A stretch of 64,000 bases of DNA, taken from Desulfovibrio mangrovi (GTDB lineage: Bacteria > Desulfobacterota > Desulfovibrionia > Desulfovibrionales > Desulfovibrionaceae). Shown here piece by piece: positions 1 to 64,000 of the stretch. The stretch lies in NCBI RefSeq assembly GCF_026230175.1, contig NZ_CP104208.1:2108001-2172000 (forward strand), in the 5' to 3' direction. Positions within the stretch are counted from its first letter, which is position 1; every line of letters begins with the position of its first letter. A program made the translations under genes and the position numbers. The notes under the pieces were generated by a model. The model did no database searches. It was given only the letters and a program-made list of their open reading frames with translations, and was not told the origin of the DNA.

Positions 1-386
1 ACGGCTCCCTCACCACCATCCACGCCAACAACCCGCGAGACTGTCTGATGCGTCTTGAAACCATGGTGGCCATGTCCGGCCTGAACATCGCCAGCAATTC
101 GCTCAAGCGCTACATATCCTCCGCCGTGGACGTGATCATTCAGGTGAACCGCCTCTCCGATGGCTCTCGTAAGCTCACGAGTCTGCAGGAAGTGACAGGC
201 ATGGAAGGCGACGCCATCACCATGCAGGAAATTTTCGCCTTCAAACAGACCGGCCTTGACGAAAACCGCAAGGTTGTCGGCAAGTTCGTCTGTTCCGGCA
301 TCCGGCCCAAGTTCTCCGAACGCCTGCTCGCGCAGGGTATCGAACTTGACCCGAGCCTCTTCGACCCCTCTCTGGGCAATGCATAA
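1..386 (+). CDS. CpaF/TadA-type secretion ATPase, C-terminal part (5' end outside window)
   Basis: The reading frame is open from base 3 and stops with TAA at 384-386, so only about the last 127 residues are present. The fragment begins GSLTTIHANNPRDCL, which is the conserved region after the Walker B box of CpaF/TadA hexameric ATPases (TIHANN followed by RLETMVAMSG). These cytoplasmic motors power assembly of Flp/Tad pili. Directly downstream are tadB, tadC, a TPR lipoprotein, two tadE-like genes and a tadG-like gene, all in the same direction with short gaps, so this is the motor of one Tad locus. The Walker A part lies upstream of the window. I would expect tadZ, rcpA/C and flp genes further upstream. 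The family call is secure; the exact subtype is not visible. Confidence 0.93.
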   Translation, partial: GSLTTIHANNPRDCLMRLETMVAMSGLNIASNSLKRYISSAVDVIIQVNRLSDGSRKLTSLQEVTGMEGDAITMQEIFAFKQTGLDENRKVVGKFVCSGIRPKFSERLLAQGIELDPSLFDPSLGNA

Positions 387-416
387 CTGCCCTAAGGGAT
401 AACAAGGGAGACGCGT

Positions 417-1388
417 ATGGGAACCATAGCCATCATATCCGGCATAGCCATCCTCGGCCTCTTCGTCCTGTATATCGGGATGATGAACCTGCTGTTCGCG
501 CGCAAGCGTTCACAGAAGGAACTGGTGCGCCGTCGTATGGAACGCCTGCGCGCCGCCATGGACAAGACCGAAGACATCAGCATTGAACGTCACTACAGCA
601 TGTCTTCCGTACCGTGGCTGCACCGCTTCCTTTCCACGCAGGAATGGTCGCGCAAGTGGGAGTCCGTGCGTGAACAGGCACAGGTAGACGTCAACCTCGG
701 CACGCTGGTGCTCATCAGCGGCGTGGGCGCTTTGGCCATGTGGTTCGTCATGCAGTTCGTCACCGACCATTTCCTCATGCGCCCCATTCCCTCCCTGCTC
801 TTTGCCTATGCGCCTTTCGGCTGGCTGCGCCGTCGTCAGGCCAAGCGCATGGCCCACTTCCACCGCCAGTTGCCGGACGCCCTCGACCTTATCGCCCGCG
901 CGCTCAAGGCTGGTCATGCCTTCACGCAGGGCCTGCGCATGGTGGCAGAAGAAATGCCCGACCCTATTGGCCCCGAGTTTGCCAAAACCCTTGATGAAGT
1001 GAATTTCGGCATCGCCATGGACGTGGCGCTGGCCAACCTCATCAACCGCGTTGACTGCCCCGACCTGAAGTTCTTTGTGGTTTCCGTGAACATCCAGCGT
1101 GAAACGGGCGGCAACCTTTCGGAAATCGTGGGCAACATCGCCCGCCTGGTCCGCGAACGCTTCAAGTTCAACGGCCGCGTGCGCACCCTTGCAGCGGAAG
1201 GTAAACTTACCGCCTACGTCCTCTTTGCCCTGCCCTTTGCCGTGGGTGTGGTCATTAACCTGATCAACGCCGACTACATGAGCCTTCTCTACACCACGCC
1301 CGAAGGCAAGTTCATGCTCACGAACGCACTCATCCAGATGGGCCTCGGGGCGCTGTTCCTGAAAAAGCTCATCACCATCAAGGTATAG
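417..1388 (+). CDS. tadB: TadB-like inner-membrane platform protein (T2SS GspF family)
   Basis: A 323-residue membrane protein that forms, with TadC, the inner-membrane platform on which the CpaF ATPase acts. An N-terminal membrane segment (about residues 2-27) is followed by a basic cytoplasmic linker, a paired hydrophobic region (about 95-135), the T2SSF domain with the typical LPDALDLIARALKAGHAF motif, and a final pair of membrane helices. An AAGGGAG ribosome site lies 6 nt before the ATG. The gene starts 30 bp after the ATPase gene and ends 9 bp before tadC, so it is part of the same operon. Length and motif order fit TadB better than GspF. Confidence 0.93.
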   Translation: MGTIAIISGIAILGLFVLYIGMMNLLFARKRSQKELVRRRMERLRAAMDKTEDISIERHYSMSSVPWLHRFLSTQEWSRKWESVREQAQVDVNLGTLVLISGVGALAMWFVMQFVTDHFLMRPIPSLLFAYAPFGWLRRRQAKRMAHFHRQLPDALDLIARALKAGHAFTQGLRMVAEEMPDPIGPEFAKTLDEVNFGIAMDVALANLINRVDCPDLKFFVVSVNIQRETGGNLSEIVGNIARLVRERFKFNGRVRTLAAEGKLTAYVLFALPFAVGVVINLINADYMSLLYTTPEGKFMLTNALIQMGLGALFLKKLITIKV

Positions 1389-1397
1389 GAGGCGCAT

Positions 1398-2351
1398 ATG
1401 AATATTGAAACATACGCACCCCTTATCGCCGCCGGACTCGCCTCCGCAGCCGTCATGCTGTTTATCTCCGCCATCATGCGTATGACCGCGGGCAGAGGCC
1501 GCGTGCGCAAGATGCAGCAGCGAATCACCAACACCCCGCAGGAAGCCACGGCTGCTTCCCGCGGCGTCTTCGGCAACGTGGTCGCCAAGGCCGCGGCCGG
1601 AGCGGACCGCATAGGCGAACACCTTTCCCCCAGCAAGAAGGAAGAGCTGGAAGAAGCCAATCTTTCCATGGTCCGTGCGGGTCTCAGCAACCCGGCACGC
1701 GCCAACCGCATTTTCTGGGGCGTGAAGGGCGGCCTCGTACTCATAGGCCTTATCGCTGCATCCTTCGTCTTCTTCGTCCTGCGCATACCCGCGCCCCCGG
1801 CGATCATGGCCCTGATGTTCATCTTCCCCATGGTGGTGGGTATGTACGTTCCCAACATCTGGCTGCATTTGCGCACCTCGGGCCGTCGCACCGCCATCAC
1901 CAACGCCCTGCCCGACGCACTGGACCTGCTGGTAGTGTGCGTGGAATCCGGCATGGGACTTGATCAGGCACTGAGCCGCATCGCCCGCGAAATGAGCTTC
2001 ACCAACCCCGAACTGGCAGGCGAGCTTAACACAGTCATCCTTGAGCTGCGCGCAGGCAAGACCCGCACGGACGCCCTCAAGAACCTCGCCCGCCGCGTGG
2101 GCATCGAAGACATGAACAGCCTTGTAACCCTTATCGTACAGGCGGATACCTTCGGCACCAGCATCGCCACCACCCTGCGCGTCTACTCGGACCACATGCG
2201 GACCACGCGCTACCAGCGGGCCGAAGAAATTGCCGCCAAGCTGCCGGTAAAGATGCTTTTTCCGCTCATATTCTTCATTCTGCCTGCCCTGTTCGTGGCC
2301 ATCATGGGTCCTGCGGGCATCCAACTCATGCGCGTATTCCAACAACTTTAG
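1398..2351 (+). CDS. tadC: TadC-like inner-membrane platform protein (T2SS GspF family)
   Basis: A 317-residue partner of TadB. It has an N-terminal helix (about residues 10-30), a basic stretch, two adjacent membrane helices (about 110-155) and a T2SSF core with LPDALDLLVVCVESGMGLDQAL, followed by a C-terminal hydrophobic segment. The start has a clear TAGGAGG ribosome site 6 nt upstream. Gene order ATPase-TadB-TadC is the standard one in Tad loci. The first 100 residues are rich in Arg/Lys/Glu and probably cytoplasmic. Nothing is truncated or frameshifted. Confidence 0.92.
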   Translation: MNIETYAPLIAAGLASAAVMLFISAIMRMTAGRGRVRKMQQRITNTPQEATAASRGVFGNVVAKAAAGADRIGEHLSPSKKEELEEANLSMVRAGLSNPARANRIFWGVKGGLVLIGLIAASFVFFVLRIPAPPAIMALMFIFPMVVGMYVPNIWLHLRTSGRRTAITNALPDALDLLVVCVESGMGLDQALSRIAREMSFTNPELAGELNTVILELRAGKTRTDALKNLARRVGIEDMNSLVTLIVQADTFGTSIATTLRVYSDHMRTTRYQRAEEIAAKLPVKMLFPLIFFILPALFVAIMGPAGIQLMRVFQQL

Positions 2352-2387
2352 GCATCCGCAGCAGAACGATTATCAGGAGGAACAACC

Positions 2388-4127
2388 ATGAAGCGCATAA
2401 CCACCATATCCGTCGCAGCCGCCACCATAATCGTCATGGCGCTTACGGGCTGCATGGGGTCCAAACAGGACCAGGGCTCTTCCATGTCGCTCAAGGAACG
2501 CTATCACAGCGGCAAGTCCCTTCTCGGTAACGAACGCGACCTGACCGCCGACGGAAAGGAACAGAACCTGACCAAGGATCAGGCCGATGCGCGTGAAAGC
2601 TTCATGCGCGGCCTTGCCTACGCCAATCAGGGCAGACAGGAACTGGCGCTTGAGCAGTACTCCCGTGCGGCCATGCTTGATCCGTACCTGATGCAGGCAC
2701 GCTACCAGCGCGGCCTCCTTTTTCTGGAAAAGCAACTGCCCGCTCCGGCCCTTGAAGAGTTCAAGGCAGTCATGGAGCTCAGCCCGGACTTCGCTCCCGG
2801 TTATGCATCAACGGGCCGTGTATACTTCCTGAACGGTCTCTATCCCGAAGCTGAAAAATTCTTCAACAAGGCGCTGGAGATTGACCCCGAACTGCTGGAT
2901 GCCTACGACCACCTTGGCGCCATCCATAATTACAACAAGGAATACGAAAAGGCGCTGGGCACCTTCCAGAAGGCGATCATGCTCAATCCCAACGCAGCCT
3001 ACCTGTACAACAACCTCGGCCTCGCCTACTCCATGCTTGGTCGGGACAAGGATGCCGTTGAAGCATTCCGCAAGGCTGTCATGCAGGGTGCCCCTTCATC
3101 CAAGGCATATAACAACATGGGTCTTGCCCTGTGCCGTCTCGGCAAGTACCGCGAAGGGCTGGAAGCCTTCCGTGCCGCCAGCGGCGAAGCTGCAGGTTGG
3201 AACAACCTCGGCTACTTCTTCTTCCTCGACGGACAGTACGAACGCGCCATCAAGAGCTTTGAAAAGGCCATTGAACTGGAACCCACCTACTATGAACGCG
3301 CCGCTGAAAATCTGAAGCGCGCCCGGCTTGCCGCCCAGTTCACGGAAGGTTCCGAGGGCTCTCCGGCACGCCCCTACACGCAGGACGACCTGTTCGCACC
3401 GCGTCCGCCTGCAGTTCCCTCCAACACCTATCCAATGAAGCCTCCGCAGGTCATACCCACAAATGAGCCTGCATCAGCACCTGCCGCCAAGAAACACACC
3501 CTGACTAAGGCTGAACCGTCCAAGCCCAGCACTTCTGCCGCGCAACCGGCCAAGGCCGTGGCAACCGGACCCAAAACGCCGGAACCTGCACAGCCCCGCG
3601 CCAGCAAATCATATGCGCTGCACGTAAGCTCCTTCCGTTCACGCGCAGCAGCCGAATCGCACGCTGCAGAACTGCACCAACGCAACATGGATGCCCGCGT
3701 AGTCAGCGTACTCATCCCTGACAAGGGAGAGTGGCACCGTGTGCTCGTGAATTCCTTTACCTCTGTGGATGAAGCAAAGGCCGGACTGCTTGCCCTGCAG
3801 GCAACCCACCCCGAACTTACCGACATCCGCGTGGTGAATGCCGGTTTCTTCACCGATACCGCACAGGCTTCAGCCAACACTGCTGAAGAAACCGCTCCCT
3901 CAACCAATGATACGGCAAATGCGCTGCCCGAAGCTGCCATTTCAGGACAGGCGCACGCCATTCAGAATGACATGAAGTCCGATACCGAATCCGACGCCAC
4001 TGCAGACGGGGCCTCCGCCCCTGCCGGTCCTGCCACCGACCAGATGCAAGCCGCGGACCACACGCCTGACTCCCAAGGAGGCGTAGAGTCCCTGCGCGTT
4101 CCCGCAGCTCTTATGCTTCAGCCTTAA
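2388..4127 (+). CDS. TPR lipoprotein with C-terminal SPOR domain (TadD-like)
   Basis: A 579-residue exported lipoprotein. The signal peptide ends at the lipobox LTGC (Cys about residue 22). Residues about 70-310 are tandem TPR units, with repeated patterns such as YNNLGLAYSMLGRDKDAVEAF. A Pro/Ala-rich linker (about 320-405) leads to a SPOR domain (about 408-485, beginning YALHVSSFRSRAAAESHAAEL), then an acidic low-complexity tail. TadD proteins are normally short TPR lipoproteins, so this appears to be TadD fused to a denuded-peptidoglycan-binding SPOR module. The AGGAGG site is 8 nt before the ATG. It lies 36 bp after tadC and just ahead of the pseudopilin genes. Function as a pilus assembly factor tied to septal or denuded peptidoglycan is inference. 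Confidence 0.88.
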   Translation: MKRITTISVAAATIIVMALTGCMGSKQDQGSSMSLKERYHSGKSLLGNERDLTADGKEQNLTKDQADARESFMRGLAYANQGRQELALEQYSRAAMLDPYLMQARYQRGLLFLEKQLPAPALEEFKAVMELSPDFAPGYASTGRVYFLNGLYPEAEKFFNKALEIDPELLDAYDHLGAIHNYNKEYEKALGTFQKAIMLNPNAAYLYNNLGLAYSMLGRDKDAVEAFRKAVMQGAPSSKAYNNMGLALCRLGKYREGLEAFRAASGEAAGWNNLGYFFFLDGQYERAIKSFEKAIELEPTYYERAAENLKRARLAAQFTEGSEGSPARPYTQDDLFAPRPPAVPSNTYPMKPPQVIPTNEPASAPAAKKHTLTKAEPSKPSTSAAQPAKAVATGPKTPEPAQPRASKSYALHVSSFRSRAAAESHAAELHQRNMDARVVSVLIPDKGEWHRVLVNSFTSVDEAKAGLLALQATHPELTDIRVVNAGFFTDTAQASANTAEETAPSTNDTANALPEAAISGQAHAIQNDMKSDTESDATADGASAPAGPATDQMQAADHTPDSQGGVESLRVPAALMLQP

Positions 4128-4143
4128 AGGAGAGATGCCCCTG

Positions 4144-4533
4144 ATGAAACGATTCCGCACCTCTGAACACGGTATGGCCGCTGTGGAAATAGCCCTGCTC
4201 CTGCCTGTGCTGGCCATAATCCTCTATGTACTGGTGGAAGGGGCCAACACCCTGCACGACTATTCAACCATCTCGGAGGCAAGCCGCTCTGCCGCACGGC
4301 AGGTGGTCATATCCGGAGATACTTCTGTTGCCACATCCGTCGTGAACTCGCTGGTCACGGAACTGCCCATTGACGCACTCACCACCACGACGGTGCTGGG
4401 CGACAACGGCAAGTCCGTCTGCGTCGAAGTCCGCTACGCTTACCGCTCGTTCTTCAACGCAAACAGCAACGAAAACGGCCCGCTTCCCTCCTTCTACACC
4501 CTTACGGCACGGACAACGATGCCCATCCCCTAA
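4144..4533 (+). CDS. TadE-like minor pseudopilin
   Basis: About 129 residues. An N-terminal prepilin-like motif HG|MAAVE (cleavage after Gly, Glu at +5) precedes a hydrophobic segment of about 20 residues, as in TadE proteins that are processed by the dedicated prepilin peptidase. I place the start at 4144 rather than at the in-frame ATG at 4135, because the GGAGA ribosome site ends about 10 nt before 4144 and would touch the earlier codon. The rest is a small periplasmic domain without a recognised motif. It follows the TPR-SPOR gene by 16 bp and precedes the TadG-like gene by 15 bp. Confidence 0.87.
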   Translation: MKRFRTSEHGMAAVEIALLLPVLAIILYVLVEGANTLHDYSTISEASRSAARQVVISGDTSVATSVVNSLVTELPIDALTTTTVLGDNGKSVCVEVRYAYRSFFNANSNENGPLPSFYTLTARTTMPIP

Positions 4534-4548
4534 GCGAGGATTTCGACC

Positions 4549-5820
4549 ATGAAAGGACTGCACACCATACTGCAGCGATTCTATTGCGACGAGCACGGGG
4601 GAACGGCGGCCATTCTTGCGGTACTCATACCGGTCATACTCGGTGTTTCCGCACTGGCGCTTGACTCCGCCCTGCTGTTCACGTCCCATTCCCGACTCCA
4701 GGCGGCAACAGATGCTGCCGCTCTGGCCGGAAGCCTTGAACTGCCCTACGACCCGAACATGACGCTGGGCAAGGTTTCCGCTGCAGCCACTGACTACCTT
4801 AACCGCAACTACGCCGAATCGGAGGTGGTCTCCATTGCCCCCGGCCCTCTTTCCCGTTCGGTACAGGTCAACACGCAGGCGACTGTTCCCCTGCTGCTTA
4901 TGCCCGTACTCGGCATCAAGGACCGCCTCATCAAGGCAACGGCAACGGCCGGGTTCAACAAGCTTGAAGTGGTGTTCGTCATCGACAACTCCGGTTCCAT
5001 GAAGGGCACGCCCATCAACGAAACCAACGCCGCAGCCAGCAAGCTGGTCGACCTGATCATGCCTGACGGCCTGAAGACCTCCGTGAAGGCAGGCCTTGTT
5101 CCCTTCCGCGGCAAGGTGCACGTTCCCGTGAATGTGGACGGCATCGAAGATGGATGCCGCAATGCGGACGGCACCCTCAGCCCCGACCTGAACGCGGAAT
5201 ACTACAAGACCCAGTATCGTTACCCCAGCGACTCCAGACTGCGCGTCAGCATGGACACCTGCGATGTCATTCCCCGTACGCAGGGACTCACCAACGACAA
5301 GACCGTCATCCTTTCCGCCATTGCCAAACAGAATGCACTGGGCAGCGGTTCCGGTACGGTCATCTCTGAAGGGCTCAAGTGGGGACGCCACGTGCTGACC
5401 AAGGAAGCCCCGTATACCGAAGCTTCCGACGATCCGGAAATGCGCAAGATCCTCATCCTGCTCACGGACGGTGATACGGAAGACGGCAAGTGCGGCGGTA
5501 GCTATGCCACCAGCTACACTCCCAACAACTACTGGACCAACGCCTTCTACGGCATGCTGGACATGAATTCCCACTGTGAAAACGGCGGCAAGCTCAACCA
5601 GTATGCCCTTGAGGAAGCGGCTGCGGCCAAGGCGGCTGGCGTCGAAATCTTCACCATCCGCTTCGGGGTTTCGGACACCGTTGACGTGGACATCATGAAG
5701 GCCATCGCCTCTTCATCGCCCGGCACCACGGACCATTACTTCGACGCACCGTCGGCATACGACCTTGACGATGTGTTCATGCGCATCGGACGCCAGCTCG
5801 GCTGGCGGCTTCTCAACTGA
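4549..5820 (+). CDS. TadG-like protein with von Willebrand factor A domain
   Basis: A 423-residue protein of the Tad pilus locus. The N-terminus has the TadG/Flp-like segment HGGTAAILAVLIPVILGV (membrane anchor about residues 18-40, no Glu at +5). A VWA domain starts at about residue 140, with a complete metal-ion-dependent adhesion site DNSGS (Asp146, Ser148, Ser150) and a later LLTDGDTED. VWA-containing TadG proteins are anchored by the N-terminal helix and expose the VWA domain, which in other systems mediates adhesion or pilus-tip interactions. Several Cys residues around 200-345 may form disulfides. It sits between two tadE-like genes. Confidence 0.88.
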   Translation: MKGLHTILQRFYCDEHGGTAAILAVLIPVILGVSALALDSALLFTSHSRLQAATDAAALAGSLELPYDPNMTLGKVSAAATDYLNRNYAESEVVSIAPGPLSRSVQVNTQATVPLLLMPVLGIKDRLIKATATAGFNKLEVVFVIDNSGSMKGTPINETNAAASKLVDLIMPDGLKTSVKAGLVPFRGKVHVPVNVDGIEDGCRNADGTLSPDLNAEYYKTQYRYPSDSRLRVSMDTCDVIPRTQGLTNDKTVILSAIAKQNALGSGSGTVISEGLKWGRHVLTKEAPYTEASDDPEMRKILILLTDGDTEDGKCGGSYATSYTPNNYWTNAFYGMLDMNSHCENGGKLNQYALEEAAAAKAAGVEIFTIRFGVSDTVDVDIMKAIASSSPGTTDHYFDAPSAYDLDDVFMRIGRQLGWRLLN

Positions 5821-5834
5821 TTGGAGGTAGCGTC

Positions 5835-6350
5835 ATGAAAAGCATACACGCCGATACTGATACCGGATACAGCCTCAACCCGTTGCGGCATGCCCGCCGC
5901 CTGCTGCGCGGCGACAGGGGAATAAGCACCACGGAATTCGCACTGGCTCTACCCGTTCTGCTGCTCCTTGTCTTCGGCCTCATTGAAACGGGCTATCTGT
6001 TCTTCGCATCCGCCTCCATGGACAAGGCGGCGCAGGCCGGAGCCCGCGTCGCAGTGACCGGAGCGGGAGCAGACGACGGCACCCGCGTAGAACTTATCAA
6101 AAACAAAATAATGACCACGCTGGACGCCTTTTCCGGCAAGGGAACCATTTCGGTAGAAGTGAAGAGCTTCCCGCAGTCGGCTCCCGGCAACATCACCACG
6201 GGGGCCGGTGGCCCCTGTGACATCGTGGAAGTTAACGTGGAGTATGTCTACGCCTCGCTCACCCCCATCGTCGGGCCCATTTTCGGCCCATCGATCACGG
6301 TGCACGGGACAGACAGGATGGTCAACGAACCGTGGCGGGTATGCGAATAA
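5835..6350 (+). CDS. TadE-like pseudopilin, second copy
   Basis: 171 residues. A 31-residue basic leader precedes RG|ISTTEF and a long hydrophobic segment (about residues 36-58), matching TadE prepilin-type processing (Gly at -1, Glu at +5). The strong TTGGAGG ribosome site is 7 nt before the ATG. The C-terminal half is a small periplasmic domain with no recognised catalytic motif. It closes the visible Tad cluster. No hairpin terminator is visible before the next gene, so readthrough into the sensor kinase is possible. Confidence 0.87.
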   Translation: MKSIHADTDTGYSLNPLRHARRLLRGDRGISTTEFALALPVLLLLVFGLIETGYLFFASASMDKAAQAGARVAVTGAGADDGTRVELIKNKIMTTLDAFSGKGTISVEVKSFPQSAPGNITTGAGGPCDIVEVNVEYVYASLTPIVGPIFGPSITVHGTDRMVNEPWRVCE

Positions 6351-6527
6351 TTCTGTAACCGGTTGTCCCCGAAGGCATGAGTTGCTACTATGAGTCAGGC
6401 ATGTGAACTTTGCGATCTCCTCCCACGTCAATCGGGCATGCAGACCGCTCGCTCCTCCGTCATGCGGACCATAATGCGTACGACTACGGAGAAGCGGGAA
6501 CAGTACTACGCCCCCAAGGACTACGCC

Positions 6528-8834
6528 ATGGCTACCCGCTTCAGCCTGCTTGTGGTTTCCGATTCGGAAGAACTTGCCCGCACACTCTCCGGCCTGCTCT
6601 CCGGCGCGGGATATGATCCCGCGTACACACTGGTGGACACCCCTGTGGAACTCAGCATGGCTCTTGCGGAAGAGCCGTGGGACGTAGTGGTCACAGCCGC
6701 GGATTGCCCCGGCCTGCCGTGGGAGGACGTGCTCGCCTTGGCCCGCGCCACACGTAACACCATGTCTGTGGTCCTCATGGTGCCCGACGCGGCCCCCGAG
6801 CTTGCCCGCGAAGCCATTGCCGCAGGCGTGGACGATGTGCTTGCGCCCGAGGACTGGCGCACGGCGGCCGCCTTTTCCCGCATCCTCCGCGAGGGGGTGC
6901 GCCGCAAAGAACTGGCCCGTCTGTGGGACAAGCTGCGAGGAGAAGAACGCAAATACCGCGGAATGATAGACAACTCGGTGCTCGGCATATTCCAATGCCG
7001 CCCCTGGGGCGAAATCATCAGCGCCAACCCTTCCTTTGCCCGCATCTTCGGCTACGGAGATGCCACCGACATGATGCGCGAATACGCGCGCAACAAGACC
7101 CGTCTGGACATCCTGCCGGAAGACCGGGAGCGCATGCTGGCGCAGATACAGACCAGCCGCCTCGTCTCCGGCTTCGAAACGCAGGCCTTCCGCAAGGACG
7201 GCTCCACCTTCTGGGTTTCCGTGAACGCCCGCCCCGTACTCGGGGAATCGGGCGAGATTGCCGCCATCGAAGGTACCGTGGAAGACATCACGGACCGCAA
7301 GTCAATGGAATTGCTGATCATCCGTGCAAAACAGGAGTGGGAAAAGACGTTCGACAATGTACCGGACATCATTGCGATTCTTGATCACGACCTGCGTCTG
7401 CGACGCGCCAACCGTGCCCTTGCCGAACGCCTTGGCGTGCATCCGCGCGATATCATCGGAAGACCCTGCCACGAGGTTCTGAACCTCCCGGAAGTATGCT
7501 CCTTCAACACTTCAGACGAGGAGGACGGTGATACCCGCCAGTCTGAAGAACTCTTTATCCCCGCCCTCAACGGCACCTTCCTTGTCACCTTCTCGCCCTT
7601 CTTCCTCAACGGAGACGAGCATAGCAATGCCGCGGGCACAGTCATGGTCGCCCATGAGATCTCGCGCCGCAAGCAACTGGAAGGCCAGCTGCGCCAGAGC
7701 CACAAAATGGAAGCCATAGGCACCCTTGCAGGCGGCATTGCCCACGACTTCAACAACATCCTCGGCGTAATGATGGGGTACACGGAAATGAGTCTCGACG
7801 AGGTGGAGCGCGACACCCGCCTGCACCGACGCCTTGGCGAGGTGCTTACGGCCGGCCGCCGTGCCCGCGACCTTGTGCACCAGATTCTCACTTTCAGCAG
7901 ACAGGAAGAGCTTGACCTGCAACCCCTGCAGTTATCCGGCGTGGTGAAGGAGACAGTGAAGCTCATGCGCGCCTCGTTGCCTTCCAACATCCGCATCCAC
8001 ACAGAGATAGAGGACTCGGGCGGCACCATCTATGCCAACCTGAGCCAGATGCAGCAGGTGCTGATGAACTTGTGTACCAACGCCGCCCATGCCATGCGCG
8101 ACAAGGGAGGCGTCATGGAGGTGCAGCTTGTACGCAGGCATCTGGAAGCGCCCACCGCAGAAGGATTTCCCAACCTTCCTGCAGGCGAATACATGCAGCT
8201 TTCCGTCACTGATACGGGCTATGGCATTTCCCCGGAAATCATGGAAAACATCTTCGACCCCTTCTTCACCACCAAAAAGCCGAATGAAGGGACGGGAATG
8301 GGCCTTGCACTCGTGCACGGCATCGTCAACGCTCATAACGGCGGCATCAGTGTGCGAAGTATTCTGGAAGAAGGCACCCGCTTTGATATCCTGATCCCCG
8401 TAGCGGATGCTGTCCCTATCAGAGAAAGCAAGGCCCCAGTGCACACCCTTACCGGACGAGGGCGAGCCCTCATCGTGGACGACGAGGCCCCCCTTGCCGA
8501 AGTGGTGGGAGAAATGGTGCAGCGTCTGGGATACGAGCCGGATGTCTTCTCTGACAGCGGCAACGCCCTGCAACACTTTCTTACCACCCCAGACGACTTC
8601 AGCCTGCTCATCACAGACCAGACCATGCCCGGGCTGACAGGCGGCGAGCTGGCAAGAATCGTTCTCAAGCACCGTCCGGACATGCCTGTCATTCTCTGTA
8701 CCGGGTACAGCGAGCAGCTCTCGCCTGAAGAGGCAAAATCCCTTGGCATCCGTCAATATCTGCTCAAACCCGTGCTGCGCGAGGATCTGGCTAAAGCCCT
8801 TGCCTCCATTGCCGGAGTTGCCGAACAGTCCTGA
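6528..8834 (+). CDS. Hybrid sensor histidine kinase (pseudo-receiver, PAS, PAS, HisKA, HATPase, receiver)
   Basis: A soluble kinase of 768 residues from the chosen ATG, which has AAGGA 7 nt upstream. An in-frame ATG at 6390 would add 46 residues but has no ribosome site. Order: an N-terminal receiver-like fold (about 1-125) in which the phospho-Asp is Ala (VVVTAADCPGLP) and the switch Lys is missing; PAS1 (about 140-260); PAS2 (about 270-385); phosphoacceptor His in AGGIAHDFNNIL; ATPase boxes NAAHAM, DTGYGIS and GTGMGLALVHG; and a C-terminal receiver with the normal Asp in ITDQTMPGLTG and Lys in LLKPV. No membrane segment is seen, so it senses a cytoplasmic cue. It lies 177 bp after the Tad genes in the same direction and may control attachment (inference). 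Confidence 0.9.
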   Translation: MATRFSLLVVSDSEELARTLSGLLSGAGYDPAYTLVDTPVELSMALAEEPWDVVVTAADCPGLPWEDVLALARATRNTMSVVLMVPDAAPELAREAIAAGVDDVLAPEDWRTAAAFSRILREGVRRKELARLWDKLRGEERKYRGMIDNSVLGIFQCRPWGEIISANPSFARIFGYGDATDMMREYARNKTRLDILPEDRERMLAQIQTSRLVSGFETQAFRKDGSTFWVSVNARPVLGESGEIAAIEGTVEDITDRKSMELLIIRAKQEWEKTFDNVPDIIAILDHDLRLRRANRALAERLGVHPRDIIGRPCHEVLNLPEVCSFNTSDEEDGDTRQSEELFIPALNGTFLVTFSPFFLNGDEHSNAAGTVMVAHEISRRKQLEGQLRQSHKMEAIGTLAGGIAHDFNNILGVMMGYTEMSLDEVERDTRLHRRLGEVLTAGRRARDLVHQILTFSRQEELDLQPLQLSGVVKETVKLMRASLPSNIRIHTEIEDSGGTIYANLSQMQQVLMNLCTNAAHAMRDKGGVMEVQLVRRHLEAPTAEGFPNLPAGEYMQLSVTDTGYGISPEIMENIFDPFFTTKKPNEGTGMGLALVHGIVNAHNGGISVRSILEEGTRFDILIPVADAVPIRESKAPVHTLTGRGRALIVDDEAPLAEVVGEMVQRLGYEPDVFSDSGNALQHFLTTPDDFSLLITDQTMPGLTGGELARIVLKHRPDMPVILCTGYSEQLSPEEAKSLGIRQYLLKPVLREDLAKALASIAGVAEQS

Positions 8835-8841
8835 TTCCGGC

Positions 8842-8883
8842 TTGACTTTGGGCCTTCTTATTAGTATTGATACCCAATAAGAA
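8842..8883 (+). promoter_or_regulatory. Sigma-70-like promoter overlapped by an inverted repeat
   Basis: TTGACT (8842-8847), a 17-bp spacer and TATTGA (8865-8870) form a good promoter for the small winged-helix gene. The perfect inverted repeat TTCTTATT (8855-8862) / AATAAGAA (8876-8883), with an inner GTAT/ATAC pair, covers the -10 box and start region. Its position suits an operator. Autoregulation by the product of 8898-9068 is inference. Confidence 0.55.
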
Positions 8884-8897
8884 AAGGAGACCAAACC

Positions 8898-9068
8898 ATG
8901 CAGGATAAAATTCTCAAGGTTCTTAAAGATACAGACCAGCCCCTCCGCCCCGGTGAGATTGCAGCGACCCTTGGTGTAGACAGTAAAGAACTGAGCAAGC
9001 CTCTCAAAGAACTCAAGGAAGCTGGAAAAATCCACTCCCCGAAGCGTTGCTATTACGCAGCAACATAG
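8898..9068 (+). CDS. Small winged-helix (MarR-like fold) DNA-binding protein, 56 residues
   Basis: A complete short gene with AAGGAGA 7 nt before its ATG and a perfect terminator 40 bp after its TAG. The product reads as one winged helix-turn-helix: helix KILKVLKDT, a GEIAATLGVDSKELSKPLKEL recognition region, and a wing ending KRCYYAA. There is no effector domain, so it is either a stand-alone repressor, an anti-repressor, or a partner for another subunit. It has its own promoter with an inverted repeat over the -10. The organisation (promoter, palindrome, gene, terminator) argues that it is real despite its size. Confidence 0.8.
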   Translation: MQDKILKVLKDTDQPLRPGEIAATLGVDSKELSKPLKELKEAGKIHSPKRCYYAAT

Positions 9069-9108
9069 CGAAAACACACAACTTATTACACAAGACATTT
9101 CACCTTAC

Positions 9109-9136
9109 AAAAGCCCGTTGTTCGCAGCGGGCTTTT
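9109..9136 (+). terminator. Intrinsic terminator of the small winged-helix gene
   Basis: Perfect stem AAAAGCCCG / CGGGCTTTT with a 10-nt loop, ending in four T. It isolates the 56-residue gene from the chemoreceptor downstream. Confidence 0.85.
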
Positions 9137-9176
9137 ATCATTGTATCACCCCGATTTTTTTTGTGTTATAGCACTC

Positions 9177-9203
9177 TAAAGCTATTTCCAAATCGATCGA
9201 AAG
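9177..9203 (+). promoter_or_regulatory. Possible sigma-28 (FliA)-type promoter for the chemoreceptor
   Basis: TAAA (9177-9180), 15 bp, then ATCGAAAG (9196-9203), a partial match to the flagellar pattern TAAA-N15-GCCGATAA. Only about half of the -10 box matches, so this is tentative. Confidence 0.25.
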
Positions 9204-9250
9204 TGTTACCTTAAAAAGAGGATTACACACACCATCCTGAGGGGGTGCCC

Positions 9251-11503
9251 ATGAAACGTTCAGTCATCATTCAATTACTGCTCTTCGTAGTTCTTGGCCT
9301 GCTGGTCCAAGGGGGGTTCTTTTACTCCTATGTGTCATACGACCTGATGAAGTTCTCCAATAATCAGGCAGAAAAGACACGTACCAACGTGTACAACGAA
9401 GAACAATATTCCCTACGGGACATGGTACAGATGGCTCACAGCGTCGTTGAAGAATACCACGCCCGTTCTCAGGACGTAGAAGCCCTCAAGGAACTCAAGG
9501 CCAAAGAACTCCGCATTGTCATCGACGGCCTTGAAAGTCAGATCAAGGCCTTCATAAAGGCCAATGACTACCTCCCCCGTGAAGATGTAGAAGCGGGGAT
9601 AAAGGAACTCGTGCGCACCATGCGTTTCAGCGATGGAAACTACGTATGGATCAATGACATGCATCCGACCATGATCATGCATCCCATCGCCAGCCAGCTG
9701 GACGGCAAGGACCTTTCCGAAAACAAAGATCCCAAGGGCAAGCGCCTGTTCATGGAAATGGTCAAGGTCTGCAAGGCCAACGGTGAAGGCATGGTGGACT
9801 ACATGTGGGCAAAGCCCGGCGAAACCGAAGCCAAGCCCAAGGTTTCCTATGTCCGGCTCATCCCTGAACTCGGCTGGATCATCGGAACCGGTGCGTGGAT
9901 AGAAGACATCTCCACCGTCCTCCAGAAACAGGCCCTTGATCAGATCAGCAAGATCCGCGTCTCCAACGGCAACTACTTCTGGATCCACAACACCGAGAAC
10001 ATGATGGTGATGCACCCCATCAACCCCAAGCTTGACGGGACTTCCGTTGCCGGCATCAAGGACACCAAGGGCAAATCCCTGTTCGTTGAGATGACGGACG
10101 TTGCCACGCGGGACGGTGAGGGCACGGTATCCTACTACTGGGCCAAGCCCGGCAAGCAGGGCGCCTTTCCCAAGCTCTCTTTCGTGAAACTTTTCGAACC
10201 CTGGGGCTGGGTCATCGGCATGGGCGTATACATGGATGAAGTGGATGCCCAGATTCTGCAGGAACAGGAGGCGTTCTCCGACTCCATCTTCGGCGTCATG
10301 AACCGCACCCTGCTCTTTGGCAGCATTATCGTGCTCGGCGTGGTTGCCGCTCTGGTGCTCTTCATCCGCAGCACTCTGCGTACTCCCATGAACAAGCTTG
10401 TGCAGTATGCTGACGACGTTGCCTCCGGCAGGCTAGATGCAAGCATCGACGGCAAATTCAAGGGGGAAATCCTCAAACTCAAGGAAGCCATCCACGCCAT
10501 GGTGCAAAGCCTGAAGGCCAAGATGGGTGAAGCAGAGCAAAAGAGCCGCGAAGCCGCTGAAGAAGCCGAACGCGCCAAGCTGGCGACTGCAGAAGCGGAA
10601 GAAGCCCGCAAAAAGGCAGAAACCGCGAAGCAGGAAGGCATGTTGTCTGCCGCGAACATTCTGGATGAAATTGTCAGCTCCATCTCTGCGGCCTCCGAAG
10701 AGCTTTCCGCGCAGGCCATAGAGATCAACCAGAGTTCCGATAACCAACGCGGCCGCATCAGCGAAACCGCTACCGCCATGGAAGAAATGAATGCGACCAT
10801 TCTTGAAGTCGCGGGCAGTTCCGGCAGCGCCGCGGAAAACGCCGATTCCACCCGCAACCATGCCGAACACGGCGAAGACACGGTCCAGAAGTCCGTAAAG
10901 GCAATCGAGCACGTGCAGCAACTGGCCGGAGAACTGAAGGAAAACATGGGCCATCTGGCACAGCGGGCCGAGTCCATCGGTCAGATCATGACCGTGATCA
11001 CGGACATTGCCGACCAGACCAACCTTCTCGCCCTGAACGCAGCCATTGAGGCCGCCCGCGCGGGCGAAGCCGGACGCGGATTCGCCGTCGTGGCTGACGA
11101 GGTACGCAAGCTGGCCGAAAAGACCATGCAAGCCACCAAGGAAGTAGGCGATGCCATTCATGCCATCCAGCAGGCAGCCGCCCAGAACAACGAGAGCGTG
11201 GATACTGCGGCAGAAGCCATCGACCAGGCGACAGGCCTCGTGGTTGCCTCCGGCGAGGCGCTTGCCGAGATTGTCCGTCTGTCCGAGACCTCCGCAGACC
11301 AGATCCGCGGCATAGCCACGGCCGCGGAAGAGCAATCCGCAGCCAGCGAAGAGATCACGCAGACCCTTGAAGAGGTGAACTCTCTCTCCGCCCAGATAGC
11401 GGAAGGCATTGCACAGAGCACACTGGCCCAGCAGGAACTGGCCTCGCAGTCCGCCCGGTTGAAGGAACTGATCGACAAGATCAAGATGGAAAACAAGTTG
11501 TAA
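9251..11503 (+). CDS. Methyl-accepting chemotaxis protein with two periplasmic Cache modules
   Basis: 750 residues from the ATG at 9251, which has GAGGGGGT 5 nt upstream; an in-frame GTG at 9245 lies inside that ribosome site. Layout: membrane helix (about 7-28), a long periplasmic region with two similar Cache units, each carrying the pattern NY(V/F)WI-N-M-MHP and a GW(I/V)IG end, a second helix (about 350-372), HAMP (about 373-425), a coiled coil, and the MCP hairpin tip [20 protein letters not shown] followed by [17 protein letters not shown]. Such Cache receptors bind small organic acids or similar ligands; the ligand here cannot be read. It is a monocistronic gene with its own terminator. 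Confidence 0.93.
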
Positions 11504-11556
11504 AGCGATGCCCCCCCTGCAGGGCAAAAAGCAGCAGAAAAAAGCACGAACAATAA

Positions 11557-11584
11557 AAGGCCGCACGGAGTACCGTGCGGCCTT
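11557..11584 (+). terminator. Intrinsic terminator of the Cache chemoreceptor gene
   Basis: Perfect 12-bp stem AAGGCCGCACGG / CCGTGCGGCCTT around a 4-nt loop; a T-rich tail follows. Confidence 0.85.
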
Positions 11585-11668
11585 CCTTGTTACTACAGAT
11601 TCGGCTCGGCAAGCCTCACTTCCCAACTCTCCCGCCTGCCCCTGTTGCCCCGTGTACCCATGGGCATG

Positions 11669-11693
11669 AAAAAGGCCGCTTGCTTGGCGGCCT
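11669..11693 (-). terminator. Intrinsic terminator for the minus-strand binding-protein gene
   Basis: On the minus strand AGGCCGC / GCGGCCT is followed by five T (A-run 11669-11673 on the plus strand), about 70 bp after the stop of the gene at 11764-12747. Confidence 0.75.
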
Positions 11694-11763
11694 GTTGTTT
11701 ACAGAGGATATCGTTACTGAAGGGACTGGTTAGAGTATGGGCCAGCGCACCGAGCGAAGCAAG

Positions 11764-12747
11764 TTATTCAACCACAACGGCATCGGCCTGCAGAGCGGGC
11801 GGGATAATCAAACCGGCTTTCTCAGCTTCAGACCGGCTGAACATGAACACACCTTCCTCCACGGCCAGGGGAACACCAATATTCCGCTCTCCGGCAAGAA
11901 GCTTCTTGGCAATTTCTCCGGCAGCCCTGCCCTGATACTCGCCTAAATGTACCAATCCGGCAGGCAACTTGCCCTTCCCTATACTGAAATCCCAGAGTCC
12001 CATACAAGGAACAGGGGCGTTTTTCACCGTCCACTCAAGAACACTTTCTCCCTTGGTGCACAGTCCCCTCGCGTCCTTGAGCCGTTGCAGAAGACCCACA
12101 AAAAGCAGATCATACCCATTTTTCTTGGCGGAACGCACGATTTCCATCCATTCCGCGACGGTGGAAACCTGCCGCACGTCCGCCCTGACATCGCATATAT
12201 GCTTGGAAGTGCCGTCATGGAACGCATTGGCGACAACGAGGTTGGACGTCTCGCTGGAATCAAAGAGGAACAGAACCCTCTTTATGGCGAACGGGCTAAT
12301 CTTACGGGCAATATTAACGGAAGCGAACAACAGGGGGCGCTCAATTATGCCGGCCACATGGGGATAACCGTACAACCCGTATTCACGGGGATTGTTGTTC
12401 ACCCCGAGAAAAACGATGGGAACGCCGGTGCCCAGAAGCTTCGGCGCCAGAAAACGGTTGGCGTTGTCATCCGCAAGCACAACAAGATCAGGCCGGTACT
12501 CCTGAAACAAGGCAAATGCCTCTTCTGCCTTGTCCGCAAAGAACTCTTCGGGGATACGTTTGGTATCCATTTCAAACGTACGTATCTCATGCTCGGGAGA
12601 AAGCACTCCGTATAGACCACGCAAGTAGCTCTGATCCCAGCTGAATTCATTATGATAGCTCTCTATCACGAGCACCTTACCGGCCCACGCCTGTTGCGCA
12701 AAAACCAGCAAGACCGCAATGTAGCATAAGCACCAGATACGACGCAT
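11764..12747 (-). CDS. ABC_sub_bind-type periplasmic binding protein
   Basis: 327 residues with a Sec signal peptide (cleavage about AWA|GK at residue 22). The rest follows the ABC_sub_bind / DUF534 pattern: KVLVIESYHNEFSWDQSY, a central PDLVVLADDNANRFLAPKLLGTG with PIVFLGVNNNP, and a C-terminal lobe ending in QADAVVVE. These proteins are periplasmic-binding-protein-like, but no permease or ATPase gene is adjacent, so it may act as an orphan sensor domain partner or serve a distant transporter. The ribosome site AGGAGAAAGGT lies just ahead of the ATG. It follows the LpxR-like gene by 76 bp in the same direction. Confidence 0.8.
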   Translation of the reverse strand: MRRIWCLCYIAVLLVFAQQAWAGKVLVIESYHNEFSWDQSYLRGLYGVLSPEHEIRTFEMDTKRIPEEFFADKAEEAFALFQEYRPDLVVLADDNANRFLAPKLLGTGVPIVFLGVNNNPREYGLYGYPHVAGIIERPLLFASVNIARKISPFAIKRVLFLFDSSETSNLVVANAFHDGTSKHICDVRADVRQVSTVAEWMEIVRSAKKNGYDLLFVGLLQRLKDARGLCTKGESVLEWTVKNAPVPCMGLWDFSIGKGKLPAGLVHLGEYQGRAAGEIAKKLLAGERNIGVPLAVEEGVFMFSRSEAEKAGLIIPPALQADAVVVE

Positions 12748-12823
12748 ACCTTTCTCCTGACGAGGGATAGTACCATGATACCCCTACGGAGTAGCAAATC
12801 AAGTATTCCGGCGTTAGAATCTG

Positions 12824-13879
12824 CTAAAATGAATAGGACAGCTGTAAGGAACCAAAGTGCTGCTCCTTGTCCTGTTCAACAAATTCTTCCGTTCTCACGA
12901 CATGCGTGTAGGCAATGCGCCATCCGCCGATAATGAATGCGATGCCGCCGTTAATGTCGGCCACGAGATTCTTTTTCTCCACATGATGGCTTTGCACAAA
13001 GGTATTCCCGTCAAGAAAGATATTCCGTGCCACCCCCCGCACATCCGTCCCCAGAAAAAAATAAAACCCGAAATCGCCGTTCACGCGGGGATCATCATCA
13101 CTGGTGGGCGCGCCAACTCCTCCTCCCGCCCTGATGAGCGAAGTGCCGAAATCAGAGGGCAGGTTCCAGCCGAATCGCAGTTCTCCCCCTGCATTGGCAT
13201 AGGTCATCACGTTGCCCGCCGTGGCACCGAAGTGCGGCAGGGCATCCCAGTCCCAACCGGTCCCCAGCTCCTTGTTCATGCGAAAGGTCCGCTCCCACGC
13301 AACCATGAGCCCGGGTTCATTGTGCAACTGGTTGTCCCATCCCTTGGCCGTTTTGAGATGCCGCAGGCTGTGCACTTCGTTCTGTGCCGTTTCGCCAAGG
13401 GCATAAGGCCCCACAACGCCCAGCGTGAATTCCAGCGTATCCAGCCTGCGCCCTTTCTTGGCATGCAGTCCCACGGCTCCGTAGAGGAACCCCGCATAGG
13501 GTCTGTCATCCTCTTGCAGCCCTCGGGCCTGCGTATCAGAAGGTGTATAAATGGACTGCCCCAGACTCAGGCTCACGTTGTAGAGGGCATCATCATCCCC
13601 GGCAAAGGGCAGGGACATGATCGCATTGTCCAGCATATCGGGCAGGTCACGGGACTCCGCCCAGTTTACCAGATCGGGCGAGATGGCTGTAACGCGCACG
13701 GCGTTCGTATAATACTGGTCTGTGCCGCCAAAGAGATCATTCTCGAAATACAGGATAAGAGTGCGGGCATTGCGCGCCGAATTGGGGGCATGCCCGTCGG
13801 CACGACCGGAAACGGGAATTGCGCAGACGGCAAGAAGCAGCACAGCAGCGCAACACAACTTGCGAACAGTCACTTTCAC
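12824..13879 (-). CDS. LpxR-like outer-membrane lipid A deacylase (DUF2219)
   Basis: About 351 residues. I use GTG at 13879, because AAAGGA ends 7 nt upstream; the in-frame TTG at 13885 almost abuts that site. A signal peptide (to about residue 28) leads to the LpxR signature: FENDLFGGTDQYYTN, SLGQSIYTPSD, DRPYAGFLYG, and a region with the candidate catalytic His in EVHSLRHLKTAKGWDNQL. The protein ends in an aromatic residue (LSYSF), as outer-membrane barrels do. Known LpxR removes the 3'-acyloxyacyl chain from lipid A in a Ca-dependent way. Activity here is inferred from motifs. Confidence 0.85.
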   Translation of the reverse strand: MKVTVRKLCCAAVLLLAVCAIPVSGRADGHAPNSARNARTLILYFENDLFGGTDQYYTNAVRVTAISPDLVNWAESRDLPDMLDNAIMSLPFAGDDDALYNVSLSLGQSIYTPSDTQARGLQEDDRPYAGFLYGAVGLHAKKGRRLDTLEFTLGVVGPYALGETAQNEVHSLRHLKTAKGWDNQLHNEPGLMVAWERTFRMNKELGTGWDWDALPHFGATAGNVMTYANAGGELRFGWNLPSDFGTSLIRAGGGVGAPTSDDDPRVNGDFGFYFFLGTDVRGVARNIFLDGNTFVQSHHVEKKNLVADINGGIAFIIGGWRIAYTHVVRTEEFVEQDKEQHFGSLQLSYSF

Positions 13880-13939
13880 AGACAAATCCTTTGTGGTGAT
13901 AATATGCAGGCCCGACAGACCTGTGGAACACCGCCCACG

Positions 13940-13961
13940 AAAAAGGGGCGCTACGCGCCCC
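13940..13961 (-). terminator. Intrinsic terminator after the transferase pair
   Basis: Minus strand GGGGCG / CGCCCC with a 5-nt loop followed by TTTTT, 20 bp beyond the stop of the gene at 13982-14701. Confidence 0.8.
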
Positions 13962-13981
13962 GTTATTTCACAGCCAACGCG

Positions 13982-14701
13982 TTACCGCCCCGGCATCTTG
14001 GGCAGATCGAGGTCGTATTTTCGAATGATATCGTTATGCTCCCGCAGTTTGGCAAACGTTGAGGACTTGCGGAAGGAACTGTTGCGGTTGGTGCGGTACA
14101 GCACGTTCAGATCCCAGATGGTATCCACATCGTTCCAGTCGGGAAGACGCAGTACCTCCAGCCCCTTTCGGCGCATACGCTCCATGGTGGGCCGGAACAC
14201 GTCCGCCTCGCCCCAGACAATGCCGTCAAAGATTTCGGGGAAGAAGAACTCACGGCGGAAACCGATGAGGTAGTAGCCACCGTCATATGCGGGTCCGATA
14301 ACGGCGTCCTTCATATCCAGATCAAGCAGCGCCTTCTGTACCAATTCCGGCGGAAAGTCCGGGATATCGCTGCCCATGAGTATCACACGGGAAAAGCCGT
14401 CGGCAAAAGCCTTCTGCATGGCGGCCTTCATGCGCTCGCCAATATTCTCCCCTTCCTGCGGGAAATAGGCATACCCCTCGCCGAGCCACTCACGAATGCG
14501 GGGTTCGATTTCCGCGCCGCTCACAGGCAGGTAACAGATACGCAGGGCCGCCTGCACCTTGGAAAGTCCCTTCAGCATATCCTCCACAAAGTGCTTGTAG
14601 AGGTCAGCGGCAACATCATCGCCAATCACTTCGCCGAGGCGGGTCTTCACCTTGCCGGGCTCCGGATACTTGACGAACAGCAGCACACAGGTATCGGTCA
14701 T
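13982..14701 (-). CDS. TIGR04282-type transferase (rSAM/selenodomain-associated transferase 1, DUF2064)
   Basis: 239 residues from the ATG at 14701; this ATG overlaps the TGA of the upstream gene (ATGA), a typical translational coupling. The start CVLLFVKYPEPGKVKTRLG and the GSDIPDFPPELV and YDGGYYLIGF blocks are those of the DUF2064 family, a GT-A fold nucleotidyl/sugar transferase. The family is named for association with radical-SAM selenodomain proteins and is annotated as arsenosugar biosynthesis glycosyltransferase in some databases. With the next gene it forms the common transferase 1 / transferase 2 pair. The radical SAM partner is not in this window. Confidence 0.88.
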   Translation of the reverse strand: MTDTCVLLFVKYPEPGKVKTRLGEVIGDDVAADLYKHFVEDMLKGLSKVQAALRICYLPVSGAEIEPRIREWLGEGYAYFPQEGENIGERMKAAMQKAFADGFSRVILMGSDIPDFPPELVQKALLDLDMKDAVIGPAYDGGYYLIGFRREFFFPEIFDGIVWGEADVFRPTMERMRRKGLEVLRLPDWNDVDTIWDLNVLYRTNRNSSFRKSSTFAKLREHNDIIRKYDLDLPKMPGR

Positions 14702-15417
14702 GATTTCCCCTTGTACGCGAGATACCATCTCGAAAGCGTTTGCGCGGGTACCCCCAGCGCGTAGAGAGTTCGCAGGCAGACATTGCGCAGCGAACAATAC
14801 AAAACTCCCTCGGCCTGCCAGCGCCGTGCCGAGGTGCGCACCTTCTGCGGCAGCAGTGCAAGAACATCGCCCCGCTGCCGGATACGGCGCATGATATCCA
14901 CGTCCTCCATGATGGGAATGGCCGAATAGCCTCCCAGCAGACGGTAATAGGACGTTTTGAAAAACTGCACCTGATCGCCGTATGGCGTACGCGTCAGGCG
15001 GTTCCTCCAGTTTGAAAGCCTTTCCACGGCATACAGGAAACCGCGGGCTCCTTCAATCCCGAGCCGGAAGGCTCCGGCGCCGCCCTTTTCGCCCAAGATC
15101 TCCAGCCCCTGCCGCATGGCGGCAAAAGCGTCGGGCGGCAACGCCGTGTCCGCATGCAGGAACACCAGAATATCGCCGGACGCCGTATGTGCACCGGCGT
15201 TCATTTGCACGGCCCGCCCCTGCGGGGCACGCACCCTGATGACTTCCGTATCTTTAATGGCGGCAAGCGTGTCACGCTGCGGTGCTCCATCGCTCACAAT
15301 AATCTCGAGCTGTTCATCACGGCCTGCATGACGCACATGCGCAATCAGCTCATTGATGCGCGCAGCCTCGTGCCACACCGGAATGATGACGGAAATACGT
15401 GATAAACCGGAATGCAT
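14698..15417 (-). CDS. TIGR04283-type GT2 glycosyltransferase (rSAM/selenodomain-associated transferase 2)
   Basis: 239 residues from the ATG at 15417 (GGGAG 4 nt upstream); upstream in-frame codons have no ribosome site. It is a family 2 glycosyltransferase: SRISVIIPVWHEAARINELI at the N-terminus, the donor-binding DILVFLHADTALP, and EDVDIMRRIRQRG later. It overlaps the transferase 1 gene by 4 bp and is clearly co-expressed with it. TIGR04282/04283 pairs are known as a conserved couple. The acceptor is unknown. Confidence 0.88.
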   Translation of the reverse strand: MHSGLSRISVIIPVWHEAARINELIAHVRHAGRDEQLEIIVSDGAPQRDTLAAIKDTEVIRVRAPQGRAVQMNAGAHTASGDILVFLHADTALPPDAFAAMRQGLEILGEKGGAGAFRLGIEGARGFLYAVERLSNWRNRLTRTPYGDQVQFFKTSYYRLLGGYSAIPIMEDVDIMRRIRQRGDVLALLPQKVRTSARRWQAEGVLYCSLRNVCLRTLYALGVPAQTLSRWYLAYKGKS

Positions 15418-15591
15418 GAAACTCCCGCTTGCAACTGAATTCTCCTGCCGCCATGGAGACAGACGGCACCGTATCAGGGTACTCCCAAGAGGCATGGCGC
15501 ACAAGCCCCCACGTGACAAGCCTGTATCAAATAGGTACAGTCAGAACGCGTGTCCCGCACGCCGACCATCTTCACATCCTGCAGGAGCATC

Positions 15592-18024
15592 ATGAGCAAA
15601 GTCCGTCCTCTTCCCGCGAGCAAGTTGCGCACCCAATTTGACCCTAAACGCATCAGCTGTGATGACAGCCACGGTATTTCACGCAAGCCCGTCAGACGCT
15701 CTCCCCAGCCCCGCGCCATGGAAGCGCTGGAGCTTGCACTCTCTATTCATAACAACGGCTACAACGTCTACCTTGCTGGCGGCCCGAGCCTTGGACGCAA
15801 CTATATGCTGCAGGAATTTCTGCGTCCCCGCGCCGAAAAGCTGCCCACGCCGTCCGACCTTATCTACGTAAACAATTTCGAAGATGCGGATGCGCCCAAA
15901 CTCATCGAACTGCCCGCTGGGCAGGGACGCAAGCTCAAGACCGAACTGGCGCAGGCCATTTCCAAGGTACGCAAGGAACTGCCCGCCCGTTTCGAGAACG
16001 ATGCTTACATCAAGAAGCGCAACATCATAATGGATCGTTTTCAGGACGAGCGGGACAAGCTCTTTCAGGAAATGGACAAGGTTGCAGTGAGCGAAGGCTT
16101 TAACATGGACCTGGATGAAACGGGCTCCATGACCCTGTATCCCCTCATTGAAGGCAAGCGTCTCTCCGAAGAGGAATTTGAGCGTCTGGACGCAGAGCTG
16201 CGCCAGAGCCTGAAGACCAAGGGCGACAAACTGCTACAGGTGATGACCTCGCTGATGCGCAAGATGTCCACGGCGGAACAGGCCCTGCGCACGGACGAAC
16301 GCTCCCTTGATCAGGACCTTGCCCGTGAAACGCTGCAGGAAATGCTCACCCCCGTAACGGACAAATTCCTCAAAGCGTGTGAAAGCGAGGAGCTGGAAGC
16401 ATTCTTCACGGCCATACAGAACGACATTCTGGAAAGCGTCGACCAGTTCGTACAGCGCGACCCCGCCCCCTCGGGGGCTCCTGCCGGAACGCCGGAGAGC
16501 ATTCTTGCAGCTTTGCCGCAGGAAGACATCACGGCCCGGTACGAGATCAACCTCTTCGTGGACCATTCGGAAACCAAGGGTGCCCCCATTGTGGTGGACG
16601 ACCACCCCACTGTTTCCAACCTGCTGGGCTGCATTGAGCGCATTGCGGAAATGGGGGCTCTGATCACGGACTACACCCTCATCAAATCCGGCTCCATCCA
16701 TCAGGCCAACGGCGGTTTTCTGGTCATGCACATTGAGGACCTGCTCTCGCAGTCCGGTGCATGGGAAGGCCTGATGCGCGCCCTGCGTTCCGGCATTGCC
16801 CGCATTGAAGACGCAGGCGACACGCAGGAGTCCACCAAGACCAAGGGCATAGAACCCGAACCGATGATGCTGGACATCAAGGTCATCCTCATCGGACCGG
16901 AAGATATTTACGAGCACCTGCTGCAAAGCGACGACCGCTTCCCCAAGCTGTTCAAGATCAAGGCGCACATGAGCGAAGCCATGCCCCGCAATGCGGACGG
17001 CGTGCGCGTCTATCTGCACCGTCTGGCGGGCATCATTGACGACTGCGACCTGCTGCCCTTCAGCAAGGATGCACTTGCCAGCATCATAGACTACAGCTCG
17101 CGCCTCATTGAGGACCAGAAAAAGCTCTCCCTGCGCTTCCCGCATATCCGCGAGCTCATGGTGGAGTCGGACGCCTTCGCGCGCATGAAGAAACGTACTG
17201 CCGTCGATGCGGAAACCGTGCACGACGCCCTTGTGGCCCGTTACTACCGCAACAACCTGTACGAAGAGCTGTACATGGAGGACTATGACCGCGAGCTGAT
17301 CAAGGTTCAAACCTCCGGCATGGCCGTGGGCCGTGTGAACGGTCTGGCGGTGAGCTTCTACGGCGATTTCGAGTTCGGTCTGCCGCACCAGATTTCCTGC
17401 ACCGTGGGCGTGGGACACGGCGGCATCATCGACCTTGAGCGCGAGGCGGAGCTTGGCGGCCCCATCCACACCAAGGCCATGATGATCCTGAAGAGCTATC
17501 TGCTCGGCATGTTCGCGCAGAACAAGCCCATCGTCATGACCGGCTCGCTCTACTTCGAGCAGAGCTATGCGGGTATTGAGGGCGACTCCGCCTCCGGGGC
17601 CGAACTTGCGACCCTGCTCTCCGCGCTGTCAGGCGTACCGCTTTCGCAATCGCTCGCCTTCACCGGCGCGGTATCGCAAACCGGCCAGATCATGGCCGTG
17701 GGCGGCGTGACCCGCAAGATCGAAGGCTTTTTCGATGTCTGTCAGCGCCGCGGTCTCACCGGCGAACAGGGCGTACTGCTGCCCTACGACAACGTGGACC
17801 AGCTGATGCTCAAGAAGGAAGTCATAGAGGCCGTGGACGAAGGCAAGTTCGCCATCTACCCCATCCGCCACATCACCGAGGCCATGGAACTGCTGACCGG
17901 CATGTCGGCAGGCAACCGCCGCAAGGATGGCACCTTCACCAAGGGCTCCATCTTCGACAAGGTGGACCGTCGCCTCATCGAACTGGGCAAGCTGGCGGAA
18001 CGCGCCTACAAGTCAAAGCGCTAG
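15592..18024 (+). CDS. Lon-family (S16) AAA protease, AAA_32 type, with altered Walker motifs
   Basis: 810 residues from the ATG at 15592 (GCAGGAG 5 nt upstream). The C-terminal third is an S16 protease domain with the Ser/Lys dyad at Ser668 (GDSASGAE) and Lys709 (GGVTRKIEG). The N-terminal half is the AAA_32 ATPase type with a long coiled insert (about 130-270). The P-loop reads GGPSLGRNY (about 63-71), with Arg for the usual Lys and Asn for Thr/Ser, and the Walker B region reads FLVMHIEDLL, with His where Asp is expected. AAA_32 proteins often carry GR, but both motifs being changed suggests weak or no ATP hydrolysis. It is followed by a small membrane protein 27 bp away. Confidence 0.88.
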   Translation: MSKVRPLPASKLRTQFDPKRISCDDSHGISRKPVRRSPQPRAMEALELALSIHNNGYNVYLAGGPSLGRNYMLQEFLRPRAEKLPTPSDLIYVNNFEDADAPKLIELPAGQGRKLKTELAQAISKVRKELPARFENDAYIKKRNIIMDRFQDERDKLFQEMDKVAVSEGFNMDLDETGSMTLYPLIEGKRLSEEEFERLDAELRQSLKTKGDKLLQVMTSLMRKMSTAEQALRTDERSLDQDLARETLQEMLTPVTDKFLKACESEELEAFFTAIQNDILESVDQFVQRDPAPSGAPAGTPESILAALPQEDITARYEINLFVDHSETKGAPIVVDDHPTVSNLLGCIERIAEMGALITDYTLIKSGSIHQANGGFLVMHIEDLLSQSGAWEGLMRALRSGIARIEDAGDTQESTKTKGIEPEPMMLDIKVILIGPEDIYEHLLQSDDRFPKLFKIKAHMSEAMPRNADGVRVYLHRLAGIIDDCDLLPFSKDALASIIDYSSRLIEDQKKLSLRFPHIRELMVESDAFARMKKRTAVDAETVHDALVARYYRNNLYEELYMEDYDRELIKVQTSGMAVGRVNGLAVSFYGDFEFGLPHQISCTVGVGHGGIIDLEREAELGGPIHTKAMMILKSYLLGMFAQNKPIVMTGSLYFEQSYAGIEGDSASGAELATLLSALSGVPLSQSLAFTGAVSQTGQIMAVGGVTRKIEGFFDVCQRRGLTGEQGVLLPYDNVDQLMLKKEVIEAVDEGKFAIYPIRHITEAMELLTGMSAGNRRKDGTFTKGSIFDKVDRRLIELGKLAERAYKSKR

Positions 18025-18051
18025 GAACGACGAAGCAATTCAGGAGAAACG

Positions 18052-18474
18052 ATGTTCGATTCAGGCACGCTCGTGGCCATAGGTGTGGCGGTTCTGGCCG
18101 TTGTCGCAGCGCGGTATCCGCTACGCTCGCTGCCCCCTGCGGTCACCTGTCCGCTGTGCACCCGCCCCATGGGTCCGGTGCGCCATCTGCAGGGAGGTCT
18201 TTTCATCATCGTGCTCACCACATACCTGTTCGTGCTTTCCGTACTGGATCTGCCCGAACTGGATTACGCTACGGCCGACGCGTGGCGGCACGTTTTCTCA
18301 AGACCGGATATCCTGACCTGCATCGTTCTCTTTTTCATAGGCTCACGCGAAGTGGTAACCCCGCATCACGACTTTGCCTGCAAGAAATGCCGCGCCACAT
18401 GGCGCATGAAGGACGGCGAACTGCTGGGAACACAGAACAGCTTCACCACCTTCTACCACTTCTTCCCGTTCTAG
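18052..18474 (+). CDS. Small membrane protein with split zinc-ribbon cysteines
   Basis: 140 residues, not recognised as a named family. An N-terminal helix (about 6-24) is followed by CPLC (about 33-36), two central helices (about 48-65 and 83-98), and a C-terminal CKKC (about 111-114) before a short tail. The two CxxC pairs could form one zinc ribbon on the cytoplasmic face. It starts 27 bp after the Lon-like gene with its own AGGAG site and shares its direction, so the two are probably an operon, and it could anchor or tune the protease (inference). A bidirectional terminator follows. Confidence 0.75.
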   Translation: MFDSGTLVAIGVAVLAVVAARYPLRSLPPAVTCPLCTRPMGPVRHLQGGLFIIVLTTYLFVLSVLDLPELDYATADAWRHVFSRPDILTCIVLFFIGSREVVTPHHDFACKKCRATWRMKDGELLGTQNSFTTFYHFFPF

Positions 18475-18494
18475 AAGCACCAGTCACAGAATAC

Positions 18495-18530
18495 AAAAGC
18501 CCCGCCACTCCTCAGAGTGGCGGGGCTTTT
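18495..18530. terminator. Bidirectional terminator between convergent genes
   Basis: Perfect 16-bp stem AAAAGCCCCGCCACTC / GAGTGGCGGGGCTTTT with a CTCA loop, A-rich on one side and T-rich on the other, between the zinc-ribbon gene and the DUF748 gene. Confidence 0.92.
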
Positions 18531-18550
18531 TGTCATCTTGGTCAGGGCGA

Positions 18551-21500
18551 TTACTTCACCCCCAGCTCCACACGGTGCCTGGGCACGCCGGTCTTCTGCA
18601 TGGGCTTCTTGCCCGCACCGGTCAGGAACACTCGCGGGGCAAGGGCGGGGTCGATATGCAGCACGGCATCCTGCACGGCCTTGGCGCGGGCAGCGGCGAG
18701 TTCCGTCAGGTCCTGCGGCGTCACGGTGGTCAATGACTTGAGAAAACTTTCCATCTCGTTCACCGGCACCTCCTTGAAGCCGAACACGCCGCTCGGACGG
18801 GGGTCGTTCTCCATCTTGGGCACGTCCTTGTAGGCGTCCGTCAGATACTCCGTATATTCTTCGGGAGTGATCTGCACATCCTCCACCGCAACGTCAGCCC
18901 GTTCACGGCGGGACATGTCCGCATGCTTGGCTGCCTGCACCCGGCGATGCATGCCAAGATCAATCATGCCCTTCGTATCCGTCTCCTGATCCACAAATCC
19001 GGCAATCTCCAGCTTGAGCGTGGGCTTCTTGTTCAAGAACTCCACCACGCTCTCAAGGCTCTTCATCTGTCCCTCGGTCAGCTGCGCCGAACCGGCCTCA
19101 AACACGGAGAACTGGGCGTCGTCGCCACCACCGCCCACGATGTTGCCGATAAGAGCAAAGGGGGACGTCACCACCTTGAAGATCAGGTTCACAAAGGCCT
19201 TCAGAACAATGCCGCCGGTCAGGAAATGCGGATCATCCAGCCTGCCCTTGATAGGCAGATCGACCTCAACGTTGCCGCTGGAATCCGAAAGCAGGGCCAG
19301 CCCCAGCTTGACGGGAATGTTTGGCGCATCCGGCCGCTTATCCTTCTCGCCCATGACAAGCTGTTCCAGGAAAAACTTGTTCTTGGCATCCAGCACCCAG
19401 TCTTCCGTTTTGAAGTGCACGTCCGCATACAGACGCCCCTTCTCTATGGGATAGGCCACGCTCCGCAACGAATAGGGCGAAAGAGGCACAAGGTCCACGC
19501 CGTTCAGGGTGAATGTCAGGTCGGAATACATGGGGTTGATGATGGGGTTGGCCACGCCCTTCAATGCCAGCGCCTGATTATCCAGCTTGGCGGTGATATC
19601 CAGCTCCGGACGCGCATCCGCTGCCAAAGAAACACCGTCCAGTCTGGCGTTCAGTTCCGTAAGCGCCGTGGAAAACGCCGGAGCCACGCTACGATCCGTA
19701 AACCGGAACGCGGCGTTATTCACCCGCACACGGTCTATACGCACATCATTGAAGGGCAGAATGGATGTATAGCTGTCCGCTCCAACCGTACCGTTGCCGC
19801 CAACCGCAGCAGCCTGCTGCTCACCGGCGGGCACGGCAGAAGCCTCCCCAGAAGTGGCCGCATCGGGGCCTGCCTTAGGCTCAGCGGAGGAAGCCGGTGC
19901 AGGTGTTACGTCGGCGGCTGCCGTCTGTTCCGTTCCGCCGGTCACCTCTTCCCCGGCGGACTTGGCCGCTGCTTCGCCATCAGCAGCATCTTTGCCGCCC
20001 CTGGCCGCTTGCGTACTTCCGCCGTGCATCAGACGGGACAGGTTGAGAACGCCTTCCTTGTCTACCAGAGCATCACCCTGCATGTTGTTCAGCGAAATCT
20101 CTTCCACATACAGACTGGATTCACTGCTGGAGACGTCAAAATTGAGTACCTCGAACCTATCAAAGCTGGCCACATGCGAGGAATCGGCAGCGTCCTTCAG
20201 GGAGAAACCGTCAATACGCACCGTCCCCTTGGAGGCAAACTGCAAGGGCTCTGCCGCAAGCCCCACAGCCCCTTCCGGAGCCTCGGCCTGCAGACGGGCC
20301 TGCTTGTGCATATCGGAGTTCAACACGCCGCCTGCCAGCAGCAGGCCGGTGTATTCGCCCACATAGGGGTCAAGCACGGCAAGCGGCACGTTGTTGTGCC
20401 GGACATGCACCTTCATATCAAAGGGCTGGGGCCGGATGGTACCATCAACACGCACCCGCCCGGGCTTGATGTTCGAATTACGCCCTCCTCCGCCCACATA
20501 GGCGGAATAGCTCACGGGCACAGGCTTGCCGAGGTCCGTGGAGGCGTCCTTTACAGTCAGCTCCATACCTGAAACGCGCAGGCCTCCCCTATTGGAGAGT
20601 GTGCGGTCAATAAAAAGCACCTTGCCCTCTTCCAGTCGGAATTCACCAACACCAGCGCTCCATGCCTTCTCCTCAACCGACTCCCCTTCTTCGGCAGGAG
20701 CAACTTCTTCAGGGGAACCGCCCTTGGTGCCTCCGGCAAACAGATTGACGAGATCAAGCCCATCCGCATAGCGGATAAGACGCACTTCAGGTGCTGTCAG
20801 CGCCACCTGCTCCACAAAGGCGGAACGCTGTGCCAGATCGACCGAGCCGCCCTGCACCTGCAGTTTCGCAAGCTCTATGGAAGGCCTCTTGTTCCCGTCC
20901 TTACGAAGCGCCAAACCGGACAACGATGCACCGAATTGCTCAACACGCACATCCGGTTCCGCGCCTTCAAGCGATACAAGCGCATGCAGCCCTGCCTCCA
21001 GAGAACCGGCATCCACCTTCAATGGCAATACGGATTCCAGATAAGCCGCATATGCGGGCAGTTCCACACCGGCCACAGAAACGTCCAGCGCAGCCTGCAC
21101 CGGCACGATGGAAAGCTTGCCCTTTACGGCGACATGCTCCTTGTCGCCCATTCTGAATGCCAATGCCGCCTTGGCACCCTTGCGGGTGGACAGGTCGGTA
21201 ACCGTCAGCGTCATGGGCGCAAACTGCCTTGCATACCCGCCCGAAACGCTTGCATCCTTCCAATCAATGCGACCGCCCGCTATGGCAATGCGTTTGGCTT
21301 CCACATCAAAAGGCAGCATTTTTTCAGACTTCTGCGCCGTCTCCGGCTTGGCGGCACCCTCTGCGCCATTGTTCTTGGCGGAGGCATGGTTCGCGGGGAA
21401 GTAGGAAGCCCAATTGAGAACGCCTTCGCTGTTACGCGACGCCTTCACATAAGGCCCGGTCAGAGTAATATCACGCAGAATTACTTCATTCTGGAACAGG

Positions 21501-22435
21501 GCGAAGCGCTCCACATCCACGGCAAGGGAGGCAAAACCGGCGACCTTGGGCGTATCAGGCGCGCTGACAGCAACATCTGTCACGGTGACAAGACCAGAAA
21601 CATCCATTTTCATGGACGCCTCTTCGGGCCTGCTGAAGGCCAGCATGATCTTGGAGGAAAGCGTGCCTGATGTCAGGCGCAAGGGGGTTTTGGCCGGGAC
21701 GTATTCCCAGTATCGGGCAAGGTCTATCTGCTCCGTCTCAAAGGTGAACTCCGTCACCAGGGTTTTATCAAAGGGCTTGGTCTTGCCGGACAGCGTTATG
21801 GGACGTCCGTTCACCTTGGCCTTGAGCGAAGGCTCCACATATTCCGTAGTATCCGACCCTAATGTGGAGGTCAGAGGGACGGAAAAGTCCAGCTCGCTGA
21901 CCACGTGGGTGGCCTTATGCGGCATGTCCTGAAATGTCACGGTCCCGTTGCTGATCAGCAGGTTATTCACACGGAAGGGAATGATGGGCACATCCTCCCC
22001 GGCGGCCTCGCCTTCGGCGTCAGAAGCTGGAATGAGGTCGGAAATGGAGAACTTGCCGCCTCCGAAGAAGGTGATATCCACCGAGGGCTGAACAAGCCTG
22101 AGATGCGCCAGAACCGGGGCGAATCTGAAGACGGACAGGGGATGCACACGGACGTCCAGCCCCTTGAAGGAAGCGAGATTCCCTTCCCCTTCCTTCTTGG
22201 CAACGGCAAGGTCTTCCACGACCACCCTGAAGGTCACAGGGTTTACGCTCACCTTGCCCACGGTCGTGGGACGTTGCAGCACGGCAGTCAGGTTCTCCGC
22301 AATGACGGAACGCAGCACAGGCCCCGCCACGAAAAAACCCACCACCAGATACACAACCAAAAGCACGCCGCTTATCAATACTGCCAGCCGGGCACGCCTG
22401 CCAAGTTTTGCCCAATAGCTTTCCAGCCCTTTCAT
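18551..22435 (-). CDS. Giant DUF748 / AsmA-like envelope protein with OmpA-like tail
   Basis: 1294 residues from the ATG at 22435, which has AAGGGGG 6 nt upstream; an ATG 21 nt earlier has none. A single N-terminal membrane helix (about 18-42) anchors a very long periplasmic region of the DUF748/AsmA type, with repeated LxxLxLVQPSVDI-like strands. An Ala/Glu/Gly/Thr-rich low-complexity linker lies at about 820-900. The C-terminus (about 1130-1180) has an OmpA-like stretch, FEAGSAQLTEGQMKSLESVV followed by LEIAGFVD. AsmA-like proteins are now linked to lipid transport between membranes. It is monocistronic. Confidence 0.85.
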   Translation of the reverse strand: MKGLESYWAKLGRRARLAVLISGVLLVVYLVVGFFVAGPVLRSVIAENLTAVLQRPTTVGKVSVNPVTFRVVVEDLAVAKKEGEGNLASFKGLDVRVHPLSVFRFAPVLAHLRLVQPSVDITFFGGGKFSISDLIPASDAEGEAAGEDVPIIPFRVNNLLISNGTVTFQDMPHKATHVVSELDFSVPLTSTLGSDTTEYVEPSLKAKVNGRPITLSGKTKPFDKTLVTEFTFETEQIDLARYWEYVPAKTPLRLTSGTLSSKIMLAFSRPEEASMKMDVSGLVTVTDVAVSAPDTPKVAGFASLAVDVERFALFQNEVILRDITLTGPYVKASRNSEGVLNWASYFPANHASAKNNGAEGAAKPETAQKSEKMLPFDVEAKRIAIAGGRIDWKDASVSGGYARQFAPMTLTVTDLSTRKGAKAALAFRMGDKEHVAVKGKLSIVPVQAALDVSVAGVELPAYAAYLESVLPLKVDAGSLEAGLHALVSLEGAEPDVRVEQFGASLSGLALRKDGNKRPSIELAKLQVQGGSVDLAQRSAFVEQVALTAPEVRLIRYADGLDLVNLFAGGTKGGSPEEVAPAEEGESVEEKAWSAGVGEFRLEEGKVLFIDRTLSNRGGLRVSGMELTVKDASTDLGKPVPVSYSAYVGGGGRNSNIKPGRVRVDGTIRPQPFDMKVHVRHNNVPLAVLDPYVGEYTGLLLAGGVLNSDMHKQARLQAEAPEGAVGLAAEPLQFASKGTVRIDGFSLKDAADSSHVASFDRFEVLNFDVSSSESSLYVEEISLNNMQGDALVDKEGVLNLSRLMHGGSTQAARGGKDAADGEAAAKSAGEEVTGGTEQTAAADVTPAPASSAEPKAGPDAATSGEASAVPAGEQQAAAVGGNGTVGADSYTSILPFNDVRIDRVRVNNAAFRFTDRSVAPAFSTALTELNARLDGVSLAADARPELDITAKLDNQALALKGVANPIINPMYSDLTFTLNGVDLVPLSPYSLRSVAYPIEKGRLYADVHFKTEDWVLDAKNKFFLEQLVMGEKDKRPDAPNIPVKLGLALLSDSSGNVEVDLPIKGRLDDPHFLTGGIVLKAFVNLIFKVVTSPFALIGNIVGGGGDDAQFSVFEAGSAQLTEGQMKSLESVVEFLNKKPTLKLEIAGFVDQETDTKGMIDLGMHRRVQAAKHADMSRRERADVAVEDVQITPEEYTEYLTDAYKDVPKMENDPRPSGVFGFKEVPVNEMESFLKSLTTVTPQDLTELAAARAKAVQDAVLHIDPALAPRVFLTGAGKKPMQKTGVPRHRVELGVK

Positions 22436-22640
22436 GCAAGCCCCCTTGAACTCCATGGTACCGTCACATTGTCGTCATCAGTCACTGGCCGCAGAAGTCG
22501 ACCATATACGACACTCTTACCCTACCCCATCGGAATTTTCCACAAACCTTTCCCATTCCTCACACCTGCAGCACAACTAAATAATGGCGTGAAACCTGCA
22601 TGAATACTCGAGAGAGATACTATTTTGCCGGGAGGCGAGC

Positions 22641-23267
22641 ATGAAGAATGCCATACGCAAGACTGCAGCGCCGCTGCATATCGTTGTTGTCCATGACCGG
22701 GAACGGGAAGACGTGCGGACGACGCTGGCCTGCATCCGCGACAGGGCGGGCTACCCGCATACCGTTTCGGTGGTAGACCTTTCGGGAGATGTATCCTCGC
22801 GCGCCTACTTGAACACGCTGCATCAGACCGGCCTCATCCACAACCTCGTCACCGTGCTCACGCCGCAGGCTCCGGCTGTGCCTGTCATGCAAACACTGGC
22901 CATGGTAGAGGCTCCCTACGTGCTTGTGCTTCACTCCGGCACGAACTTTACCGACGCGGGCTGGCTGGCAGACATGCTTGGCAACATGGTGGCTGCCAAG
23001 GCGCCTGCCTTTGCATGCGCCAATGAGGAACAGCAAGAGGCGGGCACCCTGCGCCACTGCGTGCGACGAGAACGCATCGTGAATCCCAACACGCTCTCGG
23101 CCCTGCTCTGCGACTCCGGCCATACCGTACTTGCCACCCGGGCCGCGCTTGAGAGAATGGACATTTTCACCCATCGCGGACTTACCTTCCCTCCTGCGGA
23201 TGCCCCACACAGCGCCGATATAGCGGCGCGGGAAACACGGCGGCACGCCGTGCAGAACCTGCAATGA
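22641..23267 (+). CDS. Glycosyltransferase-2-like protein without a clear DxD motif
   Basis: 208 residues, start supported by GGGAGGCGAGC directly before the ATG. The fold pattern resembles the first half of a family 2 glycosyltransferase: HIVVVHDREREDVRTTLACI, then PYVLVLHSGTNFTDAGWLADML, where HSGT replaces the usual DADT. The metal-binding DxD is therefore missing and the protein is short for the family (normally 230-300 residues). It may be a non-catalytic relative. It is divergent from the DUF748 gene and ends at a bidirectional terminator. Confidence 0.6.
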   Translation: MKNAIRKTAAPLHIVVVHDREREDVRTTLACIRDRAGYPHTVSVVDLSGDVSSRAYLNTLHQTGLIHNLVTVLTPQAPAVPVMQTLAMVEAPYVLVLHSGTNFTDAGWLADMLGNMVAAKAPAFACANEEQQEAGTLRHCVRRERIVNPNTLSALLCDSGHTVLATRAALERMDIFTHRGLTFPPADAPHSADIAARETRRHAVQNLQ

Positions 23268-23270
23268 CAA

Positions 23271-23298
23271 AAAGCCCGAACCTTGCGGTTCGGGCTTT
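23271..23298. terminator. Bidirectional terminator (GT-like gene / cysE)
   Basis: Perfect 12-bp stem AAAGCCCGAACC / GGTTCGGGCTTT with a TTGC loop, between convergent genes. Confidence 0.9.
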
Positions 23299-23326
23299 CA
23301 TTATCTTTATCAGAAGACAGACGGCG

Positions 23327-24283
23327 CTATTTGTTGCCGTTGCCCACCATCTTTTCGCTGCTCTCCGCCACGGAGGAACGCGAAAGCACCAGTTTGGAAC
23401 CGGGGGGAACATCGTGAGTAACCCACACGTTGCCACCGATGATGGAACCTGCGCCGATGGTGATACGGCCAAGCACGGTGGCACCCGCGTAGACACGCAC
23501 GCTGTCCTCCAGAATGGGATGACGGGCAACGCCTTTGACCAGCTTGCCTTCGCTGTCCTTGGGGAAGGAAAGCGCGCCCAGCGTCACGCCCTGATACAGG
23601 CGGCAGGAGCGGCCGATGATGCAGGTCTCGCCCACAACCACACCGGTACCGTGATCAATGAAGAAGTCTTCGCCGATAGTCGCGCCGGGGTGGATGTCGA
23701 TACCCGTCGTGGAATGCGCCATTTCGCTGATGATACGCGGAATGATAGGCACATCCAGCTTGTAGAGTTCGTGGGCGATACGATGATGGATCATGGCCGT
23801 GATGGAAGGATAGCAGAAGATGGTCTCGCCCGGGCTCTTGGCGGCAGGGTCGCCCTCAAAGGCGGCCTGCACGTCCGTGCTGAGCATCCGGCGAATCTCC
23901 GGCAGAGTCTTCAGAAAACGCATGGCGATGTCATGGGAATGCGTTTCGCACTGGGTACAATCGCTGGCAAACTCCGCGCAGATGAAGCATCCGCCACGAC
24001 GAATCTGTTCCGCAAGCATGCGGTAGATGGAATCGAGGTTGGCGGAAAGGTGGTAGCGCATGGACTTGAGAACCACGCGTGCGGGGCCGTAGTACCCGGG
24101 GAAGAGCGCGGCCTTCAACCGTTCCATGATCTCGGCCAGCGCCTCTGCAGAGGGCATGGGCGCGCCATGCAGCGAGTGATGGTACACGGCTTCGTATGAC
24201 GCCGGTGCGCAGAGCTTATCCACCACTTCTTCAAGTTCGGGCATGCCCTGCAGTTCTTCCGGTGCGAAACTGATCTTCTTCAT
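23327..24283 (-). CDS. cysE: Serine O-acetyltransferase, EpsC/CysE type
   Basis: 318 residues from the ATG at 24283 (AAGGA 7 nt upstream); the in-frame ATG 21 nt earlier lacks a ribosome site. It makes O-acetylserine from serine and acetyl-CoA, the substrate of the adjacent CysK. The N-terminal helical half contains several Cys; the C-terminal half is a left-handed beta-helix of hexapeptide repeats with GIDIHPGATIGEDFFIDHGTG, GETCIIGRSCRLYQGVTLGA and IGAGSIIGGNVWVT. The long N-terminus fits the EpsC/SrpH class. It lies 33 bp after cysK in the same direction and ends at the shared terminator. Confidence 0.93.
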   Translation of the reverse strand: MKKISFAPEELQGMPELEEVVDKLCAPASYEAVYHHSLHGAPMPSAEALAEIMERLKAALFPGYYGPARVVLKSMRYHLSANLDSIYRMLAEQIRRGGCFICAEFASDCTQCETHSHDIAMRFLKTLPEIRRMLSTDVQAAFEGDPAAKSPGETIFCYPSITAMIHHRIAHELYKLDVPIIPRIISEMAHSTTGIDIHPGATIGEDFFIDHGTGVVVGETCIIGRSCRLYQGVTLGALSFPKDSEGKLVKGVARHPILEDSVRVYAGATVLGRITIGAGSIIGGNVWVTHDVPPGSKLVLSRSSVAESSEKMVGNGNK

Positions 24284-24316
24284 TACTCTATCCTTGGTAT
24301 GCATCTCCCTGTGGCG

Positions 24317-25249
24317 TTACGCCTCAGGTTCGGTGAACAACGCTGTGGAGAGGTAGCGCTCTCCCGTATCGCAAACAATGAAAACTATGCGCTTGCCCTT
24401 GTTCTCCGGCCTCTTGGCCAGCTCAACCGCGGCATGGGCAATGGCTCCGGAAGAAATGCCGCACAGAATGCCTTCTTCCTTCATCAGACGGCGGGCCATG
24501 ACAAGTGCCTGATCGTTGGTCACGCGGAAAACCTCGTCAAAGGAATCCAGCTTGAGCACTTCTGGCACGAAACCGGCGCCGATCCCCTGAATGGCATGGG
24601 GACCGGGGGTACCACCGGAAAGGACCGGAGAGGCATCCGGTTCAACCGCCACGCGGTAGACGTTCGGATTCAGCTCCTTGAGCCTGCCGCCCACGCCGGT
24701 AATAGTGCCGCCGGAACCGACGCCTGCCACAAAAACGTCCACCTCGCCGTCCGTATCCTGCCAGATCTCCTCGGCAGTGGTCAGGCGGTGAATCTCGGGG
24801 TTGGCGGGATTCTTGAATTGCTGGGGCATATAGGCATTGGGCGTTTCCGCCACGATCCGCTCGGCTTCACGCACGGCACCGGACATGCCCTGCGCCGCAG
24901 GAGTGAGCACCAGCGTGGCGCCAAAGCCGCGCAAAAGAGCCTTGCGCTCATTGCTCATGGATTCCGGCATGGTCAGCACCAGCTTATAGCCCTTTACCGC
25001 GCAGGCAAAAGCGAGCCCGAGGCCCGTATTCCCACTGGTGGGCTCGACGATGAGCGTATCCCTGTTGATGCGTCCCGCCTTTTCACCGGCCACGATCATG
25101 CTCAGGCCGATGCGGTCCTTCACCGAGCTGCAGGGATTGAAATATTCCAGTTTGGCAACCACCTCTGCGGGGCAGCCTTCCGTAATACGGTTCAGCCGCA
25201 CCAGCGGCGTACGTCCAATCAGGTCCAGCATTGAATGCGCAATGTTCAT
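24317..25249 (-). CDS. cysK: Cysteine synthase A (O-acetylserine sulfhydrylase)
   Basis: 310 residues. PLP-dependent enzyme that makes cysteine from O-acetylserine and sulfide. The PLP Lys is Lys44 in [11 protein letters not shown]; the asparagine/phosphate loops PTSGNTG and GSGGTITG are intact, and the C-terminal region is standard. An AAGGAG site is 6 nt before the ATG. It is the first gene of a cysK-cysE pair and lies downstream of nifU-nifS, separated from it by a terminator, so cysteine supply and cysteine desulfuration are side by side. Inverted repeats in the leader may be operators. Confidence 0.95.
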
Positions 25250-25267
25250 GGCAAACTCCTTGTCAAA

Positions 25268-25308
25268 CGGACGTTGTCCGAAAAACCGTTACCAGGCGGA
25301 TTATCCGC
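25268..25308 (-). promoter_or_regulatory. Two inverted repeats in the cysK leader
   Basis: CGGAC-GTT-GTCCG (25268-25280) and GCGGAT-T-ATCCGC (25296-25308) lie 19 and 47 bp upstream of the cysK start. Either could be a repressor site or leader hairpin; the regulator is unknown. Confidence 0.35.
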
Positions 25309-25334
25309 TCCGCACCGTATGCTCTTTCAGGCAT

Positions 25335-25366
25335 AAAGAAAAGGGCCGGACATCCTTGCCCGGCCC
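25335..25366 (-). terminator. Intrinsic terminator after nifS
   Basis: Minus strand GGGCCGG / CCGGCCC with a 10-nt loop, then TTTTCTTT, 28 bp after the nifS stop. It separates nifUS from cysKE. Confidence 0.8.
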
Positions 25367-25393
25367 CAACGCTTTCAATAATCGTGGCGGCCC

Positions 25394-26590
25394 TTACTTG
25401 CAGCCACACGCAAGCTTTTCGCCCTTGGGTTCCAGTCCTTCACGGAAAGGAGAGATTTCACGCAGGCGGTTGATGATGGGCGGCACTTCCTTGAGCACCA
25501 GATCCACATCCGCATCGGTGTTGAAGCGGCTCAGGCTGAAGCGGATGGAACCATGCGCATAGGTAAACGGCACGCCCATGGCGCGCAACACATGCGAAGG
25601 CTCAAGGCTACCGGAGGTGCAGGCGGACCCTGAACTTGCGCAAATGCCGTGGCCGTCCATGAGCAGCAGAATGGCTTCGCCCTCCACGTACTTGAACGCA
25701 ATGGACGACGTGTTGGGCAGACGGTTCTCGACATCGCCGTTCACGATGGAATCCGGCACAGCGGCAAGCAGCCCCGCCTCAAGGCGGTCGCGCAGCGCCT
25801 TCACGCGGGTGCGCTCCTCTGCCATATTCACGGTGGCCAGTTCACAGGCCTTGCCCAGCGCCACGATGGACGCGGCGTTTTCCGTACCGGCACGACGTCC
25901 CCGTTCCTGATGTCCGCCTCGCATGAAGGGACGGAACGGAGTGCCCTTACGCACGTAGAGTGCGCCAATGCCCTTGGGGGCATGCAGCTTGTGGCCGGAA
26001 AGAGCCAGAAAATCCACAGGCAGACGGGATACGTCAATGGGCAGCTTGCCCACAACCTGCACGGCATCCGTATGAAGCTGTACGCCGCGTTCCTTCACGA
26101 TGGCGGCGATCTCCTCCATGGGGAAGACAACGCCGGTCTCGTTATTGGCGTACATGATGGACACCAGTGCGGTATCCTTGCGGATGGCTTCGCGCAGTTC
26201 GTCAAGGTCAAGCTGGCCCTTGGAGTCCACGCCAAGATAGGTGGCCTCGTAGCCGCGCTTTTCCAGATGCTGCACCAGATTGAGCACGGCGGGGTGCTCA
26301 ACACGGGTGGTAATGATATGCCGCTTGTCCTGCTGGGAGTTGAGCGCGGACCAGATGGCCGTGTTGTCGCTCTCGGTACCGCAGGCGGTGAAGAGAATCT
26401 CCTCCGGTCGCGCGCCGATGGAAGCGGCCACGCGTTCGCGAGCTTCCACCAGATACTTGCCCACCTGCCCACCGAAACGGTGCATACTGGAAGGGTTGCC
26501 GTAGAATTCCGTCAGGAACGGCATCATGGCTTCCAGAACAGCGGGATCTATCTGGGTGGTCGCGTTGTTGTCGAGGTAGACGGTTCTCAT
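25394..26590 (-). CDS. nifS: Cysteine desulfurase, NifS type
   Basis: 398 residues. PLP enzyme that takes sulfur from cysteine and passes it to the NifU scaffold as a persulfide. Visible key residues are Lys201 in SGHKLHAPKG (PLP Schiff base) and Cys324 in SSGSACTSG (persulfide carrier); YLDNNATT at the start and the aldimine-region HTDAVQ are typical. Its ATG overlaps the TGA of nifU by 4 bp. Because no nif genes are present nearby, this NifUS pair probably serves general Fe-S assembly, as in other Desulfovibrio-type bacteria. Confidence 0.95.
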   Translation of the reverse strand: MRTVYLDNNATTQIDPAVLEAMMPFLTEFYGNPSSMHRFGGQVGKYLVEARERVAASIGARPEEILFTACGTESDNTAIWSALNSQQDKRHIITTRVEHPAVLNLVQHLEKRGYEATYLGVDSKGQLDLDELREAIRKDTALVSIMYANNETGVVFPMEEIAAIVKERGVQLHTDAVQVVGKLPIDVSRLPVDFLALSGHKLHAPKGIGALYVRKGTPFRPFMRGGHQERGRRAGTENAASIVALGKACELATVNMAEERTRVKALRDRLEAGLLAAVPDSIVNGDVENRLPNTSSIAFKYVEGEAILLLMDGHGICASSGSACTSGSLEPSHVLRAMGVPFTYAHGSIRFSLSRFNTDADVDLVLKEVPPIINRLREISPFREGLEPKGEKLACGCK

Positions 26591-27432
26591 GAGTTTACCT
26601 CCACCACAGAAATTTCAGGCTCGACATATTCACGCAGCGTGGTCTCCACAAAGCCCTTCAAGGTCAGCTGACTGGAAGGGCAGCTGGTGCACATGCCGCG
26701 CAGCGCCACTTTGACGGTGTGGCCGTCAATGTCCACGAGTTCGATGTCGCCGCCGTCCTTCTGCAGACTGGGGCGTATCTCTTCCTCAAGGGTCTTCACC
26801 ACAAGCTGCATACGCTGCACGTTGGTAAGCGCCTTGGGCTTGGCTTCGGGCACCTCGCAGGCGGCCACCTTGCCCAGCGCCTGATCAAGCAGCACCTGAA
26901 TGGCGGGAATGCAGTCGCCGCAACCGCCACCGGCCTTGGTGAAGTTGGTCACTTCTTCCACGGTGGTGAGGTTGTTCTCGCGGATGGTGTGCAAAATAAG
27001 CTCGTCGGTCACGCCGAAGCACTTGCAGACCAGTTCGCCTTCGTGCTCGTGCTGATCAACCGCTTCACCACGCCAGTTCTTGATGGCCACCTCAAGAGCC
27101 TCCTGCCCCATGACGGAGCAGTGCATCTTCTGCTGGGGCAGGCCGCCCAGAAACTCGGCAATATCCTTATTGGTAATTTTTTCAGCCTCGGCGATGGTCT
27201 TGCCCTTGAGCATTTCCGTCAGTGCGGAAGAAGAAGCGATGGCGCTGGCACACCCGAAGGTCTGGAATTTGGCGTCAACGATGCGATCATCCGCGTCGAT
27301 CTTGAGATAAAGCTTGAGGGCGTCGCCACAAGCAAGGCTGCCCACTTCACCGATGGCATCCGCGTTTTCGATTTCGCCCACGTTGCGGGGATTGAGAAAA
27401 TGCTCGCGAACTTTGTCAGTATATTCCCACAT
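26587..27432 (-). CDS. nifU: Fe-S cluster assembly scaffold NifU, three-domain form
   Basis: 281 residues in three parts. The IscU-like domain (1-125) has the three scaffold cysteines Cys35, Cys60 and Cys104. A central BFD-type [2Fe-2S] domain (about 133-180) has CKCFGV and GGGCGDC. The C-terminal Nfu domain (about 205-281) has the CxxC in GMCTSCPSS. All cluster ligands are present. A GGAGG site precedes the ATG. It is translationally coupled to nifS by a 4-bp overlap. The 278-bp region upstream holds no gene and I could not identify an IscR/Rrf2 site there. Confidence 0.95.
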   Translation of the reverse strand: MWEYTDKVREHFLNPRNVGEIENADAIGEVGSLACGDALKLYLKIDADDRIVDAKFQTFGCASAIASSSALTEMLKGKTIAEAEKITNKDIAEFLGGLPQQKMHCSVMGQEALEVAIKNWRGEAVDQHEHEGELVCKCFGVTDELILHTIRENNLTTVEEVTNFTKAGGGCGDCIPAIQVLLDQALGKVAACEVPEAKPKALTNVQRMQLVVKTLEEEIRPSLQKDGGDIELVDIDGHTVKVALRGMCTSCPSSQLTLKGFVETTLREYVEPEISVVEVNS

Positions 27433-27657
27433 GAGTATAAACCTCCGGCATATGCAATGCGCTCGACGGCCTCGCCGGCTTCTGCATGATATATTGCTTT
27501 GTTATGGTACAGATGGCTGACAATCCTGGTCGCCTAAACATCCGTACCGTACGCATATAACACCGCAACTCGGCATGGGGAAGGGGCAAGGCGTTTTTTT
27601 GGACCATTTTACTCCGAATTGCATGGTTCAAACACCCAAAAAACAGGCATTGGGCAT

Positions 27658-27678
27658 AAAAAAAGGCCTGTTACGGCC
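27658..27678 (-). terminator. Terminator-like hairpin after the first HD-GYP gene
   Basis: Minus strand GGCC-N6-GGCC followed by seven T, 33 bp after the stop at 27711. The stem is short but the T-tract is good. Confidence 0.6.
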
Positions 27679-27710
27679 CAACATTGCGTTTGTAAGGAAA
27701 AATTCGCAGC

Positions 27711-28700
27711 CTAAACGATGCCCGCGCCACTCAGAATGCGGACAAAACGTGCAAACACTTCCATATCCAGCCCGTGTCCCATTTCATCCTTCATGACGCG
27801 CAGCACCTGGAATGCATTCTTGGCCTTTGCGTAAGGACGGTTGGAACAGATGGCATCGTAGATATCCGCTATGGTCACGGCACGAACGGGCAAAGGAATT
27901 TCCTCGCCGCGCAGACCGCAGGGATAGCCGGAACCGTCAACCTTCTCATGGTGGAAGAGAATGCAGTTGAGGGCATCCTGCGAAAGCGGCATCAGCGTAC
28001 ACGCACCCGCCCCGAGAACGGGATGCTCATTGATGACCTCACGCTCTTCCCACGTAAGCGGACCGGGCTTGTTCAGTATGGCGTCATCAATGAAGGTCTT
28101 GCCGATATCGTGCAGCATGGCACCAAGCCCGAACTGCACAAGGCTCTTGTCGTCGAACCCGTAGGTCTGAAGAATGACCTGCGAGTATATGAAAACATGA
28201 ATGGAGTGCGAAAAGGTGTGGTAGTCGTGCGCAATGAGCGAGGCCATGGTCTTGATGGAGTTTTCAAGCGTGAGAAAGCTCACACCCTTGGCCACGAACT
28301 CGAAAACGCGGTCGAACTGATTTCTGCGAATGGTGGGGGGAAGCTTGTTGGAAAAGATGTCTTCCACCACGTCCGACGAGGCATCATAGAACATCTGTGC
28401 ACGGGTGGGCAGCGGAATATTCTCGTCACTGAGCACCGAGCCCAGATTCTTGACCACATGCTCCCGGTATTCCGGCCGTTCCTCTTCCTGCACGAACAGG
28501 CTCTTCACACCTGTGGCGTCCAGTACCTGCCTGTGCCGTTCCCGGAAGGTCTCCCCGGCTCTGGTATACAGGACGAACTCATCCCCCTGCTTGAGATACA
28601 GGCTGAACTCACCGCGCATGTCATTGATGATCATGGCGGGAGGAATGGCAAAGAACTCTGTAGTTCCCTGCTTTTCCTGCTTGCATGCGGCCTGTGTCAT
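27711..28700 (-). CDS. HD-GYP domain protein (putative c-di-GMP phosphodiesterase), copy 1
   Basis: 329 residues. The N-terminal 140 residues form an uncharacterised sensory-like domain. The HD-GYP domain starts at about 150: metal-binding HD at His197-Asp198 (AMLHDIGK), the HHEKVDGSGYP block (about 250-260) with the GYP triplet, and TIADIYDAICSNRPY. All catalytic residues of active HD-GYP phosphodiesterases are present, so hydrolysis of c-di-GMP is expected. It lies 30 bp downstream of a paralogue of nearly the same length, so the pair arose by tandem duplication and is probably co-transcribed. Confidence 0.88.
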   Translation of the reverse strand: MTQAACKQEKQGTTEFFAIPPAMIINDMRGEFSLYLKQGDEFVLYTRAGETFRERHRQVLDATGVKSLFVQEEERPEYREHVVKNLGSVLSDENIPLPTRAQMFYDASSDVVEDIFSNKLPPTIRRNQFDRVFEFVAKGVSFLTLENSIKTMASLIAHDYHTFSHSIHVFIYSQVILQTYGFDDKSLVQFGLGAMLHDIGKTFIDDAILNKPGPLTWEEREVINEHPVLGAGACTLMPLSQDALNCILFHHEKVDGSGYPCGLRGEEIPLPVRAVTIADIYDAICSNRPYAKAKNAFQVLRVMKDEMGHGLDMEVFARFVRILSGAGIV

Positions 28701-28730
28701 TCCCGGGTCCGAAGGTAAGAGGTTAACGTA

Positions 28731-29726
28731 TCAGCGACCGATAATCGATGCGCCGGAAAGCACCATGATGAAACGCTTGAAGACATCCATATCCAGATCC
28801 TGTGCCATGGTGGCACGCATCAGTTCGAGCACCTCGAAGGGACGCCGAGCTTTGGCATAGGGACGGTCAGTAGTCAACGCATCATATATGTCCGCTATGG
28901 TCACGACCCGCACCGGCAAAGGAATCTCTTCCGCCCTGAGCCCGGCGGGATACCCGCTGCCATTCATCTTTTCATGATGGAACAGGATAATATTCATGGC
29001 CTCTTGCGAAAGAGGCATGAGCGTGCAGGAAGCCAGCCCGAATGTGGGGTGTCTGTTGATGATGCGCCGCTCGTCGGGGTCAAGCTTGCCCGACTTGTCC
29101 AGAATAAGACGGGGGATGCGGGTCTTGCCCACATCATGCAACATGGCCCCTATACCACAACGAAGCAGCGTTTCGTCATCCAGCCCATAGGTATGCAGGA
29201 CCGAAGTGGTATATACGAAGACATTCACGCAATGCGTATACGTCTTGTAGTCATGGGCGATGAACTCGGCCACGGCCTTGAGAGAGTTCTCAAGACAGAG
29301 AAACTTCAGAGTCTGCTGTACAAATTCCAGAACACGCTTGTAATGCTCGCTATCCAGCCCCGTCGGCAGTTTGGCTTCAAACATCTCCTCCATGACTTCC
29401 GAGGAGACCGAATAGAAAAGCCCCGCACGTTCGCGCAGGGGCAGGGTATCGTCAAGCAATATTTTTCCGAGGTGTTCCTCTATGTAGCGAGAGTAGTGAG
29501 GACGGTGCATGGCCTTGACATACACTTCCCGTACCCCGTTGTCGTAGAGCACCCGTTTGTGCCGCTCGGTAAATACCTCGTCGGCACTGGTATACAGTAC
29601 GTACTCTCCGTTTTGCCGTAGATATACGCTGAACTTTCCCATGATGGTGGGAAAGATCATCAACGGAGATACGCTGAAAAACTCACCTGAATTCTCGACA
29701 GGTGACATTTCCGCTGTATTGGACAT
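28731..29726 (-). CDS. HD-GYP domain protein (putative c-di-GMP phosphodiesterase), copy 2
   Basis: 331 residues from the ATG at 29726 (AGGGAG 4 nt upstream). An ATG 66 nt earlier is also preceded by AAGGA, but the chosen start makes the N-terminus align exactly with the paralogue (15 residues before the shared FF(A/S)(I/V)(P/S)P). The catalytic set is intact: HD in AMLHDVGK, HHEKMNGSGYP, and TIADIYDALTTDRPY. It differs from copy 1 mainly in the N-terminal sensory part, suggesting different inputs to the same reaction. The long upstream intergenic region is shared with the divergent PAS chemoreceptor gene. Confidence 0.88.
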   Translation of the reverse strand: MSNTAEMSPVENSGEFFSVSPLMIFPTIMGKFSVYLRQNGEYVLYTSADEVFTERHKRVLYDNGVREVYVKAMHRPHYSRYIEEHLGKILLDDTLPLRERAGLFYSVSSEVMEEMFEAKLPTGLDSEHYKRVLEFVQQTLKFLCLENSLKAVAEFIAHDYKTYTHCVNVFVYTTSVLHTYGLDDETLLRCGIGAMLHDVGKTRIPRLILDKSGKLDPDERRIINRHPTFGLASCTLMPLSQEAMNIILFHHEKMNGSGYPAGLRAEEIPLPVRVVTIADIYDALTTDRPYAKARRPFEVLELMRATMAQDLDMDVFKRFIMVLSGASIIGR

Positions 29727-29987
29727 GAAGCTCCCTGAAAACGTGTACGCGACCAGATAGCAATCAAGACCTGAAACATCCCCGACGGTCATGTTTCCTT
29801 TCTACCTGCGCTCTTGCGCTGTCCCCCCTCCCACAGAATACAGACTCTACAACGCACAAGACCTTAATATATCGTTCAGATTTAGCTCTAATCTTCAACA
29901 ATGTCTAGACACTTTCTAATACGTCACGAATTCTTCACATATTTTCAGAGCATTACCCCTGCCAGTACACACATCACTCACCTCTTG

Positions 29988-30014
29988 CCAATTGTGCCAC
30001 CGGGGCATAATTGG
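29988..30014. repeat. Inverted repeat CCAATTGTGCC / GGCATAATTGG
   Basis: Eleven-bp arms with one G/T position and a 5-nt centre. There is no T-tract, so it is more likely an operator or RNA hairpin than a terminator. Confidence 0.5.
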
Positions 30015-30137
30015 TACGTCCAATTTTCAGGACAACACATACAATCATTCCGAAAAAACAGACAACCAACAACCCTGCGAACAACAGCGCGCACTCAAGC
30101 ATCCCGGAGAAAGTGAAGCACTAGCAGACGTTGCAGT

Positions 30138-30157
30138 AAAAAAAGCCGGTTTCCGGC
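30138..30157 (-). terminator. Orphan minus-strand intrinsic terminator
   Basis: Minus strand GCCGG-AAA-CCGGC followed by seven T. No minus-strand gene ends here, so it may end a small RNA or guard against antisense transcription. Confidence 0.6.
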
Positions 30158-30358
30158 GAGCACACAGGAAGTGGTGCGATACTTGCTTTTGTGAAACAGC
30201 GCCCTCTTCCCCCATGAGAACCATATGATTGTCTGAAATTTCTAACTGCACTTTCGACATTCCCCCCCTATTATTCGTGTGGAATGGTCGATAGATATAT
30301 CGTATATGCAGAAACATGGACCCATTCCATGCCTGCCCACCAGCACAAGGAGAATCGC

Positions 30359-31948
30359 ATGCTTAAAGGGCTTACCGTCAAAACCCTTATTTGGATCACA
30401 TTGGGATTGCTGCTTGCAACCGGAGCCGGCGTTACCGGCCTGTTGCTGACCAGCGCAGAAAAGGGGGTAGTGCCCGAAGGCACGGTCACCACGGGCTGCG
30501 TGATCATGCTGGCAGTCAGTCTCCTGCTCATTCTCCCGCTTGCCCTGATCATCATGAATCGAATCACCGCCCCCATTGATGAGATCAAACGGGGGGTCGA
30601 GCGCATTCTGGACGGCGACTACACCGTCTGTTTCGCCTGCGGAGGCAGCGACGAACTGGCGGAGATGCGCCTTGCACTCGAATCCCTGGTTTCGCGCCTC
30701 AAGCACAATCTCGGCTTTGCGCAGGGCGTGCTGAAAGGGATTGATACGCCGTTCGTGGTGGTCGATACCAAGGAAATGCTCACCTATACCAACGCCGGTC
30801 TGCTCAAGATTCTGCAGCACGAAGGACGCCCCGAAGACTATTACGGGCAAAACGTCGCCCACTTTTTCTACGGTGACGCCTCCCGCCGCACTGTTCTGCG
30901 CGACAGCCTTGAAAAACACACGGTCACCAACCGCGAAGTTGAATTCACAGGACGCAAGGGCGGAAAGCGCAACCTGAACATCCACGCATCTCCCCTATTT
31001 GACCTGAACGGCGAACTGATGGGCGCCCTGTGCATCTATCAGGATCTCACCGAACTCCGCACCCGTGAGGCTGAAATTCTTGCCAAGAACGAAGCCGTCT
31101 CCAGAGCGGCGCAGGAATCCGAAGACATCTCTTCCGACGTGGCACGCCTTGCAAAGGATGTTGCCTCGCAGGTGGAACACACCAGCCGCGAAGTGGACCG
31201 CCAGACGGAGCGCGCCATAGACACGGCCACCGCCATGGAACAGATGAACGCCGCGGTCTATGAAGTGGCGCGCAACGCATCCTCCGCTGCCGAGCAGGCG
31301 TCAGAAGCACGCACCAAGGCACAGGAAGGCTCGAAAGTCGTTGAAGAAGCCATGGCCGCCATTGCCGAAGTAACCCGCCAATCCGAAGCGCTGCGCACCA
31401 GCATGGCGGAACTGGGCGAACGCGCCGAAGGCATCGGCCAGGTCATGAACGTGATTACGGACATTGCCGACCAGACAAACCTGCTGGCCCTGAACGCCGC
31501 CATTGAGGCCGCACGCGCCGGTGACGCAGGACGCGGGTTTGCCGTTGTTGCCGACGAGGTACGCAAACTGGCCGAAAAGACCATGCAAGCCACCAAGGAA
31601 GTGGGCAGCGCCATCAATGCCATTCAGGAAGGTGCGCGCCACAACTCGCAGAGCGTGGACAACGCCGTGAAGGCTGTTGACCGTTCCCGCACCCTGTCCG
31701 CAGCCTCCGGCGAGGCGCTCAAGGCCATCGTCTCGCTGGTGAACGACACCACGGATCAGGTACAGGCCATTGCCACGGCAGCGGAAGAACAGTCCGCCAC
31801 CAGCGAGCACATCAATCAGGCAGTTGAAGAGGTGAAGGATATCTCCCAGCAGGCATCCGCCGAACTCGACAAGGCCACCCACGGCATACATGAACTGGCG
31901 GAGCTTTCAGCAAAGCTGAGAGCCATCATTGAAAGTATCGATTCTTAA
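30359..31948 (+). CDS. Methyl-accepting chemotaxis protein with cytoplasmic PAS domain
   Basis: 529 residues from the ATG at 30359 (AAGGAG 6 nt upstream); earlier in-frame codons lack a ribosome site. Two membrane helices (about 8-30 and 45-66) are separated by only about 15 residues, so there is no periplasmic sensor domain. HAMP (about 67-120) is followed by a PAS domain (about 125-240, ending with [15 protein letters not shown]) and the MCP signalling region with [20 protein letters not shown] and the [14 protein letters not shown] segment. It therefore senses a cytoplasmic or membrane signal such as redox state (inference). The signalling tip is almost identical to that of the receptor at 9251. 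Confidence 0.92.
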
Positions 31949-31988
31949 CGCATCGCATTCTCTGCCGCCTCCACAAGGCCGGTCTACC

Positions 31989-32018
31989 GGGGCGTATCCG
32001 AAAGGATGCGCCCCTTTT
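31989..32018 (+). terminator. Intrinsic terminator with GAAA tetraloop
   Basis: GGGGCGTATCC-GAAA-GGATGCGCCCC followed by TTTT. The stem is complete apart from one G/T pair. Confidence 0.9.
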
Positions 32019-32093
32019 GCATACGTCCTCTTTTCCGGACAGGCATCCTGTGTTAAAACAGCCTGACAATCCGAACAGACACAAGGAGTCCGC

Positions 32094-32510
32094 ATGCGAT
32101 CCTACAGAAAGGAACTCTTCTACGAGATTCCCACCCGACGGGCCTTCATCAATATCACCCCCGACGTGGAGCACTGCCTTGCCGAAAGCGGTATACGTGA
32201 AGGCATGTGCCTCGTGAACGCCATGCACATAACGGCCTCGGTATTCATCAACGACGACGAATCCGGCCTGCACCATGACTACGAGATATGGCTTGAAAAG
32301 CTCGCCCCGCACGCCCCCGTTTCGCAGTATCGCCACAATGGCTATGAGGACAACGCCGATGCGCACATGAAGCGGCAGATCATGGGCCGCGAGGTGGTTG
32401 TCGCCATTACCGAAGGGCGCCTCGACTTCGGCACGTGGGAGCAGATTTTCTACGGTGAATTCGACGGACGCCGGAAAAAACGCGTGCTCGTCAAGATCAT
32501 AGGAGAATAG
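32094..32510 (+). CDS. YjbQ / UPF0047 family protein
   Basis: 138 residues, full length for the UPF0047 (YjbQ) family. Family blocks are visible: [16 protein letters not shown] near residues 41-56, [23 protein letters not shown] with conserved His and Asp, and the end [13 protein letters not shown]. Members have been reported to have weak thiamine-phosphate synthase activity, but the true role is unsettled. The ribosome site is ACAAGGAG. It is followed 2 bp later by a DUF202-like membrane gene, whose ribosome site lies inside the end of this gene. Confidence 0.88.
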
Positions 32511-32512
32511 CC

Positions 32513-32875
32513 TTGCCCGTTGATTTGCAGACCGAGTTCAAGGACATTTCCGCACTGGCACAGACCGAGGCCACGGTCATAAACCATGTGCAGCTCATCC
32601 TTGCAGAGAAGCGTACCTCACTCTCCCTGATGCGCACGGGAATTGCCGTGCTGGCCCTGCCCCTCACGGTAATGGGCCTGCTCATATCCACCTCCCGTTT
32701 CTACAGCGCCGCAGACATGTGGTTGCTGCTCACCGTGGTGCTGCTCATCTGCGCGGGACTCACCTGCCTGGGCGGTTTTCTCATCACTCGCGCCGTATAC
32801 CGCATTCGCGCCTACGATCACATGGTTCGCGAGATCAAACGCCATTCCCCCACCGTGGCCCCGTATCTTGATTAA
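32513..32875 (+). CDS. DUF202-like small membrane protein
   Basis: 120 residues with a TTG start; AGGAG lies 7 nt upstream inside the end of yjbQ, so the two genes are coupled. The segment LAEKRTSLSLMRTGIAVLAL fits the DUF202 (YidH-like) motif, with conserved Arg-Thr pairs flanking the first membrane helix. Two to three helices (about 43-62, 70-95) follow. Function of DUF202 proteins is unknown. No terminator is visible before the ABC transporter genes, which start 103 bp later. Confidence 0.7.
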   Translation: MPVDLQTEFKDISALAQTEATVINHVQLILAEKRTSLSLMRTGIAVLALPLTVMGLLISTSRFYSAADMWLLLTVVLLICAGLTCLGGFLITRAVYRIRAYDHMVREIKRHSPTVAPYLD

Positions 32876-32978
32876 CAAACGTAATGGCACCCCAACCGCA
32901 TTATAATGATTATGCTGATGACGTGACAAAATCCTGAAAAGGCTTGGCGCGCGCTTCTGATCTATGTAATTTCACAGG

Positions 32979-33797
32979 ATGAATACGAGACTTCGCAAGA
33001 CACTCTATGCCATCAGGACGGAAAACCGCTCTCCCGCATGGGACATCGGCCAGTATCTTCTGGTCATGGCCGCCCTGCTGTGGTGCATGCTGCAGAGCAC
33101 GGAAGGACTCGGCTACGACTGGCAGTGGTACCGCGTTCCCCGCTACCTGTTCACCCTGAACGAAGGCATCTTCAAGGCCGGCCCGCTGCTCATGGGCCTT
33201 CGGGTCACAGCGCAGATCACCCTGTGCGCCATGGCGCTTTCACTGGTCATAGGCCTTGTGGCCATGCTCATGCGGCAATCCTGCTCCTTCGTCGCACGCC
33301 ACCTTGGCACCTTGTACATCGAAAGCATCCGCAACACGCCGCTGCTCATCCAGCTATACATTCTCTACTTCGTCTTCGCTCCGGTCCTCGGCATGGGGGC
33401 TTTCTGGTCTGCAGTGCTTGCACTCAGCCTGTTTGAAGGGGCCTACATGTCGGAGATATTCCGCGCAGGCATCCAGAGCGTTCCCAAAGGACAATGGGAG
33501 GCTGCCTACAGTCTGGGCATGACCACTCCCGCCACATACAGAAAGGTCATTCTGCCGCAGGCCATTCGCAACGTGCTGCCGCCGCTGACCAATCAGGCCA
33601 TTTCGCTGGTGAAGGATTCCGCCCTTGTGGCGACCATTTCCGTCTTCGACATGACCATGCAGGGGCAGGCCATCATTGCCGAAACCTTCATGACCTTTGA
33701 GATCTGGTTCACCATCGCGGCCATTTATCTGGCAATCAACCTGAGCCTGTCCTTTGCCGTGCGCGGCATGGAGCGCAGGCTCAGGCATTACGCCTGA
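32979..33797 (+). CDS. Polar amino acid ABC transporter permease, first copy
   Basis: 272 residues, HisM/GlnP type. The hydrophobic core has the permease EAA loop in GQWEAAYSLGMTTPATYRKVILPQA, and the IRNTPLLIQLYILYF block typical of this family. About five membrane helices are visible. The ribosome site is poor (CACAGG touching the ATG), so translation may be low. Next comes a periplasmic binding protein (33 bp gap) and then a second permease, a heteromeric arrangement for uptake of a polar amino acid. No ATP-binding subunit gene is next to them. Confidence 0.9.
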   Translation: MNTRLRKTLYAIRTENRSPAWDIGQYLLVMAALLWCMLQSTEGLGYDWQWYRVPRYLFTLNEGIFKAGPLLMGLRVTAQITLCAMALSLVIGLVAMLMRQSCSFVARHLGTLYIESIRNTPLLIQLYILYFVFAPVLGMGAFWSAVLALSLFEGAYMSEIFRAGIQSVPKGQWEAAYSLGMTTPATYRKVILPQAIRNVLPPLTNQAISLVKDSALVATISVFDMTMQGQAIIAETFMTFEIWFTIAAIYLAINLSLSFAVRGMERRLRHYA

Positions 33798-33830
33798 GTA
33801 TATCGAACGGCACAACAAAAGGAGTAGCCG

Positions 33831-34661
33831 ATGCATTCACGTTTCCGTTTTCTCTTCGTCATCCTGATCATGGGCCTTCTGCTCATGGCAGGAACGGCGC
33901 AGGCCAAGGACGCCACTCACGAGCTGCGCGATGCCAGTGTCATCTCCAAAGCCATTGAGCGCGGCACATTGCGTGTGGGTTTTTCCACCTTTGTTCCGTG
34001 GGCCATGAACGACAAAACCGGCAAGTTCATCGGCTTTGAGGTTGATGTGATGACGAAGCTGGCGGAAGACTTGGGGGTAAAGATCGAATTCGTGCCCACC
34101 AGTTGGTCCGGCATCATTCCCGCCCTGCTCTCCGACAAGTTCGACGTGATCATCGGCGGCATGAGCGTCACTACCGAGCGCAACCTCAAGGTGAACTTCA
34201 CCATCCCTTACGACACTACAGGCATGGCCCTGGTGGCGAGCAAGTCCATGGCCAAGGGATTTGACTCGCTGGCAGACTTCAACAAGGAAGATGTCATCAT
34301 CGTCGCACGCATCGGTTCCACGCCGGCCACCGCTGCCAAGGCCTTCTTCCCCAAGGCCACGTTGCGCCTTTTCGACAAGGAAACACAGTGCATGCAGGAA
34401 CTGCTCTCCGGCCGCGTGCATGCCTTTGTGGCAAGCGCCCCCCTGCCCGCACACAGCGCTGTGGAACATGCTGACAAGCTGTTTCTGCCCGTTGAAGGCA
34501 CCTTCACCAAGGAACCGGTCGCCTTTGCCGTACGCAAGGGAGACCCTGACACCCTGAACGTGCTGAACAACTGGATCCGACAGAAGGAAGCCCAAGGCTG
34601 GCTTGCCGAGCGCAAGCACTACTGGTTTGAAACACTGGATTGGGCCTCGCAACTCAAATAG
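33831..34661 (+). CDS. Polar amino acid ABC transporter periplasmic binding protein
   Basis: 276 residues with a signal peptide cut at about TAQA|KD (residue 25). It is a SBP_bac_3 family protein: GTLRVGFSTFVPWAM, FIGFEVDVMTKLAEDLGVKIEFVPTSW (split here by motif), a DVIIGGMSVTTER block and IVARIGSTPATAAKA. The family binds polar or acidic amino acids; the ligand is not readable. A strong AAAAGGAG site is 7 nt before the ATG, much better than that of the permease upstream. A hairpin terminator directly follows, so this gene should be the most highly expressed of the three. Confidence 0.92.
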   Translation: MHSRFRFLFVILIMGLLLMAGTAQAKDATHELRDASVISKAIERGTLRVGFSTFVPWAMNDKTGKFIGFEVDVMTKLAEDLGVKIEFVPTSWSGIIPALLSDKFDVIIGGMSVTTERNLKVNFTIPYDTTGMALVASKSMAKGFDSLADFNKEDVIIVARIGSTPATAAKAFFPKATLRLFDKETQCMQELLSGRVHAFVASAPLPAHSAVEHADKLFLPVEGTFTKEPVAFAVRKGDPDTLNVLNNWIRQKEAQGWLAERKHYWFETLDWASQLK

Positions 34662-34669
34662 CATACACT

Positions 34670-34698
34670 GCCCGCGGCTCTTTGCGCCGCGGGCTTTT
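34670..34698 (+). terminator. Terminator/attenuator inside the ABC transporter operon
   Basis: Perfect 9-bp stem GCCCGCGGC / GCCGCGGGC with a 7-nt loop and TTTT, between the binding-protein gene and the second permease. It probably gives partial termination, raising binding protein over permease. Confidence 0.75.
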
Positions 34699-34711
34699 CC
34701 TCTCATTTCGC

Positions 34712-35596
34712 ATGAATAATCATCCCCGCGCACGCACATCCCACACGCTGGATGTACTGCTTCTCTTTTTGCTGGCTATGGCCGCCGGTCTCTTTTTCTG
34801 GCGGCTGCAGACCCGTTTTGACTACGACTGGAACTGGACGGCCGTGCCCCAGTTTCTCTTTCGTCTCGACCCCGAACATGGTTGGACGGCCAATGTGCTT
34901 GTACACGGCCTGCTCACCACGCTCAGGCTCAGCATTTGGACCACGGTACTGGCCCTTGGTATAGGCGTTGCCGCAGGGCTTGCCGCATCAAGCCGGAGCC
35001 TGTTCCGCAGACTGATCGCCCGCACCTATGTGGAAGCCGTGCGCAACCTGCCGCCGCTGGTGCTGGTGTTCATCTTCTATTTTTTCATTTACTCCGTACT
35101 TGCCCCTCTCATCGGACTGGATGACGCCATACGTGCCATGCCCGCATGGCTCGGCAACATCCTCGCCGTAGTCTGCGACGAGCCCAACCGGCTGCCCGGC
35201 TTCATCTCCGGCGTAATCACCCTCTCCATCTACGAAGGGGCCTATATTGCGGAAATCGTTCGCGGCGGCGTGGAGAGCGTGGACAAAGGCCAGTGGGAGG
35301 CTGCCGCCTCGCTGGGGCTGCCGCGTTCCGACCAGCTCAGGCTGGTCGTGCTGCCGCAGGCGCTGAAGGTGATCATTCCGCCTCTGACGGGCCAGTTCAT
35401 CTCAACCATCAAGGACTCGGCCATCGTCTCGGTCATCTCCATTCCGGAACTGACCTTTCAGGGGCTGGAGCTCATGTCCGCCACCTATCTTACCTTCGAG
35501 GTCTGGATCACCATCACGCTCATGTATCTGGTATTGACGATGGGGTGCGCCATGCTGGCGCGCAAGCTGGAACGGTCATTGCGCTGGCGGTTCTGA
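34712..35596 (+). CDS. Polar amino acid ABC transporter permease, second copy
   Basis: 294 residues from the ATG at 34712. An upstream in-frame ATG at 34640 lies inside the binding-protein gene and before the terminator hairpin, so I reject it. It is a HisM-type permease with an N-terminal helix (about 14-33), the EAVRNLPPLVLVFIFYF block and the EAA loop GQWEAAASLGLPRSDQLRLV. It would pair with the permease at 32979. There is no strong ribosome site, suggesting low expression. No ATPase gene follows; the next gene is on the other strand. Confidence 0.88.
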   Translation: MNNHPRARTSHTLDVLLLFLLAMAAGLFFWRLQTRFDYDWNWTAVPQFLFRLDPEHGWTANVLVHGLLTTLRLSIWTTVLALGIGVAAGLAASSRSLFRRLIARTYVEAVRNLPPLVLVFIFYFFIYSVLAPLIGLDDAIRAMPAWLGNILAVVCDEPNRLPGFISGVITLSIYEGAYIAEIVRGGVESVDKGQWEAAASLGLPRSDQLRLVVLPQALKVIIPPLTGQFISTIKDSAIVSVISIPELTFQGLELMSATYLTFEVWITITLMYLVLTMGCAMLARKLERSLRWRF

Positions 35597-35613
35597 CCCG
35601 CCCTGCCGCACAA

Positions 35614-35637
35614 GAAAAAGGCCGGAAGATCCGGCCT
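35614..35637 (-). terminator. Terminator overlapping the stop codon of the Hpt gene
   Basis: Minus strand AGGCCGGA / TCCGGCCT with a 3-nt loop, followed by TTTTTC. The first base of the stem lies in the TAG stop codon. Confidence 0.8.
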
Positions 35638-36022
35638 AAAGATATCGTTCAAGAGCGGCTAGCTCCCGCTGGACATCAGGTCTTGTATTGTTGCTCCGAT
35701 AGGAGTTGAGCAAGAGCAGCACGCTGTCAAAGGCTTCCAGCAAGGCGGTGATGCACTCGCTGTCCGGAACGAGCACGCCCGTGCGGATACGCTGCAGGAT
35801 GTTCTCCGCCCTGTGTGCCACCTCGGCAATCTCGGAATACTTGAGCAGCCCGGCTCCGGCCTTGATGGAATGCGCCGCCCTGAAAATGGCGTGCACCTTG
35901 TCGCCATCAACGGCAAGCCGATTCTGTTCAAGGTCCAGCAGCCCCCTCTCAATCTCCGCCAGACGCTCGTAGGTTTCTTCTATAAAAGTCTCAATGACCT
36001 CGCTGTCCCGCTCAAACATCAT
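35636..36022 (-). CDS. Stand-alone histidine phosphotransfer (Hpt) protein
   Basis: 128 residues, one four-helix Hpt domain. The phosphorylatable His is in IFRAAHSIKAGAGLL (about residue 51), matching the consensus HxxKG/A. It has no other domain, so it works in trans, either in a phosphorelay with a hybrid kinase such as the one at 6528 or as a CheA-type P1 domain. It lies 36 bp after cheV on the same strand and is probably co-transcribed, suggesting a chemotaxis or biofilm link. Confidence 0.85.
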   Translation of the reverse strand: MMFERDSEVIETFIEETYERLAEIERGLLDLEQNRLAVDGDKVHAIFRAAHSIKAGAGLLKYSEIAEVAHRAENILQRIRTGVLVPDSECITALLEAFDSVLLLLNSYRSNNTRPDVQRELAALERYL

Positions 36023-36058
36023 GCCTCATCTCCGGTGCGTCTATGGTTCGGGCAGCAA

Positions 36059-37003
36059 TCAGGCCCTGTTCTCGAGCAACTCCAGCGCCCGCTGCGCCAT
36101 CATATCAAGATCCGGCTTGGAAATTTGATCATCCGCCCCGACAGACTCCCCCTTGTGCCGCAGTTCGGTCGTAATGAGCGAAGAATAGAGAATGACAGGC
36201 AACCCGCCCAGCACGTCATCCTCCTTGACGTTCTTTGTCAGCGTGAAGCCGTCCATGAGGGGCATTTCAATATCCGAAATCACGATATCCACAAAATCCG
36301 AGAGCGGCCTGCCCTCGTTCTCCGCCTGCATGCGGAATTCCCGCAACTGATTGAGTGCCTCCTGGCCGTTGTTTACCAGAATGGGCTCGAAATTCGCCGA
36401 TTCAAGATTCTTGCGCAGCATCAGCCGGATGGTTGCGGAATCATCCGCCACCAATGCCCGATAGGTGCGCAAGGCCTTCGGCCCGCGGTGCACGGCTTTT
36501 TCAAAGGATAGCGGATCAAGATCGGCCAGCACGTTCTCAAGGTCGACCAATTGCACGAAATGGTCCCCCAGATCGACCATGCCGACAATGCAGTTGGTGC
36601 CTACTCTGGAGATATATCCGCTGGGCGGCTGCACTTCCTTCCAGCCCACGCGGTGGATCTCCGTCACGCCGGAAACAAGGAAGCCTGTCACGGAATGGCT
36701 GAACTCCGTCACCATGATCACGTCGTGCTCGGCATGCACCATGTCCATCTTGAGCCAGCGGCTGAGATCAAGCACGGGCACCATCATGTTACGGATGTCG
36801 ATCATGCCCATGAAGCATGGATTGGATGCGGATTCGGGAGCGCAGAATTTGGGAGATTCTATCACCTGCATCACTTTGGCCACGTTCACGCCGAAATAGC
36901 ACGGCGCCACTGAGCCGTCCGGCAATCGCTCGGAAATGAAGAGTTCCAGAACTTCAAGCTCGTTCGTGCCGGTTTCCAGAAGGATGTTATGGTCTAAGCT
37001 CAT
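36059..37003 (-). CDS. cheV: Chemotaxis coupling protein CheV (CheW-receiver)
   Basis: 314 residues. The CheW-like domain (about 10-170) couples receptors to CheA and the C-terminal receiver (about 180-310) has the phospho-Asp in ISDIEMPLMDG, the acidic pair in VADDS and a Lys in ISKPD. CheV adapts receptor signalling when phosphorylated. AAAGGAG is 5 nt before the ATG. The Hpt gene follows. Several MCP genes in the window may be its clients. Confidence 0.94.
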   Translation of the reverse strand: MSLDHNILLETGTNELEVLELFISERLPDGSVAPCYFGVNVAKVMQVIESPKFCAPESASNPCFMGMIDIRNMMVPVLDLSRWLKMDMVHAEHDVIMVTEFSHSVTGFLVSGVTEIHRVGWKEVQPPSGYISRVGTNCIVGMVDLGDHFVQLVDLENVLADLDPLSFEKAVHRGPKALRTYRALVADDSATIRLMLRKNLESANFEPILVNNGQEALNQLREFRMQAENEGRPLSDFVDIVISDIEMPLMDGFTLTKNVKEDDVLGGLPVILYSSLITTELRHKGESVGADDQISKPDLDMMAQRALELLENRA

Positions 37004-37114
37004 GGCCGCTCCTTTGGTATGCTGCGGTACGCACTATTCCCACCATTGCGGCATTCTAGGATAAATGTCTGCAAAAGCAATGATAGTTTTGCCCATATAG
37101 GCACCAGCCACTAC

Positions 37115-38242
37115 TCAGCGCAAGGCATCTGCCACGGCCAGAATGGTATTGGCGTAGGTGGCGCTGTTATTGTAGTGCCGCAGCACCTTGGTCTGCTTGG
37201 CTCTGCTGAGCCCCGGTTTCCATCCATGATATTTCAGATAATTGGCCAGACTATGCATGGCGTCCTGCGCGTGAAACAGATTGACCTTGCCGTCACCGTC
37301 TCCATCCACGCCGAAGCGGATGATGTTGGAAGGCATGAACTGACAGATACCCACGGCACCATAGATGGACCCCGGCATGGACACGGGGTCCAGACCGCTC
37401 CGCTGTGAATAGGTGATAAGCGCCTTCAGCTCGGTATACGCCCACGATGACTTGTCTTCGATGCGCTTGGAAAGCCAGCTTGCACGCTCTCTGGTTATCT
37501 TGAGGCCATCAAGCTGCGGCCGGATACGGTCGAGCGAATCGGAAGCGGCAAGACAGGCCAGATTGCGAAAGGCCTGTTCCTTGCCCAGAAAATTGCCGAG
37601 CCTCGTCTCCACAAGCATGAGTCCCACAGCCACTTCCTTGGGCACCCCGAAGCGCTTTTCCATCAGCCGCAGACTTGTCCGGTGATCCTGCAGGAAGGTA
37701 CGCGCCTTGCGCATGTTCTCCGGCACAATCACACCGGGATACACAGAGGGCGCTTGGGCCGTCACGGACTTCTTGGTGGCAGGCTTGCGCGGAGCGTACT
37801 TGGTTTTGAAAAGAGCCCGCATCTTATGCCCCATGGGACCCGCGGAATAGGGATTCTCCACACGTTGGAACAGGCTCTCAACGTAGGGCCTGTCAAAACC
37901 GTCCGCCTCCAGCCTGTCCACAAGAGCCTGCCAGCCTTCATCAACCCCTTTGTCCAGTACCTGCGTGGTTCCGGAGTAGTTCATGATGGGCTGTTCCAAG
38001 CCGGACTGCACGGAAACAGCCTGCACAGGCGATTGTTGCACGGCATCCGGTGGCACTACAGCGGCAGAGGCCTCTTGCGCTCGGGAAGAAGAAGCCGCAG
38101 CGCACCCGCATATGGTTAACAAGACTAACGAAAACACCAAAGCACGCAGCAGCACAACGCTACGACCAGCACCGGACACACAGTCGGTGCAGATCAATCG
38201 GCAAGGGTTGTCGTATGTCGGGGAGATCTGGTACTGGTTCAT
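37115..38242 (-). CDS. Membrane-bound lytic murein transglycosylase, MltB-like
   Basis: 375 residues. An N-terminal helix (about 30-45) ends in ICGC, a possible lipobox, so it may be a lipoprotein; the first 25 residues form an unusual N-terminal extension and no good ribosome site supports the ATG. The SLT_2/MltB domain has the catalytic Glu in GLMLVETRLGNFLG, and the GAVGICQFMPSNI and DGDGKVNLFHAQDAMHSLANYL blocks. It cleaves glycan strands of peptidoglycan. It is divergent from the YihY-type gene, 66 bp away. Confidence 0.88.
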   Translation of the reverse strand: MNQYQISPTYDNPCRLICTDCVSGAGRSVVLLRALVFSLVLLTICGCAAASSSRAQEASAAVVPPDAVQQSPVQAVSVQSGLEQPIMNYSGTTQVLDKGVDEGWQALVDRLEADGFDRPYVESLFQRVENPYSAGPMGHKMRALFKTKYAPRKPATKKSVTAQAPSVYPGVIVPENMRKARTFLQDHRTSLRLMEKRFGVPKEVAVGLMLVETRLGNFLGKEQAFRNLACLAASDSLDRIRPQLDGLKITRERASWLSKRIEDKSSWAYTELKALITYSQRSGLDPVSMPGSIYGAVGICQFMPSNIIRFGVDGDGDGKVNLFHAQDAMHSLANYLKYHGWKPGLSRAKQTKVLRHYNNSATYANTILAVADALR

Positions 38243-38308
38243 AATGTATTCTATCGCTTTTTACCTGACGGCGGCAAGCCCCCAACCTTCAACCGGTTCA
38301 GGAAAATC

Positions 38309-39742
38309 ATGACGCAACCGACAAAACCTCAGGCCTCACTGAAAGAGCAGACAGGCAGAATTGTCCGCTTTGTCACCCGCGATATCTGGCTTGAAGACAT
38401 TGATCCGCAGGACAGAAAGCAGCAAGGTCTGGCAGGCCTGCTCAAGTGGCTCTATCTGGTGGTGCACGGATTCATGAAAGATCAGTGCCTGCTCAGGGCT
38501 TCCGCCCTCACATACACCACGGTCCTTTCCATAGTTCCCTTTCTCGCGGTGGCCTTTTCCATCTCCAAGGGCATGGGGTTACAGAACTCGGAAGGCCTGC
38601 GAGCCATCCTGCTCAATTTCTCCGCAGGTAATGAACAGACCGTGGACCACATTCTGGGCTACGTGAACAACACCAATGTGGGCACACTCGGCACCATAGG
38701 CATGGCAACCCTGCTGCTGACCGTCGGCTCGGTCATGGGCACCATTGAAAAAGCCTTCAATTCCATATGGGGCGTAACGCAGGGGCGCACCATGTGGCGA
38801 AAATTCACGGACTTCTTTTCCGTGTCGCTCATCTGCCCCATCGTCTTCGGCGTCGCGTTCAGCGTCAGCGCCTCGCTGAAGAATGATACCGTGATGCAGA
38901 CGCTGCTCTCATACAGCGCCTTCAGTTACGCCTACATCACCCTTCTCAAGTTCATCCCGCTGCTGATGGTTACCCTGATGCTGCTCTTTCTTTATGTGTT
39001 CATCCCCAACACCAAGGTACGCATTCCCTCCGGATTTGTCGGCGCCCTCATTGCCGCAACGCTGTGGAAGTCCGTGGAAAACCTCTACGTCACCTATCAG
39101 GTAGGCGCGGCCAAATACAACGCCATTTACGGCGGTTTCGCCCAGGTGCCCCTCTTCCTCGTATGGGTCTACATCAGCTGGGTTATCGTCCTGCTCGGCG
39201 TGGAGTTCAGCTTTGCCATGCAGAACGTACGCACCTTCGAAAACGAGATACGTTCGGACACCGCCACCCGCGAAGAGCGCGACAAACTGGCAGCCCTTTC
39301 CATGCTGCTGCTCACCCGCCGCTTTTATGAACACGGCGGCCCCGTATCCCTGGCCGACCTTTCGGAAACACTGCGCGCGCCAGTGCGCCTCATCCAGAAT
39401 GTGATGAGCATCATGCAGAAGGCAGGCATGGTGGTGCAGACCTGCGGAGATGATCCCTCCTACGCGCTGTGCGCCCCGCCGGACAGCATCCGCTTCACGG
39501 ACATCATCTTCGCGCTGGCATCGCACCGGCCCACCAGCAGCAAGCGTCCCATGACAGCACGCTTCGGCTTCATCAACCACACCTTCCGCACCATGTATGA
39601 AGACACCTTGCACAGTGAAGCGAACATGACACTCAAGGACTACTGCGAGCGCATGCTGCCCGAAGGATTCGGGGGAGCATCCGCCTGTCTGAACCAGCCA
39701 TCGCAGCCCCCCCCCACTGCAGACGATGCAGCCGCCAGCTAA
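38309..39742 (+). CDS. YihY/BrkB-type inner-membrane protein with C-terminal helical domain
   Basis: 477 residues, longer than typical YihY proteins (about 290). The membrane part (about 40-310) has the family blocks RASALTYTTVLSIVPFLAV, VGSVMGTIEKAFNSIWGV and AKYNAIYGGFAQVPLFLVW with about six helices. A C-terminal cytoplasmic part (about 320-450) looks like a winged helix (VSLADLSETLRAPVRLIQNV), followed by a Pro-rich tail. The family was once called ribonuclease BN in error; its role is unknown. The mild promoter space before it is shared with the MltB gene. Confidence 0.88.
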   Translation: MTQPTKPQASLKEQTGRIVRFVTRDIWLEDIDPQDRKQQGLAGLLKWLYLVVHGFMKDQCLLRASALTYTTVLSIVPFLAVAFSISKGMGLQNSEGLRAILLNFSAGNEQTVDHILGYVNNTNVGTLGTIGMATLLLTVGSVMGTIEKAFNSIWGVTQGRTMWRKFTDFFSVSLICPIVFGVAFSVSASLKNDTVMQTLLSYSAFSYAYITLLKFIPLLMVTLMLLFLYVFIPNTKVRIPSGFVGALIAATLWKSVENLYVTYQVGAAKYNAIYGGFAQVPLFLVWVYISWVIVLLGVEFSFAMQNVRTFENEIRSDTATREERDKLAALSMLLLTRRFYEHGGPVSLADLSETLRAPVRLIQNVMSIMQKAGMVVQTCGDDPSYALCAPPDSIRFTDIIFALASHRPTSSKRPMTARFGFINHTFRTMYEDTLHSEANMTLKDYCERMLPEGFGGASACLNQPSQPPPTADDAAAS

Positions 39743-39764
39743 ACACGATTGCCTGAAAACGAAG

Positions 39765-39791
39765 AAGGCCGTCCCCGGAGGACGGCCTTTT
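39765..39791. terminator. Bidirectional terminator (YihY / DinB genes)
   Basis: Perfect 10-bp stem AAGGCCGTCC / GGACGGCCTT with a 5-nt loop, T-run on the plus side, between convergent genes. Confidence 0.9.
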
Positions 39792-39816
39792 ACGTTACAT
39801 CAAAGCATCACACCGC

Positions 39817-40287
39817 CTACAAAGGCTTGAGAAATGCCTGCACTTCCGCAAGGCGACGGGCATAATGCGCCATATGCCCCCGCATGTGCTCATAATAATC
39901 AGCCACAAGAAATTCCAGTGTCAACGGACCGGATTCCCGCCGCCATTCACGGGGGCTGGCCTCCTCCGGCGTATTGGCGGCCAGATGCAGCAACAAGGCG
40001 TTGTAGCTGGCCCACAGGGTCTTGAGCATACCGAAGTCACAGCCGTCATATTGCTGCACCTGCACCCACGGCTCGGCATCGTAACCGGGAAATCCTTCAA
40101 GATCGCTGAAGCGCAGCCGCACGAAACGCTGATGGTTGTTGGCGGCGGAATCAATGAGATGCCCCACGATCTCGGCCAGAGTCCATGCATCCGGCCCCAC
40201 GCGCACATGCGCTGTTTCCAGCGGAGTGCCGTCCAGCAACGCCTGAAACTCGGCAACGGCAGAGCGGGCCTTATCCATATCGATCAT
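39817..40287 (-). CDS. DinB-superfamily protein
   Basis: 156 residues, a four-helix DinB/YfiT-type bundle. The putative metal triad is His in EIVGHLIDSA (about 43), and two His near the C-terminus in DYYEHMRGHMAHY. The family includes thiol-dependent transferases such as mycothiol and bacillithiol S-transferases; the substrate here is unknown. A strong CAGGAGG site precedes the ATG. It is a single gene between a terminator and the glycosyltransferase gene. Confidence 0.82.
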   Translation of the reverse strand: MIDMDKARSAVAEFQALLDGTPLETAHVRVGPDAWTLAEIVGHLIDSAANNHQRFVRLRFSDLEGFPGYDAEPWVQVQQYDGCDFGMLKTLWASYNALLLHLAANTPEEASPREWRRESGPLTLEFLVADYYEHMRGHMAHYARRLAEVQAFLKPL

Positions 40288-40336
40288 GCGGACCTCCTGA
40301 CTGTTTCACGGGATGCTAACGGATGGCTTCCTGACC

Positions 40337-40355
40337 GGCAGCAGCGAGTGCTGCC
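40337..40355. repeat. Hairpin GGCAGCA-N5-TGCTGCC
   Basis: Perfect 7-bp inverted repeat between the DinB and glycosyltransferase genes. No T-tract, so a terminator role is uncertain. Confidence 0.4.
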
Positions 40356-40390
40356 CCCCCCGTCCCGAATACACACCAAGCGCCCGAAGA

Positions 40391-41509
40391 TTACAACAGG
40401 CTCATCTCCCTCAGCACTGCCTCGTTGACCTTGTGCACATCAAAACGCTCTTCGGCATAGCGACGCGACTCCGCCCCCATGGAAACGATGCGTTCAGGCT
40501 GCCGGATGAAGCGCATCATGGCCTCTGCCAGCGCCTTGGCGTCGCCCACCGGAACCATGTAGCCGTTGCGCCCTTCCCGCACGGTCTCGCGGCATCCCAC
40601 CGCGTCCGTAGTAACGATGGCGCGCTGCATGCTCATGGCCTCCAGCGTGGTGCGAGGCACACCTTCATGGTAGGAAGGCAGCACATAGACGGCACAGCCG
40701 GCAATATCCGGCCGCACGTCAGCCGATGGCCCGGGAATATCCATCCACTCCCGCCACGGGGCCACCTCTTCCTCGCTCACGCAATCCACGCCCCTGTCAA
40801 AGGGCCCCACCAGCCGGAACACGGCCTGTGGAAATTCCTGCTTTACCAGACGCGCCGCTTCCGCGAACTCGCGCACGCCTTTCTCGCGCAGCAGGCGGGC
40901 AATGCACAGAAAGACGGGAGCTTCGGCATACTTCTCCGGCAAGGGTGCCGGGCCGTAGTGGTCAAGATCAATGCCTGTGCCGTTTACCAGACAGGTGCGC
41001 CGCGATGCGGAGATGATGCGGCATTTGCGGAAGAAGCCCCTGTTGTCCTCATTCAGGAAGAAAATGGACCGGCACACGCTCATGCCTGCCGCATACAGCA
41101 TGCCCGCGATAACCGCGAGCACCGTGCGTTTTAAGCCCTTGCCGTTGAAGGCATACCCCAGCCCTTCCACCATGGCGTAGATATTCGGCACACCCGCCAG
41201 ACGTGCGGCAATGGAACCGTAGACCACGGGCTTGATGGTGTAGGAAAGCATCACGTCCGGCGCGATGCCCTTGATGGTCTTCACCAGCGACATCAATGCC
41301 GCAATATCGCGCAGGGGATTCAACCCTTTGCGGCTGAGCGGCACCTGTGCCGCCTCCACACCCATGGCGTGCAGGGTACGCACGGTGTCGGCGTCCAGAT
41401 CGGGCGCAGCGGCAATGACGGTATGCCCCGCAGCCAGCATGGCACGCAGGAGCGGTCCACGAAAATTTATCAGGGAAGGGGCATAACTGCCGAACACGAG
41501 AATGCGCAC
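40391..41509 (-). CDS. Family 4 glycosyltransferase (GT-B fold)
   Basis: 372 residues from the GTG at 41509 (GGAGG 4 nt upstream). The reading frame is open for another 77 codons upstream but that stretch reads as noise and lacks a ribosome site. N-terminal part: RILVFGSYAPSLINFRGPLL. C-terminal GT1 domain: LCIARLLREKGVREFAEAA and YHEGVPRTTLEAMSMQRAIV, with the conserved E-x7-E-type donor region. It resembles enzymes of the N-acetylgalactosaminyl-diphosphoundecaprenol type (PglA/WbpH-like) in O-antigen or exopolysaccharide synthesis. It lies downstream of a GT2 gene in the same direction. Confidence 0.88.
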   Translation of the reverse strand: MRILVFGSYAPSLINFRGPLLRAMLAAGHTVIAAAPDLDADTVRTLHAMGVEAAQVPLSRKGLNPLRDIAALMSLVKTIKGIAPDVMLSYTIKPVVYGSIAARLAGVPNIYAMVEGLGYAFNGKGLKRTVLAVIAGMLYAAGMSVCRSIFFLNEDNRGFFRKCRIISASRRTCLVNGTGIDLDHYGPAPLPEKYAEAPVFLCIARLLREKGVREFAEAARLVKQEFPQAVFRLVGPFDRGVDCVSEEEVAPWREWMDIPGPSADVRPDIAGCAVYVLPSYHEGVPRTTLEAMSMQRAIVTTDAVGCRETVREGRNGYMVPVGDAKALAEAMMRFIRQPERIVSMGAESRRYAEERFDVHKVNEAVLREMSLL

Positions 41510-41594
41510 ATGTCCTCCGAGCGACCGGCTCAGAAATGCTATAAAAAAAACTCCGGCCAGTATGACGCTACACTCGGCCGAAGTCCATGGTAAT

Positions 41595-41622
41595 CGGGGC
41601 ATGCCGCTTCCGGCATGCCCCG
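41595..41622. repeat. Perfect 12-bp hairpin between glycosyltransferase genes
   Basis: CGGGGCATGCCG / CGGCATGCCCCG with a 4-nt loop, directly after the stop of the GT2 gene. The lack of a T-tract argues for RNA stabilisation or partial termination. Confidence 0.6.
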
Positions 41623-41631
41623 CATCCTGTT

Positions 41632-42537
41632 CTATTTCAGGCGGCGTATGCGTACGGCTTTGAGCAGCGCGTACCGCAGGGCCGCAAACAACCTGCGGTT
41701 GAAAAGCACCCGGTGCGGCTGGGTCAGCAACGTGCGGCAAAGGCCGACAAGGGCTTCGCGCCGTTCTCCCAGCAGGAAGTGCATGTAGTGATGCCGCAGC
41801 ATGGCAAGGGCCCGCGTATCCGCATCCGCCGTGCGCAGGTCGTAGATGCGCAGGGACAGCTGCAGGTTGTCCCGCAGCCTGCGGGTGCTGAGCGAGACAT
41901 TGCGGGTTTCCTGTCCGGGATGCACGCGCAGCTTCAGCAGCACGTCCGGCAAGTTGGCAAGCCGGTATTTCTCCGCCAGCGCAATCCAGAGAGCAAGGTC
42001 CTGCGCGTAGGAGATTGTGCCGTCGTACCCACCCACGTCGCGCACCGCCGCAAGACGGAACATGACGGAAGGATGCACGATGGGGTTGGTGATGGGCATA
42101 TAGCCCACAATATCCCCGTGCCCTTCGGGAAACTCGGTCACATGCCCCAGCAGGGCACTGTTGCGGTCAATGAACTGAGCCTGCGCGCCCACAAGTGCGA
42201 TCTGCGGGTTTGCGTCCAGAAAGGCCACCTGACGTGCCAGCCGCTCGGGCATGCACACGTCGTCGGCATCCAGACGGGCCACATACTCGGATTCCGCACG
42301 GGCAAGCCCCAGATTCAGAGCACCCGTCTGGCCCATATCCTCGGGTAATGCCACGAGTTCGATACGCGGATCGCCAAATCCCTCAATTATGGCACGCGTA
42401 TTGTCCTTCGAGGCGTTGTCGATGATCAGGAACCGGAAGTCCGCATAGGTCTGGGCCAATACGGACTGCACCGTCTCGCGAACGAACGGTTCCCCGTTCT
42501 TCACCGACATCAGCACGGTTAGTTTAGGTTGATTCAT
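41632..42537 (-). CDS. Family 2 glycosyltransferase (GT-A fold)
   Basis: 301 residues from the ATG at 42537 (AGAGGGAC just upstream); an in-frame GTG 12 nt earlier is embedded in that site. N-terminus KLTVLMSVKNGEPFVRETVQ, then the nucleotide/metal-binding region YVARLDADDVCMPERL with an intact DxD, and a C-terminal helical part ending in a basic tail. Together with the GT4 gene it probably builds a surface polysaccharide, though no other polysaccharide genes are nearby. Confidence 0.9.
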   Translation of the reverse strand: MNQPKLTVLMSVKNGEPFVRETVQSVLAQTYADFRFLIIDNASKDNTRAIIEGFGDPRIELVALPEDMGQTGALNLGLARAESEYVARLDADDVCMPERLARQVAFLDANPQIALVGAQAQFIDRNSALLGHVTEFPEGHGDIVGYMPITNPIVHPSVMFRLAAVRDVGGYDGTISYAQDLALWIALAEKYRLANLPDVLLKLRVHPGQETRNVSLSTRRLRDNLQLSLRIYDLRTADADTRALAMLRHHYMHFLLGERREALVGLCRTLLTQPHRVLFNRRLFAALRYALLKAVRIRRLK

Positions 42538-42568
42538 GTCCCTCTTCACTAGTTTTGTCGCTTCATAG

Positions 42569-42593
42569 AAAAAGGCCGCTGTAACGCGGCCTT
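42569..42593 (-). terminator. Intrinsic terminator after tyrS
   Basis: Minus strand AAGGCCGC / GCGGCCTT with a 6-nt loop, followed by T-rich sequence, 20 bp after the tyrS stop. Confidence 0.85.
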
Positions 42594-42612
42594 GTATACA
42601 GAATTTCGGTGC

Positions 42613-43806
42613 TTATTGCACCAGAAGTTTCAGGAACCTCTTCTTGCCCAGCTTGATGATGTATTCACCCTTGGCAAGCGGGGTTTCCGCGTCTTCGCTC
42701 TTTTCGCCGTCCACGCTGAAAGCGCCCTGCTTGATCAGGCGGCGTGCTTCGCCGCGGGACTTGCTCAGACCGGCATCGGCAAGGAACGCTGCGGGAGCGG
42801 ACGCTTCGCCTTCCTGACAGGTGTAGGTTTCGATATCATCCGGAATGCCGCCCTTGGCGAACACGGCGTTGAAGCCCTGACGCGCTTCTTCACCCTTCTC
42901 GTCACCATGGTACTGGCCCACGATATCCATGGCCAGCTGTTCCTTGGCAACCTTGGGATGCAGGGCACCGCTTTCCACGCCCTTCCTGAGCTCGGCGATT
43001 TCATCGAGGCTCTTGCGGGAAACCAGCTCATAGTAACGCCACATCAGTTCGTCGGAAATGGACATGACCTTGCCGAACATGTCGGCAGGCTCGTCATTCA
43101 CGCCGATGTAGTTGCCGTAGGACTTGGACATCTTCTTCACGCCGTCCAGACCTTCCAGAATGGGCATGGTCATGATGCACTGGGGCTCCTGACCTTCCTG
43201 CGCCTGCAGATGGCGACCCATGAGCAGGTTGAACTTCTGGTCGGTGCCGCCGAGTTCGATGTCCGCCTTCAGCGCAACGGAGTCGTAGCCCTGTACCAGC
43301 GGATACAGGAACTCGTGCACGGAAATGGGGGTATTGCTCTTGTAGCGCTTTTCAAAGTCGTCACGCTCAAGCATGCGTGCCACGGTATAGCGGGATGCCA
43401 GACGAATGAAGTCGGCTGCGTCGAACTTGTCCATCCACTCGGAGTTGAAGCGCACCTCGGTCTTTTCAGGATCGAGGATCTTGAACACCTGCTCCTTGTA
43501 GGTATCTGCATTACGCAGCACATCTTCGCGGGTCAGGGGGGGACGAGTCTCGGAACGACCGGAGGGGTCGCCGATCATGCCGGTGAAGTCGCCGATCAGA
43601 AAGATGACGGTATGGCCAAGCTCCTGAAAATGACGGAGCTTGTGAATGGCGACACAGTGCCCGAGATGCAGGTCGGGCGCAGTGGGGTCGAAGCCCATCT
43701 TCACACGCAGCGGCTTACCGCGCTGCAGCTTCTTGCGAAGCTCCTCAACGTTGATCAGCTCAGCACAGCCGCGCTGGATGATCTCTAGCTGCTTATCAAT
43801 ATCCAT
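42613..43806 (-). CDS. tyrS: Tyrosyl-tRNA synthetase
   Basis: 397 residues. Class I synthetase with the HIGH-type motif HLGH (47-50) and KMSKS (225-229), the Tyr pocket [17 protein letters not shown], and a C-terminal S4 RNA-binding domain (about 335-397). Length and motif spacing fit the TyrZ-like form. There is one tyrS here; whether the genome has another cannot be told. It is the third gene after moeA and ymdB on the same strand. Confidence 0.97.
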
Positions 43807-43886
43807 GACACTCTCTTTCGCTGTATGAAATGTGTATGAGGGTCTTGCAGAGAATGGGGGTTATGTCAATGGCGCAGGGGGCCTGC

Positions 43887-44660
43887 CTACTCGCGCACCA
43901 GCTCGATATGCGTGGCCTTTCCCGTTTCGGGATCAACCTCGACAAGCACGCCGTTCACGGAGACCTCGCCCTTGGCAAGCACGAAGCGCTGGGGCAGCTT
44001 GGTCAGAAAACGCCTGACGATCACTTCCTTGTCCATACCAAGGCAGGAAGCCTCCACCCCGCACATGCCCGCATCGGTCAGATAGGCGGTGCCCTCCGGC
44101 AGAATCGTGGGATCGGCGGTCTGCACGTGGGTATGCGTGCCGATCATGGCGCTGATGCGCCCGTCCAGATACCAGCCCAGCGCCTTTTTCTCGCTGGTGG
44201 CTTCCGCATGAAAATCGATAAAGCGGATACGCACGTCATCGGGGAGGGTGTTCAGCAACGCAGAGGCCGTATGGAAGGGGCAATCCACATCATCCATGAA
44301 CGTACGCCCCTGCAGGTTGAGCACGGCGACGCGGTGTCCCGAAGGAAGATCGCAGATGGTCATGCCCCTGCCGGGAGCGCCTGCGGGATAGTTGGCCGGA
44401 CGCACCACCCGGGCTTCCTTGTCCAGCCCGCCATACATCTCGCGATGTTTCCAGATATGGTTGCCGGTGGTCACCACATCCACGCCGAAGCCGAGCATCT
44501 CGCGCAGCACATCGGTTGTCAGCCCCACGCCGCCGGAAGCATTCTCGCCGTTAGCAATGACCATGTCAGCGCCCAACCGTGCGCGCAGCTCAGGCAGTTT
44601 ACGTTTCAGAACCACCCTGCCGGGCTTGCCCATGACGTCGCCAAAAAAAAGAATCCGCAT
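43887..44660 (-). CDS. YmdB-type metallophosphoesterase (TIGR00282)
   Basis: 257 residues, full length for the family. The binuclear metal site residues are visible: Asp8 in FFGDVMG, NGENASGG, TTGNHIWK and GTHTHVQTAD. Bacillus YmdB hydrolyses 2',3'-cAMP and influences biofilm and motility choice. In this window, with HD-GYP, DGC and stator genes, such a role would fit, but this is inference. It lies between moeA (34 bp upstream) and tyrS. Confidence 0.92.
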   Translation of the reverse strand: MRILFFGDVMGKPGRVVLKRKLPELRARLGADMVIANGENASGGVGLTTDVLREMLGFGVDVVTTGNHIWKHREMYGGLDKEARVVRPANYPAGAPGRGMTICDLPSGHRVAVLNLQGRTFMDDVDCPFHTASALLNTLPDDVRIRFIDFHAEATSEKKALGWYLDGRISAMIGTHTHVQTADPTILPEGTAYLTDAGMCGVEASCLGMDKEVIVRRFLTKLPQRFVLAKGEVSVNGVLVEVDPETGKATHIELVRE

Positions 44661-44694
44661 GCGTTCTCCAGAATTCCAGTCTCAGAGCGGCTTC

Positions 44695-45933
44695 TCAGAA
44701 AAGAAGCACATCAACCTCGGCCCCTTCATACACCCCTTCGCTGTCGGAGGGAATGCGAATAACGCCCTGAGATAAAATCAAGGTCTTGAGCAAGCCGGAT
44801 TTGCCCGTCACGGGGGTGGCGCGGACCTCGCCTTCCGCCACGTCGATCCGCACGCGTACATAATCCTCGCGCCCAGGCTTGGAAGCGACATTGCGGGTCA
44901 GCACAGCACGGCGTGCAGGCCACAAGGACTGATCGAAGGGATTACGCCAGCCTGCGAGGTGACGCAGGAACGGAACGCCCAATATGAACATGACCACCTG
45001 AGCAGAAGCCACCTGACCGGGCAGCCCCCACACCGCCTTGTTGCCGCAGCGGGCCAGAATGAGCGGTTTGCCGGGGCTGATGGCAACCCCGTGGTTCACA
45101 AGCTGCATGCCCTCTATGCGTTCAATGGCGGCCACGGTGAGATCGCGGGTACCCACGGAACTGCCGCCGGAAAGGAAGACCACGTCATTGGCTTCCAGCG
45201 CGGCACGAAGCGCCGCCTCAAGGCTTGCAATGTCATCCTTCACAAGACCATACTGCGTGGGCACGCCCCCCGCCCTTGCCACGCAGCAGGCAAGAGTGGA
45301 ACTGTTCACATCGCGTACCTGCCCCACTTCCGGCTTCTGCGTCACAGGAACAAGCTCATCGCCCGTAGAGAGAATCCCCACGCGGGGCCGCGCATACACC
45401 TGCACATCCGTCACGCCAAGGGCGGCCATCAGGCCCACTTCCTGCGGGCGCAACAGGGTTCCGGCGGCAAGCGCCACCTTGCCCGCTTCGGCGTCCTCTC
45501 CCTTCAGCATCACGTTGTCGGCCGGTGCCAGCGACTTGCGCATCTCCACGGTGCCCGCGCCAAGCTCTTCCGTATGCTCGATCATGATCACGGCATCGGC
45601 CCCTTCCGGCAGAATGCCGCCCGTCACGATAGAAGCGCACTCGCCCGCACACAGGCCGAAAGAAGCAGGTTTCTCTATGTTCACCACGCCCGCGCTTTCC
45701 AGATAGGCCGGATTCATCTCGGACGCGCCAAACACGTCCTGCGCGCGCAGGGCATAGCCGTCCATGCAGGAACGCGCCGCCAGCGGCAGGTCTTCAGGCG
45801 ACACCATATCCTGCGCCAGCACACGACCATCCGCCGTCATGCCGGAAACGCTTTCCTCCGGCAGCGGAGCAAAGGTCCGCAGCACATCCACAAACTCGGT
45901 CACGCTCAATACATTGAAAAAACCGTTCTTCAT
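44695..45933 (-). CDS. moeA: Molybdopterin molybdotransferase MoeA
   Basis: 412 residues from the ATG at 45933; an in-frame GTG 9 nt earlier lacks spacing to a ribosome site. It inserts molybdate or tungstate into adenylated molybdopterin. Motifs: MDGYALRA near residue 60, GGILPEGADAVIMIEHTE, GILSTGDELVPV and FLSGGSSVGTRDLT, in the normal order. Desulfovibrio-type organisms use many Mo/W enzymes and often have several moeA genes. It heads the moeA-ymdB-tyrS series. Confidence 0.93.
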   Translation of the reverse strand: MKNGFFNVLSVTEFVDVLRTFAPLPEESVSGMTADGRVLAQDMVSPEDLPLAARSCMDGYALRAQDVFGASEMNPAYLESAGVVNIEKPASFGLCAGECASIVTGGILPEGADAVIMIEHTEELGAGTVEMRKSLAPADNVMLKGEDAEAGKVALAAGTLLRPQEVGLMAALGVTDVQVYARPRVGILSTGDELVPVTQKPEVGQVRDVNSSTLACCVARAGGVPTQYGLVKDDIASLEAALRAALEANDVVFLSGGSSVGTRDLTVAAIERIEGMQLVNHGVAISPGKPLILARCGNKAVWGLPGQVASAQVVMFILGVPFLRHLAGWRNPFDQSLWPARRAVLTRNVASKPGREDYVRVRIDVAEGEVRATPVTGKSGLLKTLILSQGVIRIPSDSEGVYEGAEVDVLLF

Positions 45934-46203
45934 GCAACCCACTCTTCATGATGCCAGCCGCCCCGAAGATCAGGACGCGCCATTGCGATATAAAACACCG
46001 GACCGCTCCGGCCCGAAACCATACTTTTTCCGTAGCGCCCCATACTTGCGTCATCAAAGGCCATTAATCAAGCTGTGCTTTCAGCCTTGCGGTTTCGCAT
46101 CAACGGGCAGCCAATTCACTCTCCGATTTTTTTCTCTGTTTTTTCATTCCCGCCGTTGACCTGTCTACAGCTTCACCCTTTAGGAACCAACTCGGAGGTA
46201 CCC

Positions 46204-46722
46204 ATGAACAACCATCTCAGAAAAGATCTTGTGGCAAGCATGCACGTATCGGCAACGCCGGAAACCGTGTTTCCCCTGCTGTGCCCCGTGCGTGAATATG
46301 ACTGGATTGAACAATGGCAATGCACAATGATACATACCCGATCAGGCGTTGCGGAACTGGGCTGCGTGTTTCAGACCACCTTCAAGGACAATGTCCGCGT
46401 TGAAGGTGAGTTGATAGACACGTGGGTGGTATGCCGGTACGAACCGGCGCACGAAATCGCCTTTGTCCGCAACAACGGGCACAGAACCATACTCTACACC
46501 ATCACGCTGACTCCCGAGGCCGAAGGCACCAGACTGGACTGGACCCAGCAGTTAACCGGCCTGACGACTGAAGGAAACAGCATGGTGGAGAACGCCACGC
46601 AGGCGGACTTCAGTGCGCTCATCCTGTCGCTGGAGCACCTGCTCAACCACTATTGCAGCACAGGAACGCGCCTGTCCGCAAGCGAGCTGCAAGCCCGCCT
46701 TGCCGACACCGGCGCAGAGTAG
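46204..46722 (+). CDS. SRPBCC (START-like) domain protein
   Basis: 172 residues from the ATG at 46204 with GGAGG 5 nt upstream; the longer open frame upstream has no site. The pattern is that of the SRPBCC fold: ATPETVFPLLCPVREYDW at the start, a beta-rich centre, and the long C-terminal helix FSALILSLEHLLNHY. Such proteins bind hydrophobic ligands or act as polyketide cyclase-like enzymes. It lies 35 bp before the MerR-methyltransferase gene, which may be controlled together with it. A candidate promoter TTGACC-N17-TTTAGG is about 30 bp upstream. Confidence 0.75.
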   Translation: MNNHLRKDLVASMHVSATPETVFPLLCPVREYDWIEQWQCTMIHTRSGVAELGCVFQTTFKDNVRVEGELIDTWVVCRYEPAHEIAFVRNNGHRTILYTITLTPEAEGTRLDWTQQLTGLTTEGNSMVENATQADFSALILSLEHLLNHYCSTGTRLSASELQARLADTGAE

Positions 46723-46757
46723 AAACCGGCAGCCCCAAAGGCTCCACAGGATCAGCC

Positions 46758-48098
46758 ATGTACACCGTAGGCAGACTTGCCAGACGCTTCGGGCTTTCAC
46801 GCAGCACCCTGCTCTATTACGACAAGATTGGGCTGCTGCGCCCTTCATCCCATGCGCACGGGGAATACCGCCATTATTCGGAGGCGGATGCCGAGCGCCT
46901 GCAGCGCATCTGCATGTTCCGCGATGCAGGACTCTCCCTTGCGGACATCGCCCGTGCGCTGGATGCGCCTAGGGACGGGGGCGGGAAGGGGAAGCCCGGA
47001 GACGGCGCTTCGCTCAGCGCCATCCTTGAAGAACGTCTGGAGGAGCTGCAACGCGAGATGGTGGCCCTGCGCAATCAGCGCACCATCATCACCGGCCTGC
47101 TGGGACTGGACATCCTGCCGGAGGCAACGCCCATCAACAAGGAATTGTGGACATCCCTGCTTTCCGATGCCGGATTCTCGGAAGCCGACATGCGCCGCTG
47201 GCATGTGGACTTCGAGCGCACGGCGCCGGAGCAGCACGCACGCTTCCTGAAGGTGCTGGGCATTCCGCCCACGGAAATAGGCCTCATCCGCGCATGGGCT
47301 GCCGCGCCGCAACGTCTGATGCAACTGCAAAAAATGACGGATAACTATATGAAAGCTTTGTACGATGCTTTTACCGGCCTGCCCCGCCTTGCGCCGGGCG
47401 GCGACGAATACACCCTGAAAGCGCTGGACATGGTCCCGGACCTGCCGGAATGCCCGCGCATCATCGACATAGGCTGCGGACAGGGCGCACAGACGCTGGC
47501 CATCGCCAAAGCCCGCGACTGCCGCATAACCGCCGTGGACAACCACCAGCCCTTTCTGGACATGCTGACCGACGCCGCCCGAACTCAGGGCGTTGCAGAA
47601 CGCATAGACACGGTCTGCTCAGACATGGCAGACCTGCCGGAAGCACTGCGCAAGGGCGGATATGATCTGGTCTGGTCGGAAGGCGCGGCCTACATCATGG
47701 GCTTTGACGCCGCACTGGAATACTGGAAGCAATGCCTTGCGCCCAACGGACACATGGTGCTTTCGGAAATCTGCTGGTACAAGCGCGGCACCCCACCGCA
47801 GGAACTGGCCGATTTCTGGGCCACAGGCTATCCGGCCATGATGCACGCGGACGACTTTACCGGAGTCTGCGAAAAGGCCGGATATAGTGTGCTGGGCAGC
47901 TTTACCCTGCCCCCGTCCAGCTGGTGGGATGAACTCTACGGCCCGCTGGAAAAGCGCTTCCCGCTGCTGAAGGCCCAATATGCCGACGACGAGGAAGGAC
48001 TGGCCTGCATCCTTTCCACCATTGAAGAAGTGGAACTGCACCGCAAGTATCCGGACTGGTACGGCTACAAATTCGTGGTGCTGCGCCGGAACAGCTAG
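46758..48098 (+). CDS. MerR-type regulator fused to a SAM-dependent methyltransferase
   Basis: 446 residues from the ATG at 46758 (AGGA upstream). Residues 1-70 form a MerR winged helix (YTVGRLARRFGLSRSTLLYYDKIGLL, read in two parts), followed by a coiled coil (about 90-120) as in dimeric MerR proteins. A linker leads to a class I methyltransferase domain (about 225-400) with motif I IIDIGCGQGAQTLAIAKA and the acidic motif ITAVDNHQPFL. The fusion suggests a regulator that methylates the compound it senses, as in some drug or metalloid responses; that is inference. It follows the SRPBCC gene. Confidence 0.85.
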   Translation: MYTVGRLARRFGLSRSTLLYYDKIGLLRPSSHAHGEYRHYSEADAERLQRICMFRDAGLSLADIARALDAPRDGGGKGKPGDGASLSAILEERLEELQREMVALRNQRTIITGLLGLDILPEATPINKELWTSLLSDAGFSEADMRRWHVDFERTAPEQHARFLKVLGIPPTEIGLIRAWAAAPQRLMQLQKMTDNYMKALYDAFTGLPRLAPGGDEYTLKALDMVPDLPECPRIIDIGCGQGAQTLAIAKARDCRITAVDNHQPFLDMLTDAARTQGVAERIDTVCSDMADLPEALRKGGYDLVWSEGAAYIMGFDAALEYWKQCLAPNGHMVLSEICWYKRGTPPQELADFWATGYPAMMHADDFTGVCEKAGYSVLGSFTLPPSSWWDELYGPLEKRFPLLKAQYADDEEGLACILSTIEEVELHRKYPDWYGYKFVVLRRNS

Positions 48099-48107
48099 TA
48101 ACGCATG

Positions 48108-48141
48108 CAAGGCACGCGGCACATGCCTGCCGCGTGCCTTG
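48108..48141 (+). terminator. Strong hairpin after the MerR-methyltransferase gene
   Basis: Perfect 14-bp stem CAAGGCACGCGGCA / TGCCGCGTGCCTTG with a 6-nt loop; short T-tract. Confidence 0.75.
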
Positions 48142-48232
48142 TTCAGACAGAATAAATGCCTCTCCCCCGCACTCTCCCCCCCCTCTCCTACAGACGCACC
48201 GTACCCATAAACGCCTGCCGCTCTTCTCGACA

Positions 48233-48262
48233 TTGACAGCAACCCGTGCATCCTCGTAGGCT
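48233..48262 (+). promoter_or_regulatory. Candidate sigma-70 promoter of the sigma-54 activator gene
   Basis: TTGACA (48233-48238), an 18-bp spacer and TAGGCT (48257-48262). The -35 is perfect, the -10 weak. It gives a leader of about 25 nt containing AAAGGA. Confidence 0.45.
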
Positions 48263-48293
48263 TATGGGATGAACTTCCTCAAAGGACCCTGCC

Positions 48294-49655
48294 ATGCGCG
48301 GTGACGTACTCGTCGTCGACAAGGATAACGACTCACTTTCCGGACTGCCCGCCGTGCTGCGGGAGGCTGGCCTGCAGGTCACGCACGTGAAGAATCACGA
48401 CGAGACCCGTGCCACCCTCGCGCAGATGGACTTTTCCGTCGTGGTCGCCGCCCTTGAGGAACATCACGCCCACAAGCAGACCCTGCTCAAGGTGATCAAG
48501 GGCAACACGCCGGAAACGGAAGTCGTGCTGGTATCCCGCACGGCCACGGTCGATGCGGCCGTGCGCGCCATGCAGATGGGTGCCTACAACTACCTGTCCC
48601 TGCCCGAGAATCCCGCCGATCTCGTCATCGTCATCCAGAAGGCCTTTGAAAAGAGCCAGTTGCAGCAGGAGCTGCTGGAACTGCGGCACATGATCCGCGG
48701 CCAGCAAGCCATGCCCATGCTCATCGGCAAGAGCGCCAAGATGCAGGCGCTCAAACGAGAGATAGCCCGCGTGGCACCGCTGGACTGCACCGTGCTTATC
48801 CAGGGTGAAACCGGCACCGGCAAGGAAATGGTGGCCAAGATGGTGCACCGCCTGAGCTCGCGCTCGAACAAGCGCTTTCTTGCCGTGAACACGGGCGCGT
48901 TCAACGCGGAACTGCTGGCCAACGAACTCTTCGGCCATGAGCAGGGAGCCTACACCGGTGCCCAGCGCACCAAGGCCGGCGTGTTCGAAGCAACGCATCA
49001 GGGCACACTGCTGCTGGACGAAATCGGCGAAATGCCGCTGGGCATGCAGGTGCAGCTGTTGCGTGTTCTGCAGGAACGCACGGTTGTCCGCGTGGGCGGC
49101 ACAGAGGAAATTCCCGTGGATGTGCGCCTCATGGCCGCCACCCACCGCGACATCGAAAAGGAAGTGGAACGCGGGCGCTTCCGGCAGGACCTTTTCTACC
49201 GCCTGAACGTGTTCACGCTGAAACTCCCGGCCCTGCGCGAACGCGTGGACGACATCCCCCTCTTCTGCCACTACTTCATCGAAAAGTTCGCCACGACCTT
49301 CAAGAAGGACGTGACCGGCATGGACGATGAAGTGCTCGGCATTCTCATGGCCCACTCCTTCCCCGGCAACGTACGCGAGCTGGAAAACCTCATCGAACGC
49401 GCCGTGGTACTCTGCGACGGCTCGACCATCGAACTGCGCCATCTGCCGCAGGAGTTCCACAAGGCAGCCGCCATGACCCAGCATGACGTGCAGACCGACG
49501 AAGGCCTGCTTCCCCTTGCCGAAATGGAACGCCGCCACATCCTCAAGGTGCTGGAACACGTGCACCACAGCAAAGGGCAGGCCGCCAAGATTCTCGGCAT
49601 TGACCGGGCCACCCTTTGGCGCAAACTGCAACGCTACGGCATAGAAGCAGACTGA
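48294..49655 (+). CDS. Sigma-54-dependent activator with degenerate receiver (LuxO-like layout)
   Basis: 453 residues: receiver-like domain (1-120), AAA+ (about 142-370) and Fis-type helix-turn-helix (about 405-450). The receiver lacks the phospho-Asp (VVVAALEEH, positions 52-53 are Ala) and the switch Lys (YLSLPENP, Leu103), so it is unlikely to be phosphorylated. The AAA+ core is intact: Walker A GETGTGKE (171-178), the sigma-54 contact loop GAYTGA (218-223), Walker B LLLDEIGEM and PGNVRELEN. The HTH reads GQAAKILGIDRATLWRKLQ. Directly downstream are three GTTGCA-N3-TGCAAC sites and a -24/-12 promoter for a structured RNA, its probable target. Activity may be controlled by ligand, partner protein or expression level. 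Confidence 0.92.
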   Translation: MRGDVLVVDKDNDSLSGLPAVLREAGLQVTHVKNHDETRATLAQMDFSVVVAALEEHHAHKQTLLKVIKGNTPETEVVLVSRTATVDAAVRAMQMGAYNYLSLPENPADLVIVIQKAFEKSQLQQELLELRHMIRGQQAMPMLIGKSAKMQALKREIARVAPLDCTVLIQGETGTGKEMVAKMVHRLSSRSNKRFLAVNTGAFNAELLANELFGHEQGAYTGAQRTKAGVFEATHQGTLLLDEIGEMPLGMQVQLLRVLQERTVVRVGGTEEIPVDVRLMAATHRDIEKEVERGRFRQDLFYRLNVFTLKLPALRERVDDIPLFCHYFIEKFATTFKKDVTGMDDEVLGILMAHSFPGNVRELENLIERAVVLCDGSTIELRHLPQEFHKAAAMTQHDVQTDEGLLPLAEMERRHILKVLEHVHHSKGQAAKILGIDRATLWRKLQRYGIEAD

Positions 49656-49799
49656 CCCTTTCGGCCCGCTCCGGCCATTTTGCCAGATCATGGCGCATAG
49701 CCACCAATGCTCCCCCCGCAAAACAGTACTATTTTGCGGATAGATCTCGCTGGCATACACTCCGTCCCACAGAAGCATCACACAGGAACGCTTCACCTT

Positions 49800-49831
49800 G
49801 TTGCATCCTGCAACATGTTGCAACATGCAAC
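49800..49831 (+). promoter_or_regulatory. Two adjacent activator sites GTTGCA-N3-TGCAAC
   Basis: GTTGCATCCTGCAAC (49800-49814) and GTTGCAACATGCAAC (49817-49831) are perfect 6-3-6 inverted repeats with centres 17 bp apart; between them they also create the perfect palindrome TGCAACATGTTGCA (49809-49822). They lie at about -196 and -179 from the predicted start, the usual distance for enhancer sites. The pattern equals the TTGCA-N3-TGCAA site described, as I recall, for LuxO at Vibrio qrr genes. Confidence 0.75.
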
Positions 49832-49886
49832 GAAAATAAAAAATCCAATAAATTCAACTCGTGCAAATGAAAGTCGTTATCATAGC

Positions 49887-49901
49887 GTTGCACATTGCAA
49901 C
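49887..49901 (+). promoter_or_regulatory. Third activator site GTTGCA-N3-TGCAAC
   Basis: GTTGCACATTGCAAC, the same perfect 6-3-6 repeat, centred about -109 from the predicted sigma-54 start. A half-site GTGCAA lies at 49861. Confidence 0.75.
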
Positions 49902-49923
49902 ACAACTATTCCCCACCAAATTC

Positions 49924-49939
49924 ATATAAAATTTTATAT
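49924..49939. repeat. AT-only 16-bp palindrome between enhancer sites and promoter
   Basis: ATATAAAATTTTATAT. Its place between activator sites and sigma-54 promoter suggests flexible or bent DNA; a partial IHF-like GATCAA is at 49960. Confidence 0.4.
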
Positions 49940-49976
49940 ACTGCAATATCAGCACGTTAGATCAATACACAAATCT

Positions 49977-49992
49977 TGGCACGACTCTTGGA
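49977..49992 (+). promoter_or_regulatory. Sigma-54 (-24/-12) promoter
   Basis: TGGCAC-GACTC-TTGGA: the -24 GG (49978-49979) and -12 GG (49990-49991) have exact 12-bp spacing; only the last base of the -12 GC differs from consensus. Predicted start of transcription is near 50003. It is the only good match I found in the window. Confidence 0.75.
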
Positions 49993-50002
49993 TATACCCA
50001 AA

Positions 50003-50267
50003 CGCAACCAGACAGGACAAAGGTCGCATGCCTGACGGAATGTCCATTAACCTCCTTGGGATATTCCGTTGGTCACAGCAAGTCGGCAACCTTACTGTGA
50101 CCGGTACCGCAAGGTACCAGAACTCCTCCATACTCCTTCGTCGTGTCTACCGGGAACCTCAGCCAGTCTCCATACACGCTTGGCTATGAAAAACCCCACA
50201 CAGCACCACCCCCGTTCCCGGTGGCACACGCAAAAAGGCCGTATCTGATTAAGATACGGCCTTTTTT
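50003..50267 (+). ncRNA. Sigma-54-driven structured small RNA with anti-Shine-Dalgarno loops
   Basis: About 265 nt from the predicted start to a strong terminator. Hairpin 1 (50036-50068): 10 bp with one G/U, its 13-nt loop showing ACCTCCTT (50050-50057), the complement of AAGGAGGT. Hairpin 2: GGTCACAG (50071-50078) / CTGTGACC (50095-50102). Hairpin 3, stacked on it: GGTACC-GCAA-GGTACC (50103-50118), a GNRA loop. Then an open CU-rich stretch with CTCCTCC and CTCCTTC (50123-50139). Domain 4: ACCGGGAAC (50149-50157) / GTTCCCGGT (50214-50222) enclosing AGCCA/TGGCT. Such features suit a regulator that masks ribosome sites on target mRNAs, as Qrr RNAs do in function. It matches no RNA family I know. 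A 53-codon frame (50028-50189) overlaps it but looks less convincing. Confidence 0.7.
50232..50267. terminator. Bidirectional terminator of the small RNA and the isochorismatase gene
   Basis: Perfect 15-bp stem AAAAAGGCCGTATCT / AGATACGGCCTTTTT with loop GATTA and a T-run; on the minus strand it also ends in five T. Confidence 0.95.
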
Positions 50268-50343
50268 ACTGCCTCAGGCACGTTCCGGTAACCTACAGGC
50301 CCATCGCCGGACAAGGTCACACGCTACGGCATACGCTTCCTCC

Positions 50344-50916
50344 CTAGTCGGGCCTCTGGCATGCCTCCAGAAACGCCTCGCATGAACTTATCTGCGCATA
50401 CCGCATTTGCAGGGCCGCCATGAACGCGGCATGCACCTGCGATGCAGACACCTCAACACCGTCAAACACAAGGGAGCGAGCTGCGCAGGCATCGTGCAGC
50501 ACCGTGCAACAGTAGCCCAGATCAAATGCCGCACGCACCGTGGCGTCCACACACATGAGCGACATCATGCCCGCCACCACCAGATGTTGCACTCCCAGCT
50601 CCTGCAACAGGTCATGTAACCCCGTTTCGCGAAAGCTGTTGGGATAGTGTTTGGTCAGCACAGCCTCGCCCTGCACGGGCCTGACTGAGGAATGGATTTC
50701 CACCCCTTCTGTCTCCGGCAAAAAGAAGAAGCTGCCCGGAGCGACGGCCTCATGTTGAATGTGAATGACCGGCCTGCCCTGCTCCCTGAAGGCGGCAAGC
50801 ACCTGTCCGGCCTTCTCTCCGGCCGCAGCTGCGCCGTCCAGCTCGAAAGCGCCGTTCGGAAAATAATCATTCTGAATGTCGATCAACAGCAACGCCGTAG
50901 TATTCTTCCCCTGCAT
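50344..50916 (-). CDS. Isochorismatase-family cysteine hydrolase
   Basis: 190 residues. The catalytic triad of the family is visible as Asp13 (LLLIDIQNDYF), Lys89 (VLTKHYPNSF) and Cys122 (SLMCVDATVRAA). These enzymes hydrolyse amides or vinyl ethers such as nicotinamide or isochorismate; the substrate is not readable. AGGAGGTGGGGT precedes the ATG. It is divergent from a GlxA-type regulator 195 bp away, which is the usual pairing for a regulated hydrolase. Confidence 0.88.
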   Translation of the reverse strand: MQGKNTTALLLIDIQNDYFPNGAFELDGAAAAGEKAGQVLAAFREQGRPVIHIQHEAVAPGSFFFLPETEGVEIHSSVRPVQGEAVLTKHYPNSFRETGLHDLLQELGVQHLVVAGMMSLMCVDATVRAAFDLGYCCTVLHDACAARSLVFDGVEVSASQVHAAFMAALQMRYAQISSCEAFLEACQRPD

Positions 50917-51062
50917 ACCCCACCTCCTGCGTATTTCTGTGTTGCATGATTTGGTGCAAACTCACTGCCGACCCCCTGCCGGACCTGCCGACTCAGGGCA
51001 CGGGCCATTCCTCTTGTTTGAAAGAGTATAGGGCCGTGTCCGTTCCTTTCGAAGTGTCGCGT

Positions 51063-51091
51063 TTGACAAATCACGGGCGAGAAACGACAAT
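51063..51091 (+). promoter_or_regulatory. Sigma-70-like promoter of the GlxA-type regulator
   Basis: TTGACA (51063-51068), 17 bp, GACAAT (51086-51091); start near 51098, giving a short leader with GGAGG. Confidence 0.6.
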
Positions 51092-51111
51092 CCGTACACC
51101 GGAGGATAATC

Positions 51112-52131
51112 ATGCACATAGCCCTGCTTGCGGTAGAAAAGTGCCTTTATTCCTGCATAACAGGCATGCGGGACATGTTTGTGGTCGCGGGAGCCAGAGG
51201 AAGCGACGACCATGGAGCGCCCTCCTTCGCGGTGACCGTACGGACAATGGACGGAAAGCCCGTACAGGCCTTCGGCGGTTTTCCCCTCACACCGGACGGA
51301 AGCCTGAACGACAAAAACCTCCCCATACCGGACGTGCTCATTCTGCCCGCAGTTCTGGATGATCTGAACGCATTCTGTACCGATGCAGCCCTGCTGAACG
51401 CCATCCGCCACCTGCACCAAAGCGGCACGCTCATGGCTTCGGTCTGTGCCGGTTCCTTTCTGCTGGCTGCCGCAGGCATTCTGGACAGGCGGGAGGCCAC
51501 CACCCACTGGAATCTTGCCGAAGACTTCCGCAACCGCTTCCCGAAAGTAATGCTTCGCGCCGAGCGCATGCTTGTGGACGGCGGCGACTACATCTGTGCG
51601 GGTGGCGTCACGGCGTATCTGGACCTCGCCCTCTATCTGGTCAGCCGCTTCCGCTCAACGGAAGAAGCGGCGAGCCTTGCACGACTCATGCTCATAGACC
51701 CACACCGGGAAACCCAGACCCCGTATTGCATGGCAGGCTTCCGCAAGAACCACGGCGACCGGGCCATACTGCCTGTACAGGAATGGCTTGAGGAGCATTA
51801 TGCCGAACCGCTGACCGTTGCCGCACTCGCCAGCCGCGCCAGTCTGGGTGAGCGCACCTTTCTGCGGCGTTTTCGTGCCGCCACCGGAGAAACGCCCGTA
51901 GGCTACCTGCAACGTCTGCGCATGGACGCCGCACGCAGGCTTCTGGAATCGACTACCATGAACGTGGAAGAGATAACCGTTGCCGTGGGCTATGCAGACT
52001 CCGCCTCCTTCCGCAAATTGTTCCGCTCCGTAACAGGCATGCCGCCCGCCGCCTACCGGGAGCGATTCGCGATCAAGGCTCTCCCTGTCCGGCATGACAA
52101 AACTGTTCCGGCACACAGTCCTTCCCGTTAA
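51112..52131 (+). CDS. GlxA-family transcriptional regulator (DJ-1/PfpI + AraC HTH)
   Basis: 339 residues. An N-terminal DJ-1/PfpI-like domain (about 1-190) has the nucleophile-elbow Cys in SVCAGSFLLAAAG; the C-terminal AraC/XylS domain (about 215-318) has two helix-turn-helix units (LTVAALASRASLGERTFLRRF and VGYADSASFRKLFRSVTGMPP, motifs split). GlxA-type proteins regulate genes for catabolism of amides and related N compounds. It probably controls the divergent isochorismatase gene. The GGAGG site fixes the start. Confidence 0.9.
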   Translation: MHIALLAVEKCLYSCITGMRDMFVVAGARGSDDHGAPSFAVTVRTMDGKPVQAFGGFPLTPDGSLNDKNLPIPDVLILPAVLDDLNAFCTDAALLNAIRHLHQSGTLMASVCAGSFLLAAAGILDRREATTHWNLAEDFRNRFPKVMLRAERMLVDGGDYICAGGVTAYLDLALYLVSRFRSTEEAASLARLMLIDPHRETQTPYCMAGFRKNHGDRAILPVQEWLEEHYAEPLTVAALASRASLGERTFLRRFRAATGETPVGYLQRLRMDAARRLLESTTMNVEEITVAVGYADSASFRKLFRSVTGMPPAAYRERFAIKALPVRHDKTVPAHSPSR

Positions 52132-52152
52132 TTCAGCCATTTGCCTGACGCT

Positions 52153-52197
52153 TTGACGCGTCAACGCATTGCAACGAACGTCTGTTCGTGCGATACT
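52153..52197 (+). promoter_or_regulatory. Palindromes and possible promoter upstream of the aminopeptidase P gene
   Basis: TTGACGCGTCAA (52153-52164, perfect palindrome), then TTGCAA-N17-GATACT (52169-52197) whose spacer holds ACGAAC-GTCT-GTTCGT (52174-52189). Operator function is plausible but unproven. Confidence 0.35.
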
Positions 52198-52321
52198 GTA
52201 GGGCATTGCAGTCCATGAGTTCCGCACAGGTACCACCGTCTGCAACACAACAAAGAAGCTCCGATACCTTGCCGTTCCCGCCGCCCGGGGGACAGGCTAC
52301 CCATCGCCAAGGAGAGAAAGC

Positions 52322-53752
52322 ATGTTTTCCGCCGCAACCTATGCCGAACGTCGAACCACCCTGCTTGCCCGTCTCAAGGAAAGCGGAGCCACCGGCATCG
52401 CCTTTCTTCCCGGAAACGTGGAAGTCCCGCTCAACTACGAGGACAACACCTATCATTTCCGTCAGGACTCCACCTTTCTCTACTATTTCGGCCATGACCA
52501 TTCCGGACTGAACGGCACCATCGATATTGATTCCGGCACTATGGCCCTGTGGGGCGACGATCTTTCCATGGACGACATCATCTGGTCCGGCCCCAAGCCG
52601 GACATCGCCGAACGGGCCGAACGTTGCGCCTGTTCCGCAGGTGGCAGCAACAACGCCCTCGTCTCCATGCTTCACGCGGCCAAGAAAAGTGGCAGAACCA
52701 TCCACTTTCTGCCTCCCTATCGCATGGACAGCGCCCACTGGCTGGCCTACTGCATTGACGAACAGCTCAGCACCAAATCCGGCACGGACATCAGCGCCTT
52801 AAAGCAGGCGGCATCCCTGCCGCTTACCCGGGCCGTGGTAGCGCAGCGTTCCGTAAAGACCATTGATGAAGTGACCGAGATGGAAAAGGCGCTGGGCATC
52901 TCATACGCCATGTACTCCAAGGCCATGGAAATCGCCCGCGCGGGGCTGGGCGAACGCTGCATCGCCGCAGCCATCGACTCCACGGTTGCCCTTGGCGGAT
53001 CGCGCAACAGCTTCACTACCATCTGCACCATACGCGGCGAGGTGCTGCACAACCACGACTACAGCAACATCATGCATCAGGGCGACCTGCTGCTCATCGA
53101 CTCCGGTGCGGAATCCGACCTGCACTATGCCTCGGACATCACCCGCACCCTGCCTGTGGGCGGGCTGTTCTCCAGCCGTCAGAAAGATGTGTATGCACTG
53201 GTGCTCAAGGCCCAGCAGACAGCCATCGACATGGCGGCTCCCGGCGTGGCCTACCGCGACTGCCACCTTGCGGCCGTGACCTGCATCGCCTCCGGCCTCA
53301 AGGATATGGGCCTGTTGCGCGGCAACGTGGACGACATTGTCCGTGAAGGCGCGCATGCCTTGTTCATGCCGCACGGTCTCGGCCACATGATCGGACTGGA
53401 CGTGCACGACATGGAACACCTTGGTGAGAACCACGTGGGGTACGACGAAAACCACACCCGTTCATCCCAGTTCGGACTGCGTTCCCTGCGTTTTGCCCGT
53501 GAGCTGAAGACAGGGTTCACCATCACCGTGGAACCGGGCTGCTACTTCATCCCCGCACTCATGGACAAATGGAAGGCAGAGGGGATCTGCAAAGACTTCA
53601 TCAACCACGATGCACTGGTGCACTACCGTGACTTCGGGGGCATCCGCATTGAGGACGATATTCTCATCACGGACAACGGCTGCCGCATTCTGGGTCGCCC
53701 CATCCCCAAAACCCCGGAAGGAATCGAAGCGCGCATGCACGCCCGCAGCTGA
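52322..53752 (+). CDS. pepP: Xaa-Pro aminopeptidase (M24, aminopeptidase P)
   Basis: 476 residues. An AMP_N domain (about 5-160, with LNYEDNTYHFRQDSTFLYYFG) precedes the pita-bread M24B domain. The metal ligands appear in order: Asp in LLIDSGAESDLHYASDITR (two Asp), His in PHGLGHMIGLDVHD, Glu in TVEPGCYF and Glu in GGIRIEDDILI. It removes N-terminal residues before proline. AAGGAGA lies before the ATG. A hairpin follows the stop. Confidence 0.93.
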   Translation: MFSAATYAERRTTLLARLKESGATGIAFLPGNVEVPLNYEDNTYHFRQDSTFLYYFGHDHSGLNGTIDIDSGTMALWGDDLSMDDIIWSGPKPDIAERAERCACSAGGSNNALVSMLHAAKKSGRTIHFLPPYRMDSAHWLAYCIDEQLSTKSGTDISALKQAASLPLTRAVVAQRSVKTIDEVTEMEKALGISYAMYSKAMEIARAGLGERCIAAAIDSTVALGGSRNSFTTICTIRGEVLHNHDYSNIMHQGDLLLIDSGAESDLHYASDITRTLPVGGLFSSRQKDVYALVLKAQQTAIDMAAPGVAYRDCHLAAVTCIASGLKDMGLLRGNVDDIVREGAHALFMPHGLGHMIGLDVHDMEHLGENHVGYDENHTRSSQFGLRSLRFARELKTGFTITVEPGCYFIPALMDKWKAEGICKDFINHDALVHYRDFGGIRIEDDILITDNGCRILGRPIPKTPEGIEARMHARS

Positions 53753-53776
53753 TTCAAACGCACACGACAATAACAA

Positions 53777-53804
53777 GCGGCGCAGGGAAGTTTCCTTGCG
53801 CCGC
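53777..53804 (+). terminator. Intrinsic terminator after aminopeptidase P
   Basis: GCGGCGCAGGG / CCTTGCGCCGC with loop AAGTTT and one G/T pair, then CTTCTC. Confidence 0.75.
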
Positions 53805-53853
53805 CTTCTCTACAGCAGCGTACCGGAACACACTCGCCCCATGGGGAGGCTCA

Positions 53854-55170
53854 GTGGATTACACAGCACGCCTTCGCGGTATCATACGGGATTTCGCCCT
53901 TACCAAGGGCGGCACCTTTGTTGTCCTGTCCGAGGACACCATCTTCGTAAAAATGCTGCAGTCCGCCCTGATAAAACAGCTGGCCATTCCCCAGTTCCAC
54001 GTCAACTTCGTCAAGGGCATCGAGGCCCTAATGGGGCAACTCCCCATCTGCGATGTAAAAGGAGCTACGCCGTTCGTTATCATTGAGCAGATCCTGCACG
54101 GCAGGCGGCACGACCAGTACGTCAAAAAAATCAAGGAGCAGGCCCCGAACTGCAAGATCATCGTTCTGGCCAACGAGATCACCCGGGACAGTCTGGCACT
54201 GCTCTATGAACTGGGGGCCGACAATACCATTGTCAAACCTCTGTCCATAAACACGCTGGTTGAAAAAATCGCCAACGCCATTGAGCCGCCCGCCAGACTG
54301 GGCAAGCTCATGGATCAGGCCCGACAACTGTTGACAGACGGCAATGCGCACGCCGCGCTCAGTGTGACGGACAGCATTCTTGCCATCAAGCCCGACAGCG
54401 CCACGGGCCTCATGCTGCGTGGCGATGCCCTGCGAGATCTTGGTCAGCACAATGAAGCGATCCTGCAATATCAGCAGGCCATGGATACAGCCCAACTGTT
54501 CGTGGCTCCCGTGCAAAGGCTTGCCGAACATTACGCCACGCTCGGTGACACCAAGAGGGAATTGCACTACCTGCAAAAACTCGATGCCCTCAGCCCCCTG
54601 AATTACGAACGCAAGATCGACCTCGGCAAGGCAAGCCTTGTCATGGGACTACAGGATTCTGCGCACAAGTATCTGGACGACGCCGTACGTATTGCCGGAC
54701 AAGGCGACTCCCGCCTGCTGTCTGACGCAGCCTCCAAACTGGCCCGCGCCTGCATGGAGCAGTACCCCGAAGCTTGCGAACGCCACCTGCGCACAATCGT
54801 GGATATGGGCGGAAACGCCCCTGTGGCGGCCATTGCCGACATATGGAACAGGCTGGGCATTTCCCTGCGCAGACAGGGAAGATGGGCAGACGCCGTTGCC
54901 GAATACGGCAAGGCCATCCAACGCGTACCCAACGACGAAAACTTGCATTTCAACAAGGCACTGGCGGAAGCCGACGGTCAACAGTATATCGCAGCCGCAG
55001 ACTCGCTGGTGAATGCTATCCGTATCAATCCCGCATTCGGCAAACAGGATGCCGCCGTAGCCGCAAGAATCGGGCGCATATTCCAACTGGCGGGCGACAA
55101 AGACAAGGCCAAGGAATACACGGCATTATCTCACGAACTGGATATTCAGAGAATACAAGGCCCCAAGTAG
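53854..55170 (+). CDS. Receiver-like domain (Asp to Glu) with TPR array
   Basis: 438 residues with a GTG start (GGAGG 4 nt upstream). The first 145 residues have the receiver fold: TFVVLSEDTIFVKML, then FVIIEQILHGRR where Glu78 takes the place of the phospho-Asp, a Lys at 128 in NTIVKPLS, and Ala where Ser/Thr is usual. The acidic pocket Glu27-Asp28 remains. Glu at this spot often mimics the phosphorylated state. Residues about 150-430 are TPR-like helices (DALRDLGQHNEAILQYQQA and similar). It is likely a scaffold. Its target is unknown. No partner kinase is adjacent. Confidence 0.82.
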   Translation: MDYTARLRGIIRDFALTKGGTFVVLSEDTIFVKMLQSALIKQLAIPQFHVNFVKGIEALMGQLPICDVKGATPFVIIEQILHGRRHDQYVKKIKEQAPNCKIIVLANEITRDSLALLYELGADNTIVKPLSINTLVEKIANAIEPPARLGKLMDQARQLLTDGNAHAALSVTDSILAIKPDSATGLMLRGDALRDLGQHNEAILQYQQAMDTAQLFVAPVQRLAEHYATLGDTKRELHYLQKLDALSPLNYERKIDLGKASLVMGLQDSAHKYLDDAVRIAGQGDSRLLSDAASKLARACMEQYPEACERHLRTIVDMGGNAPVAAIADIWNRLGISLRRQGRWADAVAEYGKAIQRVPNDENLHFNKALAEADGQQYIAAADSLVNAIRINPAFGKQDAAVAARIGRIFQLAGDKDKAKEYTALSHELDIQRIQGPK

Positions 55171-55342
55171 AGTCCAAACGTCTCTCCCCCGCTTGCGCGC
55201 CAATCTCGCACCGCCTGCCCGACGCCACGGCAAACTCCCACCTCCCACGCCCCGTCGAAACGGGTAATGATTTCCTTGCTGCACTTTCCTGCTAGCCCGA
55301 TGCTTTCTTCCTTCTTTTGTGCTATGGCGTAACGAATCCAAA

Positions 55343-55362
55343 CCGTGCACTCCGGAGTACGG
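55343..55362. repeat. Palindrome upstream of the bacterioferritin gene
   Basis: CCGT-GC-ACTCCGGAGT-ACGG, about 52 bp before the start of bfr. It may be an operator; it does not resemble a Fur box. Confidence 0.3.
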
Positions 55363-55413
55363 CGTATGCCTGCTTTCTTAAACGCACAGCGACAAAATGA
55401 AAGGAGCTCTCCC

Positions 55414-55956
55414 ATGGCAGACCGGGAACAACGCAGGAAGAATGTCATCGAAGTGCTGAACAAGGCCCGCAGCATGGAACTGCAGGCCATTTCTCAGTAC
55501 ATGAACCAGCACTACAACCTGGACGACAAGGACTACGGCGAACTGGCCGCAAAGATGAAGCTGGTGGCCATTGACGAAATGCGGCACGCCGAAGCCTTTG
55601 CGGAGCGCATCAAGGAACTGGGCGGAGAACCCACGACCGAAGGCGCGGCACGCCCCGAAAAGGGCCAGAAAGTGGAGACGATGTTCCCCTTTGACGCCGA
55701 GCTTGAGGACGACACCATAGACCAGTACAACCAGTTCCTGCTGGTATGCCGCGATAACGGCGACAGCGTGAGCATGAAGATTTTCGAACAGATCATCGAA
55801 GACGAACAGGCGCACTTCAACTATTTTGATGCCGTTGCCAACCACATTAACGACCTTGGCGACACATTCCTTGCACGCATTGCGGGCACCTCATCCGCTA
55901 CCGGCCTGCAACCGCAGGGGTTTGTCATCACCGGAAAAGGCGGTGCCGGAGCCTGA
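55414..55956 (+). CDS. bfr: Bacterioferritin
   Basis: 180 residues from the ATG at 55414 (AAGGAG 9 nt upstream). It is a four-helix iron-storage protein. Ferroxidase ligands Glu22, Glu55 and His58, and the axial haem ligand Met56 in DEMRHAE, are present; further ligands are in IIEDEQAHFNYF. The sequence strongly resembles D. desulfuricans bacterioferritin, which carries iron-coproporphyrin III, so the same haem may be used. It stores iron and detoxifies H2O2. It is monocistronic, with its own terminator. Confidence 0.95.
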   Translation: MADREQRRKNVIEVLNKARSMELQAISQYMNQHYNLDDKDYGELAAKMKLVAIDEMRHAEAFAERIKELGGEPTTEGAARPEKGQKVETMFPFDAELEDDTIDQYNQFLLVCRDNGDSVSMKIFEQIIEDEQAHFNYFDAVANHINDLGDTFLARIAGTSSATGLQPQGFVITGKGGAGA

Positions 55957-55979
55957 TCTCCACTTCCTGCCCTATTGCA

Positions 55980-56010
55980 AAAGGCTGCTCCTGCATAAGG
56001 GGCAGCCTTT
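55980..56010 (+). terminator. Intrinsic terminator after bfr
   Basis: AAAGGCTGCTCC / GGGGCAGCCTTT with a 7-nt loop and one G/T pair. Confidence 0.8.
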
Positions 56011-56146
56011 ATCCGTCACGTCACGTACAGTGCTGAAAAGCAGCAAAGGACTCATCCAAAATCAACAGGACATGTACACCCCCCGCTGAACATGGTACCA
56101 TTAAGCCGAACTGGCAATCGTTTATGAAAGGAAGGGGAAGCGTTCC

Positions 56147-57073
56147 ATGCAGGAAAACTTCTATAAAGAGGTTCTCGATTCAATGGCTGACGGTGTCTAC
56201 TTCGTAGATAAGGACCGCCGTATCACCTATTGGAACAAGGGAGCCGAACGCATAAGCGGTTACAGATCGGATGAGGTGGTCGGAAAAAGCTGTGCCGAAA
56301 ACCTGCTGCTGCACATTGATGACATGGGAATCCAGCTTTGCCGCACGGGCTGCCCCTTGAACGGGGCCACCAGAAGAGGACAGAGCTGTGAGATGTCTGT
56401 ATACATGCATCATAAACACGGGCACCGGATCCTCGTTTCCGTCCGTGCCTATCCCATGTGCGACAGGAACGGTTCCATCATCGGCGCGGTAGAGGTATTC
56501 TCGCCGCAAACCAGAGGCGATGACGTGCTCAAGGAACTGGAAGAACTGCGCAAGGAAGTTCTGAGAGACCCCCTTACCGGCATAGGCAACCGCCGCTATG
56601 CAGACATCACGCTCAAAACCTTTGAGGCCATTCAACGAGCCGACAAGGTGCGCTATTGCGTACTCATGGTGGACATTGATCACTTCAAAGAGGTGAATGA
56701 CACCTGGGGCCATCATATCGGGGATGAAATTCTGAAGATGGTGGCTCAATCGCTGGCGGGGGGATTACGAATATTTGACGTAGCCTGCCGCTGGGGCGGT
56801 GAAGAGTTCATTGTCTTACTGCCGAACGAGACGAACGCAACCTTGTTCAGCGTAGCCGAACGGCTCAGAAAACTCATTGAAACAAGCTGGCTGGATCACG
56901 AAGGAAGTCATCTTCGGGTTACCGCGTCTTTTGGCGGAGCCATGGCAAAAGAGGACGAGCCGGCCGAATCCGTTGTCGCCAGAGCGGACTGCCTACTGTA
57001 CCGCAGCAAGCAGTCTGGCAGAAACTGTGTGCACATCGAAACTGAGGACTACGGCGACTCGGCAGAGGACTGA
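56147..57073 (+). CDS. Diguanylate cyclase with PAS domain
   Basis: 308 residues. PAS (about 5-120; note Cys-rich stretch CRTGCPLNG at 65-73, unusual for a PAS and possibly a metal or redox site) followed by GGDEF (about 135-300). The active site is GGEEF (217-221), and the I-site RIFD (208-211) lies exactly 5 residues before it, so the enzyme should be active and subject to c-di-GMP feedback. The gene overlaps the 3' end of the convergent motB by 25 bp. Being cytoplasmic, it could respond to a redox signal. Confidence 0.92.
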   Translation: MQENFYKEVLDSMADGVYFVDKDRRITYWNKGAERISGYRSDEVVGKSCAENLLLHIDDMGIQLCRTGCPLNGATRRGQSCEMSVYMHHKHGHRILVSVRAYPMCDRNGSIIGAVEVFSPQTRGDDVLKELEELRKEVLRDPLTGIGNRRYADITLKTFEAIQRADKVRYCVLMVDIDHFKEVNDTWGHHIGDEILKMVAQSLAGGLRIFDVACRWGGEEFIVLLPNETNATLFSVAERLRKLIETSWLDHEGSHLRVTASFGGAMAKEDEPAESVVARADCLLYRSKQSGRNCVHIETEDYGDSAED

Positions 57074-57981
57074 GCCGCAATCACGATAACCACCCTTCGG
57101 TTGAGCTCCCTGTTCCCGGGAATGGGGGCGCCGTGTGCGTCCAGATTGGGCACGAGCGGTCGAACATGGGCATAGCCCCGCACTTCCACGCGGGAAGCGT
57201 CCACGCCGCCCTCAATGAGATACCGCGCCACTGAAGCCGCACGTCCTGCGGAAAGCTCCCAGTTGGAAGGAAACCGCTCGGAAAGAATGGGCAGATCGTC
57301 GGTATGCCCCTCCACGGTTACGCGAAAACGCGTCTGGCTCACTTCTTCTGCCACCCGCGTCAGGAACGGAAATGAAGCCTCGGTCAGGTCCGCACTGGCA
57401 AGGGCAAAGAAAACAGGGCCATGCAGCCGCACGGCCACAGAGTCTGCCCTGCGCTCCACCTGCACGGCCGAACCGGCATCACGCAGCCGTTCCTCCAGTC
57501 CCCCCATGAGCATATCAAGCGAGGGCCCGCCCGAAGAAGCATCCTGCACCGCGCCTCCGGCCTTGGCAGCGGATGATTCCGTTGCATTTGGCGCCACATC
57601 ATCCTGCACCTTGGATGCAACGTCCGCCGCCGGAACACCTTCCGGAGCGGTTTGAGGTTGCTCAACCACGACAGGCGTCTCCGGCGGTCGGGGCACGGCC
57701 TGCCGCATTTCCTGCTGCATTTCAGGCTTATCCAGCGTTTCCGGTTCAACACGCCGCTCTGTCAGGGCCGCCTTTTCCGGCCGCGTCCTGTCCAGCGGGG
57801 TTTTCTTCATGGCAAGGCCAAGCGATTCCGCAACCTGCTCATAGCGGTCGATATCCACGGCGGAAATGGACACCATGAGAATGAAGAAGCACATAAGCAG
57901 GGTCATCATGTCCGCAAAGGACACGGCCCATTCTTCCCCTTCCTCATGGCGCTTGCGCAGCCGTTTCAGATGACTTGCCAT
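57049..57981 (-). CDS. motB: Flagellar stator protein MotB
   Basis: 310 residues from the ATG at 57981 (GGAGG 4 nt upstream). The single membrane helix contains the ion-conducting Asp24 in SFADMMTLLMCFFILM. A Pro/Glu/Ala-rich linker (about 50-165) leads to the OmpA-like peptidoglycan-binding domain with VEGHTDDLP and NWELSAGRAASVARYL. It forms the stator with MotA. It follows motA by 10 bp. Its 3' end overlaps the diguanylate cyclase gene on the other strand by 25 bp. Confidence 0.93.
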   Translation of the reverse strand: MASHLKRLRKRHEEGEEWAVSFADMMTLLMCFFILMVSISAVDIDRYEQVAESLGLAMKKTPLDRTRPEKAALTERRVEPETLDKPEMQQEMRQAVPRPPETPVVVEQPQTAPEGVPAADVASKVQDDVAPNATESSAAKAGGAVQDASSGGPSLDMLMGGLEERLRDAGSAVQVERRADSVAVRLHGPVFFALASADLTEASFPFLTRVAEEVSQTRFRVTVEGHTDDLPILSERFPSNWELSAGRAASVARYLIEGGVDASRVEVRGYAHVRPLVPNLDAHGAPIPGNRELNRRVVIVIAAQSSAESP

Positions 57982-57991
57982 ACGCCCTCCG

Positions 57992-58771
57992 CTAATTGGC
58001 CCGCGCCTTGATGGAAGCCCAGCGACGCGGCGGCAGGTAGGCGCGCAGCTTGTCCAGCACGATGCCGGCCGGTGCACGGTCGTTGATGTAGAGGATGCCG
58101 TCGCGGATGACGGTCATAAGCAGAATGCGCTCCTCAATACGCTTTTCGACCTTGATGGCGATAGGCAGGAACAGCATGTTGGCAAAGAGCACGCCATAGA
58201 GCGTCGTGGTCAGGGCGGTGGCCATGGCGGGCCCGAGTTCCCGGATATCGCCCCCCATGGACTGCATCATGCCGATAAGGCCGATGAGCGTGCCGATGAT
58301 GCCGAAGGCAGGAGCCAGCCGGGCCATGGTACGAAATATGCCCGCAGAAGACATCTCCTGCTCGTAATGCTGCTCAATCCGGGTATCCAGAATCTGGTTG
58401 ATCTCTTCACGGCTGTAACCGTCCACCAGCATCTGCACCGCATGTTTCAGAAAAAAATTATCCATGCCCGGAAGCGAGGCTTCCAGCGACACGGCACCAC
58501 GGGCCGAAGCCTGCTTGGCAAGGCGCACCAGCTCGTCGATGTACATGCCGATGGGCAGTTCCTCGCGGCTGAGCGCGAGCAGAAAGGCACTGAAGGTGCG
58601 CCCCACTTCCTTGACGGGATAGCAGATGAAGGTCGCTGCCGCAGTCCCACCGAAAACGATGGCAAGGCCCGCAGGGTTGAGGAACACCCATACATTGGAA
58701 GTGGAAAAGAAGGTTGCCACGGCAAGAATGATCAAACCGACCACAAAACCGAGCACGGTGGCTATGTTCAT
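57992..58771 (-). CDS. motA: Flagellar stator protein MotA
   Basis: 259 residues, four membrane helices (about 4-22, 30-50, 150-172, 183-205) with the long cytoplasmic loop between 2 and 3, and the family block RLAPAFGIIGTLIGLIGMM with the conserved prolines. Its ATG overlaps the stop of the CRP/FliG hybrid gene by 4 bp (ATGA), so translation is coupled. With MotB it makes the ion channel driving rotation. Confidence 0.94.
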   Translation of the reverse strand: MNIATVLGFVVGLIILAVATFFSTSNVWVFLNPAGLAIVFGGTAAATFICYPVKEVGRTFSAFLLALSREELPIGMYIDELVRLAKQASARGAVSLEASLPGMDNFFLKHAVQMLVDGYSREEINQILDTRIEQHYEQEMSSAGIFRTMARLAPAFGIIGTLIGLIGMMQSMGGDIRELGPAMATALTTTLYGVLFANMLFLPIAIKVEKRIEERILLMTVIRDGILYINDRAPAGIVLDKLRAYLPPRRWASIKARAN

Positions 58772-59982
58772 TTGGCGGCTCCCTTTATCTCACGGATAAG
58801 CGTAATAGCCTCGGCCTCCACGTCTGCCAGTTCCATATCGTCCACCACGCGGTCGGCAGACTCTTCCTTGACCATGGCGGCGATCTTTCCTGACATGCCG
58901 CCCAGCAACTTGGTGCGGGTCTCTTCCTGTGCTCCGGCATACAGGATAAGCACCTTGTGGAAGCCTATCTTCTGGAACACGTCACGCAGGGTGTTGTTGT
59001 CCACGAACACCAGATCATCCACGCTCTCAAGCTCGTCAATGTTCAGCCGCTTGCGCTTGACGCGCTGGAAGAAGTCTTCCCCTTTCACCTGCGCCCATTC
59101 ACGCATGGCATCCTTGGGGAAGAAGAACATGTTCTCAGGAATCTCGTGCTGGGCCAGCTTCTTGTACAACAGCTCGGGGGTGCTCTTCACCATCTCGGCG
59201 AAGCCCTGCATGTCCACAAATTCCAGTTCACGGGTGTACGGAGGAAACTTTTCAGGCAGTTCCTGACTCAGGTTGCGGGCCACGGTCATGAAAGCGCCGG
59301 GATCCTTCAGGCTGAGCTGCTTGTCCTGCACATATTCGGAAGAGACATTCATGTTACCGAGCAGGTCCTTGCGGTATGTCGCGCCCTTGATTTCGGAAAT
59401 GACAATCACGCCCAGGCGCTGCAACCGCTCCAGCACCTCGTCAATCTCCAGCTGTGTCACCAGCAGCACGTTGCGTACGTTGCGGCAGAAGTCCACATAA
59501 CTGAAAGGCACCGGCGCGTTGGAGGATTCCGCCCCCTTGGCCGGAGCCGAAACCGGACGCGAGGCCTTATGGGTCAGTTCCAGAATCTGGCAGATGGAAA
59601 GAAAGGTATTGGGCGCGGGCTGCTCATGAACAGCTTTTTCCAGAACGGAAATACGGTCCATGAGGTAGCGTACGATGCGCTGCATGGGACCAGGACATTT
59701 GAGAAGCAGCGTTTTGAGCGTGGTCTGGTCTATGATCAGCAGTTCCACAAAGTCATCTGCCACGGCGTTGGCATGAAATGGCTCACCGGTAATGACGGCA
59801 GATTCACCGAAAATCTGCCCCGGCAGCATCTTTCCCACGACAACCTTGCGGTTGTTCACGACGCGGTAGATGGTGACCGTTCCCTTCTTGACCATATATG
59901 CCACGGGATTGAGCTGGCCCTCCCGGAATATCATCTGGCCCTTGTTGAAAGACTTGGTCTTCTCTTGCGTACTATCCCCCAT
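58768..59982 (-). CDS. Cyclic-nucleotide-fold / FliG C-terminal hybrid protein of the stator operon
   Basis: 404 residues from the ATG at 59982 (AGGGAG 6 nt upstream). Residues 12-120 are a cNMP-binding fold with the PBC motif GQIFGESAVITGEPFHANA: Glu60 is present but the phosphate-binding Arg is absent (Phe69/His70). A winged-helix-like middle (about 165-215) follows. The C-terminal region (about 245-404) reads as FliG: DLVFVDNNTLRDVF, then ILYAGAQEETRTKLLGGMS. The torque-helix charges are kept as Lys366 and Glu373-Glu374, matching E. coli Arg281 and Asp288-Asp289 in spacing. Being first in an operon with motAB, it probably acts at the motor, possibly competing with or modulating FliG. The ligand is unknown. 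Confidence 0.82.
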   Translation of the reverse strand: MGDSTQEKTKSFNKGQMIFREGQLNPVAYMVKKGTVTIYRVVNNRKVVVGKMLPGQIFGESAVITGEPFHANAVADDFVELLIIDQTTLKTLLLKCPGPMQRIVRYLMDRISVLEKAVHEQPAPNTFLSICQILELTHKASRPVSAPAKGAESSNAPVPFSYVDFCRNVRNVLLVTQLEIDEVLERLQRLGVIVISEIKGATYRKDLLGNMNVSSEYVQDKQLSLKDPGAFMTVARNLSQELPEKFPPYTRELEFVDMQGFAEMVKSTPELLYKKLAQHEIPENMFFFPKDAMREWAQVKGEDFFQRVKRKRLNIDELESVDDLVFVDNNTLRDVFQKIGFHKVLILYAGAQEETRTKLLGGMSGKIAAMVKEESADRVVDDMELADVEAEAITLIREIKGAAK

Positions 59983-60057
59983 AGGGTCTCCCTGACGTTG
60001 GTGTAGCATGTAACAGACAAAAACGAGCGGTTCGGCTGCTGGGTTACGGCGGATTCG

Positions 60058-60072
60058 GGCGTACTATACGCC
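60058..60072 (-). promoter_or_regulatory. Inverted repeat GGCGTA-N3-TACGCC upstream of the stator operon
   Basis: A perfect 6-3-6 repeat 76 bp before the hybrid gene; on the minus strand it contains TATAGT, a possible -10 box, so it may be an operator over the promoter. Confidence 0.4.
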
Positions 60073-60258
60073 TCGCGCACTACAGCGAGCATCACGCTTG
60101 AGACTACAGCAAATCAATACCCCGCGCAACGCCGCAAAGACATGTAGTTGCTGGAAAACATACTTTCTTCGTGACACACATTTATCTTTCGTGTAACTGA
60201 GTGCTACATTTTATTAATTCGTATCTGTTTTTAGCTGATTATTTTTAAAGGAGTTACC

Positions 60259-61044
60259 ATGAAACGAGTCTTCCCGCGTTCCGTCCTGTCCTGTCTTGCC
60301 GCTGTCGTCATGCTGTGGGCGACTGCCGCCAACGCTCATTTCGGCATGATCATTCCCGGCAACAACGCCATCACTCCCGAGGCCAAATCCACCGAACTGC
60401 AGGTTTCCTTCTCGCATCCCTTTGAAATCATCGGCATGGACATGGAAAAGCCCAAGGCATTCTTTGTCTCCGCCGCCGGCAAGAAAACCGACCTGCTGCC
60501 CACGCTGACCGAAAACAAGGTCATGGACCACAAAGCATGGAAGACCTCATACTCCTTTGCCCGCCCCGGCGTATATCTCTTCGGGCTTGAGCCGGCACCC
60601 TACTGGGAACCGGAAGAAGATTGCTTCATCATCCATTACACCAAGACCATCATAGCCGCCTTCGGCGATGAAACCGGCTGGGACGAACCGCTGGGTCTGA
60701 AGACGGAAATCGTGCCCTTTACCCGCCCCTTCGGCAACTACGCGGGCAACAGCTTCACCGGCCAGGTGCTCAGAGACGGCAAGCCCCTGCCCTTTGCCGA
60801 CGTGGAAGTGGAATACTACAACAAGGACAAGAAATTTGCGGCCCCCAGCGAGTATCACGTAACGCAGGTCGTCAAGGCCGACGCCAACGGCGTGTTCACC
60901 TTTGCCTGCCCGCTCGCCGGCTGGTGGGGATTTGCCGCTCTCAGCACCGCAGACTTCCAGATCAAGGCACCCGACGGAGCCATGAAGGATGTGGAAATCG
61001 GCGCAGTTCTCTGGATCAAGCTGGACGGCTGGACCAAGAAGTAA
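60259..61044 (+). CDS. Exported DUF4198 protein
   Basis: 261 residues with a signal peptide cut at about ANA|HF (residue 26), so the mature protein starts with His. DUF4198 features: HFGMIIPGNNAI, a GETVGW-like acidic centre (FGDETGWDEPLG), and the C-terminal Ig-like part GQVLRDGKPLPFADVEVEYYN. The family occurs next to nickel or cobalt uptake genes and may bind the metal in the periplasm; no transporter is adjacent here, so that role is inferred. AAAGGAG precedes the ATG. It is monocistronic with a strong terminator. Confidence 0.82.
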   Translation: MKRVFPRSVLSCLAAVVMLWATAANAHFGMIIPGNNAITPEAKSTELQVSFSHPFEIIGMDMEKPKAFFVSAAGKKTDLLPTLTENKVMDHKAWKTSYSFARPGVYLFGLEPAPYWEPEEDCFIIHYTKTIIAAFGDETGWDEPLGLKTEIVPFTRPFGNYAGNSFTGQVLRDGKPLPFADVEVEYYNKDKKFAAPSEYHVTQVVKADANGVFTFACPLAGWWGFAALSTADFQIKAPDGAMKDVEIGAVLWIKLDGWTKK

Positions 61045-61070
61045 CCGAACTCACCCCTGCCCGCCCCTGC

Positions 61071-61101
61071 AAGTCCCCCGCCCAAAGCGGGGGACTTTTT
61101 T
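61071..61101 (+). terminator. Intrinsic terminator after the DUF4198 gene
   Basis: Perfect 11-bp stem AAGTCCCCCGC / GCGGGGGACTT with loop CCAAA and six T. Confidence 0.92.
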
Positions 61102-61184
61102 GTCGCCCCGCAGCAAAACACTTACAAAATCCTCAGCCTCTCAAATATGCATTCATTATACTTTGACTAATCCCTGAAATCCTC

Positions 61185-61212
61185 TTGAAATGGATTGCCC
61201 TTATGCTAGACT
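61185..61212 (+). promoter_or_regulatory. Candidate promoter of the CheY-like gene
   Basis: TTGAAA (61185-61190), 16 bp, TAGACT (61207-61212), with start near 61219 and a 25-nt leader. Confidence 0.4.
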
Positions 61213-61243
61213 TCAGCATCAGAACTCTAACCGGGAGCCTGCC

Positions 61244-61639
61244 ATGCGCTTTCTCATAGTCGAAGATGATTTCACCAGCCGCAAGTTCATGCAGTCCATC
61301 CTTTCCCCATACGGGGAATGCGACATAGCCGTTAACGGCAGGGAAGCTGTCGAAGCTTTCATGGCCTCTCTGGAAGGGCCGGAATACGATCTTATCTGTC
61401 TGGACATCATGATGCCCGAAATGGACGGACAAGAGGCTTTGCGCCACATACGGGAAATCGAAAAGAGCAAGGGCATCCGCTCCGCGGACGAAGTGAAGGT
61501 GGTCATGACCACGGCGCTTGATGACCCCAAGAATGTCGTGGAAGCCTACTACAAGGGAGGAGCAACCTCATACGTGCCCAAACCCATAGACAGGCATCTG
61601 TTCATCCAACTCCTGAAGAACCTTGGCATCCTTTCCTGA
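61244..61639 (+). CDS. Single-domain response regulator (CheY-like)
   Basis: 131 residues from the ATG at 61244 (CGGGAG upstream). A complete receiver: acidic pair in LIVEDDF, phospho-Asp in LICLDIMMPEMDG, Thr in VVMTTA, and Lys in SYVPKPI. No output domain. The family resembles stand-alone receivers that accept phosphate from hybrid kinases or bind motor or Hpt proteins. It may pair with the Hpt at 35636 or the kinase at 6528. A Tim44-like gene follows 160 bp later. Confidence 0.9.
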   Translation: MRFLIVEDDFTSRKFMQSILSPYGECDIAVNGREAVEAFMASLEGPEYDLICLDIMMPEMDGQEALRHIREIEKSKGIRSADEVKVVMTTALDDPKNVVEAYYKGGATSYVPKPIDRHLFIQLLKNLGILS

Positions 61640-61800
61640 GGAGCCAGACAATCCACGGAGGCTGCTACTGACTCAGCCAGATCCGCCCGCCGGTGTCTGA
61701 TGCCCGGAACACTCCGGCAAGCTTGACTCGCCGGGCAATATGCGTACACAGTTTTCTCATGCAGCATCACACTACACTAGAATCCCGTCGCGTCCCGGGC

Positions 61801-62805
61801 ATGCAGCTTCTGCGAATTCTCCTGCAGGCTGCTCTTCTGCTCATTCTTGCCACCACCTTGGCATGCGCCCAGATTCCTGCATCCGAGCAGTACGCGGGGG
61901 ACCAGGTAACGCATGCCGAGTCGTTTGCCAGACTCGATCTGCCTCCGGCTGAACGGGGATTATTCTACGGCCTGCTGTCAGGTTCGCTTATAGGCTCCCT
62001 GCTGTACGACGAACCGTTCTCAGGTGTCGGTGTGGCAGACATGCTGGTCCTCATGGTGGTGGTGCTGGCCATTCTTCGTTTCGCCAGAAACAGGATCACC
62101 CTGCAGCCGCCGAATCAGGGGGACACGCGCGCCCCCGCAGACCTTGATGCCTTCCGGCGGCAACGCAATGCCGACAATACCTTTGCGCAGCAGGACGAGG
62201 AAGACTCTCCCCCCCGCCGCAAAGCCCCTCCCGTAGATATCCCTGATGATGAACCCAACCCGCATCTCTATGACCGGGCTGCGCAAATGTGGGGACACCT
62301 GCAGGGAGAAGAATCTCAGAAGCCCCAGCGCAAGCGTTCAGAAGGCTTCACCGACAACCAGCCCGCGAAACGCGGAGACGACCTGCTGACCGCCCGAGAC
62401 GCATATCAAACCGGGGATCAGCCTGATATTCCGGCCTCCTTTGACAAGGAAGATTTTCTTAAGGGCGCTAAAATGGTCTTTGCACGCCTGCAGCACAGCT
62501 GGGATGCGCGAGACATGAACGACATAGCCCAGTTCACGACGCCGGAGGTACACGACGAGATCAAGCGGCAGGCGGCCCAGAGCCCCGAACCTTCCCGCTC
62601 GGAACTCCTGCTCGTGAATGCCCGCATTCTTGAAGTAAAGGAAGACGAGCACGGCCTGCTTGCCACCGTCTTCTTCGACGTGCTCATGCGAGAGGACAAG
62701 GATGGCGCTCAGACCGAGCAGGTGCGCGAAATCTGGCATTTCCTCAAGAGCGCCGAGTACGGGGGCATGTGGCGTCTGGACGGCATTGAACAGGTATCTG
62801 CATAA
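61801..62805 (+). CDS. Tim44-like domain membrane protein
   Basis: 334 residues from the ATG at 61801, chosen because it begins directly with a signal peptide (LLRILLQAALLLILATTLACAQ); the open frame extends upstream without a ribosome site, and the one at 61801 is weak, so the start is uncertain. Two more hydrophobic segments (about 55-72 and 78-98) are followed by an acidic/Pro-rich linker and a C-terminal Tim44-like domain (about 215-330) with FLKGAKMVFARLQHSWDARD. Bacterial Tim44-like proteins are of unknown function, membrane-bound in this form. Confidence 0.8.
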   Translation: MQLLRILLQAALLLILATTLACAQIPASEQYAGDQVTHAESFARLDLPPAERGLFYGLLSGSLIGSLLYDEPFSGVGVADMLVLMVVVLAILRFARNRITLQPPNQGDTRAPADLDAFRRQRNADNTFAQQDEEDSPPRRKAPPVDIPDDEPNPHLYDRAAQMWGHLQGEESQKPQRKRSEGFTDNQPAKRGDDLLTARDAYQTGDQPDIPASFDKEDFLKGAKMVFARLQHSWDARDMNDIAQFTTPEVHDEIKRQAAQSPEPSRSELLLVNARILEVKEDEHGLLATVFFDVLMREDKDGAQTEQVREIWHFLKSAEYGGMWRLDGIEQVSA

Positions 62806-62835
62806 CCTGTCGCCCTCTTTTTTCCACTTTGGGCT

Positions 62836-62865
62836 TTGCATTTCAAAAACAGTCATTACTATAGG
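62836..62865 (+). promoter_or_regulatory. Candidate promoter of the second diguanylate cyclase gene
   Basis: TTGCAT (62836-62841), 18 bp, TATAGG (62860-62865). The leader downstream contains CCGGC-N6-GCCGG, the palindrome GCTTACCGGTAAGC (62914-62927) and CCTG-N7-CAGG, so it may fold; it is not a c-di-GMP riboswitch I recognise. Confidence 0.4.
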
Positions 62866-62963
62866 GTGATGGAAGAAGGACGCATCCGGCGACACGGCCG
62901 GCAACGTCATGGCGCTTACCGGTAAGCCTGCGACAGACAGGCCGAAGACAGACGGAGGTATCC

Positions 62964-64000
62964 ATGTCCGCCCCCAAGGCGACCAGTCTCTCCCACTCCC
63001 GCCCCACTTCCGGAACGCCGCCCCAGACGGCCGGAGCTGACAATGCGCCACGCGCAACACAGCAGCCCACCGCAGCCACGGATGAATGCCTGCCTGCACT
63101 TACCGCTGAAAGTGCCGACTTTCTGGAACGCATAGGCAGCACGTTCAAAACCGGTGCACTGTTCCGCCTGGTGATCTCGGAAAAGGGCGAAAGAACCTTC
63201 ACCTTCCTCACTGACGGCTTCGAATCCCTGTTCGGGGTTCCTGCCGCTTCGGTTCTTGCCGATCCCAGCGCCGCTTATCGCCTTTTTCATCCTGAAGACG
63301 TGGCAGGACATATGTGGCGCGAGCTGCAAAGCGTGGAACATGATGAGCCTCTTGCTTCAGAGGTGCGTATGCAGTCCCTTGTCAGCGGCCTGCGCTGGGT
63401 ACAGTTCCGCGCCCAACCCGGGCATGACACAGCCGGCAACAGATGCCTTGACGGCATTCTCTTTGACGTCACCCTGCACAAGCAGGTGGAAGACCAGTTG
63501 CGTGAAATGGCAACAACCGACAGCCTTACCGGGCTGGCCAACCGGCGTCATTTCATGCAGTCGGCAGAACACGAACTGCACAGGGCCAACCGTTACCATC
63601 GCCCCATAAGCATGCTGATGGTAGATGCGGACCATTTCAAAAAGGTGAATGACACCTACGGACACGACGTGGGGGACATTGTCCTTACGGCACTGGCAAG
63701 AGACCTGCGCCAGAGTGCCCGCAGGCAGGATATCGTTGCCAGACTCGGGGGCGAGGAATTTGCCTTGCTCCTGCCCGAAACCCCGCATGACAAGGCCATG
63801 GAAATGGCCGAAAGACTGCGCGAGAGAATAGCGGACAATCAGATCAGCACCGGTACGGAAAACCTGAGCATTACCGTCAGCATCGGGGTTGCCACCTACA
63901 CGGGCGACGGAGACAGCATATCCCGCCTGATCAAACGGGCCGACGACGGCCTCTATGAAGCCAAGCAGTCAGGCCGCAACAAGGTCTGCTCCGTTTCCTG
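62964..64000 (+). CDS. Diguanylate cyclase with PAS-like domain (3' end outside window)
   Basis: The frame opens at ATG 62964 (GACGGAGG 5 nt upstream) and is still open at the window edge after 345 codons. A Pro/Ala/Thr-rich N-terminus (about 1-45) leads to a PAS fold (about 52-170, with FESLFGVPAASVLAD and a PAC-like VQFRAQPG), then GGDEF with DSLTGLANRRHFM, GGEEF (262-266) and the I-site RRQD (253-256), 5 residues before it. The domain is close to complete (ending SGRNKVCSVS), so only a short tail is missing. It should be an active, feedback-controlled enzyme. Confidence 0.9.
   Translation, partial: MSAPKATSLSHSRPTSGTPPQTAGADNAPRATQQPTAATDECLPALTAESADFLERIGSTFKTGALFRLVISEKGERTFTFLTDGFESLFGVPAASVLADPSAAYRLFHPEDVAGHMWRELQSVEHDEPLASEVRMQSLVSGLRWVQFRAQPGHDTAGNRCLDGILFDVTLHKQVEDQLREMATTDSLTGLANRRHFMQSAEHELHRANRYHRPISMLMVDADHFKKVNDTYGHDVGDIVLTALARDLRQSARRQDIVARLGGEEFALLLPETPHDKAMEMAERLRERIADNQISTGTENLSITVSIGVATYTGDGDSISRLIKRADDGLYEAKQSGRNKVCSVS

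Follow-up and report, generated by a model that had tools for sequence, protein, structure and literature searches.

Downstream of a gene for a likely sigma-54-type activator, our window (the whole stretch of 64,000 nucleotides analysed here, taken from the complete, 3.95-Mb genome of a marine sulfate-reducing bacterium) carries a sigma-54-type promoter followed by a run of hairpins and a terminator. This arrangement raises the question of whether the locus encodes a regulatory RNA and, if so, how this RNA is switched on and on what it acts. Taken together, the evidence indicates that the locus probably encodes a trans-acting, sigma-54-dependent small RNA, present throughout the genus Halodesulfovibrio, that would be produced via a dedicated activator and would mask ribosome-binding sites. 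The features of the locus are collected in Table 1.

Table 1. Features of the small-RNA locus, in window coordinates (MFE, minimum-free-energy fold; SD, Shine-Dalgarno).
Feature	Position	Strand	Remarks
Likely activator gene	48294..49655	+	Receiver-like domain, sigma-54 AAA+ domain (GAYTGA), Fis-type HTH; Pfam
Enhancer-type palindrome 1, TTGCATCCTGCAA	49801..49813	.	Spacing kept in 10/10
Enhancer-type palindrome 2, TTGCAACATGCAA	49818..49830	.	Pattern search and locus comparison
Enhancer-type palindrome 3, TTGCACATTGCAA	49888..49900	.	Pattern search and locus comparison
Sigma-54-type -24/-12 promoter, TTGGCACGACTCTTGGA	49976..49992	+	One mismatch to TTGGCACGNNNNTTGCW
Small RNA	50003..50267	+	Putative 5' end from promoter spacing, 3' end from terminator
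Hairpin 1, carrier of the anti-SD loop	50034..50070	+	MFE, 12 pairs, 50034-50045/50059-50070
Anti-SD word ACCUCCUU in hairpin-1 loop	50050..50057	+	ACCTCCT in 10/10 RNAs
Hairpin 2, invariant loop word CGGCAAC	50071..50102	+	MFE, 11 pairs, 50071-50082/50091-50102; stem rewritten between clades
Hairpin 3, GCAA tetraloop	50103..50118	+	MFE, 6 pairs, 50103-50108/50113-50118
Partly paired open stretch containing CUCCUCC and CUCCUUC	50119..50139	+	Ensemble accessibility, sequence
Long-range stem 50140-50157/50214-50231 with enclosed loop	50140..50231	+	MFE, 17 pairs
Terminator, hairpin and T-run	50232..50267	+	MFE, 15 pairs, 50232-50246/50252-50266

The promoter, hairpins, terminator and CUCC-type words reported in a preliminary description of this DNA are all present where they had been placed (CTCCTCC at 50123, CTCCTTC at 50133), and the 9-bp long-range stem described there is contained within a 17-pair helix of the MFE structure. 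The segment 50003-50267 folds with -102.3 kcal/mol, compared to a mean of -67.6 (sd 4.9, z -7.1) for 200 dinucleotide shuffles, 0 of which were as good as the native sequence. A structured RNA at this locus is very likely. ACCTCCTT is located at 50050, and the anti-SD word sits in the loop of hairpin 1, with ACCUCCU unpaired to 97% on average over the ensemble. Across the ten RNAs of the genus, the mean unpaired probability of ACCUCCU in the hairpin-1 region ranges from 0.56 to 0.99; in clade 2 (see below), the hairpin stem is short and the word is just 56-74% unpaired. Hairpin 1 is the weakest helix of the structure, with three pairs breaking in G003 and a different local hairpin forming in G001. 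Within the open stretch, CTCCTC at 50123 is unpaired to 85%, CTCCTT at 50133 to only 41%. A search of the whole window with 4227 Rfam families returned zero families at the gathering cut-off, which bears out the earlier impression that the RNA matches no known family; at permissive E, only weak matches centred on the terminator of the RNA appeared. At this locus, a simple promoter/terminator scanner missed the 50232-50267 terminator and reported no sigma-70-type promoter, although the terminator stem and T-run are plain by sequence, and a hairpin plus T-run ends all ten RNAs of the genus.

The module as a whole, consisting of the activator gene, three TTGCAnnnTGCAA-type sites, the promoter TGGCACGnnnnTTGGATA downstream of the activator gene, the RNA and its terminator, is found in 10/10 Halodesulfovibrio genomes. 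The genus splits into two clades, whose RNAs have little common sequence: clade 1, to which the window belongs (n = 4, RNAs of 263-265 nt), and clade 2 (n = 6, 210-214 nt). A DNA search with the RNA retrieved 4 of the 288 genomes of the family at E 1e-5, including the window's own. Mafft did not bring the clades together when given the ten full RNAs, and an alignment in which the clade stems were out of register was excluded from the pair counts.

Pairing is preserved where sequence is not. In hairpin 2, 91.6% of 119 cells across the 10 RNAs pair, and the covariation score of 0.659 (0.288 in shuffles) was reached by 0 of 500 shuffles; when the partners were slid by 1-3 columns as a control, just 23-38% remained paired. 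Two of the five measures applied to this hairpin did not exceed the shuffles, namely the pairs with both-sided change (80/500) and the further pair types (353/500). Of the 12 positions compared in the long-range stem, 11 are paired in all four clade-1 RNAs and all 12 in the six clade-2 RNAs, with sequences that differ between the clades and pairing kept in 10/10. Internally, clade 1 shows both-sided changes in 5 of 79 pairs (hairpin 3 of G004 accounts for two) and clade 2 in 0 of 61. Compensatory changes in the stems of relatives, the absence of which had been named as an argument against the RNA, thus exist, both within clade 1 and in hairpin 2, where 28 cells are changed on both sides. By these sequence comparisons, the small-RNA family appears real and conserved.

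What the two clades have in common is restricted to a few words. Outside the terminator, the 7-mers found in all four clade-1 and all six clade-2 RNAs are ACCTCCT, CTCCTCC, TCCTCCA, CGGCAAC and GGCAACC; the common 8-mers are CTCCTCCA and CGGCAACC, and there is no common 9-mer. Every shared word of 7 or 8 is therefore either of the anti-SD type (ACCTCCT, CTCCTCCA) or part of CGGCAACC, and at least five common 7-mers arose in 15 of 2000 block shuffles. ACCTCCT lies 27-31 nt ahead of CGGCAAC in 10/10 RNAs, and CGGCAACC is conserved in the loop of hairpin 2 in both clades. CTCCTCCA does not occupy equivalent positions: clade 1 has it in the open stretch, clade 2 in hairpin 1. The clade-2 open stretch carries CTCCTC. 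The two clades provide a natural contrast, in which the stems are rewritten and the loop words stay the same. Among the 288 genomes, an RNA model built from clade 2 (R1) recovered 6/6 clade-2 and 0/4 clade-1 RNAs with weak matches in 2 other genomes, and a model built from clade 1 (R2) recovered 4/4 clade-1 and 0/6 clade-2 RNAs with weak matches in 11 others. Five of the outside R2 loci were read, and a terminator-like 3' hairpin was their sole common feature. The negative result beyond the genus is weak, because each RNA model misses the other clade.

The control region is conserved together with the RNA. Promoter-type matches across the whole window number 3, compared to 4.2 expected, and since this is no excess over chance, the promoter site by itself proves nothing. 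The -12 element reads TTGG instead of TTGC in 10/10 promoters of the genus, which counts against the sigma-54 model; sigma-54 is encoded in the window's genome. Measured from the promoter TGG, the three TTGCAnnnTGCAA-type sites upstream of each RNA lie within the ranges -173 to -179, -156 to -162 and -87 to -92; over the ten genomes, 26/30 sites are exact and 4/30 have one mismatch. Such a set of three palindromes with conserved spacing hints that the neighbouring regulator may bind the RNA promoter. Exact TTGCANNNTGCAA occurs at 9 places in the window's genome, three of which belong to the RNA locus, and the reversed pattern, taken as control, at 1; a pattern search found no sigma-54-like site within 400 bases of the other 6, and 5 of these 6 fall within stop-free stretches of at least 100 codons. 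With a third of the exact genomic sites here and no sigma-54-like site near the rest, the distribution of the pattern points to the regulator and the RNA as a dedicated pair.

An orthologue of the activator is encoded directly upstream of the RNA in 10/10 genomes of the genus. Identity to the window's protein is 90-100% among the four clade-1 genomes and 67-68% among the six of clade 2. In 6/6 aligned rows of the genus, the receiver carries substitutions at both the phospho-accepting Asp (Ala in clade 1, Gly in clade 2) and the TKP lysine. The g11 relatives keep both the Asp and the lysine, and the G083 and G062 relatives have Asn at the Asp position with the lysine kept. Because Asp and Lys are lost, kinase control of the activator appears unlikely in this genus, and the activator probably needs no kinase. 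A conserved LE(E/D)HHA segment occupies the place of the lost Asp in these aligned receivers. When the activator's own ribosome site was examined for feedback by the RNA, none of the start regions read, from 8 of the 10 genus loci (that of G003 in shortened form), contained AGGAGGT. The profile PF17209, which detects Hfq in 5/14 control genomes and which a very divergent Hfq could escape, found no Hfq in the window's genome.

On the far side of the RNA, the next gene in the window (50344-50916) lies on the opposite strand and encodes an isochorismatase domain. In the two clade-2 loci read (L084 and L085, by eye), an aminopeptidase P gene comes after the RNA on the same strand; its counterpart in the window, compared by eye, lies at 52322-53752. 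As this counterpart is also downstream of the window's RNA, the locus is syntenic. In the window, two genes (50344-52131) separate the RNA from aminopeptidase P, the isochorismatase-domain gene and one for an AraC-type regulator that also has a DJ-1/PfpI domain; neither is present in this interval in the two clade-2 loci.

We postulate that the activator encoded just upstream would bind the three TTGCAnnnTGCAA sites and open the promoter, its activity, with no Asp in the receiver, probably being set by something other than a kinase. Once folded, the RNA would expose ACCUCCU in the hairpin-1 region along with further CUCC words in the open stretch. Being copies of the 16S rRNA 3' end, these words may pair with mRNA SD sequences and so keep ribosomes off. 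Sequence, accessibility and conservation are what suggest this pairing step, and we regard an anti-SD mode of action as somewhat probable. Masking of ribosome sites in this manner would proceed without Hfq. The invariant CGGCAACC loop might, speculatively, serve as a second contact, either with a protein or as a second base-pairing seed. The locus would represent a compact module with a testable mechanism, namely anti-SD pairing.

The same features may be read differently. An RNA that binds or titrates a protein would use its CUCC stretches and CGGCAACC loop to sequester an RNA-binding protein, with the anti-SD match as a by-product. This reading draws on CGGCAACC, which is kept between the clades at least as well as the anti-SD word and need not be a seed, and on the long loop, a C/A-rich strand with CACCAC that is 94-100% unpaired in all ten RNAs. 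We nevertheless consider it rather unlikely, as ACCUCCU matches the anti-SD core exactly and both clades retain it in the hairpin-1 region, and no partner protein is known. The segment could also be a 5' leader or attenuator of the following gene instead of a free small RNA, as the same-strand aminopeptidase P gene in the two clade-2 loci might suggest; with a terminator hairpin and T-run in 10/10 loci and the window's next gene on the other strand, such a leader is quite improbable.

The case for an mRNA encoding a small protein, be it the product of the 53-codon frame at 50028 or one matching the 35-37 aa proteins beside related regulators, comes from G019, G242 and G030, where regulators of this type are followed by a sigma-54-type promoter and then a 35-37 aa frame. 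In place of the ATG at 50028, G006 has AAG and G003 has AAC; G004 lacks two of the three bases. Codon-level conservation of the 53-codon frame, which the preliminary description had set against an RNA, is thereby contradicted: the start codon is lost in 3/3 close relatives, indels not divisible by three follow it, and it is stem pairing that is kept instead. A small-protein reading of the 50028 frame was ruled out on the strength of the lost starts and frame-shifting indels, and the 35-37 aa type of frame, recognizable by a FAQAND motif, is absent from the Halodesulfovibrio loci scanned, so that we give an mRNA for a small protein hardly any credence. It is also highly improbable that there is no functional RNA at all and that a terminator and chance hairpins merely follow an unused promoter. 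The promoter match by itself does not rise above chance, as this would predict, but the module recurs in 10/10 genomes with stems that are rewritten yet paired. The reading we retain is a small RNA that would act in trans by masking ribosome-binding sites.

Which mRNAs such an RNA would act on was approached by limited target searches. These gave no candidate target holding in both clades; of the earlier proposal of an RNA blocking the ribosome sites of many mRNAs, the structured, apparently non-coding RNA is supported, and action on many mRNAs is conjectural. In G000, CCAAGGAGGT is followed at a distance of 2-9 bases by an ATG three times, one case being the antisense of the RNA itself, and only the hisG case (CCAAGGAGGT-N9-ATG) is kept in 4/4 clade-1 genomes. 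The same CCAAGGAGGT stands at hisG in 11 of 17 rows outside clade 1, counted by eye in a motif comparison that read 21 of 30 loci and missed 6 clade-2 loci and 3 others; the outside genomes with this hisG word yielded no such RNA. Since this SD is common outside the genus, it is not evidence of a target, and hisG was rejected as a conserved target, its SD being ancestral. At hisG, for example at L172 (G000:C1:2769250), the SD CCAAGGAGGT lies within the final codons of the preceding gene (hisI by eye); it is also seen in further families of the order. CAAGGAGGT with an ATG 3-9 bases on was found at 9, 11, 12 and 9 places in G000, G006, G003 and G004, compared to 6, 2, 5 and 2 for the reversed control. 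Sites with identical spacer in 4/4 clade-1 genomes belong to hisG, flagellin and the small subunit of a [NiFe]-hydrogenase (names by eye), of which the flagellin and hydrogenase SDs are suggestive only as candidate targets. For clade 2, 14 places combine GGAGGAGGT with an ATG 2-9 bases further along; five are the antisense of the RNA, and none is a gene listed in the clade-1 CCAAGGAGGT search (by eye).

The general kind of RNA is known, and the combination found here is new. The preliminary description covered neither the neighbouring activator gene and its three enhancer-type sites nor the invariant CGGCAACC loop and the Desulfovibrio precedents in print. Small-RNA control in sulfate reducers is little known; in the available part of one report, the Desulfovibrio vulgaris regulator DVU0679 targets the small RNA Dv_sRNA2 of unknown function just downstream of its own gene, with possible counterparts in two other Desulfovibrio (PMC3333781), and non-coding RNAs downstream of both DVU0653 and DVU0679 appear in another (PMC4641369). 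As at those loci, whose regulators target the adjacent RNAs, the RNA gene lies directly downstream of a sigma-54 response-regulator gene, and here too it has a sigma-54 promoter. The AAA+ motif is GAYTGS in DVU0679 and GAFTGA in DVU0653, versus GAYTGA in the window's activator. Compared by description only, neither Dv_sRNA2 nor the DVU0653 RNA is said to have an anti-SD loop in the available portions of PMC3333781 and PMC4641369. Anti-SD terms do not occur in the accessible part of a computational list for O. alaskensis (PMC11124144), and among the titles retrieved on Desulfovibrio and anti-Shine-Dalgarno, none is about such an RNA.

Of the better-described systems, the Vibrio qrr genes are preceded by the LuxO site TTGCAW3TGCAA, as given in excerpts of PMC11443567 and PMC10162802. 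The present locus resembles LuxO/qrr1 in having a sigma-54 activator gene beside a small-RNA gene and, before a sigma-54-type promoter, TTGCAN3TGCAA enhancer sites, the middle three bases of which are not all A/T in the window. Unlike LuxO, which by these excerpts acts in phosphorylated form, the window's activator has a receiver devoid of the Asp. Qrr RNAs use Hfq, whereas the PF17209 search found none in the window's genome. The RNA also differs from Qrr in matching no Rfam family, Qrr presumably being among the families searched.

Hfq-independent blocking of a ribosome site by anti-SD loops is described for NfeR1 of Rhizobiales in the available sections of PMC10746234, and NfeR1/alpha-r14, SmelA075 and SmelA099 have three or four hairpins with variable stems and anti-SD loops (PMC10746234, PMC3927594). 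The likeness lies in an anti-SD word in a hairpin loop and in stems that diverge while loops stay. In the NfeR1 type, as far as those sections go, each of the three or four hairpins carries CCUCCUCCC and control is by LsrB and NtrC, whereas here one hairpin with ACCUCCU is accompanied by open stretches behind a sigma-54-type promoter; the other hairpins have CGGCAAC and GNRA-type loops and form no CCUCCUCCC set of three or four. GlmY/QseF (PMC6075780) likewise combines a sigma-54-dependent small RNA with a response regulator acting via upstream sites, at an unrelated locus and with no anti-SD loop stated in the part of that source at hand.

Outside the genus, the nearest regulators (46-53% identity to the window's) have different genes downstream. 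We compared the regions downstream of 20 other regulator genes, from 19 other genomes plus one paralogue in the window's genome. Two filters covered 7 and 12 of them, 14 of the 20 together, and ACCTCCT was absent from the next 700 bases (389 in one) after all 12 regulators of the second. An exact TTGCATTATGCAA follows the regulator in G030, and a one-mismatch site lies at -91 in G242. If payload exchange is real, one regulator-and-promoter unit would have swapped a small protein for an RNA. A fuller scheme, in which the RNA mimics the 16S tail and competes as a decoy with the ribosome for SD sequences, under an aspartate-less, phosphorylation-independent activator, without Hfq and with its origin in such an exchange, is tentative and, taken whole, doubtful. 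The FAQAND frames of 35-37 aa behind sigma-54-type promoters, at L071 (G019), L073 (G242) and L154 (G030), with a further FAQAND frame near the regulator in L058 (G023), form an unnamed small-protein family. At L144 (G062) and L072 (G083), a cytidylate-kinase-like gene (by eye) stands behind the sigma-54-type promoter after the regulator.
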